Assembly: GCA_948470255.1 (NCBI GenBank)
Contig: CAOKOS010000012.1
Coordinates: forward strand, 1-56,511
DNA: 56,511 nt
Source: an uncultured Lachnotalea sp.
GTDB lineage: Bacteria; Bacillota; Clostridia; Lachnospirales; Lachnospiraceae
Reading direction: 5' to 3'
Part shown: positions 1-56,511 of the stretch, piece by piece
Numbering within the stretch: position 1 is the stretch's first letter
Layout: every line of letters starts with the position of its first letter
Program-made: the position numbers and the translations under genes
Notes under the pieces: model-generated
The model's input: only the letters and a program-made list of their open reading frames with translations
What the model was told of the DNA's origin: nothing
Databases searched by the model: none

Positions 1-59
1 GGAACGGCGGTGGGGAATATTTATCCTGCGAATGGAAGTAAATAGTAATTTATAGGTAA

Positions 60-312
60 TGGAAGTGGTATAATAGAGTTTTGCCTAACCACTTTTTTCC
101 CGATAGCAACGGCAGAGTCGGCAGGTTGATCGCATTAAAAGAGTGTCTGCGTTTCGGGATTATTCCGTTTATCATTGAGGATGCAAAAAAAATGTATTAT
201 TACCGGGGGGTTCTCTGAATGGGAATGGGAGGAAGGCTATCTGACAGATACCTGTCTGGATGGACAAGATACCTTCAAAAAACTGATGTCCATGTTCGAC
301 ATCCAGTCATAA
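60..312 (+). pseudogene. Remnant of a Fic-domain protein (C-terminal part, frameshifted)
   Basis: Reading 87-209 gives a Fic catalytic signature: HFFPDSNGRVGR aligns position by position with HPFxDGNGRxGR, including the catalytic His and the Asn-Gly-Arg anion-binding part. This is followed by hydrophobic and YYYRG residues typical of the helix after the motif. A run of six G (205-210) shifts the frame; the next frame continues EWEWEEGYLTDTCLDGQD and stops at 312, as a normal Fic C-terminus would. An in-frame stop at 57-59 and the absence of any start or ribosome site cut off the N-terminal part. Intact Fic proteins transfer AMP or other phosphate groups to hydroxyl side chains. The remnant should not be active. 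A sequencing error in the G-run could explain the shift but not the missing N-terminus. Confidence 0.7.
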
Positions 313-392
313 AACTCTCTTTGGAGGATTCCCTGATGTTAGAATTTTCTCCCTATCTGGTTTAATCTATGTATTGTAATCCTACAAGGCAC

Positions 393-421
393 TTGACAAA
401 CGAAATTCCTTGATATAAGAT
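393..421 (+). promoter_or_regulatory. Sigma-A promoter of the leuS T-box transcript
   Basis: TTGACA at 393-398 and TAAGAT at 416-421 are separated by 17 bases. Transcription would begin near 428, just before the T-box leader. Confidence 0.7.
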
Positions 422-429
422 ATTTTCTA

Positions 430-704
430 TATGAAAAAGGCGAAGAAAAGAAGAAGTAGGTCTGTTTAAGGTTTCAGAGAGCTGCCGGCGGGTGCGAGGC
501 GGCGCCGGAGATAGTCTGAACTGGTCTTGGAGCTCCGCATCTCAAAGGTTTCTGCCACGCTTTATGGAGGGCGGGCAGGGGCTTAGTAAGAGGCGGCGGG
601 AATTCCCGTTACAGAAACGATGAGTGCACGGCATGATCCGTGAAATAGAGTGGTACCGCGAACAGGCCCTTCGTCTCTATCGAGGCGTTGGGTCTGTTTT
701 ATTG
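430..704 (+). promoter_or_regulatory. T-box leader (tRNA-Leu sensing) of leuS
   Basis: The leader carries an AGAGAG box near 475, a GGTGCGAG element near 490, and the T-box core GAGTGGTACCGCG at 648-660, which pairs with the tRNA acceptor end. A terminator hairpin follows at about 661-698, with arms AACAGGCCC and GGGTCTGTT and a T-rich tail. The probable specifier is CTC (Leu) at 541-543, followed by a purine. Known T-boxes bind uncharged tRNA, stabilise the antiterminator and switch on the downstream synthetase gene. The gene downstream is leuS, which agrees. The stem I fold was not computed, so the specifier position is less certain than the T-box itself. Confidence 0.9.
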
Positions 705-804
705 CACAGGGCGCCACAAGGAAACCGGCCGCCCCGTCCAATATGCTGTGCGCAGGCGTATAAGCACAGGACTTTATTTTATATTAAGAAAGGATGTATT
801 AACC

Positions 805-3219
805 ATGGCAATCCCTTATAATCATAAGGAAATTGAGAAGAAGTGGACAAAAAAGTGGGAGGATTCCCCAGTCAATGTCAATGACGGAAAAAAACAGAAG
901 TATTACTGTCTGGATATGTTTCCGTATCCTTCAGGGAACGGGCTTCATGTGGGGCATTGGAGAGGCTATGTGATCTCTGATGTCTGGAGCCGCTATAAGA
1001 TGATGAAAGGGTATTATATCATTCATCCGATGGGCTGGGATGCTTTTGGGCTGCCGGCAGAGAATTACGCCATTAAGATGGGAGAACATCCGGCCAAATC
1101 CACAGCGGACAATGTAAACCACATCAGAGAGCAGATTAAGCAGATTGCTGCTATTTATGACTGGGATATGGAAGTAAATACTACGGATCCTGAATTTTAT
1201 AAATGGACTCAGTGGATTTTTGTAAAAATGTTCAAGGCAGGGCTGGCCTATGAAAAAGAAATGCCGATCAACTGGTGTCCGTCCTGTAAAACAGGCCTTG
1301 CCAATGAGGAAGTTGTAAACGGGAGTTGCGAGCGGTGCGGCGCCCCGGTGACAAAGAAAAATTTGAAACAGTGGATGTTAAAAATTACTGCATATGCGGA
1401 GCGGCTGTTATCCGATCTGGATAAGCTGGACTGGCCGGAGAAGGTAAAGAAGATGCAGACCGACTGGATTGGGAAATCCTACGGCGCGGAAATTGATTTT
1501 AAAGTGGATGGTAAAGAGGAAGCCATCAAGGTTTATACGACCCGGCCCGATACCCTCTACGGCGCCACCTTCATGGTGCTGGCCCCCGAACACGCCATGG
1601 CGGCGGGGCTTGCCACGGCGGAGCAGAAAAAAGCGGTGGACGACTATATCTATCAGGCTTCCATGAAGTCCAATGTGGACCGCCTTCAGGATAAGGAAAA
1701 GACAGGTGTGTTTACCGGAAGCTATGCCATCAATCCCATCAACGGCGAAAAAGTGCCCATCTGGCTGTCCGACTATGTCCTGGCAGATTACGGAACAGGA
1801 GCCATTATGTGCGTACCGGCCCATGATGAGAGGGACTTTGAGTTTGCGACGAAGTTTAAGATTCCGATTATCCAGGTTATTTCTCCCGACGGAAAAGAGA
1901 ACCCTGATCTCAGGGAGGCTTATGTAAATCCCGGCGTGATGATTAATTCCGATGAGTTTAACGGTATGTCTTCTGAGGAAGCAAAGGCCAAAGTGCCGGA
2001 TATTATGGAGCAGAGGGGACTGGGGAAGAAAACCACTCAGTATAAGCTTCGCGATTGGGTGTTTTCAAGACAGCGCTATTGGGGAGAACCAATCCCCATT
2101 ATCCACTGTGATCACTGCGGCTGTGTGCCGGTGCCGGAAGAAGAGCTTCCGCTGCTGCTTCCTGATGTGAAATCTTACCAGCCCACAGGAACGGGGGAAT
2201 CACCTCTGGCAGCCATTGATGAATGGGTGAATACCACTTGCCCGGCTTGCGGGCGCCCGGCGAAGAGAGAAACGAATACCATGCCCCAGTGGGCAGGTTC
2301 TTCCTGGTATTTCCTCCGCTATGTGGATAATAAAAATGATAAGGAACTGGTTTCCAAAGAGAAGGCAGATAAATACCTTCCTGTAGATATGTATATCGGC
2401 GGTGTGGAACATGCAGTGCTCCATCTGCTGTATTCCAGATTTTATACGAAATTTCTCCATGATATCGGTGTGGTAAGCTTTGACGAGCCTTTTACAAAGC
2501 TGTTTAACCAGGGTATGATCACTGGGAAGAACGGTATTAAGATGAGTAAATCCAAGGGAAATGTGGTTTCTCCTGATGATTTGGTGCGGGATTATGGGTG
2601 TGACTCTCTTAGAATGTATGAGCTGTTTGTGGGGCCGCCGGAACTGGATTCCGAATGGGACGAGAGGGGGATTGACGGTGTAAACCGTTTCCTGAACCGT
2701 TTTTGGAATCTGGTTATGGATAGTAAAGACGCAGATGTGGCTCCCACAAAAGAAATGGAGAAGCTTCGCCATAAAATGATTTATGATATCACCACCCGTC
2801 TGGAGGGCTTTAGTTTAAATACGGTAGTCAGCGGTTTTATGGAGTACAACAATAAAATGCTGGAGCTGGCAAAGAAAAACGGCGGTGTGGACAGAGAGAC
2901 CCTGGAAACTGCTGTCACTATGCTGGCGCCTTTTGCGCCTCATATCTGTGAAGAACTTTGGAGCCAGCTGGGCCATGAGGCCAGTGTTTTTGTGGGGAAT
3001 GAATGGCCGGAGTACGACAAGGCGAAAATGGCTGATGATGAAAAGGAGATTGCCGTTCAGGTCAACGGTAAGACAAAATGCGTCGTAACCCTTCCTGTGG
3101 ACATTGACAAAGGGGCGGCTCTGGCAGCGGGAAAAGAAGCGCTTGGAAATAAGCTGGCTGGGAATATTGTAAAAGAAATCTATGTACCTGGCAGGATTAT
3201 TAACATTGTTGTGAAATAA
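805..3219 (+). CDS. leuS: Leucyl-tRNA synthetase
   Basis: This class I synthetase (804 residues, the usual bacterial LeuRS length) charges tRNA-Leu with leucine in the cytoplasm. The HIGH-type motif is HVGH (residues 48-51, after PYPSGNGL) and the second signature is KMSKS (579-583). Zinc-type cysteines lie around 158-178 and 434-480, and the editing domain sits between the two catalytic halves. The start at 805 was chosen over an upstream in-frame ATG at 688: that codon lies inside the leader terminator, whereas AAGAAAGGA precedes 805 and the protein then begins MAIPYNHKEIEKKW as in its relatives. It is controlled by the T-box leader upstream. Confidence 0.97.
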   Translation: MAIPYNHKEIEKKWTKKWEDSPVNVNDGKKQKYYCLDMFPYPSGNGLHVGHWRGYVISDVWSRYKMMKGYYIIHPMGWDAFGLPAENYAIKMGEHPAKSTADNVNHIREQIKQIAAIYDWDMEVNTTDPEFYKWTQWIFVKMFKAGLAYEKEMPINWCPSCKTGLANEEVVNGSCERCGAPVTKKNLKQWMLKITAYAERLLSDLDKLDWPEKVKKMQTDWIGKSYGAEIDFKVDGKEEAIKVYTTRPDTLYGATFMVLAPEHAMAAGLATAEQKKAVDDYIYQASMKSNVDRLQDKEKTGVFTGSYAINPINGEKVPIWLSDYVLADYGTGAIMCVPAHDERDFEFATKFKIPIIQVISPDGKENPDLREAYVNPGVMINSDEFNGMSSEEAKAKVPDIMEQRGLGKKTTQYKLRDWVFSRQRYWGEPIPIIHCDHCGCVPVPEEELPLLLPDVKSYQPTGTGESPLAAIDEWVNTTCPACGRPAKRETNTMPQWAGSSWYFLRYVDNKNDKELVSKEKADKYLPVDMYIGGVEHAVLHLLYSRFYTKFLHDIGVVSFDEPFTKLFNQGMITGKNGIKMSKSKGNVVSPDDLVRDYGCDSLRMYELFVGPPELDSEWDERGIDGVNRFLNRFWNLVMDSKDADVAPTKEMEKLRHKMIYDITTRLEGFSLNTVVSGFMEYNNKMLELAKKNGGVDRETLETAVTMLAPFAPHICEELWSQLGHEASVFVGNEWPEYDKAKMADDEKEIAVQVNGKTKCVVTLPVDIDKGAALAAGKEALGNKLAGNIVKEIYVPGRIINIVVK

Positions 3220-3245
3220 ATTGACAATTTTTAAACAGATATGCA

Positions 3246-3274
3246 TTGACTTTTCTATGGGAAAATGAGATAAT
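3246..3274 (+). promoter_or_regulatory. Sigma-A promoter of pckA
   Basis: TTGACT at 3246-3251 and GATAAT at 3269-3274 are 17 bases apart. The pckA ribosome site AAAGGAGGA lies about 30 bases downstream, so the leader is short. Confidence 0.7.
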
Positions 3275-3321
3275 AAAGCAGATTTTGATTTCACTTAAAT
3301 TTCTAAAGGAGGACGCAAGAA

Positions 3322-5019
3322 ATGGCGACAAAAGCAAATTATCCTGTTTCTGAGATCGGCAAGGGCAAGGTTGGATTTTCCAAGACCCGTGCGATCGTCG
3401 AGGCCGCTTTTTACGGCAACAATGTAGTGAAAGTAAACAGCCTGAAAGAAGCTTACAAACTGGCAAAAAATTCTCCCGGAACGGTAGTCACCGATATGCC
3501 GGTATATAGAGCAGAGGAAATCGGCCTTGACAGCGATGCAAAGGTTCTGCTGTTCAACGATGGCGCGATTACTGGACGTTATGCGACGGCGCGCCGGATT
3601 GCCGGAGAGCCTGGAGTAGACTGCGAGGCCCTGGACAAAGTGGCAATGGATGCCATCTATGATTCCCGCTGGAAGAAGATGTACCATGCAGAAGCTTATG
3701 TGGGACTGGATTCTGAGTTTATGGTAAAGGCTCACCTTCTGCTTCCTGAGGGTGAAGAGAATATTATGTATTCCTGGATGTTAAACTTCCAGTACCTGTC
3801 CGATGAATACGTTAAAATGTATAAGAATTCTAAAATGGTAGGCGATGGCAAGGAAGCGGATATTTATATTTTCTCAGATCCCCAGTGGGTGCCTGTGGAG
3901 CATCCCGGCGTCAGCTTTGACTGCCTGAGCGATCCTGCAAAGAAGACTCTTTGCTATTTCAATACAGAGACTAACTGTGCGTGTATTCTCGGTATGAGAT
4001 ACTTTGGTGAGCATAAGAAAGGCACTTTGACTATGGCATGGGCCATTGCAAATCGTAATGGCTATGCTTCCTGCCATGGCGGACAGAAGGAATATACTCT
4101 GGCAGACGGCAGCAAGTATGTGGCTTCCGTATTCGGCCTTTCCGGTTCTGGAAAGTCTACGCTGACCCATGCAAAGCATGGCGGCAAGTATGGCGTCACT
4201 GTACTTCATGACGATGCGTTTGTAATCAATACCGATACTTGCGCTTCTGTTGCTTTAGAGCCTTCTTATTTTGATAAGACTGCAGATTACCCTACCGGCT
4301 GCCCGGATAACCAATATCTGCTGACTGTACAGAACTGTTCCGCGACGATTGATGAGGATGGAAAAGTCCAGCTGGTGACTGAGGATATCAGAAATGGCAA
4401 CGGCCGTGCCATCAAGTCTATTTTGTGGTCTCCGAACCGTGTAAACAGAGTGGACGCTCCGGTAAATTCCATTTTCTGGATCATGAAAGATCCCACCATT
4501 CCGCCTGTTGTGAAGCTGAAAGGTTCCTCTCTGGCTTCTGTCATGGGCGCTACATTGGCGACCAAGAGATCTTCAGCAGAGAGACTGGCTCCTGGCGTTG
4601 ATCCCAACAAGCTGGTGGTTGTACCTTACGCAAATCCTTTCAGGACCTATCCCCTGGCTCATGACTATGAGAAGTTTAAGAAACTGGTAGAGGAGAAAAA
4701 TGTAGACTGCTACATTATCAATACTGGTGATTTCATGGGCAAGAAGGTTCAGCCTAAAGATACCTTAGGAATCCTTGAGAGTATCGTAGATGGTAAGGCG
4801 GAGTTTAAGAAATGGGGTCCTTTCTCCGATATCGAGATTATGGATTGGGAAGGTTTCGTTCCTGATATGAACGATACAGAATATCTGACCCAGCTGAAGG
4901 CCCGTATGCAGGATCGTGTCAACGAGGTTGCAGCATTTGCGACTGAAAAGGGCGGATACGACAAACTTCCGGATGATGCTCTGGATGCGCTGAAGAAGGT
5001 TGTAAGTGAATTGAACTGA
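3322..5019 (+). CDS. pckA: Phosphoenolpyruvate carboxykinase, ATP-type, divergent subfamily
   Basis: PEPCK interconverts oxaloacetate and phosphoenolpyruvate with ATP/ADP. In gut Clostridia it can fix CO2 anaplerotically or feed gluconeogenesis. The 565-residue protein has the PEPCK P-loop GLSGSGKST (residues 272-280) and the Asp pair of the second kinase motif in VLHDDAFVI. The family usually shows GLSGTGKTTLS and GDDE-H and is about 520-540 residues, so this belongs to a distant branch. It is monocistronic, with its own promoter, a strong AAAGGAGGA site and a terminator directly behind. Family assignment is secure; nucleotide specificity (ATP rather than GTP) is inferred from the P-loop type. 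Confidence 0.88.
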   Translation: MATKANYPVSEIGKGKVGFSKTRAIVEAAFYGNNVVKVNSLKEAYKLAKNSPGTVVTDMPVYRAEEIGLDSDAKVLLFNDGAITGRYATARRIAGEPGVDCEALDKVAMDAIYDSRWKKMYHAEAYVGLDSEFMVKAHLLLPEGEENIMYSWMLNFQYLSDEYVKMYKNSKMVGDGKEADIYIFSDPQWVPVEHPGVSFDCLSDPAKKTLCYFNTETNCACILGMRYFGEHKKGTLTMAWAIANRNGYASCHGGQKEYTLADGSKYVASVFGLSGSGKSTLTHAKHGGKYGVTVLHDDAFVINTDTCASVALEPSYFDKTADYPTGCPDNQYLLTVQNCSATIDEDGKVQLVTEDIRNGNGRAIKSILWSPNRVNRVDAPVNSIFWIMKDPTIPPVVKLKGSSLASVMGATLATKRSSAERLAPGVDPNKLVVVPYANPFRTYPLAHDYEKFKKLVEEKNVDCYIINTGDFMGKKVQPKDTLGILESIVDGKAEFKKWGPFSDIEIMDWEGFVPDMNDTEYLTQLKARMQDRVNEVAAFATEKGGYDKLPDDALDALKKVVSELN

Positions 5020-5086
5020 TTTCCGCTTGTATGTGGAAAGCGACTGCAATAAATGATTTGTATTTATGATTAATCTGTAATCAAAG

Positions 5087-5127
5087 ACCGTCTGATAGTC
5101 GGAGTACCGGCTGTCAGGCGGTTTTTT
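5087..5127 (+). terminator. Rho-independent terminator of pckA
   Basis: ACCGTCTGATAGTCGG and CCGGCTGTCAGGCGGT pair around the loop AGTA, with GT pairs in the stem, and are followed by TTTTTT. Confidence 0.9.
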
Positions 5128-5313
5128 GACGTATAGGAGACTTGGCGATTGTACAGAGCGCAATTTTTTTATGGAACAGGATTCAGATGCGGCTTCCTGG
5201 ATTTATAATGAGATCGTAAAAGGTTTTTGATGTGTGTGAAACTCATTAAGAAAAGGTTGTTTAGATGATAGAAAAAGAATTTGTGAAGAAAAGTAAAAAA
5301 GAAAAAATTTGTT

Positions 5314-5562
5314 TTATAGTTCTTTAAAAATTTGATATGGTTTTATTCCAAGGGCTTCTGCCAGATCAAAAACAACTTCCAAAGTGGGAGGATTGTGAAA
5401 GGAGGCAGATTCAATTAATGATAAGTACTTTGGGGAAATACCGGCTTCAAAAGCAACCTGTTCCTGCGTCATTTGTAAACGATGTCTGTAATAACGAAGA
5501 TTAAGAGACATGGTCTTGTATTTTTCAAAATTTGACTCTTTAGGAAGCTTTGGTTGCGACAA
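5314..5562 (-). CDS. Small XRE-family (Cro/C1-type) transcriptional regulator
   Basis: The 82-residue protein is almost entirely one helix-turn-helix domain (HTH_3): LRYYRHRLQMTQEQVAFEAG, then ISPKYLSLIES and a closing helix ending in a LGIKPYQIF-type motif, typical of phage-repressor-like DNA-binding proteins. The TTG start at 5562 was chosen because GAAGGAAAGG lies 7-8 bases upstream; a longer reading from ATG at 5616 would add 18 residues and has no comparable ribosome site. No partner toxin, integrase or target gene is adjacent. The surrounding 5.1-6.8 kb is AT-rich and gene-poor, so it may have been acquired. Its target cannot be told from sequence. Confidence 0.85.
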   Translation of the reverse strand: MSQPKLPKESNFEKYKTMSLNLRYYRHRLQMTQEQVAFEAGISPKYLSLIESASFHNPPTLEVVFDLAEALGIKPYQIFKEL

Positions 5563-5713
5563 GATGACATTCCTTTCCTTCAAGCAATAATGGAAAAATT
5601 TGTAAAATACTGTCATATATAGTCTGGCATAGCCAAAAGCAATAGTGAACTCATTGTTGGGGAGGGTTATACCATTAATACTAGGAAAAACTTAAATAAT
5701 AGTAGTAGAAAGC

Positions 5714-5742
5714 TTGCACCGGCCTTTCTAATATAGTAAAAT
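5714..5742 (+). promoter_or_regulatory. Probable sigma-A promoter of the Spo0A-C-like gene
   Basis: TTGCAC at 5714-5719 and TAAAAT at 5737-5742 are separated by 17 bases. The coding start follows about 65 bases later behind GGGAGGGGGG. Confidence 0.5.
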
Positions 5743-5806
5743 CAAAAGTAATTTCTAAAAAAGAAGAAGTAGAAGATGAAAATATTTTAATGAAGGGAGG
5801 GGGGTT

Positions 5807-6127
5807 ATGAAAATGGATGAATTGTTAAGAAGAATCTATTATTTGAAAAGCTATAAAGGATATCCATATCTTGTTTCCTGTATTTTAAAAGTGAAAGAAG
5901 ACGAATCAAGGTTGTGTGGGATACGGAAGAAGGTATATAGCCCTGTAGCTGAGGAACATGGAGTGAAATTGGAAAATTTGGAAAAGAACCTGAGAACCAT
6001 GCGCGATACATTTCAGGTCCGGGGTGGGCCGGAGATGCTGGAACGGCAATTAGGTGGGAAGATGGATGTGATTTTATATCCCAGAGAATTGATTGAAGCG
6101 TTGGCAGAATGTATTACAGAATTGTAA
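5807..6127 (+). CDS. Stand-alone Spo0A C-terminal-domain-like protein
   Basis: The 106-residue protein resembles the DNA-binding C-terminal domain of Spo0A. The stretch around KSYKGYPYLVSCILKVKED corresponds to the KGYxYLxxAI region, followed by YSPVAEEHGVKLENLEKNLR, equivalent to the LYPxIAxxxxTTxxxVERAIR recognition region. It has no receiver domain, so it cannot be controlled by phosphorylation as Spo0A is. GGAGG ends six bases before the ATG at 5807; a second ATG at 5813 is possible. The C-terminal 35 residues (VRGGPEMLERQLGG onward) depart from Spo0A. It could bind 0A-like boxes or compete with Spo0A, but that is inference. The domain call is moderately sure. Confidence 0.7.
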   Translation: MKMDELLRRIYYLKSYKGYPYLVSCILKVKEDESRLCGIRKKVYSPVAEEHGVKLENLEKNLRTMRDTFQVRGGPEMLERQLGGKMDVILYPRELIEALAECITEL

Positions 6128-6188
6128 AGGTTTGCATTTTGTGAAACGGGATGAAGCAGACATGTCTAAAGAAGTGTAGACTCAGAAA

Positions 6189-6526
6189 CCGGCAGATAAA
6201 CAGAAACAAATAGTATGTTTTTAATAATATCTCTGCCGGATGGTTTATGTCAAGTAAAATGTGACTTAAATTTTTGCTATCCGTGGTTTTTTTAGAAAAA
6301 GTAATCATTGGATATGTGAAAACATTCAGGCGCCAAAAGGTTTAGAATTTTAGGGAAATGTTTCCGAACAGAACTTTTGGCATGTAGAATGTTTAGCCGA
6401 AAAATGCTGCCGGTTGATAAGGGCATATACGGTTGGATTAAGGAGGGATTTTGCCGTGGACTGTTATAATCTTCGCTTCGCGTACCTCTCTGTACATACC
6501 TTTGAAGCGCCTTTTGGACCGGCAGC
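6189..6526. repeat. Cluster of nested inverted repeats in a gene-poor stretch
   Basis: The 656 bases between the Spo0A-C-like gene and recA (6128-6783) hold no secure gene. Three inverted repeats are visible. CCGGCAGA/TCTGCCGG spans 6189-6239. GCCAAAAG/CTTTTGGC spans 6332-6381, with an inner GGAAA-TG-TTTCC hairpin. GCTGCCGGT/ACCGGCAGC spans 6406-6526. The word CCGGCAG or its complement recurs four times in about 340 bases. This could be a degraded miniature element or a structured RNA; neither is proven. Confidence 0.4.
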
Positions 6527-6587
6527 GGTTACTAAAAAAGCAAATTTTTATTTTAAATTTAGAAATTATCATATTTGGGAGGGTTGA
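6456..6587 (+). CDS. Possible 43-residue small protein
   Basis: A GTG at 6456 is preceded six to seven bases upstream by AAGGAGGG, one of the strongest ribosome sites in this zone. It opens a frame of 43 codons ending at TGA 6585-6587. The peptide begins MDCYNLRFAYLSVHTFEAPF and ends KFRNYHIWEG; it has no signal peptide or recognisable motif. The frame starts inside the large inverted repeat 6406-6526, which argues against an ordinary gene. I do not recognise it. It may be real, or chance. Confidence 0.22.
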   Translation: MDCYNLRFAYLSVHTFEAPFGPAAVTKKANFYFKFRNYHIWEG

Positions 6588-6708
6588 ATGGATGTGGTTA
6601 TTGTGATATGATTCTTCTAAGAGATAGAATCTAAATGTCAAAAGTTAAAAATACAATCTCCTTTTCACAATTCTATAGGAATTCTCCTGATATTTTCCCA
6701 TAAAGCGG

Positions 6709-6737
6709 TTGACTTTTAAAAGAAATTATATTACTAT
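6709..6737 (+). promoter_or_regulatory. Sigma-A promoter of recA
   Basis: TTGACT at 6709-6714 and TACTAT at 6732-6737 are separated by 17 bases. The SOS box begins 16 bases after the -10 element, overlapping the start of the transcript. Confidence 0.65.
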
Positions 6738-6753
6738 AGTTACAACAGAGAAC

Positions 6754-6765
6754 GAACATTCGTTC
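6754..6765. promoter_or_regulatory. LexA operator (SOS box)
   Basis: GAACATTCGTTC fits the Gram-positive LexA site GAAC-N4-GTTC exactly, extended by CGAAC on the left side. It lies between the recA -10 element and the ribosome site CGGAGGA, where LexA would block transcription until DNA damage. No lexA gene is in the window. Confidence 0.85.
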
Positions 6766-6783
6766 TAAAACGGAGGATGTAAA

Positions 6784-7854
6784 ATGATTAAAGAAGAAAA
6801 GCAGAAAGCATTAGATGCGGCATTAGTGAATATTGAAAAGGCCTTTGGCAAAGGTTCTGTCATGAGACTGGGCGATGCCACTGCGAATATGAATGTGGAG
6901 ACAATTCCCACTGGTTCTTTGAGCCTGGATATTGCTCTTGGGCTGGGAGGCGTACCCAGGGGACGTATTGTTGAAATATATGGACCTGAATCCAGCGGAA
7001 AAACAACAGTGGCACTTCATATGGTAGCAGAAGTTCAAAAGCGGGATGGCATCGCAGGATTCATTGATGCAGAACATGCTTTAGATCCGGTATATGCAAA
7101 AAAGATAGGTGTGGATATTGACAATCTCTATATCTCTCAGCCGGACAGCGGAGAGCAGGCATTGGAAATTACAGAAACGATGGTACGTTCTGGCGCTGTG
7201 GATATTGTGATTGTAGATTCTGTCGCAGCGTTAGTCCCAAAAGCAGAGATTGACGGAGATATGGGAGACACCCATGTGGGGCTTCAGGCCAGGCTTATGT
7301 CCCAGGCCCTTAGAAAGCTGACGGCAGTTATCAGCAAGTCCAACTGTGTTGTTATTTTTATTAATCAGCTTCGTGAGAAAGTGGGAGTGATGTTCGGAAA
7401 TCCTGAAACTACCACGGGGGGGCGCGCTCTTAAATTCTATTCATCGGTGCGTTTGGATGTCAGAAAGACTGAAACTTTAAAGCAGGGCGGAGAAATGGTT
7501 GGAAACCATGTCCGGGTAAAGGTGGTAAAAAATAAAGTGGCTCCGCCTTTCAGGGAGGCAGAGTTTGATATTATGTTTGGGAAAGGTATTTCCCGTGAAG
7601 GAGATATCCTTGATCTGGCGGTTAAGGAAAATATCGTGGACAAAAGCGGCGCATGGTATGCGTACCAGGGAAATAAAATCGGACAGGGGCGGGAAAACGC
7701 AAAAATCTTTCTTGCAAATAATCCGGCCGTTATGGAAGAGGTAGAAAAGAAAGTTCGGATTCAGTATGGTTTTGGCCAGGACGATTTGGAAGATACGGAG
7801 AAAGAAACAGAGAAAAAGGCAGAAAAAAAGACGGAGAAAAAAGCAGAAAAATAA
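6784..7854 (+). CDS. recA: Recombinase RecA
   Basis: RecA forms filaments on single-stranded DNA, drives strand exchange and triggers LexA self-cleavage. The 356-residue protein has the P-loop GPESSGKT (residues 67-74), the [16 protein letters not shown] Walker B region, the DNA-binding loop around MSQALRKL and the conserved [24 protein letters not shown] segment (here beginning CVVI). The C-terminal tail is unusual: from about residue 338 it is an imperfect repeat of Glu-Lys words ([15 protein letters not shown]) rather than the more acidic tail of many RecA proteins. Transcription is under the SOS box just upstream. rny follows on a separate promoter. Confidence 0.98.
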
Positions 7855-7914
7855 TTATGCTTACGGATATGTGAAAAGATTTGTATGGATACCCGGAGGG
7901 CAGCGCGATAGTGC

Positions 7915-7943
7915 TTGACAGTGGAGAGAAAAAAGTTTAAAAT
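7915..7943 (+). promoter_or_regulatory. Sigma-A promoter of rny
   Basis: TTGACA at 7915-7920 and TAAAAT at 7938-7943 are 17 bases apart, about 85 bases before the rny start. Confidence 0.7.
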
Positions 7944-8026
7944 TGTATTGTTGTAGTGCTTATGGTATGTCAGCCATTACGTGCGATAAGTGATGTACAA
8001 TGAAAACTAAATAAGGAGGTGCTCCT

Positions 8027-9574
8027 GTGGGAGGAACTATAATTGCTGTAATTATTACATTGTGTGTTGTAGCTCCTATTACTTGGTTTAGTGCAATCAT
8101 ATACCGCAAGAAAGTATACGAAAGCAAAATCGGCAAGGCAGAAGAAAAATCGAGAGAAATCATAGATGAAGCGTTAAAGATTGCGGAAACCAAGAAGCGC
8201 GAAGCTCTCTTAGAGGCCAAAGAAGAATCCATGAAGACGAAAAATGATCTGGAAAAAGAGGTCCGTGAGAGAAGAACGGAGATACAGCGCTATGAGAGAA
8301 GAGTATTAAGCAAGGAAGAGAATTTAGAAAAGAGATCCGAGGCACTGGAGAAGAAGGAATCTGGTCTGGCATCTAAGGAAGAGCAGCTGACAAAAAGAAA
8401 AAAGGAAGTTGAGGAACTCTTCGAGAAGGAAGTAAAAGAACTGGAGCGGATTTCAGGATTTACCTCCGAACAGGCAAAAGAATATCTTTTAAAAACTGTT
8501 GAAAATGATGTAAAACATGATACTGCAAGACTGGTAAAGGAGCTGGAAGCAAAGGCAAAAGAAGAATCAGGTAAAAAAGCGAAAGAATATATTGTCACCG
8601 CCATTCAGAAATGTGCCGCGGATCATGTGGCAGAGTCCACCATATCGGTTGTTCAGCTCCCCAACGATGAGATGAAAGGCCGTATAATTGGACGAGAGGG
8701 CAGAAATATTCGCACATTAGAGACGCTTACGGGTGTTGATTTGATTATTGATGATACTCCTGAAGCAGTGATTTTATCAGGCTTTGATCCGATCAGACGT
8801 GAAGTGGCCAGAATTGCTCTGGAAAAATTGATTTTGGACGGACGAATCCATCCGGCCAGGATTGAGGAAATGGTTGAGAAGGCTCAGAGAGAAGTAGATG
8901 TCATGATTCGTGAAGAAGGAGAGGCGGCCGTGCTTGAGGTCGGTATTCACGGAATTCATCCTGAACTGGTGAAACTTCTGGGCAAAATGAAATTTAGAAC
9001 TAGTTACGGTCAAAATGCTTTGAAACATTCGATTGAAGTTGCACATTTATCGGGGCTTTTAGCAGCAGAAATTGGCGTAGATGTGCGCATAGCAAAGAGG
9101 GCTGGTTTATTGCATGATATTGGCAAAGCAGTGGACCATGAAATGGAAGGCTCACATATTCAGCTTGGTGTTGAATTATGTAGGAAATACAAAGAATCTG
9201 CCGTTGTTATTAACGCGGTAGAGTCCCATCACGGCGATGTGGAACCGGAGACGCTGACTGCCTGCATTGTGCAGGCGGCAGATACTATTTCTGCTGCGCG
9301 TCCAGGCGCTCGTCGCGAAACAATCGAAACATACACCAACAGATTGAAACAATTAGAAGATATTACAAATACCTTTAAGGGTGTAGACAAATCTTTTGCT
9401 GTTCAGGCAGGACGCGAAGTGCGTATTATGGTGGTGCCGGAGCAAATCAGTGATGACGATATGGTTTTGATGGCGAGAAATATTGCAAAACAGATTGAGT
9501 CAGAATTGGAATATCCCGGACAGATCAAGGTAAATGTGATTCGGGAATCCAGGGTCACAGATTATGCAAAATAA
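8027..9574 (+). CDS. rny: Ribonuclease Y
   Basis: RNase Y is the membrane-bound endoribonuclease that starts mRNA decay in many Firmicutes. The 515-residue protein has the standard order: one N-terminal membrane segment (about residues 4-24), a long charged coiled coil (about 30-170), a KH RNA-binding domain with [12 protein letters not shown] (near 220-230) and an HD metal-binding domain with [10 protein letters not shown] (His363-Asp364). The start is GTG at 8027, preceded by AAGGAGGTG; this gives the usual short periplasm-side end before the membrane helix. It stands alone between its own promoter and a strong terminator; the order recA-rny is common in Firmicutes. Confidence 0.97.
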
Positions 9575-9583
9575 AAGCTGGAA

Positions 9584-9621
9584 AGCGGAAGATATCAGAA
9601 GGCTGATACTTCCGCTTTTTT
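9584..9621 (+). terminator. Rho-independent terminator of rny
   Basis: AGCGGAAG..TATCAG pairs with CTGATAC..TTCCGCT and is followed by TTTTTT. The Nudix gene ribosome site lies only about 25 bases later, so some readthrough or an internal promoter must supply that gene. Confidence 0.9.
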
Positions 9622-9656
9622 GCCATATAAAATCTGTAATGAATAAGGAGGCTTTT

Positions 9657-10190
9657 ATGGATGAGATTAAGCGCTTAAAAAGGGAATTGATATACAAAGG
9701 AAAGATTGTAAATTTCTATGAGGATTCTATGGCGCTGCCCAATGGAAAGACGGCTATATGGGATTTTATTGAACATAAAGGAGCTGCTGCAGTGGTACCG
9801 GTGACAGCAGAGGGTAAAATCCTTATGGTACGGCAGTATAGAAATGCTTTAGAACGTTATACTCTGGAGATTCCTGCAGGAGCGGTCGATGATCCGAAAG
9901 AACCTAAGGAGAAATGTGCCGCAAGGGAATTGGAGGAGGAGACGGGATATAAAGCTGAAAAATTGGAATGGTTGATGAATGTCAATACAACCGTGGCTTT
10001 TTGTAATGAGATGATTGGAATTTATGTGGCGGAAAACTTAATTCCTGCCAGCCAGCATCTGGATGAAGATGAATTCCTGAATGTGGAAGAACATGAATTG
10101 GAAGAGTTGCTTTCTATGGTTTTTGATGGGCGGATCACTGATGGAAAGACGGCAGCGGCCCTTCTTGCTTATAAGGTAAAGCACGGATAA
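9657..10190 (+). CDS. nudF: Nudix hydrolase, ADP-ribose pyrophosphatase type
   Basis: The 177-residue protein fits the ADP-ribose pyrophosphatase branch of Nudix enzymes, which split ADP-ribose to AMP and ribose 5-phosphate. The Nudix box begins at Gly75 and ends RELEEETGY (residues 90-98), so the REUxEExGU core is intact; the spacing between the first Gly and the first Glu is one residue longer than the textbook form. It contains the MVRQYRNALERYTLEIPAGAV stretch typical of this branch. The ATG at 9657 follows AAGGAGG by six bases. A longer in-frame reading from 9564 runs through the rny terminator and is rejected. spoIIM follows about 110 bases later, a pairing seen in other Clostridia. Confidence 0.9.
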   Translation: MDEIKRLKRELIYKGKIVNFYEDSMALPNGKTAIWDFIEHKGAAAVVPVTAEGKILMVRQYRNALERYTLEIPAGAVDDPKEPKEKCAARELEEETGYKAEKLEWLMNVNTTVAFCNEMIGIYVAENLIPASQHLDEDEFLNVEEHELEELLSMVFDGRITDGKTAAALLAYKVKHG

Positions 10191-10300
10191 TCAAGACTGG
10201 GAAAATGCCTGCGGCATATTTTGGCTTTCAGGGCGACTGGGAGAGAATAACATGGACACTTTCATCATATAGTAGCTTTAGGCTTGGGATGGAGGGTATC

Positions 10301-10879
10301 ATGGATAATAAAAACAGGTTTGCACAGATGGCCATTATTATATTCGCCGGTTTTCTGGTTGCCGGGACAATCGCTGTTAATTTGAGTGGAAAATATGGAC
10401 AGGATGGATGGAAACTTTATTTTACCCAGGTTGGAGAGGCGCTGAAGCAGGAAAACTTTGCCAGGGAAAGCTATTTTTTTTATGTACTTAGGCTTCGTCT
10501 GATGGAAGTGGGGGCGTTGTGGCTTTTATCCATGACAGCATTTGGGGCAGTCAGCTTGTGGGCGGCTTTGGGGTGGCTGGGGTTTACCTGCGGGGTGCGT
10601 ATCTCCCTGGGTACCATGGTTTTTGGAAGGACAGGAATTTTATATTTTCTATGCAGTATTCTTCCGCAGGCAGTTTTTTACATACCGGTGATTTTGCTTT
10701 TGGGGGTCCGTGGGTTTCAAATTTATTTTTTTATGCGTAAACAGAGAAGCTGGAATCAGTATCGGCGTGTCAGGATGGGAAAAGACATTTTGCTTTTGAT
10801 TATTCTTTTGCTTTGCCTGCTTCCGGGAATTATCTGCGAATGTTATATTAATCCATTGTTATTAAAAGCATATTTTTAA
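10301..10879 (+). CDS. spoIIM: Stage II sporulation protein M
   Basis: SpoIIM is the membrane anchor of the SpoIID-SpoIIM-SpoIIP complex that digests septal peptidoglycan so the mother cell can engulf the forespore. The 192-residue protein has about five hydrophobic segments (residues near 14-32, 68-85, 90-108, 118-140 and 162-185), a conserved central LGTMVFGRTGILYFLCSILPQA-like region, and the closing CECYINPLLLK that is typical of the family. The ATG at 10301 follows GATGGAGGG; a longer frame from 10205 lacks a ribosome site. A strong terminator lies about 110 bases downstream. The gene is one sign that the organism makes spores. Confidence 0.87.
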   Translation: MDNKNRFAQMAIIIFAGFLVAGTIAVNLSGKYGQDGWKLYFTQVGEALKQENFARESYFFYVLRLRLMEVGALWLLSMTAFGAVSLWAALGWLGFTCGVRISLGTMVFGRTGILYFLCSILPQAVFYIPVILLLGVRGFQIYFFMRKQRSWNQYRRVRMGKDILLLIILLLCLLPGIICECYINPLLLKAYF

Positions 10880-10986
10880 GAAACGAAGAAAAGGATTAGA
10901 GGTATAGTTAAGTTACTGGATAAAAGCCGTAGGATAGAGGGAAATACAAAAGCAGCAGAGGGTATTCTGGAATAGGCTATAAAAAG

Positions 10987-11026
10987 AGCGGTTGCAAAAT
11001 ATTTTACATTTTGCAACCGCTTTTTT
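10987..11026 (+). terminator. Rho-independent terminator behind spoIIM
   Basis: AGCGGTTGCAAAAT and ATTTTGCAACCGCT form a perfect 14-base stem around ATTTTAC-type loop bases, followed by TTTTTT. The extragenic repeat element begins immediately after the T-run. Confidence 0.95.
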
Positions 11027-11143
11027 ACTTTATAAGAAATTGCGTCCCATAAAGTTAAAACCCTCCGGGGGAAGCGCAGTTCGCGGAAAGGAAATTAGCC
11101 TTTCAGGCCTGCTCACGCGCGGCGATTGCGCTTTGCGCAATTT
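11027..11143. repeat. Hairpin-rich extragenic element, copy A
   Basis: The element opens with an inverted repeat ACTTTATAAGA/TCCCATAAAGT around AATTGCG (two mismatched pairs). It continues with the core GCGCAGTTCGCGGAAAGGAA, a GAAAGG/CCTTTC hairpin and a GATTGCGC/GCGCAAT hairpin with loop TTT. The core (11074-11141) matches copy B at 28517 with about four differences, three of them the inverted loop TTT versus AAA. It fills the gap between convergent spoIIM and the DAHP synthase gene and touches the latter's stop codon. Confidence 0.75.
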
Positions 11144-12175
11144 TTATTCGATCAGCTCTGCAATGTCATAAATCAGCTGGCGGGATTCTTCCCAGCCAAG
11201 GCAGGGATCTGTGATGGAGCAGCCATAGATGTGGCCTCCTATTTTTTGGCTCCCCGGTTCAATATAGCTTTCGATCATCACGCCTTTAACCAGGCGCCGG
11301 ATATCCATAGAATGATTACGGCTGTGAAGGACTTCTTTTACAATACGAATTTGTTCTTTATAAAGTTTATTGGAATTGGAATGATTGGCATCTACAATGC
11401 AGGCAGGATTTTTTAAATCCCGTTTTGCATACATGTCGCAGAGCAGCCTTAAATCTTCATAATGATAATTGGGCTGGCTCTGACCGTGTTTGTTGACAGC
11501 TCCCCGAAGAATGGTGTGGGCGTAAGGGTTTCCGTCGGTATTGACTTCCCATCCACGGAAGATAAAGGTGTGGCTGTGCTGGGCAGCCATGACGGAATTA
11601 AGCATTACAGAGAAATCACCACTGGTGGGGTTTTTCATACCAGCCCCCACATCCATGCCGCTGACTGTCAGACGATGCTGTTGGTTTTCAACGGAACGGG
11701 CGCCTACGGCCACATAAGAAAGCAGGTCGGAAAGATACCGGTAGTTTTCAGGGTACAGCATTTCGTCGGCAGCGGAAAGCCCGCTTTCTTGCAGCACACG
11801 CATGTGAAGCTTGCGGATTGCCAGAAGCCCTTCAAACAGGTCGGGCGCTTTTTCTGGGTTAGGCTGATGGAGGATTCCTTTATAGCCATCGCCGGTGGTT
11901 CGAGGTTTATTGGTATAAATCCGCGGAACGATGAGCAAGTTGTCTTTTGTGTCTTCCTGCAGTTTTACAAGGCGGGAAACGTAGTCGCATACAGAATCTT
12001 CGTTATCTGCGGAACAGGGGCCGATAATAACGAGAAATTTATCACTTTTCCCGGTGAGTACATCGCGGATTTCCTGGTCGCGCCGATGCTTTTCCACAGT
12101 AAGCTTTTCAGGCAGAGGAAACTGATGACGAATCTCGGATGGGGTGGGCAGTTTGCTGATGAATTCAAAACTCAT
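11144..12175 (-). CDS. aroF: 3-Deoxy-7-phosphoheptulonate (DAHP) synthase, class I
   Basis: This enzyme joins phosphoenolpyruvate and erythrose 4-phosphate, the first step of aromatic amino acid synthesis. The 343-residue protein is of the E. coli AroF/G/H type: LVIIGPCSADN near residues 48-58, VPRIYTNKPRTTGDGYKG (about 83-100), GARSVENQQHR, the GMKNPTSG phosphate-binding loop, DANHSNSNK and the late GCSITDPCLGWE. A clear AAAGGAGA site precedes the ATG. It lies 15 bases behind popT and is probably cotranscribed with it. Which aromatic amino acid inhibits it cannot be read from the sequence, so the exact symbol among aroF/G/H is a convention. Confidence 0.95.
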   Translation of the reverse strand: MSFEFISKLPTPSEIRHQFPLPEKLTVEKHRRDQEIRDVLTGKSDKFLVIIGPCSADNEDSVCDYVSRLVKLQEDTKDNLLIVPRIYTNKPRTTGDGYKGILHQPNPEKAPDLFEGLLAIRKLHMRVLQESGLSAADEMLYPENYRYLSDLLSYVAVGARSVENQQHRLTVSGMDVGAGMKNPTSGDFSVMLNSVMAAQHSHTFIFRGWEVNTDGNPYAHTILRGAVNKHGQSQPNYHYEDLRLLCDMYAKRDLKNPACIVDANHSNSNKLYKEQIRIVKEVLHSRNHSMDIRRLVKGVMIESYIEPGSQKIGGHIYGCSITDPCLGWEESRQLIYDIAELIE

Positions 12176-12190
12176 AACCTCTCCTTTCTG

Positions 12191-13075
12191 TCAGGCATGT
12201 TTTTTTCCCATGTACCAGGTGGCAAAGCCTCCCGCAAGAAAGAGGAGGACACCGATGAAAAATCCAGGTATGGTAAAGTGCGCCAGGGCATTGGTGTTAT
12301 AAAAAATTCCGAAGGGAGATGAAAGAATCAGTCCCAGGATTGCAGCATAAGTAGAGACAGTATGCTTTTTAAATAAGTATTCAATGATTTTGGAGATCAG
12401 GAAAATGCCAAGGACTGCGCCGATCCCAAAGGGGACAAGAAGCTTGCACTGGGCAAAGATGACTGAAAAGTCTCCAGCTTTTAAACCATCCATAAAAGTA
12501 GTGATGGAATTAATTATTCCGTAATAATAGCCAAGGATCATAAGAATCATAGAACCGCTGACACCTGGAACCACCATGGTGGCGGCAGCAATAATTCCCA
12601 TAAAAAATAGGAGAACCATAGTGCTTGGAGAAGCGTTTAAGACTGTTAAGGTATCATCATTTCCCTGAAGCAGCGGCAGGACAATGGCAAAAGCAAACAG
12701 GATTACAAAGGCCAGGGCATTGATGGCGGTCAGCCTACCGGAACGGCTCTTTTTTACGCCGCCCATCATATCTTTTACCAACACAGGAACTCCGCCAAGA
12801 ATCAACCCAAGAAAGGCCAGGCAGGTGGGAAGAGGCTGGTTTGCCAGCAGGTATTCAATGGCATAGGAAAAACCCACGATACCAATGGCGCAGCCAATCA
12901 GAATGGGAATCAATGTGGCGGCGCTTTTTTTAAAATCTCGGAACAAATGGGAAATAGAAGAAATCAGTCGATTATAGATTCCCATGGAAACGGCCATGGT
13001 GCCGCCGCTGACGCCGGGAATCACATTGGCGATGCCGATGACAGCGCCTTTTATGGTATCTAAAATAAAATTCAT
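12191..13075 (-). CDS. popT: DUF368 membrane protein, undecaprenyl-phosphate translocase family
   Basis: The 294-residue polytopic membrane protein has the DUF368 hallmarks: an N-terminal KGAVIGIANVIPGVSGGTMA and an internal related copy VPGVSGSMILMILGYYYGII near residues 165-190, giving a two-repeat architecture. About eight or more hydrophobic segments are visible. Members of this family (PopT) were recently shown to carry undecaprenyl phosphate back across the membrane for reuse in cell-wall synthesis; that role is transferred here by family. The start follows AAAGGAAA. A full-consensus promoter precedes it and DAHP synthase follows 15 bases later, so the two form an operon. Confidence 0.88.
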   Translation of the reverse strand: MNFILDTIKGAVIGIANVIPGVSGGTMAVSMGIYNRLISSISHLFRDFKKSAATLIPILIGCAIGIVGFSYAIEYLLANQPLPTCLAFLGLILGGVPVLVKDMMGGVKKSRSGRLTAINALAFVILFAFAIVLPLLQGNDDTLTVLNASPSTMVLLFFMGIIAAATMVVPGVSGSMILMILGYYYGIINSITTFMDGLKAGDFSVIFAQCKLLVPFGIGAVLGIFLISKIIEYLFKKHTVSTYAAILGLILSSPFGIFYNTNALAHFTIPGFFIGVLLFLAGGFATWYMGKKHA

Positions 13076-13118
13076 AAGGGTTTCCTTTCAAAATGAAATT
13101 TTTAATGCTCAATCTCAT

Positions 13119-13147
13119 ATTATAGAGGTTAATCCATGTAATGTCAA
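13119..13147 (-). promoter_or_regulatory. Consensus sigma-A promoter of the popT-aroF operon
   Basis: Read on the minus strand, TTGACA (13147-13142) and TATAAT (13124-13119) are separated by 17 bases, a perfect match to the sigma-A consensus. Strong constitutive expression is expected. Confidence 0.85.
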
Positions 13148-13203
13148 GAAACGGACTTTTTAAAGAATAGCTGGAATCAGTAAGAAAATATTAAGAAATT
13201 TAG

Positions 13204-13227
13204 TCAAATTCTCCTATAGGAATTTGA
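13204..13227. promoter_or_regulatory. Palindrome upstream of the LTA-synthase-like gene, possible operator
   Basis: TCAAATTC and GAATTTGA form perfect eight-base arms around TCCTATAG. The site ends eight bases before the -35 element at 13236. No known regulator is assigned. Confidence 0.4.
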
Positions 13228-13235
13228 AATAAAAT

Positions 13236-13263
13236 TTGATATATTCATGGTGTATTTTAGAAT
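13236..13263 (+). promoter_or_regulatory. Sigma-A promoter of the LTA-synthase-like gene
   Basis: TTGATA at 13236-13241 and TAGAAT at 13258-13263 are 16 bases apart, about 20 bases before the coding start. Confidence 0.6.
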
Positions 13264-13282
13264 ATGAGAAAAGGGTGGAGTC

Positions 13283-15343
13283 ATGAGCAGCTTTTTGGAA
13301 AAACTGAAATTAAAAGCAGGGCAGCATCCTGCATGTTTCTGTTTTTATGTTTCAGCGCTTTTGAATTTTATGGTGGAAATCCTTTCCAGGAAATCCATTT
13401 TTGAACCCTTTGTTTTTCTGGTAATGCGGCCGCATATTTTTCTGTATAATACATGTATTATTTACTGGTGTTTTTCACTGCTTCTTCTGGTGAGGAGGAA
13501 GTTGTTTTTAGGAACAGTCATTGGCATTGTGTGGTTGATTCTTGGTTTTGTAAATCTCGTGCTTTTAGGTTTCAGGGTCACCCCCTTTAACGGTGCGGAC
13601 GTGCGCCTGACAAAGGATGCCATGACGATTGCGGGAAAATATCTGACATGGTGGCATTTGGCTCTTTTGGCTTTAGGCACAGCGGCGCTTGCCATTATCC
13701 TGGTGGTTTTATTCCGGAAACTTCCAAAGTGGCCACGAAAGCCTTCTTATATCAAAGGGCTTGTGTTTGTGGTTTTTTCCTTTTTAGCGCTGTTGGGACT
13801 CTCCAGCGTGGGGACGAAAGCGGGGGTTTTGGCCAATCAGTTTGGAAACCTGGCACAGGCTTATCTGGATTATGGTTTTCCCTTTTGCTTTTCCAATAGT
13901 TTAATTAATACCGGAATCAGTAAACCGGAGGATTACAGTATAGAAACAGTGCAGGAGATCAAAGAAGAAGAAATTCTTCCGGAAGAGCATGGCTGGGCGC
14001 CGCTGATATCGGAGGAACGTCCCACAATCGTGAATGAACTGGGGGTGGCAGTGACAAAACAGACTCCCAATATTATTTTTTTACAGTTGGAATCCTTCAG
14101 TGATCCTATGAAATATCTTCATATGACTTGCTCAGAAGACCCGATTCCAAATTTCAGAAGACTTTTGAAGGAATACTCTTCAGGGTATTTGTGGGTACCT
14201 TCTGTGGGAGCAGGGACTGCCAACACAGAATTTGAAGTGATTACCGGTATGAACCTGGATTTTTTCGGGCCGGGTGAGTATCCTTATAAGACAGTCCTTC
14301 AGAAGCAGGTTTGCGAGAGTCTTTGTTTTGACTTAAAAGAAATCGGGTATCATGCCCAGGCGATTCATAACAATTCGGGAACTTTTTATGACCGTTATAC
14401 CGTATTTTCCCAGCTTGGTTTTGATACGTTTACTTCCCTGGAATATATGTCCGGCTACGACACTACCTACATGGGATGGCCGAAAGACAGATCCCTAAAA
14501 GAGCAGATTGTAAAGGTCATGAAATCCACTTCCGGGGCGGATTTTATATATACGATTTCCGTACAGGGGCATGGCTCTTACCCGGAGGAGAAAGTACTTG
14601 CTGCTCCGGCAGTTACAGTGAAGGGGCTTCCTACTGAAGAAGAAACAAATGCCATGGAATATTATGTTCATCAGGTCCATGAGATGGATGAATTTGTGGG
14701 AGAGCTGATTGCTTACCTGGAAAGGTGCGGAGAGGAAACCATCCTGGTGATGTATGGGGATCATCTTCCCAGTTTGGAGCTGACAGAAGAAAAGCTGGAG
14801 AATAAAGACGTGTTTCAGACAGAATACGTGATTTGGGATAATATGGGGCTTGAAAAGTCTGACATGGATTTGGAAGCTTATCAGCTTGGCGCCTGCGTCC
14901 TTGAACATGCCGGGATTAAAAAGGGTACTATGTTCCGTTATCATCAGGCATGGCTGCAGGAGCTTTCCCACACGGAGGAAGAAGAGCAGGCGTATCTGAA
15001 TAATATGAAGATTCTTGAATATGATATCCTCTATGGAGAACAGGATGTTTTTGAAGGCCAGATGCCCTACGAAGCTACAGAACTTCACATGGGAGTACAG
15101 CCTGTTATCATCAGCCAGGTAATGACTCAAAACGAGGGGTTATATGTGGTTGGGTGGAATTATACGCCAAACAGTGTGGTATATGTCAATGGGGAATCCT
15201 GTGGCACAGACGTGGTTTCAACCAATATGCTCTACTGTGAGGAGGTGGCGCTGGAGGAAGGGGACAATAAAATCACAGTTTGCCAAGTCAGTGAGGATAA
15301 TATTGTTTTAAGTGTTTCTGAAGAGTATGTTTTAAAAAAGTAA
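13283..15343 (+). CDS. LTA synthase family membrane sulfatase-fold transferase
   Basis: Enzymes of this family move glycerol phosphate or related head groups onto surface polymers outside the membrane. The 686-residue protein has five N-terminal membrane segments (within about residues 20-195) and an extracellular sulfatase-type domain. It starts at PNIIFLQLESFSD, has the catalytic Thr312 in GAGTANTEFEVITG, TYMGWPKD, ISVQGHGSYP, and ends with the metal site MYGDHLPSL. The last 80-90 residues (VQPVIISQVMTQNEGLYVVG onward) look like a small beta-rich domain that classical LtaS lacks. The ATG follows AAAGGGTGGAG. Whether the product is lipoteichoic acid or another glycerol-phosphate polymer cannot be decided here. 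Confidence 0.88.
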   Translation: MSSFLEKLKLKAGQHPACFCFYVSALLNFMVEILSRKSIFEPFVFLVMRPHIFLYNTCIIYWCFSLLLLVRRKLFLGTVIGIVWLILGFVNLVLLGFRVTPFNGADVRLTKDAMTIAGKYLTWWHLALLALGTAALAIILVVLFRKLPKWPRKPSYIKGLVFVVFSFLALLGLSSVGTKAGVLANQFGNLAQAYLDYGFPFCFSNSLINTGISKPEDYSIETVQEIKEEEILPEEHGWAPLISEERPTIVNELGVAVTKQTPNIIFLQLESFSDPMKYLHMTCSEDPIPNFRRLLKEYSSGYLWVPSVGAGTANTEFEVITGMNLDFFGPGEYPYKTVLQKQVCESLCFDLKEIGYHAQAIHNNSGTFYDRYTVFSQLGFDTFTSLEYMSGYDTTYMGWPKDRSLKEQIVKVMKSTSGADFIYTISVQGHGSYPEEKVLAAPAVTVKGLPTEEETNAMEYYVHQVHEMDEFVGELIAYLERCGEETILVMYGDHLPSLELTEEKLENKDVFQTEYVIWDNMGLEKSDMDLEAYQLGACVLEHAGIKKGTMFRYHQAWLQELSHTEEEEQAYLNNMKILEYDILYGEQDVFEGQMPYEATELHMGVQPVIISQVMTQNEGLYVVGWNYTPNSVVYVNGESCGTDVVSTNMLYCEEVALEEGDNKITVCQVSEDNIVLSVSEEYVLKK

Positions 15344-15399
15344 GTTAGTTTTAGTTGATTTCAGACAGTTACTATGATATAGTTAGAACGTGCAACGAT

Positions 15400-15656
15400 A
15401 TTGCCTTATCAAGTGCCTGTCATGGACAGGGAAAAGGGAATCAGGTGAGAGTCCTGAGCGATCCGGTCACTGTATTCAGGATGCGTACCTCAAAATCCAT
15501 TGCAAACCCTATCATGCGAGAAGGAGAGGCAGCGCGTAGAACTGTAAGTCAGGAAACCTGCTTGGTATGTGAGATGGGCTTCCGTGGAAAGCTTTACATC
15601 CAACAAGGGATACCCCCCTTATGATGTCAGCTTGTGGGTTAAGCAGACATATTTTT
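15400..15656 (+). promoter_or_regulatory. Cobalamin riboswitch with intrinsic terminator
   Basis: The conserved parts occur in order: AAGTGCC...GGACAGGGAAAAGGGAA, GGTGAGAGTCC, GCGATCCGGTCACTGT, and the B12-box region AAGTCAGGAAACCTGCTTGG at about 15546-15565. This is the core of the cobalamin aptamer. Behind it, at 15624-15650, ATGTCAGCTT pairs with AAGCAGACAT (one A-A mismatch) around GTGGGTT and is followed by ATTTTT, the expected expression platform. Cobalamin riboswitches normally control B12 transport, synthesis or B12-independent isoenzyme genes. None lies downstream; the next coding gene is galE at 16002, beyond another terminator and a repeat element. Confidence 0.9.
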
Positions 15657-15800
15657 GAAATCTCAAAGCAACTTTTCATATGCACAATGAAGAATGTGGA
15701 GAATGAGTCCGGGCAGGATGCCTTTTACTCGCCGGGCAGCATGTTCGCGGGCTATGTGCACATTCAAAGCGAGGGACGTGCCTGTGGGCGCGTCCTTTTT
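15657..15800 (+). ncRNA. Candidate short RNA released by the cobalamin riboswitch
   Basis: If transcription passes the riboswitch terminator it meets a second strong terminator at 15774-15800 after about 145 bases. The stretch between holds no convincing gene: an ATG at 15687 opens 41 codons but has no ribosome site. Two related words, CCGGGCAGGATG and CCGGGCAGCATG, repeat 25-30 bases apart, and TGCACA/TGTGCA pairs enclose them, so a folded RNA is plausible. Riboswitch-controlled small RNAs are known for cobalamin (Rli55/EutX and AspocR). This call is inference from layout; a decayed gene is the main alternative. Confidence 0.4.
15774..15800 (+). terminator. Rho-independent terminator of the riboswitch transcript
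   Basis: GGACGTGCC pairs with GGCGCGTCC (one T-G pair) around TGTG and is followed by TTTTT. The repeat element copy C starts five bases later. Confidence 0.9.
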
Positions 15801-15804
15801 GTTC

Positions 15805-15955
15805 CTTTATAGGAAACTGCGTCCTATAAAGTAAAAAAGCTCCGCGAGGATCGCACTGCGGCGGAGAGGAACTATATCGCTGAAGCGATCCGCCGCAGGC
15901 GGAGAATCCTGTAAGCAGGATTCTTTGTTCCCGTATGAAACTTCATTTCCTATAT
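15805..15955. repeat. Hairpin-rich extragenic element, copy C (variant)
   Basis: It begins with a perfect inverted repeat, CTTTATAGGA/TCCTATAAAG around AACTGCG (15805-15831). It continues with TGCGGCGGA/TCCGCCGCA enclosing ATCGCT-GA-AGCGAT, then GAATCCTG/CAGGATTC around TAAG, and ends TTTGTT...TTTCCTATATGAAAAGCC. The outer parts match copies A and B; the inner hairpins are of different sequence. It separates the riboswitch transcript from galE. Confidence 0.65.
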
Positions 15956-16001
15956 GAAAAGCCCTCCAGGGCAGAGCAGAGATAAACAGGAGGAATAAAA
16001 A

Positions 16002-17024
16002 ATGGCAGTTTTATTGACAGGCGGGGCCGGATATATTGGCACCCATACAGCCATTGAAGTGGCAGGCCGTGGATACCAGGTGGTGATCGCAGATAATATG
16101 GTCAACAGTCTCCCGGAGGCTGTGCGCCGGGCAGAAGAGCTGGCTGGAAAAAAGTTTCCGTTTTATCTTATTGACGTGGCAAAGGAAACTTCCCTGGAGC
16201 AGGTGTTTGCAGAAAATAAGATCGATGCAGTGATTCATTTCGCGGGGCTTAAAGCTGTAGGAGAGTCTGTGGAGAAGCCTTTAGAATATTATGAGAACAA
16301 TTTGGAAAGTACTCTTACACTTTTAAAAGTAATGAAAAAGCATGGCTGTAAACGGATTGTCTTCAGTTCTTCAGCCACGGTTTACGGGACGCCAAAGTCG
16401 GTACCCATTACGGAGGAAATGCCTGTCGGGCAGAGCTGTACCAACCCTTACGGCTGGACAAAGGTATTTATCGAACAGATTTTAAAGGATGTGTCATACG
16501 CAGATCCGGAACTTTCTGTGATTCTTTTGCGGTATTTTAATCCGATTGGAGTCCATGAAAGCGGAAAAATCGGGGAAAATCCCGATGGAATCCCCAATAA
16601 TCTGATGCCTTATATTTCCCAGGTGGCAGTGGGGCGCCTGCCAAGACTGCGGATATTTGGAAACGACTATCCTACACCCGACGGAACGGGAGTCAGGGAT
16701 TATATTCACGTGGTAGACTTGGCGAAAGGACATGTGGCGGCTCTTTCCTATGGAGAAAAGCATACCGGCGTGGAAATTTTCAATCTGGGTACGGGGACTG
16801 GATACAGTGTTCTTGAAATCGTAAATGCTTTTGAGCAGGTAAACAATGTCAAAATTCCTTATGATATTGTGGGCCGGCGGCCTGGAGACATTGCGGAATG
16901 TTATGCAGATGCTTCCAAAGCAGAGCAGCTTCTGGGATGGAAGGCGGAGAGAACCTTGGCAGACATGTGCCGGGATACCTGGAATTGGCAGAAAAATAAT
17001 CCCGAAGGTTATCCCCGGACGTAA
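16002..17024 (+). CDS. galE: UDP-glucose 4-epimerase
   Basis: GalE interconverts UDP-glucose and UDP-galactose, for galactose use and for supplying sugars to surface polymers. The 340-residue protein has the NAD-binding GGAGYIGTH near residue 7, the catalytic SSSATVYG (Ser122-Ser124-Thr126) and Tyr150-x3-Lys154 in NPYGWTK, at almost the same positions as in E. coli GalE. The late region has VRDYIHVVDLAKGH. AGGAGGAAT precedes the ATG by about six bases. It has no galK or galT beside it. The upstream cobalamin riboswitch is cut off from it by a terminator and a repeat element, so control by B12 is not expected. A clear promoter was not found. Confidence 0.96.
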   Translation: MAVLLTGGAGYIGTHTAIEVAGRGYQVVIADNMVNSLPEAVRRAEELAGKKFPFYLIDVAKETSLEQVFAENKIDAVIHFAGLKAVGESVEKPLEYYENNLESTLTLLKVMKKHGCKRIVFSSSATVYGTPKSVPITEEMPVGQSCTNPYGWTKVFIEQILKDVSYADPELSVILLRYFNPIGVHESGKIGENPDGIPNNLMPYISQVAVGRLPRLRIFGNDYPTPDGTGVRDYIHVVDLAKGHVAALSYGEKHTGVEIFNLGTGTGYSVLEIVNAFEQVNNVKIPYDIVGRRPGDIAECYADASKAEQLLGWKAERTLADMCRDTWNWQKNNPEGYPRT

Positions 17025-17093
17025 GCTTCAAGGTATAGAACCTGTCAGCTTTTAATAGAATAGAAGTGATAATAAAACCCTGGAGCAGGTTTT

Positions 17094-18479
17094 ATGAAAA
17101 GAGTATTTCAAATAGTGGCGGCTTTTCTTCTGTCATTTTGTCTGGTGTTGAATTTGTGGAACCCTGCCATGGCGGCTGAGGGGGAGCCGCCGCTTTTGAC
17201 TTCTCCGGAGGTGATTCCTGAGGAGTCTGTTTCGGAGACAAAGGCAGAGTCGGAAAGCGCAGAATCTACAGAAAATTCCGGCGGGGCCGGGACAGAGGGG
17301 GTACAGCCTTCCAGTAAAAATACTGAAGAACAAGCAGGGGGGACAGGAGCGGATTTGGGAATTACGTCCCAGGCGGCGATTTTGATGGAGGCCTCCACTG
17401 GGACTGTCATTTATGAAAAAAACGCAGATGCAGCCCTCCGCCCAGCCAGTATTACAAAAATTATGACATTGCTGCTGATTTTCGATGCCATACGGGATGG
17501 GCGGATTACTTTGGAGGATGAAGTGGTCACAAGCGCTTATGCAAAATCCATGGGTGGTTCTCAGGTGTTTTTAGAAGAGGGAGAGACTCAGAGCGTTGAA
17601 ACTTTGATCAAATGCATTGTGATCGCCTCGGGAAATGATGCGGCAGTGACAATGGCGGAATACATAGCTGGAAGCGAATCGGAATTTGTGCGGCAGATGA
17701 ATGAGCGGGCAAAGGCTCTGGGTATGAATAATACTAATTTTGAAGACTGCTGCGGGCTGACAGATTCGGCAACCCATTTGACTTCAGCAAAGGATGTGGC
17801 AATCATGAGTAGAGAGCTGATTACCAATTATCCGGAAATTGAAAAATACAGTACCATATGGATGGAAAACATTACCCATGTGACCAATAAAGGAACCAGT
17901 GAGTTTTGCCTGTCAAATACCAATAAGCTTTTAAAAATGAATCATTCCTTTACTGTAACCGGACTGAAAACGGGAAGTACCAGCCTGGCGAAATATTGTC
18001 TGTCGGCTACAGCAAAGAAAGATGGAGTGGAATTAATTGCAGTGATTATGGCGGCGCCGGATTATAAAGTACGGTTTTCAGAGGCGGCCAGTCTTTTAAA
18101 TTATGGTTTTGCAGGCTGCCGCCTTTATACAGACAGCGACGAGGCGCGTGAGGAGCTTCCAAAACTTTCTGTCAATATGGGGGTGAAAGCGGAAGCAGGG
18201 CTTCGGTACGAAGGTGAGTTTTCTTATTTAGGTATGAATGGGGAAGATTTTTCCGCTGTGGAAAAGACTGTTACTTTGCCGGAACGGCTTACGGCTCCGG
18301 TCATGGAGGGAGATATTGTAGGAAGCTTGATTTATACCCTGAATGGGAAACCATTGGGTACGGTGAACATCCTGGCAGCGGAAACAGTGGAAGCTGCCGG
18401 ATACGGAGATTACCTGAAGTGGATGTGGGAAGGGATGCTGCCCACAGGAAACGGGAGCAGTAAAGAGACGGCAGAATGA
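17094..18479 (+). CDS. dacF: Serine-type D-Ala-D-Ala carboxypeptidase
   Basis: This penicillin-binding enzyme removes the terminal D-alanine from peptidoglycan pentapeptides outside the membrane. The 461-residue protein has a signal peptide (residues 1-28, ending PAMAA), a low-complexity Glu/Ser/Gly linker (about 30-80), and the peptidase S11 domain with all three motifs: SITK (Ser119, Lys122), SGN (179-181) and KTG (292-294). A C-terminal beta domain (PBP5_C type) begins near 370. Ribosome site TGGAGCAGG lies upstream. A bidirectional terminator follows. The sequence suits the DacF branch active in many sporulating Clostridia, but DacA/DacB naming is not excluded. Confidence 0.92.
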   Translation: MKRVFQIVAAFLLSFCLVLNLWNPAMAAEGEPPLLTSPEVIPEESVSETKAESESAESTENSGGAGTEGVQPSSKNTEEQAGGTGADLGITSQAAILMEASTGTVIYEKNADAALRPASITKIMTLLLIFDAIRDGRITLEDEVVTSAYAKSMGGSQVFLEEGETQSVETLIKCIVIASGNDAAVTMAEYIAGSESEFVRQMNERAKALGMNNTNFEDCCGLTDSATHLTSAKDVAIMSRELITNYPEIEKYSTIWMENITHVTNKGTSEFCLSNTNKLLKMNHSFTVTGLKTGSTSLAKYCLSATAKKDGVELIAVIMAAPDYKVRFSEAASLLNYGFAGCRLYTDSDEAREELPKLSVNMGVKAEAGLRYEGEFSYLGMNGEDFSAVEKTVTLPERLTAPVMEGDIVGSLIYTLNGKPLGTVNILAAETVEAAGYGDYLKWMWEGMLPTGNGSSKETAE

Positions 18480-18489
18480 ATGGATAAAT

Positions 18490-18543
18490 AAAAACCACGT
18501 AACTTCGCTGAGTTTCATGGCCAGCGTACTTACGTGGTTTTTT
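18490..18543. terminator. Bidirectional terminator shared by dacF and tRNA-Ala
   Basis: AACCACGTAA and TTACGTGGTT are perfect arms, with CGCTG/CAGCG pairing inside. TTTTTT follows on the plus strand (18538-18543) and a T-rich tail follows on the minus strand, so it ends both convergent transcripts. Confidence 0.85.
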
Positions 18544-18545
18544 CG

Positions 18546-18618
18546 TGGAGCATAGGGGATTCGAACCCCTGGCCTCAACAATGCGAATGTTGCGCGCTCC
18601 CAACTGCGCTAATGCCCC
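18546..18618 (-). tRNA. tRNA-Ala, anticodon CGC
   Basis: The 73-base sequence folds as a tRNA: acceptor GGGGCAT/ATGCTCC, D stem GCGC/GCGC, anticodon stem CAACA/TGTTG with loop TTCGCAT, and T stem AGGGG/CCCCT with loop TTCGAAT. The G3-T70 pair in the acceptor stem is the alanine identity signal. The anticodon CGC reads GCG. The discriminator is A; CCA is not encoded. Confidence 0.93.
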
Positions 18619-18630
18619 GTACAATTATCC

Positions 18631-18658
18631 ATTCTATCACAACCTGAAAAATTGTAAA
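18631..18658 (-). promoter_or_regulatory. Sigma-A promoter of tRNA-Ala
   Basis: On the minus strand TTTACA (18658-18653) and TAGAAT (18636-18631) are 16 bases apart, ending 12 bases before the mature tRNA 5' end. Confidence 0.6.
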
Positions 18659-18737
18659 GAGTTTTTTTGAGAATTGGGCACATTTTTTGGACTTGATCAT
18701 AGATTAAGAAGAGAAATATTATGCAAGGAGAATGTGT

Positions 18738-19034
18738 ATGGATACGGGAACCATAGGAAGTGTGGTTGGGATTACTGTGATCTGCTATTTGGCAGCGACG
18801 GCTGTACGGGCCACCGCTCTTGACCGTAAATGGATTCCGGTTATTTGCGGAGGTCTTGGCGGGATCCTTGGAATTGTTGGATATTTTACCATGGAGGTTT
18901 ATCCGGCCGGGGATGTTTTGTCAGCAATAGCAGTGGGGATTGTATCCGGCCTGGCCGCTACAGGAGGCCATCAGGTGTATAAACAAGTAATCAGTTCAAA
19001 AACTGCCGGACAGAAAGGTGGTGGGGAAGGATGA
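18738..19034 (+). CDS. Small phage-holin-like membrane protein
   Basis: The 98-residue protein has about three hydrophobic segments (near residues 5-22, 34-52 and 63-82) and ends in a short polar Lys/Gly tail (SSKTAGQKGGGEG). Size, layout and tail are those of phage holins, which open the membrane for an endolysin. The next gene, an amidase without a signal peptide, overlaps it by four bases (ATGA), which is the usual lysis cassette order. The ATG at 18738 was preferred over 18732 because AAGGAG sits ten rather than four bases upstream. No other phage gene is near, so a domesticated or non-phage role is likely. Holin identity rests on context and topology. Confidence 0.68.
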   Translation: MDTGTIGSVVGITVICYLAATAVRATALDRKWIPVICGGLGGILGIVGYFTMEVYPAGDVLSAIAVGIVSGLAATGGHQVYKQVISSKTAGQKGGGEG

Positions 19035-20053
19035 GCCTGCGGATAGAAGATTATTATTGTACTCGCAATGACTGCTACAGGCAGGGGACACGCCTGGAAG
19101 ATGTGGAATATTTGATTGTCCACAGCCCTTCGGTTTACCCGGCCATCATCCGTGCCGTAAACGGTTCCAATAACTGGTATAAACGGTGGAATAAGCCCGG
19201 AGTGGAAAAATTGGTTCATGGATTTATTGATGATACCGGAGTTTATAATTTCGCACCTTATACTCTGGCCTGCTGGCAGATCGGAACCTCCTGGGGAAAT
19301 AAACATTGTATCGGTTATGAGCTTTGCGAGTTGGAGACACGGTCGGAATTTGAACATGTATGGAATAACGCGGTTAATCATTACGGGAGTCTTTGTAAAA
19401 AATATGGGCTTCCGGCAGAACGGGTGGTAGGGCATTATGAGGCTCACCAGAAAGGTTTTGCTTCTGACCATGATGATCCGGCGCCATATTTCCGGCGCTT
19501 TGGGAAGACCATGGCAGATTTCAGGAGGGATATCAGGAGAGTTTTAGAGGGGGAAGAGATACCGGTGGAGGACGGAGCGGCCATAAAGAAGATTTATGAT
19601 CCATGGGCCCACGGCACGGTACAAAAACTGGAGGACGGAGACCAGCTCAATGTCCGGATCGGCCCAGGTATGTCTTATGGCTTGCTTTCTGCCTGGCCGA
19701 AACTGGACAAAGGAAACGAAGTGGATGTTCTGGAGCTTTATGAAAACCAATGGGTGAAAATCAATATTCAAAAAGCAAAAGGGTATGTGAATTCGTGGTA
19801 TTTGAAAATTACTGAGGCTGGGTCTGGAGAAGACAATTATCAGGTATGGGTGGGAAGAGTGTCAGGACTTGAAGGAGCCAGGCTCAATGTCCGGATCGGT
19901 CCCGGCACTTCCTACGGTCTGCTTTCTGCCTGGCCAAAGCTGGGAGAGGGAAATCTGGTGGATGTCATAGGAGAAAACGGTGGTTTTTACCAGGTGCGGA
20001 TAGCTGGAGAACACGTGGGATGGGTCAGCAAAGATTACTTGATAAGAGGTTGA
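19031..20053 (+). CDS. N-acetylmuramoyl-L-alanine amidase with two SH3-type repeats
   Basis: The enzyme should cut the bond between muramic acid and the stem peptide. Residues 1-170 form an amidase_2 domain: LIVHSP near residue 31 (metal His), VHGFIDDTGVYNFAP, the GYELCE segment, RVVGHYEAHQ (second His region) and DHDDPAPYF. Residues about 200-265 and 275-340 are two SH3-like wall-binding repeats, each with LNVRIGPGxSYGLLSAWPKL; the two are near-identical even at DNA level, a sign of recent duplication. There is no signal peptide, in keeping with export through the overlapping holin-like protein. A large hairpin follows. Confidence 0.88.
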   Translation: MSLRIEDYYCTRNDCYRQGTRLEDVEYLIVHSPSVYPAIIRAVNGSNNWYKRWNKPGVEKLVHGFIDDTGVYNFAPYTLACWQIGTSWGNKHCIGYELCELETRSEFEHVWNNAVNHYGSLCKKYGLPAERVVGHYEAHQKGFASDHDDPAPYFRRFGKTMADFRRDIRRVLEGEEIPVEDGAAIKKIYDPWAHGTVQKLEDGDQLNVRIGPGMSYGLLSAWPKLDKGNEVDVLELYENQWVKINIQKAKGYVNSWYLKITEAGSGEDNYQVWVGRVSGLEGARLNVRIGPGTSYGLLSAWPKLGEGNLVDVIGENGGFYQVRIAGEHVGWVSKDYLIRG

Positions 20054-20095
20054 ATATCACTTATTAAAAGGATTTGCCTGAAAAAACTGAGACAG

Positions 20096-20138
20096 AAAGG
20101 AAATCCCCTCCCAAAAGCTTAAAAAGGGGATTTCCTTT
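20096..20138. terminator. Convergent hairpin between amidase and SpoIID-like genes
   Basis: AAAGGAAATCCCCT and AGGGGATTTCCTTT form a perfect 14-base stem. The T-tracts are short and interrupted on both sides (CCTTTGCTTT on plus, CCTTTCTGTC on minus). It probably ends transcription from both convergent genes. Confidence 0.75.
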
Positions 20139-20169
20139 GCTTTCAAATACCACAGGTATTTTATACGGA

Positions 20170-21429
20170 TTAGTTTAATTCGGCAATCCTGGTAACGGCT
20201 ACATAGATTTCGGATATTTTATACCAGGTTCTGAAATCCACGATCCCTGTCTGTGGAAGGCCGAAGACGGACTGAAATTTTTCTACGGTATTTTTTGTGT
20301 TTTCTCCGTAAATGCCGTCGGGAACCAGGGACGGAATGGAGGAGTAGACACTGGCGATGCTGTTTAGCTGCTCCTGGAGCTGTCTTACTTTGGAACCGCT
20401 GGAGCCGATGGACAGATTGGAACCTGGCCAGGAGGAGGGGATCCCGGAAATCTGTTCCGCCGTATTGATGTACATGTCCTGGCCATAATAATACCGGAGA
20501 ATTTCGATGGGGGAATACCCCTGGTCCCCCAGGCTTTTGGAACCCCATTGAGTCATCCAGTCGGGACAGGATACTCTTTTCCCGTCACAATACTGGGTGA
20601 GGATGGGTTGTTTTACATCAGGCCGGGACAAGTAGTCAGAAAAAATGTCGTCTACAACCACAGAGATACTTTCAAAAATATTTCGTCCGTAAATCCATTT
20701 GTGGTCATAAGCCGTGGAGGAGGTGATGGTGAAATCATATCCCCTATTTCGATACCATTCTGTATAAACCCGGTTCATGGTAAAAGACATGATGGCCAGG
20801 ACGTTGGCGACAATGGTGTTTTCCGGCCAGTTGGCGTAGATTTCGCTGGATGCCACATTTTTGATGTAATCTTTGTAAGCTACATAATAATTGGGGGCGG
20901 AGGTATTGCTTAAAGTACCGTCGTGGACCACAATGGTTTCCGGTACGACTACACGGCTTAAAACAATATTTCCGCTTTCAGAAATGGGCTTGACCTCCGG
21001 TTCGGCGATTTTAGGAGGATATTCCCCATACAAGGTATGATCGGGAATAACGATGTCGGCAGGGGCTTCTTCTCCTTCCGATAAAGGACGGAGCCTTACG
21101 TTTTGGATGGCTGTAGCATCAGGGAGCACTTCGGTGCCGCGGGTGGTCTGGGGTTCATAGCCGGGGGCAGAGACTGTGATGTTGTATTCCATATAGGGGC
21201 GGGGTTCTCCCGGTTCCATACTGTATTCCAGAGGAGGAGTCCCCAAGGTGATTTCTTCCGTCTGGCCGGAAGTGTCGGTGGTAAGCTGTTCCAGAGTCTG
21301 GCCGTCTCCTCCTGTGATGGAAATGGAAACAGTGGCATCACTTATGGGAAAATTATTCAGGGAAGAATTGACGCTTATGGAAAGTTTCCCGGTATCCGTG
21401 GTATCAGTTTGTAAAGCCTTTAAAATCAA
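20170..21429 (-). CDS. SpoIID/LytB-like protein with C-terminal peptidoglycan-binding domain
   Basis: The 419-residue protein has three parts. Residues 12-115 form a beta-rich domain like carboxypeptidase-regulatory or Ig-like repeats (STATVSISITGGDGQ-type and YNITVSAPGYEPQTT). Residues about 180-340 resemble SpoIID/LytB: YKDYIKNVASSE (Glu196 at the place of the SpoIID catalytic Glu), WPENTIVANVLAIMSFTMNR, matching the WPxEALKAQAVAARTYA pattern, then TAYDHKWIYG. Residues about 343-410 are a PG_binding_1 domain (GSKVRQLQEQLN, PDGIYGENTKNTVEKFQ). No signal peptide is present. The TTG start follows GGAGA by six bases. A lytic role during sporulation is plausible, not shown. Confidence 0.75.
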   Translation of the reverse strand: MILKALQTDTTDTGKLSISVNSSLNNFPISDATVSISITGGDGQTLEQLTTDTSGQTEEITLGTPPLEYSMEPGEPRPYMEYNITVSAPGYEPQTTRGTEVLPDATAIQNVRLRPLSEGEEAPADIVIPDHTLYGEYPPKIAEPEVKPISESGNIVLSRVVVPETIVVHDGTLSNTSAPNYYVAYKDYIKNVASSEIYANWPENTIVANVLAIMSFTMNRVYTEWYRNRGYDFTITSSTAYDHKWIYGRNIFESISVVVDDIFSDYLSRPDVKQPILTQYCDGKRVSCPDWMTQWGSKSLGDQGYSPIEILRYYYGQDMYINTAEQISGIPSSWPGSNLSIGSSGSKVRQLQEQLNSIASVYSSIPSLVPDGIYGENTKNTVEKFQSVFGLPQTGIVDFRTWYKISEIYVAVTRIAELN

Positions 21430-21534
21430 TGGAAATCTCCGCAGTTTGGTTTGTTGTCAATAGTATATGACAGAAAGACGTTTTTGGTGCTGGTACCCTT
21501 CAGGGATGGATTTAAAATTCCTGTGGGAAAAGGG

Positions 21535-21563
21535 TTGAAATGGAAAATATATTATGGTAGAAT
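21535..21563 (+). promoter_or_regulatory. Sigma-A promoter of carAB
   Basis: TTGAAA at 21535-21540 and TAGAAT at 21558-21563 are 17 bases apart. The transcript would have a leader of about 120 bases. Confidence 0.65.
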
Positions 21564-21594
21564 TTTTACAATTTAAGTAAAAGTTAAATGACAT

Positions 21595-21615
21595 GCGCGG
21601 GTTTCCGCGCTTTTT
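21595..21615 (+). terminator. Possible attenuator in the carAB leader
   Basis: GCGCGG and CCGCGC pair around GTTT and are followed by TTTTT, all within the carAB leader. Further GCCGG/CCGGC words downstream could form alternative pairings. A PyrR site was not recognised. Confidence 0.5.
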
Positions 21616-21690
21616 GCAGGTAAAGCGCCGGATGGGCCAAACGGCAGCAGGAGAACGCCGGCAGGGTACACGAAAGGATACGGTGAATAC

Positions 21691-22770
21691 ATGAAGGCTT
21701 TTCTAATACTGGAAGATGGAACCGTTTTTCCTGGGACCGGTATCGGTTCGCCAAAGGAAATCATAAGTGAAATTGTTTTTAACACTTCTATGACAGGATA
21801 TCTGGAAGTTCTTACAGACCCTTCTTATGCCGGACAGGCAGTTGTAATGACATACCCTCTTATTGGAAATTACGGCATTTGCCGGGAAGATATGGAATCA
21901 GAAAGACCATGGCCGGACGGCTATATTGTGCGGGAGCTTTCCAGGATGCCAAACAATTTCAGATGCGACGGTACAATCCAGCATTTTTTAGAGGAATATG
22001 GGATTCCAGGAATCGCGGGGATTGATACCAGGGCCCTTACAAAGCTTTTACGGGAGAAGGGGACCATGAATGGAATGATTACCACCGACGAAGCTTATGA
22101 CCTGGAGGAAATCCTTCCGAAAATCCGGGAATATGCTCCGCGGGGTGTGGTGGGAAGAGCGACTTGTAAGGAAAGGTATACTCTGGCGGGAAATGGTTTC
22201 AAGGTGGCCCTTATGGATTTCGGGGCGAAAGAAAATATTGCCCGTTCTTTAAATCAAAGAGGCTGCCAGGTGACAGTTTACCCGGCATTTACGCCGGCAG
22301 AAGAAATCCTGGCCGGCCATCCCGACGGCATTATGCTTTCCAATGGCCCCGGTGATCCCAAGGAATGTATGGAGATTATTGAAGAGGTGAAAAAGTTATA
22401 TCATACGGACATCCCGATTTTCGCCATCTGCCTGGGGCATCAGCTGATGGCTCTGGCCATGGGAGGCGACACTTATAAATTGAAATACGGACACAGAGGC
22501 GGGAACCATCCGGTGAAAGACTTGCAGACAGGGCGGGTATACATTTCCTCCCAGAACCACGGTTATGTGGTGGATATAAAATCCATGGATGAAAAGGTAG
22601 CGCGTCCGGCTTTTGTGAATGTCAACGACGGGACAAACGAAGGGCTTTCCTATGTGGGAAAGAATATTTTTACCGTTCAGTTCCACCCGGAGGCATGTCC
22701 CGGGCCGAGGGATTCGGCTTATTTGTTCGACCGGTTTCTAAAGATGATGGAGGTGAAAAAAGATGCCTAA
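21691..22770 (+). CDS. carA: Carbamoyl-phosphate synthase small (glutaminase) subunit
   Basis: CarA releases ammonia from glutamine for the large subunit, which makes carbamoyl phosphate for pyrimidines and arginine. The 359-residue protein has the CarA-specific N-terminal domain (FNTSMTGYLEVLTDPSYAGQ split around residues 30-50) and a class I glutamine amidotransferase domain: MLSNGPGDP, the nucleophile Cys247 in AICLGHQ, GHRGGNHPV and the His332-Pro-Glu334 of FHPEACPGP. The start follows GAAAGGA. It overlaps carB by eight bases, so the two subunits are translated together. Confidence 0.97.
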   Translation: MKAFLILEDGTVFPGTGIGSPKEIISEIVFNTSMTGYLEVLTDPSYAGQAVVMTYPLIGNYGICREDMESERPWPDGYIVRELSRMPNNFRCDGTIQHFLEEYGIPGIAGIDTRALTKLLREKGTMNGMITTDEAYDLEEILPKIREYAPRGVVGRATCKERYTLAGNGFKVALMDFGAKENIARSLNQRGCQVTVYPAFTPAEEILAGHPDGIMLSNGPGDPKECMEIIEEVKKLYHTDIPIFAICLGHQLMALAMGGDTYKLKYGHRGGNHPVKDLQTGRVYISSQNHGYVVDIKSMDEKVARPAFVNVNDGTNEGLSYVGKNIFTVQFHPEACPGPRDSAYLFDRFLKMMEVKKDA

Positions 22771-25700
22771 AAATTCTGAAATCAAAAAGGTGCTGGTCAT
22801 CGGTTCCGGCCCCATTGTCATCGGACAGGCGGCAGAGTTTGATTATGCAGGAACACAGGCCTGCCGCTCTTTAAAAGAAGAAGGCATTGAGGTGGTGTTG
22901 TTAAATTCCAACCCTGCCACCATTATGACAGACAAAGATATTGCCGACCAGGTCTATATTGAGCCTCTGACGGTGGAAGTGCTGGAACAGCTCATTGAGA
23001 AAGAAAAGCCCGACAGCATCCTGCCCACCCTGGGAGGCCAGGCAGGGTTAAACCTGGCCATGGAGCTGGCTGATTCCGGCTTTTTAAAAGGCCATGGGGT
23101 AAAGCTCATTGGCACCACGCCGGAAACCATCAGAAAGGCAGAGGACCGTCAGGAATTTAAAGATACCATGGAGAAGATTGGGGAACCATGTGCGGCCTCT
23201 TTGGTGGTTCGCGATGTGGAAGCCGGGATTGCTTTTGCAGATGAAATTGGTTACCCGGTGGTTCTTCGGCCTGCATATACACTGGGCGGAAGCGGCGGCG
23301 GTATTGCGTCCAATGAAGAAGAACTGGTGGAAATACTGAAAAACGGCCTGCGCCTTTCACGTGTGGGAGAGGTTTTGGTGGAGCGGTGCATTGCCGGCTG
23401 GAAAGAGATCGAATATGAGGTGATGCGGGACGGGAACGGAAATGTCATCACTGTGTGTAATATGGAAAATATTGATCCAGTGGGAGTCCATACGGGGGAC
23501 AGTATTGTGGTGGCCCCGTCCCAGACCCTGGGGGATAAAGAATACCAGATGCTCAGGAGCGCTGCTTTAAATATTATTGATGAGCTCCAGATCACAGGCG
23601 GGTGTAACGTTCAGTTTGCCCTTCATCCAGAGAGCTTTGAGTATTGCGTCATTGAGGTCAACCCCCGCGTGAGCCGTTCTTCCGCCCTGGCGTCCAAGGC
23701 TACCGGGTATCCAATCGCAAAAGTGGCAGCGAAAATCGCTTTGGGCTATACCCTGGATGAAATTCCCAATGCCATCACCGGGAAAACGTATGCCAGCTTT
23801 GAGCCTATGCTGGATTACTGCGTGGTAAAACTTCCGCGCCTGCCCTTTGATAAGTTTATCAGCGCCAAACGGACTTTGACCACCCAGATGAAGGCTACCG
23901 GGGAGGTTATGAGTATCTGCACCAATTTTGAGGGGGCTCTTATGAAGGCGATCCGTTCCCTGGAGCAGCATGTGGACAGCCTGCTTTCTGTGGATTTTTC
24001 CGGGGAGGCGGAGGAAGCGCTTATAGCCAGGCTCCACAAAGTGGATGACAGGCGGATTTATGTCATTGCGGAAGCGCTGCGCCGGGGGATTTCTTATGAT
24101 ATGATTCATGGGATTACAGGAATTGACAAATGGTTTATTGACAAAATTTCCATTCTTACTGAGATGGAGAAAAGGCTTAAAACAGAGCCGTTGACAGGGG
24201 AGCTTTTAGCTGAGGCCAAGAGGATGGAATTTCCCGACGGACTCATAGGCCGTCTGACAGGGAGGACGGAGCGGGAAATAAAATATTTGCGGGATAAATA
24301 CGGAATCCATGTTGCCTTTAAGATGGTGGATACTTGTGCCGCGGAGTTTGCTGCGGAAACTCCTTACTATTATTCCTGCTTCGGAAGTGAAAATGAAGCG
24401 GTGGGAGAAAAGACCAGAAAGAAAGTGCTGGTTTTAGGTTCCGGCCCCATTCGGATTGGCCAGGGCATTGAGTTCGATTTCTGCAGTGTCCACAGTACAT
24501 GGGCTTTTCGGGACGCGGGATATGAGACGGTTATCATCAATAACAATCCTGAAACGGTCAGCACAGATTTTGATATTGCTGATAAGTTGTATTTTGAACC
24601 TCTGACGCCGGAGGACGTGGAGAACGTGGTGGAATTGGAGCGTCCGGACGGGGCTGTGGTACAGTTTGGGGGCCAGACAGCCATCAAGCTGACGGAAGCG
24701 CTAATTAGGATGGGCGTTCCCATTCTCGGGACTTCTGCGAAGGATGTGGATGCGGCGGAAGACAGGGAACTTTTTGACCGGATCCTGGAAGAATGTTGTA
24801 TTCCAAGGCCGGCTGGCCATACGGTATACACTTGCGAGGAGGCCATAGAGGCGGCCGGCGACCTGGGCTATCCGGTGCTGGTGCGGCCTTCTTATGTGTT
24901 GGGCGGCCAGGGAATGCAGATTGCCATCAATGACCAGGACATCAGAGAGTTTATGGGGGTGATCAACAGGATCGCTCAAGACCATCCGATTTTGGTGGAT
25001 AAATACCTTCGCGGAAAAGAAATTGAAGTGGATGCTGTCTGCGACGGGGAGGATGTGCTGATTCCCGGTATCATGGAGCATATTGAGCGGGCGGGTATCC
25101 ATTCCGGCGACAGTATTTCTGTTTATCCGGCAGCAAGCCTCACCCATAAGACAAAGAGAGTCATTGGGGAATATACGAAAAGGCTGGCAAAGGCTTTGCA
25201 TGTGCGGGGACTGATTAATATTCAATTTATTGTCAGCAATGATGAAGTATATGTGATTGAGGTGAATCCCCGTTCCAGCCGGACTGTCCCCTATATCAGC
25301 AAGGTGACAGGAATTCCCATTGTGAAGCTGGCTACGGAAGTCATCATCGGCAAGACCATACGGGAACTGGGGTTTGAGCCGGGGCTTCAGCCGGAGGCAG
25401 ATTATGTGGCTGTAAAAATGCCGGTGTTTTCCTTTGAGAAAATCCGTGGGGCCGATATTGGCCTGGGTCCGGAAATGAAGTCCACAGGAGAATGTTTAGG
25501 TATTGCAAAGACCTTTAATGAGGCCCTCTACAAAGCGTTTTTGGGAGCGGGGATCCGTCTTCCCAGGACGAAAAAAATGATCATTACTGTCAAGGATGCG
25601 GATAAACTGGAGGCAGTGGATATCGGCCGCCGGTTTGAGGCATTGGGCTACAAGATTTATGCAACCAGGAGTACGGCAAAGATTCTCAATGAAAATGGTG

Positions 25701-25993
25701 TGAAAGCAGTCAAAATCAATAAGCTGGAACAGGAATCCCCCAATCTTTTGGATTTGATTTTAGAGCATGAAATCGACCTGGTTATCGACACGCCAAACCA
25801 GGGAGCGGCGAAAAGCCATGACGGTTTCATTATCCGCCGGAACGCCATTGAGACAGGTGTGAATGTGCTGACAGCCATTGATACTGCCAGGGCCCTTGTG
25901 ACAAGTCTTGAAAACCGGAAGGAAAAACTGCACCTGATTGATATTGCCACAGTGAGAAACAGAGGGATTACAGTAGAAGGAGGGAAAAGATGA
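22763..25993 (+). CDS. carB: Carbamoyl-phosphate synthase large subunit
   Basis: CarB makes carbamoyl phosphate from bicarbonate, ammonia and two ATP. The 1076-residue length is standard. Both ATP-grasp halves are present: the first opens [26 protein letters not shown] (from residue 8) and the second repeats the pattern as [21 protein letters not shown] near residue 555. Each has the VEVNPRxSR signature. The C-terminal 140 residues form the MGS-like allosteric domain, with TARSTAKIL-like (here ATRSTAKIL) and NRGITVEGG near the end. It overlaps carA and, by ATGA, the CPBP protease gene downstream. Confidence 0.98.
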   Translation: [1076 protein letters not shown]

Positions 25994-26883
25994 ATCAGGA
26001 GAGCTGGGGAAAGAGGATCTGGAGACTGATTTATCCAGGCCTGACTTATCTGGGAATCTGTTTTATTATAGAAGTGATAGCGGCAGTGTGGATTGCTTTT
26101 TCAACGGTTTCCAAATATGATATTAATACTCTGAATAGTGAAATGAACAACATTATCAACGGAATGATAGATCAGACCCTTTCCATTGCTCTGGAGCTTC
26201 AGGTGCTGGCGGCAGTCCTGACTCTTCCGCTTTTGATCTTGTATTACCGGATGGACAGAAAGCGGGAGGAGAGGGAAAAAATTGTGCATCGTTTTACATC
26301 GGCGCCTGCCTGGCAGTATATATTGGTTGCAATACTTGGCATGGCGGCCTGCCTGGCAGGGAACAATCTGGTTTTTGCCAGCGGGCTTTATCATGTTTCG
26401 GATGCATACGATGCCATTTCTGAGGTGCTTTATGGCGGCAAACTGGCGCTGGAGCTTGTGGGACTGGGTATCATTGTACCAGTGGTGGAGGAAATCATTT
26501 TCCGGGGGCTTATGTACCGGAGAATGCGGGAATACTTGAATGTTTCCACGGCGACTGTGGTATGTTCCATGATTTTTGGTTTTTATCATGGAAATCTGGT
26601 GCAAGGCGTTTATGCGTTTTGCCTGAGTCTTCTGTTCATATATGTTTATGAGCGGTTTCATAGTATGGCGGCGCCCATATTATTTCATGTGGCGGCTAAC
26701 CTGTTGTCGGTGGTGGTATCCGAGATGGATTTTCTGGATGGGATCCACCGTTCTGCGGTATCCTTCTGGGGCAGCACTATTGTGGCCTGTGGAGTTTTAA
26801 TTGGAATGGTGTACCTGATTGAACGGTTTGTCTATTCGGAAGAAATCCTGGAAGAGCCTGTTTCAGGACAGGAAGAGGGATAA
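25990..26883 (+). CDS. CPBP-family intramembrane glutamic endopeptidase
   Basis: The 297-residue membrane protein has about seven to eight hydrophobic segments and the CPBP/Abi signature: EEIIFRGLMYRR (Glu167-Glu168, Arg172), FGFYHGN (His near 198) and HVAANL near 234. Such proteases cut prenylated or membrane peptides, and in Firmicutes some protect against bacteriocins; the substrate is unknown here. The start codon overlaps the carB stop by four bases, so it is the third gene of the carAB operon, although no functional link to pyrimidine synthesis is known. A strong terminator follows. Confidence 0.88.
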   Translation: MNQESWGKRIWRLIYPGLTYLGICFIIEVIAAVWIAFSTVSKYDINTLNSEMNNIINGMIDQTLSIALELQVLAAVLTLPLLILYYRMDRKREEREKIVHRFTSAPAWQYILVAILGMAACLAGNNLVFASGLYHVSDAYDAISEVLYGGKLALELVGLGIIVPVVEEIIFRGLMYRRMREYLNVSTATVVCSMIFGFYHGNLVQGVYAFCLSLLFIYVYERFHSMAAPILFHVAANLLSVVVSEMDFLDGIHRSAVSFWGSTIVACGVLIGMVYLIERFVYSEEILEEPVSGQEEG

Positions 26884-26940
26884 AAAGAATTCTGCATAGC
26901 TTTTCTGGGTATGGGGAACGAAGTTTCCTATACGCAAAAA

Positions 26941-26978
26941 AAGCGCCGGATGATGAAAAATCATGCCGGCGCTTTTTT
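26941..26978. terminator. Bidirectional terminator between the CPBP and PAP2 genes
   Basis: AAGCGCCGGATGAT and ATCATGCCGGCGCTT pair around GAAAA with one bulge. TTTTTT follows on plus, and the A-run before it gives a T-run on minus. Confidence 0.92.
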
Positions 26979-26987
26979 GGTGCGAGA

Positions 26988-27692
26988 TCACAGTTTATGT
27001 TTGTAACCATATAGTAATCTGCGGCTCCTTGCTTTTGTCGCTTTGGAAGATTCTTTTAACAGCTCATGCTGATAAATAAAGAAATAGAGGGCAATGGCCA
27101 GTACGATGGCCCCCAGTCCGTCCAATATGGAATGTTGTTTTAAAAATACTGTGGACAGACAGATGGAAACGGTGATCAATGTGGATAAAGGACGAATCCA
27201 TCTATGTTTTCTCGATATATCGCTGTTCCACCAGGCCAGGTTTACGCCAAGGGAAGCAAACACATGGATACTGGGGAATACATTGGTGGAAGTATCTGTT
27301 TTGTATAACATCACAATTAATTTGGAAAAAATATTTTTTTCCGGGTTCACCGGCGGCCTCATGGTCTGGCCGTTGGGAAATAAAGTACAGATGGCCAGGC
27401 AGATGGTCATTCCGATAAATAAAAATGCTGTCATCCGGTAAAATTCTTTTTTGGGACGCCAGAACAGGAAAAAGGCTACAGAACCAGCCACAAAAAAGAA
27501 CCAGAATAAATAAGGCACGATGAAATATTCACAAAAGGGAATAAGATCATCGAATGTAATATGGATGTTGGTAAACCGTGTTCCAATGGTTATATGTTTT
27601 TCAAGCCAAAAAAACCAGGGAAAGTAAATAAAAACGTAACAAAGAACCCAGGCTTGACGATATTTGCCAAAAAAACGTTTTATTGTGTTCAC
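26988..27692 (-). CDS. PAP2-family membrane phosphatase
   Basis: The 234-residue protein has about six membrane segments and PAP2 (type 2 phosphatidic acid phosphatase) motifs: PSIH at residues 140-143 and KQHSILDG near 185-192, containing the catalytic His-x3-Asp. The first KxxxxxxRP part is seen as GQTMRPPVNPEK. Such enzymes remove phosphate from lipid phosphates, for example undecaprenyl pyrophosphate or phosphatidic acid. The architecture fits the PAP2_3 (inositol phosphotransferase-like) branch. The GTG start at 27692 was chosen because GGAAGGAAGG lies about nine bases upstream; a TTG eight codons earlier has no such site. Confidence 0.85.
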   Translation of the reverse strand: MNTIKRFFGKYRQAWVLCYVFIYFPWFFWLEKHITIGTRFTNIHITFDDLIPFCEYFIVPYLFWFFFVAGSVAFFLFWRPKKEFYRMTAFLFIGMTICLAICTLFPNGQTMRPPVNPEKNIFSKLIVMLYKTDTSTNVFPSIHVFASLGVNLAWWNSDISRKHRWIRPLSTLITVSICLSTVFLKQHSILDGLGAIVLAIALYFFIYQHELLKESSKATKARSRRLLYGYKHKL

Positions 27693-27849
27693 AGTGAATC
27701 GCCTTCCTTCCCCCAAAGGGGATTAAAATTATAATATATTATGTTTTCTGTCTGCCACTATAGCACGGTTTTTTAAAGATAGCAAGGGCCTTCAGAAAAT
27801 CTTTAGAAACTATTCTGAAAACATGTCATTGGAAGGGGAGAGAAGCATA

Positions 27850-27877
27850 TTGACTTTTTTGGCAAAGCGATTATAAT
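27850..27877 (+). promoter_or_regulatory. Sigma-A promoter of the DUF4854 lipoprotein gene
   Basis: TTGACT at 27850-27855 and TATAAT at 27872-27877 are 16 bases apart, about 48 bases before the coding start. Confidence 0.7.
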
Positions 27878-27924
27878 GATAACGTAATATCGGGACAGTA
27901 AGGTTCAAAAAGGAGTTGCAGGAG

Positions 27925-28425
27925 ATGACAAAAGGAAAATTCAGGTTGACGGTGTATATGGTTCCAGTTTTCATGTCGATGGCTTTGACGGCCTGCGGCG
28001 GCAAAGAGGAGGCTGCAGGGCAGGGAACGACGGCGGCACAGGCACAGGTGACGGAAGCACAGGTATCTCAGGAGAGCGCCGAGCCTGAAAAAGAAAAATA
28101 TTCCACAGTTGCTGATTTTGTAAATTCTGAAACAATGCAAAAGCAGCTGGAAGCCCAGACACAGAGCATGGGTGATGCCAATTTGGACATTTCTGTTGCA
28201 GGAGAGGATAATAAATTAATTTATACATTTGCTTACCGCGAATTAAAATCAGCGGAAGGGATGGCAGAGGTGCTTCAGGAGACATTGGATGCGGAGAGGG
28301 CTACTCTTGTCCAGCTGGCGAATTATATTAAAGAAGCTGTGGATGTGGAGAACCCGGTGGTGGTAGTCAGATACCTGGATACAAAAGGAAATGAAATTTA
28401 TTCTGCAGAATTTGTGGCTGAATAA
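27925..28425 (+). CDS. DUF4854-type lipoprotein
   Basis: The 166-residue protein has a lipoprotein signal: basic start MTKGKFR, a hydrophobic stretch and the lipobox LTAC with the acylated Cys24, followed by GG. Residues 25-60 are an Ala/Gln/Glu-rich linker. The remaining part (STVADFVNSETMQKQLEAQT... FAYRELKS... VVRYLDTKGNEIYSAEF) is the DUF4854 fold common in Lachnospiraceae, whose function is unknown. AAAAGGAG lies nine bases before the ATG at 27925. It is monocistronic, with its own promoter and terminator. Confidence 0.82.
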   Translation: MTKGKFRLTVYMVPVFMSMALTACGGKEEAAGQGTTAAQAQVTEAQVSQESAEPEKEKYSTVADFVNSETMQKQLEAQTQSMGDANLDISVAGEDNKLIYTFAYRELKSAEGMAEVLQETLDAERATLVQLANYIKEAVDVENPVVVVRYLDTKGNEIYSAEFVAE

Positions 28426-28439
28426 AAAGTTGTGGCAAA

Positions 28440-28474
28440 AGAGGTGCGGCCCTTGGATCGCACCTCTTTTTATT
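28440..28474 (+). terminator. Rho-independent terminator of the lipoprotein gene
   Basis: AGAGGTGCG and CGCACCTCT pair around GCCCTTGGAT-type loop bases and are followed by TTTTTATTTT. Repeat element copy B begins at the end of this T-tract. Confidence 0.92.
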
Positions 28475-28475
28475 T

Positions 28476-28620
28476 TGCTTTATAGGAAACCACGTCCTAT
28501 AAAGCAAAAAGGCTCCGCGCAGTTCGCGGAAAGGAAATTAGCCTTTCAGGCCCGCTCACGCGCGGCGATTGCGCAAAGCGCAATCTTTGTTCTAGGAAAT
28601 TGCGTCCTTGTATAAAAAGC
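28476..28620. repeat. Hairpin-rich extragenic element, copy B
   Basis: The left end is a perfect 12-base inverted repeat, TGCTTTATAGGA/TCCTATAAAGCA around AACCACG. The core (28517-28585) has CCGCG/CGCGG, GAAAGG/CCTTTC and GATTGCGC-AAA-GCGCAATC hairpins. The right end TCTAGGAAATTGCGTCC repeats the left-end motif in degenerate form. It lies between convergent genes, as copy A does. Confidence 0.78.
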
Positions 28621-28640
28621 AGGTTTTTATGCGGAGGATG

Positions 28641-30410
28641 TTATTTGATGGGATCGTAATACTGGGATTCATAATACTTATAGAGGGCTTTATATTCCTC
28701 CGTAGCGCCACGGTGCATAAGTTTCTGGTATTCGTGGGAATCGAAATTTTTGGCGTTACTGAGCTTTTCAATAATATGTAAGGCTACGTTGGAACAATGG
28801 TCGGAAATACGTTCGGCGCTGGTTAAGAATTCAGTGAGGGAAATACCGGCCTGGACGCTGCAGTTCCCTTTACTGAGCCGCTCTATGTGGTGTACTTTTA
28901 TGGTTTCCCTGAGGACGTCGATGACTTCTTCTAATGGTTCGACCCGGTAAGCGATGGTCAGATTGTCATTTTGGTAAGCCTCTAAGGTAATGGTAAGTAC
29001 ATGCTTGACGGCAGAGACTGTCATCTTGATCTCTTTTAAACCTTTTTTAGAGAAAGAGATCCCCTGCTCTTTGTTGAACTGCCCCACTTCGGCAATATTT
29101 ACGCAGTGATCGCCAATACGTTCAAAGTCGCCGATACAGTGAAGCAGCATGGCCACTTCCCTTTGGTCTTCCCGCCGGATATTTTGGGAGGTAATCCGCA
29201 CCAGATATTCTCCGAGGGCGGTTTCGCATTTATCCAGGAAAGTTTCGTTTTCATTGAGCTTTTCAAAAGTTTTTTCATCAAAATTGTAAAGGAGAGACAC
29301 AGCCATATCGTAATTTTCCTGGATGGTTTCGCCCATCTGAAGCGTCACCTTACGGCACTGTTCGAGGGCGACTGTGGGACGGTTTAAGAAAATATCGTCC
29401 AGGAGCGCCAGGCTGGAATCTGCGCGGGAAGGGGCGTCATCGTGAAGCAGTTTTTTGGAAATAGATACCAGGACACTGCAGAAAGGCAATAAGATCACGC
29501 TGGTCGCAATATTAAATAATGTATGGAAATCAGCAATATTACCACGGGTCATGGCGTTTTCCCAGAAGGAGAAGCCAATGATAGCCTGGAAACCGTAAAT
29601 GCCGATCAGGAACATGATTGCGCCGATAATATTAATCATCAGGTGGCAGACAACAACACGTTTGGCATTTTTATTGGTGCCGATACTGGCAATGAGTACG
29701 GTGATACATTTGCCGATATTCTGGCCGATGATGATGGGAGCCGCCATGGAGAAAGTCACTGTCCCTGTGGAGGCGATGGCCTGCAAAATACCGACAGAAG
29801 CAGAAGAACTCTGGAGGATGGCCGTAACCACAGCGCCCAAAAGAACACCCAACAGAGGATTTTTGAACATAAAGAAAATTTCCTGGAAGGCGGGTGAATC
29901 CTTTAGGGGGGAGAGGGCCGATTCCATGGTGGTCATACCAAAGAAAAGAATCCCGAAGCCAATCAGCAGATGGGCAATGTCGCGGGTTTTTCTGCGCTTG
30001 CTTATGAGAATCATAAAAGAGCCGATGGCAATCACAATGGGAGCAAAGGAAGTGGGCTTGATCAGTTCAAAAAAAAGCTGCGAACCAGATAAATCACCGA
30101 GACGTAAAATCTGCCCGGTGACAGTTGTACCGATATTGGCGCCCATAATAACAGGAATCGTCTGGGCGAATTTCATAATGCCGGCGTTTACGAAGCCCAC
30201 CAGCATGACAGTGGTGGCGGCGGAACTTTGAATGACACCTGTGACTACAGCGCCCAGGGCCAGCCCCTTTAAACGGTTATTGGTCAGCTTCTCCAAAGTC
30301 CTTTCCAGGCCGGCGCCTGCAATTTTCTCCAAGGAAGCGCCAAGGAGGCTCATGCCATAGAGAAACAGGCCGATGCCGCCAAGGAGTGTCAGAACTGAAA
30401 AAATGTCCAC
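28641..30410 (-). CDS. Na/Pi-cotransporter family protein with PhoU-like domain
   Basis: The 589-residue protein has the NptA/YjbB architecture. Residues about 1-310 hold two Na/Pi cotransporter repeats, each with a QSS signature (VIQSSAATTVM and ILQSSSASVGI) and several membrane helices, and GANIGTT/GQNIGK motifs. Residues about 340-560 form a soluble helical PhoU-like domain (CIGDFERIGDHCVNIAE and AERISDHCSNVALH). It probably moves phosphate with sodium, possibly outward as in YjbB. GTG at 30410 follows ATGAGGA by about eight bases; a TTG 12 codons earlier is less likely. It is transcribed divergently from ftsK. Confidence 0.9.
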   Translation of the reverse strand: MDIFSVLTLLGGIGLFLYGMSLLGASLEKIAGAGLERTLEKLTNNRLKGLALGAVVTGVIQSSAATTVMLVGFVNAGIMKFAQTIPVIMGANIGTTVTGQILRLGDLSGSQLFFELIKPTSFAPIVIAIGSFMILISKRRKTRDIAHLLIGFGILFFGMTTMESALSPLKDSPAFQEIFFMFKNPLLGVLLGAVVTAILQSSSASVGILQAIASTGTVTFSMAAPIIIGQNIGKCITVLIASIGTNKNAKRVVVCHLMINIIGAIMFLIGIYGFQAIIGFSFWENAMTRGNIADFHTLFNIATSVILLPFCSVLVSISKKLLHDDAPSRADSSLALLDDIFLNRPTVALEQCRKVTLQMGETIQENYDMAVSLLYNFDEKTFEKLNENETFLDKCETALGEYLVRITSQNIRREDQREVAMLLHCIGDFERIGDHCVNIAEVGQFNKEQGISFSKKGLKEIKMTVSAVKHVLTITLEAYQNDNLTIAYRVEPLEEVIDVLRETIKVHHIERLSKGNCSVQAGISLTEFLTSAERISDHCSNVALHIIEKLSNAKNFDSHEYQKLMHRGATEEYKALYKYYESQYYDPIK

Positions 30411-30540
30411 GGATTTTTCCTCATTTCTTTTGAATTTTTTCTGCAATGTTATCTATTGTAAAAGCGTCACAGCATAAAACTGCACAATTTTATACTATTA
30501 TAAATATAAGAAAGCGTCAATAAGAATTTTTTCTTTAAGC

Positions 30541-30569
30541 TTGTTTCCTTTTCTCCAAAATGATATACT
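30541..30569 (+). promoter_or_regulatory. Sigma-A promoter of the ftsK gene
   Basis: TTGTTT at 30541-30546 and TATACT at 30564-30569 are 17 bases apart, about 115 bases before the GTG start. Confidence 0.6.
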
Positions 30570-30683
30570 AAATCATGTATGCCTTTTGGCGGGCAGGTAT
30601 ATTTGATAAATTTAAAACGATGATCTGTATGCCAAGGGGCGCTGTGAAATGCCCGGAAGTAACAAGACTGGAGGAAAGAAAAG

Positions 30684-33635
30684 GTGGCACAGGCAAAAAA
30701 GAAAACTCAGGCGCGTACCAGAAAAACCACCGCGCGGAAAACATCTGCAAATTCTAAAGTGAAACGGAGTACTTCTTCCCCCAATGCAAGAGAAGAAAAA
30801 ATGGAGCCGGCTCTGAAGAAAGAATTGGTGATTCTTGTGAGCCTGGCTGTTTGTATTTTGCTGTTTTGCAGCAATCTCCATTGGTGCGGCAGTTTCGGTG
30901 AAGCAATTTACCGCGGACTGCGGGGCCTTTTTGGGATTTTTGGATATCTGATGCCTTTTTATCTGTTTTTGGCCGTCTGTTTTCTCTTATCTAATGAGGG
31001 TAGCCCAAGGGCAGTGATACGGGTGCTGGTATCTGTCCTTGTGCTGGTGGTATTCTGTGGACTTGCCTCTCTTCTGGCGGTCAGTGAATTCGATAGCGCT
31101 GTGACGCTGAAGGATTACTACACCCAGGCTACAGGGTCCTTAAGCGGAGGATTTTTTGGCGGGCTATGCCTGAAACTTCTCTATCCGGCCCTGGGGATGG
31201 TGGGGGCTTATGTGGTGTTAATTCTTTTAGCAATGGCAGGAATTGTGGTGACGACTCAGAAATCTCTTCTTGGCCCCCTGCAAAAAGGTGGGAAAAAGGT
31301 ATATGACACTGCAAAAGAGGACATTATCAGGCGCCATGAGATCCGGGTTGAGAAAGCGGAAGAGAGGAAAAAATACAGGACAGATAAAAAGGTCAGGGGG
31401 GTGTCCCTGGATACGGATATTATAGAGGAAGATATGCAGGAATTTTCTCAGGCTGCAGAAGAGGCGGAGCCGGAAAGAGAAGAGGATGTTTTCAGAGGCG
31501 AGATCCATGGAATGGTGGATGCTTATGGGACGGAAGACCAGGATTTCATATCCAAGGAGAGTACAAAACCGCTTCAGGCAAACAAAGTGGAGCATACTTT
31601 GTCGGAGCTGGATGCGATGATTGAGAAAACTGCGGAAAAATCAGAAAAAATAGATCCTGGGATTACACTGTATCACATTCCGCCTGTGGAGGATGAGATA
31701 CCGGCCTGGGAAGAAGCGGAATTTTCGGAAACAGAAAGTGTGGAGGCAGATGTTTTTTCAGAAACGGAGCCGTTCCCGGAGACGGGGGGCTTTTCAAAAA
31801 CAGGCGGTTCTGCAGAGGAAGATGATCTGTCCAGGCCACTGACAGGCTCAGGCTATCCGTCCGAAAGAAACAGCTTCCAGGAGACGGCAGAAGCGCCAGA
31901 AGAGAGTGGAGAAGAGATTTTGCCTGCCGGTTCCGGCCAGGTGCGCCAGATTGTGACGGCGGGAGGGAAGGTAATCGAAGTGGAGGAAGACCCCACGGAG
32001 TCGGATCCCATTACGGAGAAGAGGATGAGGGCTGGGAGGGAACAGAATTCCATCTTCCGTGAGGAAGGGGGAGGGCGGGGAAATTCCGGCAGCGTCCGTT
32101 TTACAGATATCTCCCCGGCCCGGCAGGTACAGAGGGAGACAGCGGGGGCAGAAAGAAAGCTTCAGCCGGAGAGGCGCCCTGAACAAAAAAAACCTCCCCG
32201 CCCTTATCAGAAGCCGCCTGTTACCCTTTTAAAGCAGGGGGACCGGAAGATAAAAAACAGGGATTCGGAGCTTAAAGAAACAGCGGTCAAGCTTCAGCAG
32301 ACCCTTCGGAATTTTGGTGTGGGCGTGACTGTGACAAACATCAGCTGCGGGCCTTCTGTGACCCGATATGAGCTGACGCCGGAGCAGGGGGTCAAAGTCA
32401 GCAGGATTGTATCACTGACGGATGATATCAAACTGAACCTGGCAGCGGCAGACATTCGTATTGAAGCGCCTATTCCGGGAAAAGCGGCAGTAGGTATTGA
32501 GGTGCCAAACAGAGAGAATATGACGGTTGCTTTCCGGGATGTGATTGAGGCGGAGGAGTTTCGGACATTTCCGTCTAAACTGGCTTTTGCGGTGGGACGG
32601 GATATTGCCGGACAGACGGTGGTGGCTGATATGGCGCGGATGCCCCATCTTTTAATTGCAGGCGCCACCGGTTCCGGAAAATCTGTCTGTATCAATACGT
32701 TGATTATGAGTATTCTTTATAAGGCGGAGCCATCGGAAGTAAAACTGATTATGATAGATCCAAAGGTGGTGGAGCTGAGTGTTTACAATGGGATTCCCCA
32801 TCTGATGATTCCTGTGGTGACCGACCCCAAAAAGGCGGCCGGGGCTTTAAACTGGGCCGTGGCTGAAATGACAGAACGGTATAAAAAGTTTGCGGAATTT
32901 AATGTCCGTGACTTGAAAGGCTACAATGCGAAGCTAAAAGAGGAGGAGGGTGAAACAGCGACCCCTCTTCCCCATCTGGTGATTATTGTGGATGAGCTTT
33001 CGGACTTGATGATGGTGGCGCCCGGAGAGGTGGAGGATGCCATCTGCCGCCTGGCCCAGATGGCCAGGGCAGCGGGGATTCATCTGGTGCTGGCGACACA
33101 GAGGCCGTCGGTCAATGTCATTACAGGGTTGATTAAAGCAAATGTACCGTCCAGAATTGCTTTTTCCGTATCATCAGGAGTGGATTCGAGAACCATTATT
33201 GACATGAATGGGGCGGAGAAGCTTTTGGGGAAAGGCGATATGCTGTTTTATCCTTCCGGTTATCAGAAACCAGTCCGTGTCCAGGGCGCTTTTATTTCCG
33301 ACGGCGAGGTGTCAGATGTGGTGAAATTCCTGACGGAGAATACGGACACACAGTATAGCCAGGAAGTGGAAAACCGCCTGAGTACAGCGTCTGCCCTGGA
33401 AAGTGCAGGCGGAGGGGACAGGGATGCTTATTTTGCGGATGCGGGCCGCTTTTTAATAGAAAAAGAAAAGGGTTCCATTGGCATGATTCAAAGGGCTTTT
33501 AAGGTGGGCTTTAACCGGGCCGCCAGGATTATGGATCAGCTTGCAGAGGCAGGGGTGGTCGGCGAGGAAGAAGGGACAAAACCTAGAAAAGTATTGATGA
33601 CAAGGGAGGAGTTTGAAGAACTGCTTGAACAATAG
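30684..33635 (+). CDS. ftsK: DNA translocase of the FtsK/SpoIIIE family
   Basis: FtsK/SpoIIIE hexamers pump chromosomal DNA through the division or sporulation septum. The 983-residue protein has a Lys/Arg-rich N-terminus, about four membrane segments (residues 47-190), a long acidic low-complexity linker (about 230-520, with repeated SETE and FSETG-type words), the RecA-like motor with Walker A GATGSGKSV (660-668), Walker B LVIIVDELSDLMM, and a C-terminal gamma winged-helix domain (IGMIQRAFKVGFNRAARIMDQL). GTG at 30684 follows GGAGG by nine bases. Whether this copy serves division, sporulation or both cannot be told; only one is in the window. Confidence 0.95.
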   Translation: MAQAKKKTQARTRKTTARKTSANSKVKRSTSSPNAREEKMEPALKKELVILVSLAVCILLFCSNLHWCGSFGEAIYRGLRGLFGIFGYLMPFYLFLAVCFLLSNEGSPRAVIRVLVSVLVLVVFCGLASLLAVSEFDSAVTLKDYYTQATGSLSGGFFGGLCLKLLYPALGMVGAYVVLILLAMAGIVVTTQKSLLGPLQKGGKKVYDTAKEDIIRRHEIRVEKAEERKKYRTDKKVRGVSLDTDIIEEDMQEFSQAAEEAEPEREEDVFRGEIHGMVDAYGTEDQDFISKESTKPLQANKVEHTLSELDAMIEKTAEKSEKIDPGITLYHIPPVEDEIPAWEEAEFSETESVEADVFSETEPFPETGGFSKTGGSAEEDDLSRPLTGSGYPSERNSFQETAEAPEESGEEILPAGSGQVRQIVTAGGKVIEVEEDPTESDPITEKRMRAGREQNSIFREEGGGRGNSGSVRFTDISPARQVQRETAGAERKLQPERRPEQKKPPRPYQKPPVTLLKQGDRKIKNRDSELKETAVKLQQTLRNFGVGVTVTNISCGPSVTRYELTPEQGVKVSRIVSLTDDIKLNLAAADIRIEAPIPGKAAVGIEVPNRENMTVAFRDVIEAEEFRTFPSKLAFAVGRDIAGQTVVADMARMPHLLIAGATGSGKSVCINTLIMSILYKAEPSEVKLIMIDPKVVELSVYNGIPHLMIPVVTDPKKAAGALNWAVAEMTERYKKFAEFNVRDLKGYNAKLKEEEGETATPLPHLVIIVDELSDLMMVAPGEVEDAICRLAQMARAAGIHLVLATQRPSVNVITGLIKANVPSRIAFSVSSGVDSRTIIDMNGAEKLLGKGDMLFYPSGYQKPVRVQGAFISDGEVSDVVKFLTENTDTQYSQEVENRLSTASALESAGGGDRDAYFADAGRFLIEKEKGSIGMIQRAFKVGFNRAARIMDQLAEAGVVGEEEGTKPRKVLMTREEFEELLEQ

Positions 33636-33713
33636 CGGGCAGATTTCTGGCTCCTGTCAAGGAAGGAAACCTCCGCATAGGATAAAGGAAGAAGATTTTA
33701 TGGGGAGATATTC

Positions 33714-35207
33714 ATGATATTAAGTGGTTTGCTGTCCCATGTGGGATATGTGCGGATCAGGGGAAGCGCCCAGACAGAAGTGACAGGGATCACCTGTGAT
33801 TCCAGGGAAGTAAAGCCTGGAGATATGTTTGTCTGTATGGCTGGCTTCGGGCGGGACGGCCACGAATTTGCCGGGGAAGCCATAGAGCGGGGAGCTTCGG
33901 CAGTGGTGATGGAGGAGGGCAGCAAAGAGGCGGCCAGACTGGAAAAGAAACTTTCGGAAAAGTCTGAGAAGAAACCGGCCCTTGTGTTGGCAGCCTCCAC
34001 AAGGAAAGCATTTTCACCGTTGGCGGCCGCTTTTTACGGATACCCTCTCCGCTCCATGGTATCGGTGGCAGTGACAGGGACAAAGGGAAAGACTACAACT
34101 GCTTATATGCTCCGGGGGATTTTAGAAGCGGCAGGCCATAAAACAGGCCTGATTGGCACCAACGGAGCGTTTATCGGAACAAAAAAATACTCGCTTTCCC
34201 ATACGACTCCGGAAGCACATGAGCTGCAGTGGATTCTTCGGAAGATGAAAGATTCCGGTTGTACCCACGTGGTGATGGAAGTATCTTCCCAGGGGATAAA
34301 AATGGAGCGGGTGGCTGACCTTCATTTTAACTGCGGGATTTTTACTAATCTTTCACCGGATCATATTGGTCTGGGTGAGCATGAAAATTTTGAGGATTAC
34401 CTGTATCAGAAAAGCCGTTTGTTTTTAAACTGTGATACAGGGATTATTAACCAGGATGACAAGTGGGCCGGGGATATGACGGCCAGGGCTTCTTGCCGCC
34501 TGGTGACTTATGGGATTTCGGCAGGGGACTACCGGGCGGCGGAGCCGGCCCGTTACAAAGACAGCCGGATGTTGGGGTGTGAATACCGGCTGGAAGGGAA
34601 GGCTTCGGAAACTGTTTTTCTGCCGCTGCCGGGAGAATATAATATCCGAAACAGCCTTGCTGCCATTGCCGCCTCTTCGGAACTGGGCGTGGCTGCAGGG
34701 ATAGCGGCAAAAGCCCTTGAAAAGGTTCAGGTGCCCGGACGCATGGAGGTGGTTTCTGGAAGCGGCCATTTGTGGGTGATCGTGGATTACGCACACAACG
34801 AAAGCAGTATGGAGAATCTTTTGAAGACATTGAAAGACTATGAGCCGCGCCGCCTGATTTGTGTATTTGGCTGCGGGGGAAACCGCTCCCCCATCCGCCG
34901 GATTGGGATGGGCAGGGCAGCGGGAAAATGGGCGGATATCTCCGTTGTAACGGCAGACAATTCCAGGTATGAACCACTTGCAGATATTATTTCAGCCATT
35001 GAAGAAGGTATTAAGGAAAGCGGCGGGAATTATGTGGTAATCCCGGATAGACGTGAAGCCATCGGATATGCCATCCGCCATGGAAAGCTGGGGGATATCA
35101 TAGCTATCATTGGAAAAGGCCATGAGGAATACCAGGAGACAGAAGGGCGGCGTGTCCCTTTTTCAGACAGAGGGGAAGCAAAAGCGGCGCTGCTGATCTA
35201 TAAATGA
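33714..35207 (+). CDS. murE: UDP-N-acetylmuramyl-tripeptide synthetase (MurE)
   Basis: MurE adds the third amino acid to UDP-MurNAc-L-Ala-D-Glu. The 497-residue protein has the Mur ligase P-loop GTKGKTT (122-128), the central domain with HTTPEAHELQ and MEVSSQG, and the C-terminal domain with VDYAHN. The substrate motif that is DNPR in meso-diaminopimelate enzymes reads DNSR here (415-418); the Arg that reads the DAP carboxyl group is kept, so DAP is the likely substrate, with the Pro-to-Ser change noted. A GGGGAGATATTC site precedes the ATG. murF follows eleven bases after the stop. Confidence 0.93.
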   Translation: MILSGLLSHVGYVRIRGSAQTEVTGITCDSREVKPGDMFVCMAGFGRDGHEFAGEAIERGASAVVMEEGSKEAARLEKKLSEKSEKKPALVLAASTRKAFSPLAAAFYGYPLRSMVSVAVTGTKGKTTTAYMLRGILEAAGHKTGLIGTNGAFIGTKKYSLSHTTPEAHELQWILRKMKDSGCTHVVMEVSSQGIKMERVADLHFNCGIFTNLSPDHIGLGEHENFEDYLYQKSRLFLNCDTGIINQDDKWAGDMTARASCRLVTYGISAGDYRAAEPARYKDSRMLGCEYRLEGKASETVFLPLPGEYNIRNSLAAIAASSELGVAAGIAAKALEKVQVPGRMEVVSGSGHLWVIVDYAHNESSMENLLKTLKDYEPRRLICVFGCGGNRSPIRRIGMGRAAGKWADISVVTADNSRYEPLADIISAIEEGIKESGGNYVVIPDRREAIGYAIRHGKLGDIIAIIGKGHEEYQETEGRRVPFSDRGEAKAALLIYK

Positions 35208-35218
35208 GAGGATAAAAG

Positions 35219-36604
35219 ATGGAGCAGACAACAGTAAAAGATATTGTAAGGGCTTCGGGAGGCAGGCTTTTGGCCGGAGATCCTGACGCACGGATTGAGA
35301 ATGTCAGTATTGATTCCAGGGAAATGAAAGGGAAGGATTTATTTGTGCCTTTGATCGGGGAGCGCTCTGATGCCCATGATTATCTGGCGCAGGCCATAGA
35401 AAATGGGGCGAAGGCCGTACTTTGTTCCAGGGATATGAAACCGCTTCCCGGGGCGGCCTGGATTCAGGTGGAAGACACGCTGAAAGGGCTGCAGGCGGTG
35501 GGAAAGGATTATAGAGAGAGGATAGGCATACCTGTGATCGGCGTCACGGGAAGCGTGGGAAAAACCACCACCAGGGAAATGATAGCGACTGGCCTTGGGG
35601 CAGGTTTTCGTGTGTTTAAGACTTCAAAAAATTTTAATAGTGATATTGGCCTTCCTGTCACCATGACCGAGATGGGGGAAAAGGATGAGCTGGCGGTTTT
35701 AGAAATGGGCATAAGTGATTTTGGGGAAATGGAGCTTCTTTCTTCCCTGGCACAGCCTTTGGCGGCTGTTATTACAAATATCGGCGTAGCCCATATTGAG
35801 CAGTTGGGGACTATGGAGAATATATTTAAAGAAAAGCTTAAAATCACTTCTTTCATGAAGCCGGGAGGTACACTGATTCTCAATGGAGACGATGAGTATT
35901 TAAAAACAGTGCCGGCAGACTGTGGGTTTCAGAGGATTTTTTATGGTTTTGGCGACAACTGCCAGTACCGGGCTAAGCAGGTGAAGCTGACTGGCGCCGG
36001 TACAGAGTTTACGGCTGTCAGTGATAAAGAACAGATTACGGTACGGCTTCCTGCCATGGGAAAACACATGGTTATGGATGCGCTGGCGGCTCTGGCGGCG
36101 GCTTCCCTTCATGGAATTTCCATGGAACGGGCGGCAAAGGCCCTGGAGAATTTTGAAGGGTTTAAAAACCGGCAGCAGATTTACCGCCTTTCAGATTTTA
36201 CGGTTATTGATGACACTTATAATGCAAGCCCGGATTCCATGAGGGCAGCCCTGGAGGTTCTTGACGGAATGGAATCTCAGGGAAACAAGATTGCAGTTTT
36301 GGCAGATATGTTGGAACTGGGGGAAAACAGCCGGATGTTCCACCGTCAAGTGGGGCAGTTTGCAGCGGGGCTTTCCATAGACTGCCTTGTCTGTATTGGG
36401 GAATTGGCGGTGGAAATCGGAAATGGATTCCTGGAAGTGCAGGCCGATAAAGGAATAAAAAGCCCAGAGGCCCGTTTTTTTACCACCAAGAAAGAAAGTC
36501 TTCCATTTTTGAAAACCCTTGCCGGCGGGGGAAATCTTCTGCTTTTTAAAGGATCCAACGGTATAAGGCTTGGCGAGCTTGTGGGAGCTTTAAAGGAACC
36601 ATAA
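35219..36604 (+). CDS. murF: UDP-N-acetylmuramoyl-tripeptide--D-Ala-D-Ala ligase
   Basis: MurF completes the peptidoglycan precursor by adding D-Ala-D-Ala. The 461-residue protein has the Mur ligase P-loop GSVGKTT (111-117), the NFNSDIGLP segment, LEMGISDFGEM, and the C-terminal DDTYNASPDSM motif near 330. It directly follows murE, and both appear in a plus-strand run with ftsK, so they are likely cotranscribed. The ATG follows GAGAGGATAAAAG. Confidence 0.96.
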   Translation: MEQTTVKDIVRASGGRLLAGDPDARIENVSIDSREMKGKDLFVPLIGERSDAHDYLAQAIENGAKAVLCSRDMKPLPGAAWIQVEDTLKGLQAVGKDYRERIGIPVIGVTGSVGKTTTREMIATGLGAGFRVFKTSKNFNSDIGLPVTMTEMGEKDELAVLEMGISDFGEMELLSSLAQPLAAVITNIGVAHIEQLGTMENIFKEKLKITSFMKPGGTLILNGDDEYLKTVPADCGFQRIFYGFGDNCQYRAKQVKLTGAGTEFTAVSDKEQITVRLPAMGKHMVMDALAALAAASLHGISMERAAKALENFEGFKNRQQIYRLSDFTVIDDTYNASPDSMRAALEVLDGMESQGNKIAVLADMLELGENSRMFHRQVGQFAAGLSIDCLVCIGELAVEIGNGFLEVQADKGIKSPEARFFTTKKESLPFLKTLAGGGNLLLFKGSNGIRLGELVGALKEP

Positions 36605-36653
36605 GATTCCTGGGACAGTCAGGATATTTTTTACGGAAAGAGAATAAAAACAT

Positions 36654-38858
36654 ATGTTAAAACCATATGCGGATGTCATTATTGACATTACTCATACGGC
36701 GGTGGACCGGATTTTTCAGTATGAAATACCGGAAGAATTGTCAGGGCAGGTTTCTCTGGGAATGAAAATCCGGGCGCCATTTGGACAGGGAAACCGTCTG
36801 CAGGATGGCTATATTGTCGGCTTTTCAGAGAAAACGGATTATGACCCCCTTAAAATCAAAAAAATAGCATCGATTTGTGAGGACAGCATACCCATTGAGG
36901 GCCAGCTGATTTGCCTGGCCGCGTGGATGAAGGAACATTATGGCTCCACCATGATACAGGCGTTAAAGACGGTGCTGCCGGTAAAGCGGAAGGTTAAGAC
37001 TGCCCAAAAACGGTATCTGGTGAGAAGCGCCGGGGAAGAGGAATGTAGGGAGCTTCTTTCCCTGTACCGGAAAAAGAACCAGAAAGCAAGAGTGCGGTTT
37101 CTGGAGGCTCTTTTGGAGGACTGTGTCCTGCCTTACGAAATGGTTGTGCAGAAACTCCGGGTGTCCCCGGCCTCTTTTAAAGCTTTTCTCACAGAGGGGG
37201 TATGCAGGCTGGAGACGGAGAGCAGTTATCGGAATCCGGTGAAGGACAATTCGCCGGGGGGAGCCAGTGTCTGCCTAAATCAGGAGCAGAGGAGGGTGGT
37301 TTCCGGTATCTGGCAGGCCTGGGAAGGGGACAGGAAGCCTTGCCTCCTCCATGGGATTACAGGAAGCGGGAAGACAGAAGTTTATATGGAATTGATCCGC
37401 CATGTGATTGAGAAAGGAAAACAGGCTATCGTGCTGATTCCTGAGATTGCTTTGACCTGGCAGACGGTGATGCGGTTTTACCGTCAGTTTGGGGACAGAG
37501 TCTCTATTGTCCATTCCCGGCTGTCGGCGGGAGAAAAGTCCGATCAGATGGAGCGGGCAAGACGAGGGGAACTGGATATTATGATTGGCCCCCGTTCCGC
37601 TCTTTTTACACCGTTTCCAGACTTGGGCCTTGTGGTGATTGATGAGGAGCATGAGACAGCTTATAAAAGTGAAACAGTTCCCAGGTATCATGCCGTGGAC
37701 ACTGCCATTGAACGGTGCCGCCTGGCGGGGGCCGTGGCGGTACTGGGGTCGGCGACCCCTTCGGCGTCTTCCTATTATAAAGCGCAGAGCGGGGCGTATC
37801 ATTTTTTTCAGATGAAAAAACGGGCCAGGGAGGCCAGTGCGCTTCCGGCAGTGGAAATCGTTGATTTAAGGGAGGAGCTTAAGGCTGGAAACAGAGGGAT
37901 TTTCAGCCGGAGGCTTACGGAGTTGATGGAAAAGACCCTGGGGCGGGGTGAACAGATTTTGTTGTTTTTAAACCGAAGGGGATATGCCGGATTTGTCTCT
38001 TGCCGTTCCTGTGGAAAAGCTGTGAAATGCCCTCACTGCGATGTAAGCTTGAAAGCCCACAGGGATGGAACCCTTAAATGCCATTATTGTGGTTATGAAA
38101 TCCCCATTCCAAAGAGGTGCCCTTCCTGTGGTTCTGGATATATTGCAGGTTTTGGAACACAGAAAGTGGAGGCCCTGGTGAGGGCCATGTTTCCGAAAGC
38201 GGGAATCCTTCGGATGGACATGGATACTACTGCAAAAAAGGGAAGCTATGACGCCATCTTATCGGCATTTGCTGATGGAAAGGCGGATATCCTGATTGGG
38301 ACTCAGATGATTGTGAAAGGACATGATTTTCCAAAAGTGACGTTGGTGGGGATTTTGGCGGCTGATCTTTCCCTGTATTCCGGCGGCTATGAGGCGGGAG
38401 AGCGGACATTTTCCCTGTTAACCCAGGCAGCCGGCAGGGCCGGCAGGGACAGGCTTCCCGGCCATGTGGTGATTCAGAGCTATTCACCGGATCATTACAG
38501 TGTGGAGGCTGCCGCCAGCCAGGATTATGAGGGATTTTACTGGCATGAGATTTTGTATCGGAAGCTGCTTTGTTATCCTCCTGTTTACCGGATGCTTTCT
38601 CTTCTTATTACTTCCAAGGAGGAGGAAACAGCGCTCCATATGGCTGGTCTGGTAAAAAAGCAGGCGGAGGCAGTAAATGAGGATGGCATCCTTGAGCTGG
38701 TGGGACCGGCAAAAGCTTCTGTATCAAAGATTAATGATATGTACCGGTACACATTTTACGCCAAATGTGAAGAGAAAGAGCCTCTCTTGGAACTTATGGG
38801 GCAGCTGGAGGCGCTTTCGTGGGACAAGGGTGTTTTATATCAGTTTGATATGGAATAA
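36654..38858 (+). CDS. priA: Primosomal protein N', replication restart helicase
   Basis: PriA recognises stalled forks and reloads the replicative helicase. The 734-residue protein has the N-terminal DNA-binding domain (VDRIFQYEIPEEL), helicase Walker A GITGSGKTEV (from 234), DEEH (330-333), and eight zinc-binding cysteines in four CxxC pairs (CRSCGKAVKCPHC ... CHYCG ... CPSCG). The conserved GTQMIVKGHDFPKV and QAAGRAGRD follow. It opens the priA-def-fmt-rsmB-rlmN-prpC-prkC-rsgA-rpe-thiN cluster known from B. subtilis. The ribosome site GGAAAGAGA is weaker than those around it. Confidence 0.96.
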   Translation: MLKPYADVIIDITHTAVDRIFQYEIPEELSGQVSLGMKIRAPFGQGNRLQDGYIVGFSEKTDYDPLKIKKIASICEDSIPIEGQLICLAAWMKEHYGSTMIQALKTVLPVKRKVKTAQKRYLVRSAGEEECRELLSLYRKKNQKARVRFLEALLEDCVLPYEMVVQKLRVSPASFKAFLTEGVCRLETESSYRNPVKDNSPGGASVCLNQEQRRVVSGIWQAWEGDRKPCLLHGITGSGKTEVYMELIRHVIEKGKQAIVLIPEIALTWQTVMRFYRQFGDRVSIVHSRLSAGEKSDQMERARRGELDIMIGPRSALFTPFPDLGLVVIDEEHETAYKSETVPRYHAVDTAIERCRLAGAVAVLGSATPSASSYYKAQSGAYHFFQMKKRAREASALPAVEIVDLREELKAGNRGIFSRRLTELMEKTLGRGEQILLFLNRRGYAGFVSCRSCGKAVKCPHCDVSLKAHRDGTLKCHYCGYEIPIPKRCPSCGSGYIAGFGTQKVEALVRAMFPKAGILRMDMDTTAKKGSYDAILSAFADGKADILIGTQMIVKGHDFPKVTLVGILAADLSLYSGGYEAGERTFSLLTQAAGRAGRDRLPGHVVIQSYSPDHYSVEAAASQDYEGFYWHEILYRKLLCYPPVYRMLSLLITSKEEETALHMAGLVKKQAEAVNEDGILELVGPAKASVSKINDMYRYTFYAKCEEKEPLLELMGQLEALSWDKGVLYQFDME

Positions 38859-38899
38859 AAGGAGTAATAATACAATTTTAGTGGAAAGGAAGTGGCGGT

Positions 38900-39370
38900 A
38901 TGGCGCTTAGAACAATCCGGGAAATCGGAGATGAAGTACTGACGAAAACGGCGAAGGAAGTGGAAAGGATGACACCGCGGACGAAAAAACTGATCGCGGA
39001 CATGCTGGATACCATGTATGAAGCGCAAGGGGTAGGGTTGGCAGCTCCCCAGGTGGGGATTTTGAAAAGGATTGTCACTATTGATGTGGGTGACGGCCCC
39101 ATCGTCCTGATTAATCCGGTGATTCAGGAGACGGGAGGAGAGCAGACAGGGGCGGAAGGGTGCCTGAGCGTTCCGGGGAAACAGGGAATCGTTACCAGGC
39201 CCAATGAAGTGACAGTAAAAGCCTTAGACGAAAATATGGAGGAGCAGGTTATCACAGGAACAGAGCTTTTAGCCAGGGCCATTTGCCATGAATGTGACCA
39301 TCTAGATGGAAAACTTTATGTGGAACTGGTGGAAGGGGAACTGACAGATGTGTCAGACGAGGAAGAATGA
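38900..39370 (+). CDS. def: Peptide deformylase
   Basis: The enzyme removes the formyl group from new proteins. The 156-residue protein has all three family motifs: GVGLAAPQVG (near 46-55), EGCLSVPG (with the metal Cys) and HECDH (130-134; two metal His and the catalytic Glu). It precedes fmt, which puts the formyl group on the initiator tRNA, as in many bacteria. The start follows AAAGGAAGTGG. Confidence 0.97.
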   Translation: MALRTIREIGDEVLTKTAKEVERMTPRTKKLIADMLDTMYEAQGVGLAAPQVGILKRIVTIDVGDGPIVLINPVIQETGGEQTGAEGCLSVPGKQGIVTRPNEVTVKALDENMEEQVITGTELLARAICHECDHLDGKLYVELVEGELTDVSDEEE

Positions 39371-39492
39371 TGAAGAAAACAGGCTGCCATCTGCTCTTTA
39401 TAGGGGAAGGCGCTTAAAATTTTATTAAAAATGTGTGAAAAGTGCAGCTTTTGCAGAAAAACAGAGTATACTGGAAGATGGAGGAAAGGTTT

Positions 39493-40440
39493 ATGAAACT
39501 GGTGTTTATGGGAACGCCGGAGTTTTCGGTTCCGGCCCTTGAGGCGCTTCTCGCTGGAGGACATACGGTGGAAGCAGTCGTCACCCAGCCTGACAAGCCC
39601 AGGGGACGGGGAAAAGAAATGCAGGGGACGCCGGTGAAAAAAGCGGCCCTGACCCATAAGATCCCGGTGCTTCAGCCGGAACGGGTCAAGGGCAATGAAG
39701 AATTTTGGAGACAGTTAAGAGAAATAAACCCGGATGCCATTGTGGTAATCGCTTTTGGACAGATTCTTCCAAAAGAAGTCCTTGAGCTTCCCCGATACGG
39801 CTGTATCAATATCCATGCTTCCCTGCTTCCCAAGTACCGGGGAGCGGCTCCCATCCAGTGGGCGATCCTTGACGGGGAAACAGAGACGGGGATTACTACG
39901 ATGTATATGGAGGAAGGGCTGGATACCGGCGACATGCTTTTAAAAACCGTAGTGCCCATTGCAGAGGATGAGACAGGAGGAAGCCTCCATGATAAGCTGG
40001 CGGCCGCCGGCGGCCCCCTGATCTTGGAAACTCTGCAGGGGCTTGAAGCAGGGACTTTGAGAAGGACGCCTCAAACGGGAGAAACATGTTATGCAAAAAT
40101 ATTGACAAAATCTCTTGGAAGGATTGACTGGTCCATGGATGCGGTTTCCATTGAACGTCTGATCCGGGGGCTTTCCCCGTGGCCCAGCGCCTACGGATAT
40201 CTCGGAAAAAAAACGGTGAAGTTCTGGAAAGCGGAGGTTTGTGACGGGGAAAGCGGGGAAGTGATAAAAGGCTGTCAGCCTGGTACAGTGGCTGCCGTTA
40301 CAAAAGACCGTATTTTGATTCAGACAGGGAAAGGGCTTCTGGCGGTAAAGGAGCTGCAGCTAGAAGGGAAGAAGCGGATGGATGCAGGAGCATTCCTGCG
40401 TGGGTATCCCCTGAAAACAGGGGACAGAATGGAGGGATAA
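39493..40440 (+). CDS. fmt: Methionyl-tRNA formyltransferase
   Basis: Fmt formylates Met-tRNA for translation initiation, using 10-formyltetrahydrofolate. The 315-residue protein starts MKLVFMGTPEFSVPALEALL, has the folate and active-site segment NIHASLLPKYRGAAPIQWAI near 105-125 (catalytic Asn-His and SLLPxYRG), DTGDML and a C-terminal OB-type domain. The ATG at 39493 follows GGAGGAAAGG by five bases; an in-frame ATG 17 codons earlier lacks a ribosome site and adds residues not found in relatives. Confidence 0.97.
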   Translation: MKLVFMGTPEFSVPALEALLAGGHTVEAVVTQPDKPRGRGKEMQGTPVKKAALTHKIPVLQPERVKGNEEFWRQLREINPDAIVVIAFGQILPKEVLELPRYGCINIHASLLPKYRGAAPIQWAILDGETETGITTMYMEEGLDTGDMLLKTVVPIAEDETGGSLHDKLAAAGGPLILETLQGLEAGTLRRTPQTGETCYAKILTKSLGRIDWSMDAVSIERLIRGLSPWPSAYGYLGKKTVKFWKAEVCDGESGEVIKGCQPGTVAAVTKDRILIQTGKGLLAVKELQLEGKKRMDAGAFLRGYPLKTGDRMEG

Positions 40441-40443
40441 GAT

Positions 40444-41166
40444 ATGCCTTATTACTATGGATACGGTTACTATTTTGACCCCACGTGGATTTTAGTGCTG
40501 GTGGGAATGGTGATTTGTATGATTGCTTCGGCAAGGGTGAGGACCACTTTTTCCAAATATTCAAAAGTGATGAGCCGCACCGGTATGACGGGGGCAGAAG
40601 CCGCCAGGCGTTTATTGGACAGCCAGGGCATATACGGAGTACAAGTGCTTCCGGTATCCGGCAACCTGACAGATCATTACGACCCCAGGGATAAAACTTT
40701 AAAGCTTTCCCAGTCTGTGTACGGAAGCCGTTCCGTGGCGGCCATCGGGGTGGCGGCCCATGAGTGCGGCCATGCCATTCAGGATGAGGTGGGTTATTCT
40801 CCTTTAAGGCTCAGGACTGCTTTTGTGCCTGTGGCCAATTTTGGCTCCAGTGTCAGCATGATCCTGATTATTGCGGGATTGATTTTTGGCGCCAGGGGAG
40901 GAAGTTATTCGATTTTGGTGAATATTGGGATTTTTTGCTTTTCTCTGGCTGTATTATTTCAGCTGATTACCCTTCCGGTGGAGTTTAACGCATCGAGCCG
41001 TGCCCTTACACTTCTTCAGGATACCGGGATTCTTTACGGGGATGAAGCGGCGAAAACAAGAAAAGTGCTTTCAGCGGCGGCGCTGACCTATGTGGCAGGC
41101 GCCCTTTCTGCCATGCTGCAGCTTCTCCGGCTGATTATCCTTTTTGGAGGAAGAAGACGTGACTGA
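40444..41166 (+). CDS. Membrane zinc metallopeptidase (YugP-type)
   Basis: The 240-residue protein belongs to the Zn_peptidase_2 family. It opens with aromatic residues (MPYYYGYGYYFDPTW), has an N-terminal membrane helix, the HECGH zinc site (106-110), and further helices near 130-150, 158-178 and 215-235. Its substrate is unknown. It begins three bases after the fmt stop and overlaps rsmB by eight bases, so it is translated as part of the cluster; the same place is empty in B. subtilis, where the homologue lies elsewhere. Confidence 0.9.
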   Translation: MPYYYGYGYYFDPTWILVLVGMVICMIASARVRTTFSKYSKVMSRTGMTGAEAARRLLDSQGIYGVQVLPVSGNLTDHYDPRDKTLKLSQSVYGSRSVAAIGVAAHECGHAIQDEVGYSPLRLRTAFVPVANFGSSVSMILIIAGLIFGARGGSYSILVNIGIFCFSLAVLFQLITLPVEFNASSRALTLLQDTGILYGDEAAKTRKVLSAAALTYVAGALSAMLQLLRLIILFGGRRRD

Positions 41167-42529
41167 CGTACGGGAGCTTAGCCTGGACTGTTTGGTGGAC
41201 ATTCTGGAAAAGGGGAAGTATAGCCATGTGGTATTGAAGCAGGCTTTAGATGCCCATGGGGAGCTTTCTAAAAGGGACCGGGCTTTTCTCACCTGTCTCA
41301 CGGAAGGCTGTGTGGAGCGGCTTTATGAGCTGGATTATGTGATTGACTGTTTTTCCAGGTTAAAGACTGCAAAAATGAAGCCTTTGATCAGGGAACTTTT
41401 GCGGATGGGTGTTTATCAGATCAAATATATGGACTCTGTCCCGGACAGGGCTGCCGTAAACGAAGCGGTGCGGCTGGCCGGAAAGCGGGGGTTTGGTTCT
41501 TTAAAGGGCTTTGTGAATGGTGTGCTTCGGAATGTAGCAAGGCAGTATGCTTTTATTTCTTACCCTAAAAGGGAAGATAGTTTTTCCCAGTGGGCAAAGG
41601 TGGTTTATTCCATGCCGCCATGGATTACGGAAGAACTTTTGAAAGAGTATGGGGAGGAACGTACGGAGCAGATACTTGCCGCCGGTCTTTCGGCCAGGCC
41701 TCTTTCAGTCCGGTGCAATTTAAGCAGGGCCTCTTTGAAAGCGATTGTGAAAAGCCTTGAAGAACAGGGGATTGGTGTAAAAAGTGTAAAAGATGTTCCA
41801 AGTGTTCTTTTACTGGAAGGATATGACAGCCTTTCGGAAACAAAAGCTTTTCAGGAAGGGCTTTTGCAGGTACAAGATATCAGTTCTGTGCTGGCAGGGC
41901 TTTCTGCAGGGATTAAACAGGGGGAGTTTGTGTTGGATGTCTGTGGGGCTCCGGGAGGCAAAAGCCTTCATGCGGCAGACCTTCTTATGGGAACAGGCCA
42001 TGTGGAGGCCAGAGACTTGACGCCGGAAAAGACAGCGCTTATCAAAGAGAACATAAAACGCAGCGGTTTTTCCAATATTTCAGTAAAAGTATGGGATGCG
42101 CTGGCCCCAGATGCATCGATGATTCAGAAAGCCGACGTGGTTTTGGCGGATCTGCCTTGTTCCGGCCTCGGGATTATCGGACGGAAGGGCGATATCAAGT
42201 ATAAAATAACGAAAGAGCAGCAGAAAGAACTTTCTGCCCTTCAAAGAAAAATTTTGAGTGTGGTATGGCAGTATGTAAAACCGGGAGGCCGGCTGGTGTT
42301 TTCCACCTGTACGGTGTTCCCTTCGGAAAACCGGGAAAATGCCCAATGGTTTATAAAGCATTTTCCATTTACGCCGGTGGACTTAAAGAAGATTCTTCCG
42401 AAACGCTTTTTTGGGGAAGGGGAGCGGACGGAAGGAAGCGATAGGGGATGGCTTCAGCTTTTGCCGGGGGAAAGGGAGACAGATGGATTCTTTATTGCAG
42501 TGTTCAGGAGAAACAAAGTCTTGTTATGA
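41159..42529 (+). CDS. rsmB: 16S rRNA (cytosine-967 C5) methyltransferase
   Basis: RsmB methylates C967 of 16S rRNA. The 456-residue protein has an N-terminal NusB-like RNA-binding domain (residues about 5-130, with KRDRAFLTCLTEG and AVNEAVRLAGK) and a C-terminal methyltransferase domain: DVCGAPGGKSLH for S-adenosylmethionine, DLPCSGLG with Cys334, and STCTVFPSEN with the catalytic Cys384. GTG at 41159 follows GGAGG by eight bases; a TTG five codons earlier overlaps that ribosome site and is rejected. Confidence 0.95.
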   Translation: MTDVRELSLDCLVDILEKGKYSHVVLKQALDAHGELSKRDRAFLTCLTEGCVERLYELDYVIDCFSRLKTAKMKPLIRELLRMGVYQIKYMDSVPDRAAVNEAVRLAGKRGFGSLKGFVNGVLRNVARQYAFISYPKREDSFSQWAKVVYSMPPWITEELLKEYGEERTEQILAAGLSARPLSVRCNLSRASLKAIVKSLEEQGIGVKSVKDVPSVLLLEGYDSLSETKAFQEGLLQVQDISSVLAGLSAGIKQGEFVLDVCGAPGGKSLHAADLLMGTGHVEARDLTPEKTALIKENIKRSGFSNISVKVWDALAPDASMIQKADVVLADLPCSGLGIIGRKGDIKYKITKEQQKELSALQRKILSVVWQYVKPGGRLVFSTCTVFPSENRENAQWFIKHFPFTPVDLKKILPKRFFGEGERTEGSDRGWLQLLPGERETDGFFIAVFRRNKVLL

Positions 42530-43580
42530 GAAGCCCGCAATACATAAGGGGGATATCAAATCACTGAGTTTTGAGGAGCTGGAAACCGTTTTTTTGGACA
42601 TGGGAGAGAAAGCCTTTCGGGCCCGCCAGGTGTTTTCCTGGATCCATGAAAAGCAGGCGGCGGATTTTTCAGAAATGACCAGCCTGTCATTGGGGCTTAG
42701 GGAGAGCCTTTCCCGGCAATTTGCCCTTACAGTCCTGGAACCGGTGGAGGTTCTTGTTTCCAAATTTGATGCAACTAGAAAGTATTTGTTTCGTCTGGCT
42801 GATGGCAATGTCATCGAAAGTGTCTGGATGGAATACCATCATGGGAACAGTGTGTGTATTTCTTCCCAGGTGGGGTGCCGGATGGGCTGCCGTTTCTGCG
42901 CCTCCACCCTGGACGGCCTGGTGCGAGGGCTTACACCGGCGGAAATGCTGGAGCAGGTATACCGGATGCAGAAGCTCATGGGAAAGCGGGTTTCCAATGT
43001 GGTACTTATGGGTTCCGGTGAACCTATGGATAATTACGAAAACGTGGTGAAGTTTTTAAGACTGGTGACAGACAAACGCGGCCTGGGGTTAAGTGCCAGG
43101 AATATTACAGTCTCCACCTGCGGCCTGCCCCAGGGGATATACCGCCTGGCAGAAGAAAAACTTCCTGTTACGCTGGCGCTTTCCCTCCATGCGCCAAATG
43201 ATGAAAAGCGGCAGGAGCTTATGCCCATTGCCAGAAAATACAGTTTAAAAGAGGTACTTCCCGCCTGCGACACTTACTTTGAAAAAACAGGGCGCCGGGT
43301 CAGTTTCGAGTATAGTCTGGTGGCTGGTGTCAATGATACAAAAGAGGAGGCAAAAGCTTTGGCGGCCCTTTTGAAGGGAAGGAGCTGCCATGTGAACCTG
43401 ATTCCTGTAAACCCCATAAAAGAGCGGAAGTATACACGTTCCGGGCGTCAGGCCATGGCTGATTTCAAAAATGTACTTGAAAAAAATGAGATTAATGCTA
43501 CTATAAGAAGAGAAATGGGACGTGATATCAGCGGGGCCTGCGGGCAGCTGAGGCGTAGTTACAGGGAAAAGCGTCCATAG
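42483..43580 (+). CDS. rlmN: Dual-specificity rRNA/tRNA (adenine-C2) methyltransferase RlmN
   Basis: RlmN is a radical SAM enzyme that methylates A2503 of 23S rRNA and A37 of some tRNAs. The 365-residue protein has the iron-sulfur motif Cys132-x3-Cys136-x2-Cys139 (GCRMGCRFCAST), VVLMGSGEPMDNYENV, and the late VSFEYSLVAGVND and VNLIPVNP segments. The ATG at 42483 lies 46 bases inside rsmB, behind GGGGGAAAGGGAGA; no better start exists before a Met well inside the conserved part. The N-terminus is thus about 20 residues longer than typical, and a non-standard start nearer DIKSLSFEEL cannot be excluded. Confidence 0.94.
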   Translation: MDSLLQCSGETKSCYEKPAIHKGDIKSLSFEELETVFLDMGEKAFRARQVFSWIHEKQAADFSEMTSLSLGLRESLSRQFALTVLEPVEVLVSKFDATRKYLFRLADGNVIESVWMEYHHGNSVCISSQVGCRMGCRFCASTLDGLVRGLTPAEMLEQVYRMQKLMGKRVSNVVLMGSGEPMDNYENVVKFLRLVTDKRGLGLSARNITVSTCGLPQGIYRLAEEKLPVTLALSLHAPNDEKRQELMPIARKYSLKEVLPACDTYFEKTGRRVSFEYSLVAGVNDTKEEAKALAALLKGRSCHVNLIPVNPIKERKYTRSGRQAMADFKNVLEKNEINATIRREMGRDISGACGQLRRSYREKRP

Positions 43581-43613
43581 AAGGCATCTGTTCAGGCAGA
43601 AGGAGGATAGACC

Positions 43614-44360
43614 ATGAAGGCCTACGCAACAACCGACCGGGGGAGGAAAAGACAGATTAATCAGGATGCAGTGTATTATTCAACCTATCCGGTTGGAAAT
43701 ATTCCCAATCTGTTTCTCGTGGCAGATGGAATGGGAGGCCATCAGGCAGGTGATTTTGCATCAAAGTATACCATAGATAATCTGGTGAGGCTGGTGGAAG
43801 AAGCTGAGGGAAACAACCCGATCACAATTTTAAATGAAAGTATCCGGCAGGTGAACAGCCTGATCCTTGCGAAGGCATCGGAGGAGACGGCTCTGGCGGG
43901 TATGGGTACGACTCTGGTGGCAGCCTGCACCATGGGAAGGGTCCTCTGCGTGGCAAATGTGGGGGACAGCCGTTTGTATGTGATCGGAAAAGAGGATATC
44001 CGGCAAATTACAAGGGATCATTCGCTTGTGGAGGAATTGATTCAAAAGGGGGAGATGGAACGGGGAAGCGATGCTTATCATGAGCATAAAAACATTATTA
44101 CGAGGGCTATCGGGGCAAAAAAGGATGTATTTGCTGACTTTTTCGAGGTGAATTTAGAAAAAGGCGATACAGTGCTTATGTGTTCGGATGGGCTGAGTAA
44201 TATGGTTCCCGACGATACCATCAGAGAACTTGTGGCAGGCAGGGAAAGCCTGAAAGAGGTTTGCGGGGATTTGATCGAAGAGGCAAATAAAAACGGCGGC
44301 AGGGATAATATTGCAGTTGTACTGTTCCGGCTGTCTGACGATGAGGTGAGAGAATGGTAA
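43614..44360 (+). CDS. prpC: PP2C-type serine/threonine phosphatase
   Basis: The phosphatase removes phosphate from proteins modified by the neighbouring kinase. The 248-residue protein has the PP2C motifs RxxNQDA (here KRQINQDAVYY), ADGMGGHQAG (metal Asp and Gly), GTTLVAACT, VGDSRLYVI, ITRDHS, CSDGLSNMV and GGRDNIAVVL. It overlaps the start of the kinase gene by seven bases (ATGGTAA), a common arrangement for this pair. AGAAGGAGG precedes the start. Confidence 0.96.
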   Translation: MKAYATTDRGRKRQINQDAVYYSTYPVGNIPNLFLVADGMGGHQAGDFASKYTIDNLVRLVEEAEGNNPITILNESIRQVNSLILAKASEETALAGMGTTLVAACTMGRVLCVANVGDSRLYVIGKEDIRQITRDHSLVEELIQKGEMERGSDAYHEHKNIITRAIGAKKDVFADFFEVNLEKGDTVLMCSDGLSNMVPDDTIRELVAGRESLKEVCGDLIEEANKNGGRDNIAVVLFRLSDDEVREW

Positions 44361-46531
44361 GATTAGGAATGTTTCTGGGAGAGAGATATGAGATCCTGGA
44401 AAAGATCGGTTCTGGCGGGATGTCGGAGGTGTACCGGGCCAGGGATCACAGGCTCAACAGAGATGTGGCAATCAAGGTCCTTAAGCAGGAGTTTAATTCA
44501 GACCGGTCCTTTATCGGAAAATTCAGGACAGAGGCCCATGCGGCAGCCTGTCTGTCCCACCCCAATATTGTTCATGTATTTGATGTGGGCGATGATGGTG
44601 ATATCCATTATATTGTGATGGAACTGGTGGAAGGTATTACTTTGAAGACTTATGTGTCTAAAAAGGGAAAGCTGGAGATTCGGGAAACCATTGGCATTGC
44701 CATGCAGGTGGCCCAGGGAATTGAAGCGGCCCATGCACAGCATATTGTCCACCGGGATATCAAACCGCAAAATATTATGATTTCCAGGGATGGAAAAGTA
44801 AAGGTTACGGATTTTGGTATTGCCAAAGCGGCCACCAGTGAAACCATTACGTCCAGTACCATGGGGTCTGTCCATTATATATCTCCGGAACAGGCCAGGG
44901 GTGGATACTGCGATGAGAGAAGTGATATTTATTCCCTGGGCATTACTATGTATGAAATGCTTACCGGGCGGGTGCCTTTTGAGGGGGATTCTACAGTATC
45001 CGTGGCTCTTCTTCATATTCAGGCGGAAATGGTTTCGCCTAGAAAATATGAGCCGATGATTCCGGTCAGCCTGGAAAAGATTGTGTTGAAATGTACCCAG
45101 AAAAAGCCGGAGATGCGTTACCGGACGGTGACAGAGCTGATTGGGAACTTAAAGCAGGCCCTTATGACTCCCAATGAAGATTTCGTCCATATGAATTCCA
45201 TAAACAGCAACGGCCCCACCAGGGTGATGAGTAAAGATGAGGTGAGCCAGATCCGAAATGGGGCTGCTATGGGGCGGGATATGGATAAAACAGAGGCCCT
45301 GGACAGTGATTATGACAGGTATTATGACGACGAAGAGGAAGAGGCGCGTTATCAGCTGGATTATGATGAGGAGGATGACATGCTTCCAGACGATGAAGAT
45401 GATGAGGATGAGGAAGGCCGCAGGTCAGAAAAGATTTATACCATCATTGGGATTGCCGTGGCTGTTGTTATCGTGCTCCTTGCCTTGTTTATTATGGGAA
45501 AAACTTTCGGGTGGTTTGAGTTTTCTGGAAGTGGAAAGACGGAAACAGGTTCGACAGAGGAATCTGCGGGAACAGAAGTGCTTATGCCCAACCTTTTGGG
45601 AAAGACTTTAGATGAGGCGGAGAAGGTATTGGAACCGCTGGATTTGGAAATGAAGCTTTCCTACAGCGAATCGGGAGATTATGAAGATGGCGAGATCATG
45701 GAGCAGGAATTCCCGGAGGGGACATCTGTGAGCCGCCATACAGTGATCAAGGTGACAGTCAGCAAAGGCTCCACAAAGACGGAGGTACCTGACGACTTGA
45801 TCGGCATGACCAGGGAGCAGGCGTTAAAAGCTCTCCGGGATGCGGGATTAGATGTGGAATTTGATGAGATTTACAGTGATACTGTAAAAGAGGGGCTGGT
45901 AGCAAAGGTAAGCCCCGGCCTGGGAACTCCTGCCACCATTGGTGATAAGGTAAAGGTGTACTTGTCCAAGGGCGAGGAAACGAAGACGACAGAGGTTCCG
46001 CAGCTTCTGGGAAAGACAGAGAACAGGGCAAAACAGGATCTGAAAGATGCGAATCTTGAAGTGGGAAGCATTACAAAAGACTACAGCGACGATTATGATG
46101 AAGGGGAAATCATGAGCCAGTCCATCCGAAGCGGAAGTACGGTGGAAATAGGGACCTCCATCAGTTTTGTAGTCAGCCGTGGCAAGAAAGATACGTCAGT
46201 CAGGATGCCGGACGTAATCGGGCGCAGTGAGGCGGATGCAGTGGCTATGATTCAGAATGCCGGCCTGGTGCCTGCTGTGTATCCAGAACGGCTCCACAGT
46301 AATATGGATGCAGGGCTTATCTTTGATGCCGATGTGACGCCGGGGACAAAGATAGAGGCCGGGACCACTGTGGAAATTTATGTGAGCGCGGGACCTGAAC
46401 CGGAAACCACTGCCCCGACGCCGCCGGAAACACAGACGCCGCCGGAAACACAGGCTCCTCCTGAGACACCTGCCGCTCCGGGACCGGAAGAGAATCCGGC
46501 AGGAGAAGAAAGCGGCGGAGCGGCCCCTTAA
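44354..46531 (+). CDS. prkC: PASTA-domain serine/threonine protein kinase
   Basis: PrkC/Stk1-type kinases bind muropeptides or lipid II outside and phosphorylate cytoplasmic proteins governing wall synthesis, division and germination. The 725-residue protein has a kinase domain (residues 10-270): GSGGMSEVY, Lys41 in AIKVL, HRDIKPQN with Asp135, DFGIAKA. An acidic juxtamembrane stretch (about 310-355) is followed by one membrane helix (about 363-384) and four PASTA domains (about 410-475, 476-543, 544-609 and 611-680). The C-terminus is Pro/Glu/Thr-rich, with PPETQ words, and probably lies in the wall. Confidence 0.96.
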   Translation: MVRLGMFLGERYEILEKIGSGGMSEVYRARDHRLNRDVAIKVLKQEFNSDRSFIGKFRTEAHAAACLSHPNIVHVFDVGDDGDIHYIVMELVEGITLKTYVSKKGKLEIRETIGIAMQVAQGIEAAHAQHIVHRDIKPQNIMISRDGKVKVTDFGIAKAATSETITSSTMGSVHYISPEQARGGYCDERSDIYSLGITMYEMLTGRVPFEGDSTVSVALLHIQAEMVSPRKYEPMIPVSLEKIVLKCTQKKPEMRYRTVTELIGNLKQALMTPNEDFVHMNSINSNGPTRVMSKDEVSQIRNGAAMGRDMDKTEALDSDYDRYYDDEEEEARYQLDYDEEDDMLPDDEDDEDEEGRRSEKIYTIIGIAVAVVIVLLALFIMGKTFGWFEFSGSGKTETGSTEESAGTEVLMPNLLGKTLDEAEKVLEPLDLEMKLSYSESGDYEDGEIMEQEFPEGTSVSRHTVIKVTVSKGSTKTEVPDDLIGMTREQALKALRDAGLDVEFDEIYSDTVKEGLVAKVSPGLGTPATIGDKVKVYLSKGEETKTTEVPQLLGKTENRAKQDLKDANLEVGSITKDYSDDYDEGEIMSQSIRSGSTVEIGTSISFVVSRGKKDTSVRMPDVIGRSEADAVAMIQNAGLVPAVYPERLHSNMDAGLIFDADVTPGTKIEAGTTVEIYVSAGPEPETTAPTPPETQTPPETQAPPETPAAPGPEENPAGEESGGAAP

Positions 46532-46553
46532 TGGCGGCCTGTGGCAGTTGGCG

Positions 46554-47438
46554 ATGAAAACAGGAAAGATCATTAAAGGAATTGCGGGTTTTTATTATGT
46601 CCATGACGGCCATGATAAAGTTTATGAGTGTAAGGCAAAGGGGATTTTCCGCAGCCGGAATCTAAAGCCCATGGTGGGAGACCATGTGGCTGTGGAGGTT
46701 TTAAGTGAGGAAGAGGGCCTGGGGAATATCACAGAGATATTCCCCAGGAAAAACAGCCTGATTCGTCCGGCTTGTGCCAATGTGGACCAGGCCCTTGTGA
46801 TTTTTGCAGTAAAGGAACCGGAACCCAATTTAAATTTGTTGGACCGGTTTCTTGTTATGATGGAATTTCAGGAAGTTCCATGTCAGATTTGTTTTAATAA
46901 GATGGATTTGGGGAAGGCCTGCGGAGAACGTCTGGCAGCTGTTTATAAAAAGGCGGGCTATCCTGTCCACCAGGTGAGTACTTACACAGAAGAGGGCCTT
47001 TTTAAACTTCAGGAACTGATTAAAGGGAAGACTACGGTGATGGCCGGGCCTTCCGGTGTGGGAAAATCTTCAGTGATGAATCTTATTTATCCTGAGGCTT
47101 CCATGGAAACGGGGCAGATCAGTGAGAAGCTTAAGAGGGGACGCCATACCACCAGGCACACAGAGCTTTTTTGCGTGGGGGAGGATACCTTTTTGCTGGA
47201 CACGCCGGGGTTTTCCTCTCTGGAACTGGAGCAGATCTCCTGCGGGGAGCTGCGGTTTTATTATCCAGAATTTCTGCCATTTGAAGGTGGGTGCCGTTTT
47301 CAAGGTTGTGTCCATGGGAAAGAACCGGGCTGCGCGGTGAAGAAAGCTTTGGAGGAGGAGGTCATTGGCAGAGAACGATATGAAAATTATCTTGTTTTAT
47401 ATGAGGAGCTGAAAACAAGAAAACGCTATGGAAGATGA
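46554..47438 (+). CDS. rsgA: Ribosome small-subunit-dependent GTPase A
   Basis: RsgA checks and matures the 30S subunit. The 294-residue protein has the family order: an OB domain ([16 protein letters not shown] to about residue 65), a circularly permuted GTPase with NKMD-type ICFNKMDLG before the P-loop GPSGVGKSS (165-173), DTPGFSS, and a zinc finger with Cys/His residues in [16 protein letters not shown]. The ATG at 46554 lies 22 bases after the kinase stop; no strong ribosome site is visible, so translation may depend on coupling. A TTG two codons earlier is possible. Confidence 0.95.
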
Positions 47439-47451
47439 AAAGGAGAATGAT

Positions 47452-48117
47452 ATGTTGATTTTATCCCCTTCAATCCTGGCAGCAGATTTCACAAAGCTGG
47501 GAGAACAGATTAGGAAAACGGCAGAGGCCGGCGCCGGCTATATCCATTTGGATGTGATGGATGGAATGTTTGTGCCGCAGATTTCTTTTGGTATGCCAGT
47601 GATAGAAACCATACGAAAATGTACGGATCAGGTGTTTGACGTGCATTTGATGATTGAAGATCCGGGCCGCTATATTGAGGCTTTTGCCAAGGCCGGGGCG
47701 GATATCATTACGGTACATGCAGAAGCGTGTACTCATCTGGACCGGGTAATCCAGCAGATTAAGGCGACAGGAAAGAAAGCAGGCGTTGCACTAAATCCGG
47801 CGACTCCCCTTTCTGCCCTGGATTATGTGCTGGATGAACTGGATATGGTTCTTGTGATGACGGTAAATCCCGGTTTTGGCGGACAGAAACTGATCCCCTA
47901 TTGCCTGCAGAAGGTGAGGGATCTGCGGGAGAAAATGAAAACCCGCGGTCTTAACCTTGATATTCAGGTGGACGGCGGCATCAAAGCTTCCAACGCGAAA
48001 GAGGTCATTGAAGCGGGAGCCAATGTTCTGGTGGGCGGTTCTGCTGTCTTTTCCGGCGATGTGGCCGCCAATACAAAGGCATTTATGGATGTGTTCGCGG
48101 AGATGGAATCCAGATGA
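47452..48117 (+). CDS. rpe: Ribulose-phosphate 3-epimerase
   Basis: Rpe interconverts ribulose 5-phosphate and xylulose 5-phosphate in the pentose phosphate pathway. The 221-residue TIM barrel begins [20 protein letters not shown] and has [16 protein letters not shown] (metal His and Asp), [19 protein letters not shown] and the late VDGGIK. ATG at 47452 follows AAAAGGAGA by six to seven bases; an earlier in-frame ATG inside rsgA is rejected. It overlaps thiN by four bases. Confidence 0.97.
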
Positions 48118-48761
48118 AGATTTTGATTGTGACCGGCGGTGACGTGGAGCCTGCGTTTGCTGCCGGATTTTTAAAGACATACGGCGCCTCTTATGTGATT
48201 GCCGTAGACGGCGGCCTGGAGGCAGCGGAGGCGTTGGGCCTTATGCCGGATGCTGTTGTCGGGGATTTTGATACAGTGAGCGCGGAGGTCTTTGCCCGTT
48301 ATCAAAAAATAGGGATACATATTGAGATACATAAGCCGGAAAAAGACTGTACGGATACGGAGCTTGCCCTCCTTTATGCCCTGTCCCTGCCGGAGGTTTC
48401 ACAGATTGTGATCCTGGGGGGCCTTGGCAGGCGTTTTGATCACGCCATGGGAAATGTGCAGATTCTTTTTCATGCCTTAAAACGGAAGGTTCCCTGCTGT
48501 ATGGTGGATTTTTATAACCGTATTTCTTTGCTGGACGGCGTTTTGGAAATCGAGAAATCAAGGATATGGGGGCGTTACATTTCATTGATCCCTTTTACAG
48601 AACAGGTGAAAGGGGTTACTTTGACCGGGTTTAAATATCCTTTAACAAAGGCGGCGCTTACGTTTGGAAACAGCTTAGGCATCAGTAATGAGCTTTTGGA
48701 GGAGCGGGGACGGATTGAGGTTGAAGAGGGCGTCCTTGTTTACATCGAATCACGGGACTGA
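48114..48761 (+). CDS. thiN: Thiamine pyrophosphokinase
   Basis: ThiN converts thiamine to thiamine diphosphate with ATP. The 215-residue protein has [24 protein letters not shown] (nucleotide and metal site, split about residues 31-55), [24 protein letters not shown] and the C-terminal beta domain ending near [10 protein letters not shown]. Its position directly behind rpe closes the conserved cluster. ATGA overlap gives translational coupling. Confidence 0.95.
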
Positions 48762-48784
48762 AATATTTGCAGGAGGGACAAAGG

Positions 48785-49621
48785 ATGGCAATGACGCATA
48801 ATAACCAGAAAAAGATTGCGGTCATCAATGATATTTCCGGTTTCGGGCGCTGTTCCATTACCGTGGCTATGCCGATTATATCGGTTATGGGGCTTCAGTG
48901 CTGCCCGGTGCCCACGTCGGTTTTTTCCAATCACACAGGATATCCCCATTATTTTTTTGACGATTATACGGCGAAGATGCCGGAATATATCGAAAACTGG
49001 AAAAAGCTTAACCTGGAATTCGAGGGGATTTATTCCGGTTTTCTGGGTTCCAGGGAACAGATTGATATTGTCCGGGATTTTATACGGGACTTTAAGACAG
49101 AGCGGACGGTTGTGATTGTGGATCCGATCATGGGGGATCATGGCAAAGCATATACCACTTATACAGAAGATATGTGCCGGGAAATGAAAAGGCTGGCAGA
49201 ATGTGCGGATATTTTAACACCCAACCTGACGGAAGCATGTATTTTGACAGACACGCCTTATTCGGACAAGCACTGGACCATGAAGGAACTGATTTCCATG
49301 GCAGAGGCAATCAGGAAGACAGGACCGGAAAAGATTGTGATAACGGGAATTCCCCAGGGGGATTTTGTGGCCAACCTGGTCTATGTGGAAGGGGAAGAAC
49401 CGCGGGTCTTAAGAAGCCACCGTGTGGGAAAAGAACGGGCAGGGACGGGAGACGTGTTTTCTTCCATCATTGCTGCGGACGCAGTCAACGGCTTCCCTTT
49501 TGCAAGCTCTGTAAAAAAAGCGGGGAGCTTTGTGAAAAAATGTATTCTCCGGTCGGAAGAGCTGGGGATACCCAGGCCGGATGGAGTGTGCTTTGAGGAA
49601 TATCTGGCGACATTAAAATAA
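48785..49621 (+). CDS. pdxY: Pyridoxal/pyridoxamine kinase
   Basis: The enzyme phosphorylates vitamin B6 forms. The 278-residue protein is a ribokinase-fold PdxK/PdxY type: VINDISGFGRCSITVAMPI, VPTSVFSNHTGYP, the YSGFLGSREQ stretch, VVDPVMGDHG-type DPIMGDHGKAY, TPNLTEACIL and the anion hole GTGDVFSS near 225. GGAGGG lies about seven bases before the ATG at 48785. It follows thiN, another vitamin kinase, after a short gap. The exact symbol (pdxK or pdxY) is uncertain. Confidence 0.87.
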   Translation: MAMTHNNQKKIAVINDISGFGRCSITVAMPIISVMGLQCCPVPTSVFSNHTGYPHYFFDDYTAKMPEYIENWKKLNLEFEGIYSGFLGSREQIDIVRDFIRDFKTERTVVIVDPIMGDHGKAYTTYTEDMCREMKRLAECADILTPNLTEACILTDTPYSDKHWTMKELISMAEAIRKTGPEKIVITGIPQGDFVANLVYVEGEEPRVLRSHRVGKERAGTGDVFSSIIAADAVNGFPFASSVKKAGSFVKKCILRSEELGIPRPDGVCFEEYLATLK

Positions 49622-49660
49622 TAGGGAAATCAAAGAAAGTTTTCAGGAAAGAGGAGAGAG

Positions 49661-50236
49661 ATGGGGAAATTAATTCTGGCTTCTGCATCCCCCAGGCGCT
49701 CAGAGCTGCTGGCACTGACCGGGTTTTCTTTTGAGGTAAGACCGGGGAATGGAGAGGAAATCATCCATGAAAAGGAGCCGGACAAGATTGTGGAAGAGCT
49801 TTCAGCTGCCAAAGCCGAAAATGTCCTTCAGGGAAGTTCAGACGGGGACGTGATCATCGGCGCAGATACGGTGGTGGCTTTAGACGGGGCGGTTATGGGA
49901 AAACCCGGGGATGAAGAGGAGGCATTTTCCATGCTGAAACTCCTTCAGGGCAGGAGCCATGAAGTCTATACTGGGGTCACGGTCTTGAAAAAGGGCAGTT
50001 TGGAAGCAGATACTTTTTCCCAGAGGACGGTTGTCCATGTGCTGCCCATGAGCGATGAAGAAATCCGGGAATATATAAAAACAGGGGAACCGATGGATAA
50101 GGCCGGCGCATATGGGATCCAGGGCCGGTTTGCCGTATACGTACAGGGGATTGAGGGGGATTATCAGAATGTAGTAGGGCTCCCTGTGTCAAAGCTGTAT
50201 GGATACTTGAGAAAGTACAAGGAGGAGTTTTTATGA
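49661..50236 (+). CDS. maf: Maf-family nucleoside triphosphate pyrophosphatase
   Basis: Maf proteins hydrolyse dTTP, UTP and modified pyrimidine nucleotides; in B. subtilis overproduction blocks septation. The 191-residue protein has LASASPRRSELL at residues 4-15, GADTVVALDG near 67, KPGDEEEAFSML, SHEVYTGV and the DKAGAYGIQG motif. GAGGAGAG precedes the ATG. It overlaps the HAD gene by four bases. Confidence 0.95.
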   Translation: MGKLILASASPRRSELLALTGFSFEVRPGNGEEIIHEKEPDKIVEELSAAKAENVLQGSSDGDVIIGADTVVALDGAVMGKPGDEEEAFSMLKLLQGRSHEVYTGVTVLKKGSLEADTFSQRTVVHVLPMSDEEIREYIKTGEPMDKAGAYGIQGRFAVYVQGIEGDYQNVVGLPVSKLYGYLRKYKEEFL

Positions 50237-51021
50237 TTAAGCTGATAGTAACGGATATTGACGGAACACTGGTAAAGGATGGTTCCAGGTCTTTGCCCGG
50301 GGAGCTGGCGGAAACCATAGGGGAGCTTTTGGATAAGGGAATTCATTTTGTGGCGGCCAGCGGCCGCTCCCAGATCAGCACAGAGCGCCTTTTTGCTTCT
50401 TTCCGGGACAGGATTTATTATGCCACCTGCAATGGGACCCTCATGGGCCGCTGCGGGGAACTGCTTTTTGCGGAGGGGCTGGATAGAAAGCTTTTGAACG
50501 AACTGCTGGCTGATGTGCGGACGATCAAGGATACGGTTCCCTTTTTGACAGGGGCAGGCGTCATGTATGCCGACTCTGAAGAAGAAGAAGTGATTCGCTG
50601 GCTGGTGGAGGGCTACCAGGAAGACGTCACCAGGGTGGCGGATATGGGCGCCATGCCGGAGGAGTTTGTGAAGCTGAGTGTGTATGACAAAAAGCACAGG
50701 TCGGGAGAGACATTCCGCTCTTTCTGTGAAAAATGGAAAGGCGTTGTATCCACCAGTACAGCAGGAGCCATGTGGCTGGACGTCTATAAGCTGGGGGTCA
50801 ATAAGGGGACAGCAGTTCGCTGGTATCAGAAATTTTTTGGGGTGGCGCCGGAGGAAACATTGACATTGGGAGATCAGCAAAATGATGTGGAGATGTTAAA
50901 AGCGGCATATTACAGCTATGCGGTGGGAAACGCGATTCCGGAAGTGAAAGAGACGGCCCGTTATGTGACCGACACTTGTGAAAACGGAGGGGCGCTGAAG
51001 GTGTTCCGCACACTTTTGTAA
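50233..51021 (+). CDS. Cof-type HAD-IIB phosphatase
   Basis: The 262-residue protein belongs to the Cof/YidA group of HAD phosphatases acting on small sugar or vitamin phosphates. It has DIDGTLVKDG (catalytic Asp8 and Asp10), AASGRSQIS, the cap domain in the middle, Lys in NKGTAVRWY, and GDQQNDVEMLKAA near 215-228. The substrate is not predictable. It overlaps maf and precedes sbcD by about 60 bases. Confidence 0.9.
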   Translation: MIKLIVTDIDGTLVKDGSRSLPGELAETIGELLDKGIHFVAASGRSQISTERLFASFRDRIYYATCNGTLMGRCGELLFAEGLDRKLLNELLADVRTIKDTVPFLTGAGVMYADSEEEEVIRWLVEGYQEDVTRVADMGAMPEEFVKLSVYDKKHRSGETFRSFCEKWKGVVSTSTAGAMWLDVYKLGVNKGTAVRWYQKFFGVAPEETLTLGDQQNDVEMLKAAYYSYAVGNAIPEVKETARYVTDTCENGGALKVFRTLL

Positions 51022-51082
51022 TCCACGGGACGAAAGCTCTTGTGGAATAAATGTCCTGCGGTTTAAGTGTCCGGGAGGCATT

Positions 51083-52213
51083 ATGAAATTTATACATGTA
51101 TCGGATTTTCATTTGGGAAAACGGCTTCATGGTTTTTCCATGATGGAAGACCAAAAAGATATTTTAAATAAAATCATCGGGATTATCCGGGAGGAGACGC
51201 CAGACGGCGTATTCCTCGCGGGGGATGTTTATGACAAGGCCGTGCCGCCCGCTGAGGCGGTGCGGCTCTTTGATGATTTTTTATGGCGTCTGTCATCTTT
51301 AAAACTTCCTGTCTTTGTCATCAGCGGGAATCATGACTCACCGGAACGGATTTCATTTGGATCACGGCTGCTGAACCGAAGCGGTATCCATATGTCGCCG
51401 GTTTATGACGGGACGGTGATACCCGTTTCCCTTGAGGATACATTGGGAATTCTGGATGTCTACATGCTTCCCTTCATAAAGCCTGTCCAGGCGCGGAAAA
51501 TTTTCCAGGATGAAACAATAGAATCTTATACCGATGCAGTCCGGGCCGCCATCTCCCATATGGAGCTTAAAAAAGAACACAGGAATGTGCTTATTACCCA
51601 TCAGTTTGTCACGGGAGCCATCCGTTCAGAGTCGGAAGAAATTTCCGTCGGCGGTTCAGATCATGTGGACGTTTCTGTTTTTGAAGCTTTTGATTATGTG
51701 GCTTTGGGACATATCCACAGGCCACAGGCGTTTGGAAACGTATGCTATTGCGGCGCGCCCTTAAAATATTCTTTTTCTGAGGCAGGCCATGGGAAGTCTG
51801 TGACAGTGGTTGAGATGGGGAAAAAGGGGGAGTGTTCTGTCAGCCGGATTCCGTTGTTTCCGAAGCGGGATTTACGGGAAATACGCGGCACTTATATGGA
51901 GCTGACCGACAGAAAGAATTATGAAGGGACGGACAGAGAGGCTTATCTTCATATTACACTGACAGATGAGGAAGATATTCCAGAGGCAGTGGGGAGACTT
52001 CGGGCTGTTTATCCCAATTTAATGAAGCTGGATTATGACAATCAGCGTACCAGGGCAGGAGTTGCTGATTTCTCTGCGCTGCCATCGGAAAAGCGGACGC
52101 CGGCAGAAAATTTTGGGGAATTTTTTGAGATGCAAAATGGGGCTTCCATGAGCAGGGAACAGAGAGAGTTTGTGGAGCGGCTCATAGGCCGCATATGGAA
52201 GGAGGAGACATGA
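51083..52213 (+). CDS. sbcD: Nuclease SbcD subunit
   Basis: SbcD is the Mre11-type nuclease of the SbcCD complex, which opens DNA hairpins and processes double-strand ends. The 376-residue protein begins MKFIHVSDFHLGKRLHG and has the calcineurin-like phosphoesterase motifs LAGDVYD, ISGNHDSPERI, THQFVTG and ALGHIHRPQ. GGGAGGCATT precedes the ATG. It overlaps sbcC by four bases. Confidence 0.96.
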   Translation: MKFIHVSDFHLGKRLHGFSMMEDQKDILNKIIGIIREETPDGVFLAGDVYDKAVPPAEAVRLFDDFLWRLSSLKLPVFVISGNHDSPERISFGSRLLNRSGIHMSPVYDGTVIPVSLEDTLGILDVYMLPFIKPVQARKIFQDETIESYTDAVRAAISHMELKKEHRNVLITHQFVTGAIRSESEEISVGGSDHVDVSVFEAFDYVALGHIHRPQAFGNVCYCGAPLKYSFSEAGHGKSVTVVEMGKKGECSVSRIPLFPKRDLREIRGTYMELTDRKNYEGTDREAYLHITLTDEEDIPEAVGRLRAVYPNLMKLDYDNQRTRAGVADFSALPSEKRTPAENFGEFFEMQNGASMSREQREFVERLIGRIWKEET

Positions 52214-55020
52214 GGCCGGAAAAACTTGTGATTTCTGCCTTTGGGCCTTATGCCGGGAGGACAGAGATTTCGATGGCAGAATTGGGGGAATCCGGGCTTT
52301 ATCTGATCACCGGGGATACAGGGGCCGGAAAGACAACGATTTTTGACGCCATTGCTTTTGCCCTCTACGGGGAGGCCAGCGGGAGAAGCAGGGAACCGTC
52401 CATGCTCCGTTCCAAATATGCTTCCCCTGATACTCCGACGGAAGTGGAACTGACTTTTTCTTATGGGGGGTCTTCTTATAAGGTGACAAGGAACCCTGAA
52501 TATGAAAGGCCGGCAAAACGCGGTGAAGGTATGGTCCGTAGGCGGGCGGAAGCCAGTTTGCTCTATCCTGATGGAAGAATTATCACAAAAGGACGGGAGG
52601 TAAATGCCGCTGTGCAGGAAATACTGGGCCTGGACAGGGAGCAATTTTCCCAGATCGTTATGCTGGCCCAGGGGGATTTCCTTCGGCTTTTGTTTGCGCC
52701 GACAGAAGAGAGAAAGGGGATTTTTCGGAAAATTTTTATGACGGCTCCCTACAGAGAGCTGGAGCGGAGGTTGAAGGAAGAAGAGAAGCAGTGGGGAAAG
52801 CAGTATGGGGAGCAGAAGAACAGCCTTTCCCAGTATATTTCCGGTATTTGCTGGAAGAAAGAGGAAACAGGAAAAAATGTACAGGATGGGGCGGAGGAAA
52901 AGAGGGAGAGCGTTTCCGGAATAGAGGTAGAGCTTTTGGAAAGTCTGGAAGCGCTGCTCCTTCAGGATAAGGCAGACAGGGATATTCTCAAAGCCCAGGA
53001 AGCCGTTTTGCAGAAAGAACTGGAGTCAGCAAACCGCCTTTTAGGAAAGCTGGAGGAGACAGACAAAAATAGAAAACGCCTGGAGGAGGCAAAGGCCAAG
53101 CTTTTACAGACAGAAAAAATGGTTCAGGAAGCCCTGCAGGCGGTTGAAAGAGGAAAAGAGCAAAGCGGGAAAGTGGATTTGTGGAAAGAGCAGCTGGCCG
53201 CTTTGCGGGAAAGCCTGCCCCGCTATGAAGAACTCTCGCAGGCAGAAAGAGAGCTGGAGGAAAAAGTAAAAGAGCAGGCGGCTGCAGAGGACAGTTTGGC
53301 GGAATTTTCAAAAAACTTAAGAAAATTGGAGGAGGGCCTGGCAGAGGAAAAAGGGGAAATCAAATTTCTTGGACTGGCCGGAGAGGAAAAAGAAAGGTTA
53401 AAGAATAAAAAAGAGCAGGAAGAAACAAGGAGAAGAGATCTCCTGGAATTGAAAAAAGCTTTGAACCAATGGGAAAAGCTTTCAGAAGATTGTGAGAGGG
53501 AACAGGCTGCTTATCTGGTATCCAGAGAAACAGAGGGACGGAGGAGGGAGGATTATGACAGGCTGAACAGAGCTTTTTTAGACGGACAGGCGGGAATCCT
53601 GGCAGAAGGACTTTTGGAAGGCGTTCCATGTCCTGTCTGTGGTTCTGAAGTCCATCCAAATCCAGCTAAAGTTTCTGACGCTATCCCGGAAGAGAAAGTC
53701 CTTAAGGAAGCGGAAGAAAAGTGGGAGGAAGCCCGTAGGGAGGTGCGGGAAAGCAGCGCCCGGTCAGGGGCGGCAAAGGCGGAAGAAAGGGCCAGGGGGC
53801 AGGAGATAAAAAGGCTGTCAGAAAAGCTTTGGCCAGGGGAATTTTTGGAAAAAACGCCGTGTTGTGTGAAAGAGGTAAAATCTTTAAAGGACAATCTGGA
53901 TTGTTTCCTTGAGAAAACCACGGAAAACCTCCGTATTATTGGAGAACAGATCGTTAAAGAGGAGAAACGAAAAGCCAGAAAAGAGCAACTGGAGCGGGAA
54001 ATTCCTGAAAAAGAAAGAGCTGTGGAGGCACAAAGAGGGGCGTTTCAGAGAAAGGCCAATGAAGTTTCGGCCCTGGCGGCGGCTTTTGAAGAAAAGCAGG
54101 CCAGATGGAAACAGATCAAAGCTGGATTATCCTGTGAAAATATAGAAGCGGCAGAAAAACAGCTGGAGGAAATTGCAAAACAGATTCAAAAGGCGGATGA
54201 GGCCTACCGTCAGGCAGAGAAGACCTATTTTGACCGGGAAAGGGACAGAGACGGACTAAAAGAGCAGATAGGGCTTTTGGAGCGCCAGATTTTGGAACTG
54301 GATGATTTTTCCATATCCCGGCAGCTGGAAGAGAAAGAACGATTGCAGGAAGAGTTAAAGGTGATCTCCGAAAATCTTCTGGAGATAGAGAAGAGGCTTT
54401 CTGTCAACAGACAGTGTCAAAAGGAGATTTTGGCAGGATACAGGGAGCTTAAAGAAACAGAGGAGCGCTGGAAATGGGTAAAAGCCCTTTCGTCCACAGC
54501 GGGAGGGACCATTCCCGGCAAAGAAAAAATCACTTTGGAAGCTTACGTCCAGATGAATTATTTTGACCGTATCATTGGAAGGGCCAACGCCAGGTTTATG
54601 GTGATGTCGGAAGGCCAGTATGAGTTGAAACGCCAGATGAGGGCTGCCGGAAATAAAAGCCAGAGCGGCCTTGAACTGAATGTCATAGACCATTATAATG
54701 GTACGGAGCGGAGTGTAAAGACATTATCCGGCGGGGAAGCGTTTCAGGCAGCGCTTTCGCTTGCCCTGGGACTTTCGGACGAGGTCTGTTCTTCGGCAGG
54801 CGGAATTCGTTTGGATACACTGTTGGTGGATGAAGGATTTGGAACGCTGGATGAAGAAGCGCTCCGTCAGGCAGTGGATACCCTGGCAGAGTTATCAGGT
54901 GGAAACCGCCTGGTGGGGATTATTTCCCATGTATCAGAACTTAAAAGGCGGATTGACAGGCAAATTGTGGTGCAGAAGGAGCAAATGGGAGGTAGCGCAA
55001 TTTCTGTTTCTGTGGTATGA
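52210..55020 (+). CDS. sbcC: Nuclease SbcC subunit (Rad50-like ATPase)
   Basis: SbcC is the SMC-type partner of SbcD. The 936-residue protein has Walker A GDTGAGKTT (ending Lys41-Thr42-Thr43), the Q-loop MLAQGDFLRLL, long coiled coils (about 190-450 and 490-760), the zinc hook CPVC at Cys474-Cys477 in the middle, the ABC signature LSGGEAFQAALSLALGL, and Walker B TLLVDEGFGTLDEEAL. The ATG at 52210 follows GGAGGAG by about five bases; another five codons upstream is less likely. Confidence 0.95.
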   Translation: MRPEKLVISAFGPYAGRTEISMAELGESGLYLITGDTGAGKTTIFDAIAFALYGEASGRSREPSMLRSKYASPDTPTEVELTFSYGGSSYKVTRNPEYERPAKRGEGMVRRRAEASLLYPDGRIITKGREVNAAVQEILGLDREQFSQIVMLAQGDFLRLLFAPTEERKGIFRKIFMTAPYRELERRLKEEEKQWGKQYGEQKNSLSQYISGICWKKEETGKNVQDGAEEKRESVSGIEVELLESLEALLLQDKADRDILKAQEAVLQKELESANRLLGKLEETDKNRKRLEEAKAKLLQTEKMVQEALQAVERGKEQSGKVDLWKEQLAALRESLPRYEELSQAERELEEKVKEQAAAEDSLAEFSKNLRKLEEGLAEEKGEIKFLGLAGEEKERLKNKKEQEETRRRDLLELKKALNQWEKLSEDCEREQAAYLVSRETEGRRREDYDRLNRAFLDGQAGILAEGLLEGVPCPVCGSEVHPNPAKVSDAIPEEKVLKEAEEKWEEARREVRESSARSGAAKAEERARGQEIKRLSEKLWPGEFLEKTPCCVKEVKSLKDNLDCFLEKTTENLRIIGEQIVKEEKRKARKEQLEREIPEKERAVEAQRGAFQRKANEVSALAAAFEEKQARWKQIKAGLSCENIEAAEKQLEEIAKQIQKADEAYRQAEKTYFDRERDRDGLKEQIGLLERQILELDDFSISRQLEEKERLQEELKVISENLLEIEKRLSVNRQCQKEILAGYRELKETEERWKWVKALSSTAGGTIPGKEKITLEAYVQMNYFDRIIGRANARFMVMSEGQYELKRQMRAAGNKSQSGLELNVIDHYNGTERSVKTLSGGEAFQAALSLALGLSDEVCSSAGGIRLDTLLVDEGFGTLDEEALRQAVDTLAELSGGNRLVGIISHVSELKRRIDRQIVVQKEQMGGSAISVSVV

Positions 55021-55057
55021 TACTGAGGAAGAATAATGTCGATTCGGAGGGAATTCA

Positions 55058-56077
55058 GTGAAAAGGACGATAAAGAGGGCGCTGGCCTTGGTAATGTTGT
55101 GCTGTTTGGCGGCTCTCTCCGGCTGCCAGAAAAAAGAGGGGGGTTCTTCCGCCTCAAAGCTGAAGGAGGAGGAATTATTCCGCCTGGAGGGAAAGGTCTG
55201 TACAAAGCAGGAAGCTCTTGTATTTGTATTAAGCCAGAAAAGCAGGTATGAGGACGGCTACGGGGCAGGGATCTGGGATGTGAAAGTAGGGGACGAGACT
55301 TTTGACTCCTATATGAAGAAAAACCTTCAGGATTTTCTTGTGAAGATGAAATGTATGGCGTTAATGGCAGATCAGTATGAGGTGGAGCTGAACGACGAAG
55401 AAAAGCTGAGGGTTTCCCATGCGGCGGAGATTTATATCAATGGCCTTCCGGATTCTGTAAAAAAAGCAACAGGGATTGATAAGGAAACGGCAGAAGAAGC
55501 TTTCCGGGATTATTATACAGCAAGCCTCCTGGTGGATAAACTGACGGCCAATGTCTCCACGGAGATCAGTGAAGACGAGGCTCGGGTGATTACGATACAG
55601 CAGATTTTTCTAAGTACGGAGAATGTGGATGCCGCGACCCGGGAAAAAAAGCGTACAGATGCCCAGGAGATTTTGAACCAGGCCCAGTCAGGCCAGGATT
55701 TTTCCCTTCTTGCCAAAAATGTAAATGAGTCGGAAATTTTTGAACGGGAATTGTCCAGGGGAGAGTCGGAACAGGCATTGGAGGCTGCTGCTTTTGCCCT
55801 TGGCGACGGTGAGGTGTCACCGTTGGTGGAGACGGAAAAGGGCTTTTATCTCATCCGGTGTGTCGATCATTACGATGAGGTTAAAACGGCCCAAAATAAA
55901 GAAGCCCTCGGAAAAAAACATAAAGAAGATTGCTTTTATGAATACTACTATGCTTTCGTGAGGGGAGTTACGGCAGAATATAATCAAAATGCCTGGGATG
56001 AGATTGATTACCGGGAAAGTTATGAACTGCAGGAGCAGGACTTTTATACGGTTTACAGCCAGTTTTTTCCTGTCTGA
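55058..56077 (+). CDS. Parvulin/PrsA-like peptidyl-prolyl isomerase lipoprotein
   Basis: The 339-residue protein is an exported lipoprotein: basic MKRTIKR, hydrophobic core, lipobox LSGC with Cys23. An N-terminal SurA/PrsA-like helical chaperone part (about 50-170) leads to a parvulin-type rotamase domain at about 175-280, with ITIQQIFLSTEN, AQSGQDFSLLAKNVNES and the closing ETEKGFYLIRCVD. Such proteins fold secreted proteins outside the membrane. The usual HILV-type start of the parvulin domain reads QQIFL here, so isomerase activity is uncertain. GTG at 55058 follows GGAGGG. A terminator follows. Confidence 0.82.
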   Translation: MKRTIKRALALVMLCCLAALSGCQKKEGGSSASKLKEEELFRLEGKVCTKQEALVFVLSQKSRYEDGYGAGIWDVKVGDETFDSYMKKNLQDFLVKMKCMALMADQYEVELNDEEKLRVSHAAEIYINGLPDSVKKATGIDKETAEEAFRDYYTASLLVDKLTANVSTEISEDEARVITIQQIFLSTENVDAATREKKRTDAQEILNQAQSGQDFSLLAKNVNESEIFERELSRGESEQALEAAAFALGDGEVSPLVETEKGFYLIRCVDHYDEVKTAQNKEALGKKHKEDCFYEYYYAFVRGVTAEYNQNAWDEIDYRESYELQEQDFYTVYSQFFPV

Positions 56078-56146
56078 GAAAGAAAATTTATCTTTTCAGG
56101 TGAAAATTTGGCCGTATAAGGGTGGAAGCTTCTCATTGGGCAGAAG

Positions 56147-56174
56147 AAAAGGGATGCACGGGGCATCCCTTTTT
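56147..56174. terminator. Terminator between the PrsA-like and Cys/Gly-rich genes
   Basis: GGGATGC and GCATCCC pair around ACGGG, flanked by an A-run and TTTTT, so it works in both directions. A second hairpin, GCTGTAC..GGGGAT/ATCCCC..GTACAGC, lies directly next to it at 56175-56205. Confidence 0.88.
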
Positions 56175-56230
56175 GCTGTACAGGGGATGTTATCCCCCGT
56201 ACAGCGAAATTCTTCCGCTTTACTGCGTCA

Positions 56231-56458
56231 TTAGCAGCCGCCGCAGATGCAGGACAGAAGGAGAATCCAAATCAGGCATCCACATCCGTCACCGCTACCG
56301 AAGCCAAGGTTTCCAAGACCACATCCACATCCGTCACCACCGCCGAAGCCGTTGCCGCAGGCACACAGAATCAGTAACAGGAATAAGATGTTGTTTCCGC
56401 CGAAGCCGGTTCCACAGCCGTTAGAGCATCCACAGTTTGTTGCAGCCAAATCACTCAT
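56231..56458 (-). CDS. Cys/Gly-rich small protein (high-cysteine HCB type)
   Basis: The 75-residue protein contains 12 cysteines and more than 20 glycines. It starts MSDLAATNCGCSNGCG, has a hydrophobic stretch ILFLLLILCAC near residues 24-34, a Gly/Asp/Cys repeat region (GDGCGCGLG and GSGDGCGC), a second hydrophobic stretch LIWILLL, and ends CICGGC. Proteins of this look are annotated in Clostridia as chorion class high-cysteine HCB protein 13, without known function. The ATG at 56458 follows GGAGG by eight bases; an ATG five codons earlier overlaps the ribosome site. CATATCTTA upstream resembles a sporulation sigma -10 element, but the -35 lies beyond the window edge. Confidence 0.75.
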   Translation of the reverse strand: MSDLAATNCGCSNGCGTGFGGNNILFLLLILCACGNGFGGGDGCGCGLGNLGFGSGDGCGCLIWILLLSCICGGC

Positions 56459-56511
56459 GGGGTAATCCTCCAAAGTTTGTTTACACTATAAGATATGTGG
56501 AGGGGCTTGCC

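Follow-up and report, generated by a model that had tools for sequence, protein, structure and literature searches.

A cobalamin riboswitch upstream of galE probably gates a trans-acting antisense RNA directed at the corrinoid-protein gene acsD

What does a cobalamin riboswitch control when the stretch behind it holds no convincing gene? In the window, that is, the whole stretch of 56,511 nucleotides analysed here (contig 12 of a 2.5-Mb genome in 87 contigs), an LTA-synthase-like gene is followed, in the 5' to 3' direction, by a cobalamin aptamer, a P13 hairpin with a T-run, about 110 nt without a convincing gene, a second terminator (T2) and galE. The upstream gene scores 42.9 bits with the NCBIfam LtaS model, far under the cut-off of 970, and galE, the next gene 3' (16002..17024, plus strand), is recognized by TIGR01179 with 448 bits. 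A promoter-like site lies just 5' of the aptamer (15355..15383, plus strand; TTGATT and TATAGT spaced by 17 nt, with a TG before the -10), and its TATAGT is found in 9/9 aligned relatives. We propose, with a probability of roughly 0.72, that positions 15385-15801 encode an antisense RNA (about 415 nt) that acts in trans, is gated in both its synthesis and its ability to pair by its own cobalamin riboswitch, and has the acsD mRNA as its main target. Transcription, RNA-RNA binding, repression and the direction of the B12 response are what we infer here from sequence comparison.

The cobalamin aptamer of the original prediction is recovered by RF00174 at 15394..15579 (plus strand) with 98.5 bits, above the gathering score of 31.5. 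A helix scan of the nine aligned leaders (at least 7/9 sequences pairing per position, at least 5 bp, best 45 helices) ranked P1 first, the stem of T2 second and a helix between 15558-15566 and 15638-15646 third. P1 (15405-15415/15559-15569, plus strand) comprises 11 bp, with a mean of 8.7 of the nine sequences pairing per position and 5 covarying pairs, while the third helix comprises 9 bp that pair in 9/9 leaders and 2 covarying pairs. This alternative helix joins the P1 3' strand CTGCTTGGT (15558..15566, plus strand) to GTTAAGCAG, the 3' half of P13, and since both strands are used by it, its formation excludes P1 as well as P13. The expression platform is thus mutually exclusive with P1, and the choice between P1/P13 and the alternative helix corresponds, as predicted from the alignment, to the usual ligand-OFF riboswitch logic. 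A kissing contact between L13 and L5 is a feature of cobalamin riboswitches with a P13. In this regard, the loop AACCCUAUCA (15505..15514, plus strand), which we take to be L5 of the aptamer, is invariant in 9/9 sequences, and its AACCC, which can kiss L13, is complementary to the P13 loop GGGTT (15636-15640) in all nine. In the genomes of two relatives (G006 and G007, 87% and 90% complete), RF00174 gave no match other than the riboswitch upstream of galE.

In the window, a riboswitch terminator precedes a putative non-coding RNA that would end at a separate 3' terminator. The first of these terminators, T1 (15624..15656, plus strand), is formed by the P13 hairpin, with the stem ATGTC-A-GCTT...AAGC-A-GACAT at 15624-15650 and the loop GGGTT, together with five T at 15652-15656. 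The aptamer had been credited with a terminator of its own at this place, a view that holds for the hairpin, which is kept in the relatives, and only in part for the T-run, which occurs in L003-L006 and is lacking in L007-L011; T1 can therefore be a terminator in at most 4/9 loci. The second strong terminator of the original prediction, in contrast, is well borne out: a terminator is called at 15771-15798, and its 10-bp stem (15773-15782/15787-15796) pairs in 9/9 sequences with 5 covarying pairs. We presume T2 (15771..15801, plus strand) to be the 3' end of the RNA.

Between the two terminators lies a conserved structured element (15661..15768, plus strand; model R1), which comprises TCTCA and ATGCACAAT, followed by a helical domain on the same strand, with the helices GAATG 15701-15705/CATTC 15761-15765 and GTCC 15707-15710/GGGC 15749-15752 plus a covarying long stem. 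In the nine-sequence alignment A3, 91.1% of the cells of this four-helix structure are paired, a value biased in its favour, as the structure was named after inspection of the same sequences. Eight pairs are changed on both sides, against a shuffled mean of 4.0, and only 2/500 shuffles reach 8; the covariation score of 0.309 is reached by 1/500 shuffles, and when the partners are slid by 1-3 columns as a control, 23-56% of the cells are paired. Restricted to the seven sequences in which the inner hairpin is retained, the analysis gives a similar picture (90.3% paired, 7 two-sided pairs, 3/500 shuffles). The fold of the single sequence 15657-15806 is unexceptional (z of -1.35, with 20/200 shuffles folding as well); it is the alignment that speaks for structure. 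No Rfam family covers the element, either at the gathering threshold or at E 5, the three sub-threshold matches at E 5 lying outside it at 15847-15987. Two features that had been taken as signs of a folded RNA did not survive the comparison: the TGCACA/TGTGCA helix is broken in 3/9 relatives (L007, L008 and L009) and was rejected, and the duplication of the CCGGGCAG word lacks conservation. Conservation within the element is highest in a loop that is mostly unpaired (15722..15733, plus strand) and reads CUUUUACUCGCC in the window and in G007 and UUCCUACUCGCC in 7/9 sequences. A pairing of this loop with the aptamer's own GCGAGAAGGAG was considered and rejected, 15-65/100 shuffled words being as good.

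The conserved stretch might also be read as what is left of a B12 gene, or as a gene for a short peptide, with an ordinary riboswitch in front of it. In this regard, the window does hold an ORF of 63 codons (15621-15812), and the homologous frame is open in some relatives. However, this frame is broken early in L005, L008 and L009, and the distances between conserved blocks differ modulo 3, which together argue that the element is not a gene; the earlier statement that no convincing ORF is present agrees with a frame that is not kept across the nine relatives. The alternative of a decayed B12 gene, which had been left standing beside the original prediction, has likewise fared badly, inasmuch as the covariation looked for is present (8 two-sided pairs, 2/500 shuffles) and a B12 gene fragment is not. 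The compensatory base changes support an RNA, and we regard the coding reading as refuted in the main and its probability as negligible. From the alignment, the stretch after the aptamer thus presents itself as a structured RNA with compensatory changes and not as a decayed gene. A leader peptide starting at the conserved ATGCAC was also discarded, its 8 codons being found in L003, L005, L006 and L007 and not kept in the other five.

The complement of the invariant loop, GGCGAGTARRAR, has 23 matches in the 11 genomes of the genus, of which nine are the element itself. Against the proposal, the reversed control word is commoner (78 matches against 23 in the same 11 genomes; gene starts were compared for the 23). 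In seven genomes (G000, G002, G003, G004, G006, G007 and G010), the exact word GGCGAGTAGGAA is placed directly before a start codon; the other seven matches are distributed over G001 (two), G004 (one), G005 (three) and G008 (one). The gene behind GGCGAGTAGGAA is acsD (NF040759, WLP_AcsD, 488 bits against a cut-off of 430), which is flanked by acsB on its 5' side and by an acsC-like gene on its 3' side. AcsD is the small subunit of the corrinoid (B12) iron-sulfur protein, which carries the corrinoid. The loop is complementary to GGCGAGUAGGAA, the ribosome-binding site of acsD, a gene located on contig C18 of the window's own genome (G000), the element being on C12.

Within the genus, the distribution of the site follows that of the element. 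acsD is present in 9/11 genomes of the genus and was not found in G005 (84% complete) and G009 (80% complete), both of which carry the element. The exact ribosome-binding-site word occurs in 7/7 genomes with both element and acsD, whereas the two genomes without the element, G001 and G008, have GGCGAGCAGGAA at this position. Within the window's own genome GGCGAGTAGGAA occurs once, at the acsD start; allowing up to one mismatch, there are 4 matches against 11 for the reversed control, and the three additional sites were dismissed as targets, none being in an evident ribosome-binding position by eye. Among the outgroups, 6/7 acsD ribosome-binding sites differ and that of G064 is GGCGAGTAGGAA, so the site may predate the RNA. 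This locus (L158), from another genus, has the word without TGATAGGG upstream. One of the two matches in G001 is also an exact GGCGAGTAGGAA (L126, G001:C29:5692-5703), just 5' of a gene that by eye, from its N-terminus, encodes an oadB-like decarboxylase subunit; in this genome without the element, we take it as chance.

A second contact is suggested by the acsD leader. Its alignment contains an invariant CTGATAGGGAG in the seven element-bearing genomes with acsD, and not in G001 or G008, that corresponds to the loop part of a hairpin located 70-106 nt 5' of the acsD start codon. The hairpin itself is missing in 2/2 genus genomes without the element and in 7/7 outgroup acsD leaders. The hairpin loop UGAUAGGGA is invariant in 7/7, and 8/10 pairs of the stem are changed on both sides, with a covariation of 0.780 against 0.308 for shuffled alignments (0/500 reach it), the seven genomes contributing 6 distinct sequences (G004 and G010 share one). 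The UGAUAGGG of this loop is the exact complement of CCCUAUCA (15507-15514) in L5. As L13 needs only AACCC, the other invariant bases of L5 would be unexplained without a contact to acsD. In line with this notion, TGATAGGG is absent from the 800 nt upstream of acsD in G001, G008 and 7/7 acsD-bearing outgroups, these seven coming from 105 non-genus genomes searched at E <= 1e-90. Moreover, CCCTATCA occurs in none of the 19 other cobalamin aptamers listed for the genus; in a wider window, 1/21 loci (L081) has this word or its complement, outside the aptamer. The antisense target implied by the original prediction is thereby given a candidate, in that the invariant loop and L5 match two conserved sites of the acsD leader.

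How readily could two such matches arise by chance? Across the seven genomes, the RNA holds 69 invariant 8-mers and the acsD leader (-130 to +3) holds 17, for which 0.018 complementary pairs are expected; exactly 2 were seen, one between L5 and the leader loop and one between the element loop and the ribosome-binding site, and the same-sense, reversed and complement-only controls gave none. Because acsD was reached through the match to the ribosome-binding site, independence can be claimed for the L5 match alone, with an expectation of about 69 x 4 / 65536 = 0.004. Genome by genome, the signal is uneven. Uninterrupted Watson-Crick pairing extends over no more than 8 nt in G000 and G007 (11 if two G-U pairs are admitted), and at least two runs of 8 nt are found in 82/400 and 70/400 shuffled leaders, respectively; in the other five genomes the longest run is 12-13 nt, a run of 12 being reached in 0-3/400 shuffles. 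It is therefore these five genomes, together with conservation, that carry the case.

The duplex at the ribosome-binding site has a predicted energy of -17.3 (G000, G007) to -25.6 kcal/mol, and that at the loop one of -12.1 kcal/mol. The antisense loop has a predicted openness of 0.60-0.86 in 6/9 folds, with lower values in L008 (0.43), L009 (0.22) and L011 (0.46), and L5 one of 0.66-1.0 in 8/9 (0.19 in L005). On the messenger, the leader loop is predicted to be open (0.84-0.88) and the ribosome-binding site to be accessible by about half (0.42-0.52). The two contacts do not follow each other as they would in a single continuous duplex, which, like the low openness values, counts against the proposal.

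These features can be combined into a model in which the RNA can pair with the acsD messenger and probably shuts it off. When cobalamin is bound, P1 would hold the strand that would otherwise invade P13; P13 would form, T1 would end transcription in the species with a T-run, and L13 would kiss L5. With little cobalamin, the 3' strand of P1 would instead pair with the 3' half of P13, transcription would proceed to T2, and L5 would be free. The free L5 (CCCUAUCA) would then contact the acsD leader hairpin loop (UGAUAGGG), and the loop of the element would cover GGCGAGUAGGAA, from the Shine-Dalgarno end to the start codon, so that AcsD translation would be blocked. Such a repression in the absence of B12 is sensible because the corrinoid iron-sulfur protein carries the corrinoid; if true, the logic is simple, no B12-carrying enzyme being made without B12. 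AspocR and Rli55 of Listeria follow the same logic (PMC8079631).

More tentatively, and at somewhat less than even odds, L5 may double as an antisense seed, in which case its cobalamin-driven occupancy by L13 would switch target recognition directly, beyond RNA synthesis. If this holds, the five species without a P13 T-run would still be B12-controlled, the acsD leader hairpin would be the trans counterpart of L13, and a ligand would directly switch an antisense seed.

The element appears, from the searches described here, to be confined to one genus of gut bacteria (Lachnospiraceae). A DNA search with the region in the own genome and 60 relatives gave matches in 15/61, with 9/11 genus genomes (own included) matching most of the region; in the other six matching genomes, there are short aptamer matches or, in G025, a 25-nt match at 15731-15755. 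With model R1, E <= 0.05 was obtained in the own genome alone among 299 family genomes, under strict filters with 12 candidates scored per genome and with G000 and G008 as the genus genomes listed. Under laxer filters, 39 relatives gave 9 genus matches and 3 weak ones (E 0.12-0.27), which we take as noise because they span only 57-76 nt. A pattern scan of genome contigs, with a downstream-element pattern built in the knowledge that it misses G010, returned 7 records from seven of the nine element-bearing genus genomes, including Fusibacillus kribbianus and Candidatus Paralachnospira caecorum. Neither the R1 nor the pattern searches found the element outside this genus, and R1 found none in G001 and G008.

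These two genomes have the most divergent galE of the genus (74% identity), starting 11 and 2 nt (G001 and G008; loci L053 and L054) after the stop of the ltaS-like gene, with nothing between. Either the RNA module was inserted in the nine genomes or the two have lost it, and, since 0/19 outgroup loci tested have the ltaS-galE pair, the outgroups are compatible with both. galE had further been placed beyond the second terminator and a repeat element. T2 and an insert (window 15800-15990) do precede it, the latter shared with G007 and absent from the other 7/9 loci; the repeat, however, is a single inverted one (arms 15802-15814/15822-15834), and no tandem repeat was found in the insert by repeat-finding tools.

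The position of galE raises an alternative in which the whole stretch is its 5' leader: the cobalamin riboswitch, possibly with the element, would gate read-through of T2 in cis, and the matches to acsD would be secondary or accidental. galE indeed follows the element in 9/9 element-bearing genomes and, as described, stands directly behind the ltaS-like gene in the two genomes without it. Furthermore, among the eight loci in which the distance was taken (L005 left out), T2 is 25 (L006), 38 (L008), 44 (L010) and 56 nt (L007) from the galE start codon in four, a gap that leaves little room for a separate galE promoter. Yet no conserved antiterminator for T2 was found across the nine leaders, a cobalamin riboswitch is found at 0/19 outgroup galE loci examined (39 outgroup genomes with a match), and we know of no link between galE and B12. 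The galE leader would also leave the invariant loop, the full L5 sequence and the acsD leader hairpin unexplained, and we consider it unlikely. One antiterminator candidate, near column 352 and among the top three in 7/9 leaders, not in L008 and L009, was rejected in view of competing sites.

It is also conceivable that the second element is an orphan riboswitch or a protein-binding leader that responds to another signal and acts through T2, in tandem with the cobalamin riboswitch. In favour of such an arrangement, an intrinsic terminator directly follows a conserved helical domain whose internal loop is invariant. Against it, the element has no Rfam match, was detected in no other genus by the searches described above and shows no conserved alternative pairing with T2, and the acsD site already accounts for its invariant loop; this makes the tandem arrangement quite improbable. 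Alongside an antisense RNA directed at acsD, which we continue to favour, galE may additionally be expressed by read-through of T2.

Systems in which a B12 riboswitch gates a regulatory RNA include Rli55, with which EutX is grouped, and AspocR. The original prediction had assigned the locus to this class, an assignment supported by the covariation and by the two complementarities to the acsD leader. According to PMC8079631 and PMC9943018, AspocR of Listeria is an antisense RNA to pocR controlled by a B12 riboswitch, which terminates the regulatory RNA with B12; if B12 is lacking, the full-length transcript is made and acts as an antisense repressor of a gene for B12-dependent metabolism, as is predicted here. 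Its target is a neighbouring gene that encodes a regulator, whereas here the predicted target is the corrinoid protein itself, acsD lies on another contig (C18 against C12), without the overlap and opposite transcription of an AspocR-type RNA, and the predicted pairing involves two short loops. Rli55 of Listeria has a B12 riboswitch before a non-coding RNA that ends prematurely with B12 (PMC8079631), and the gene set regulated by Rli55/EutX needs B12; Rli55, however, sequesters EutV via an ANTAR element, in contrast to the direct antisense pairing indicated here. The same text presents SreA and SreB as trans-acting SAM riboswitches on prfA, in which the riboswitch RNA base pairs in trans to a 5' UTR and blocks translation, as we predict for acsD (PMC8079631). 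SreA is described there as the product terminated with ligand, while here the predicted active form is the read-through product made in the absence of ligand, which would carry an antisense domain dedicated to pairing; ligand and target differ as well. Relative to ordinary cobalamin riboswitches with L13-L5 kissing, the aptamer is the same and the P13 loop is likewise complementary to L5, but L5 has extra invariant bases complementary to another mRNA.

Judged from sequence, the predicted system differs from these described ones in its combination of features: a cobalamin-OFF riboswitch, a dedicated antisense domain, a target that encodes a corrinoid protein at a distance, and a second contact made by an aptamer loop. 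By title, the literature searched, which left most subscription papers uncovered, contains neither a cobalamin riboswitch arranged with galE nor a riboswitch-gated small RNA for acsD or a corrinoid protein. If true, the proposal would add a B12-riboswitch-gated regulatory RNA, now in Lachnospiraceae, to the AspocR and Rli55 described for Listeria (PMC8079631), one that would employ compact antisense pairing in trans and be directed at the Wood-Ljungdahl corrinoid protein. Further cases might be found by searching for complements to the loops of orphan riboswitches.

Some additional observations concern repeats and other RNAs. The acsB-acsD intergenic region of L145 (1520-1760) contains further GC-rich hairpin-like repeats of the GCGGCCGCGAAAGCGG type. 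A repeated GGCGAGTAGGAG with a near-inverted copy, resembling short palindromic repeat elements, occurs at L141/L146 (G005:C31) and L147 (G004:C73). In the window itself, a T-box leader at 434-681 (RF00230, 129 bits) scores highest among three Rfam matches, the other two being the cobalamin aptamer and a minus-strand tRNA (18546-18618).
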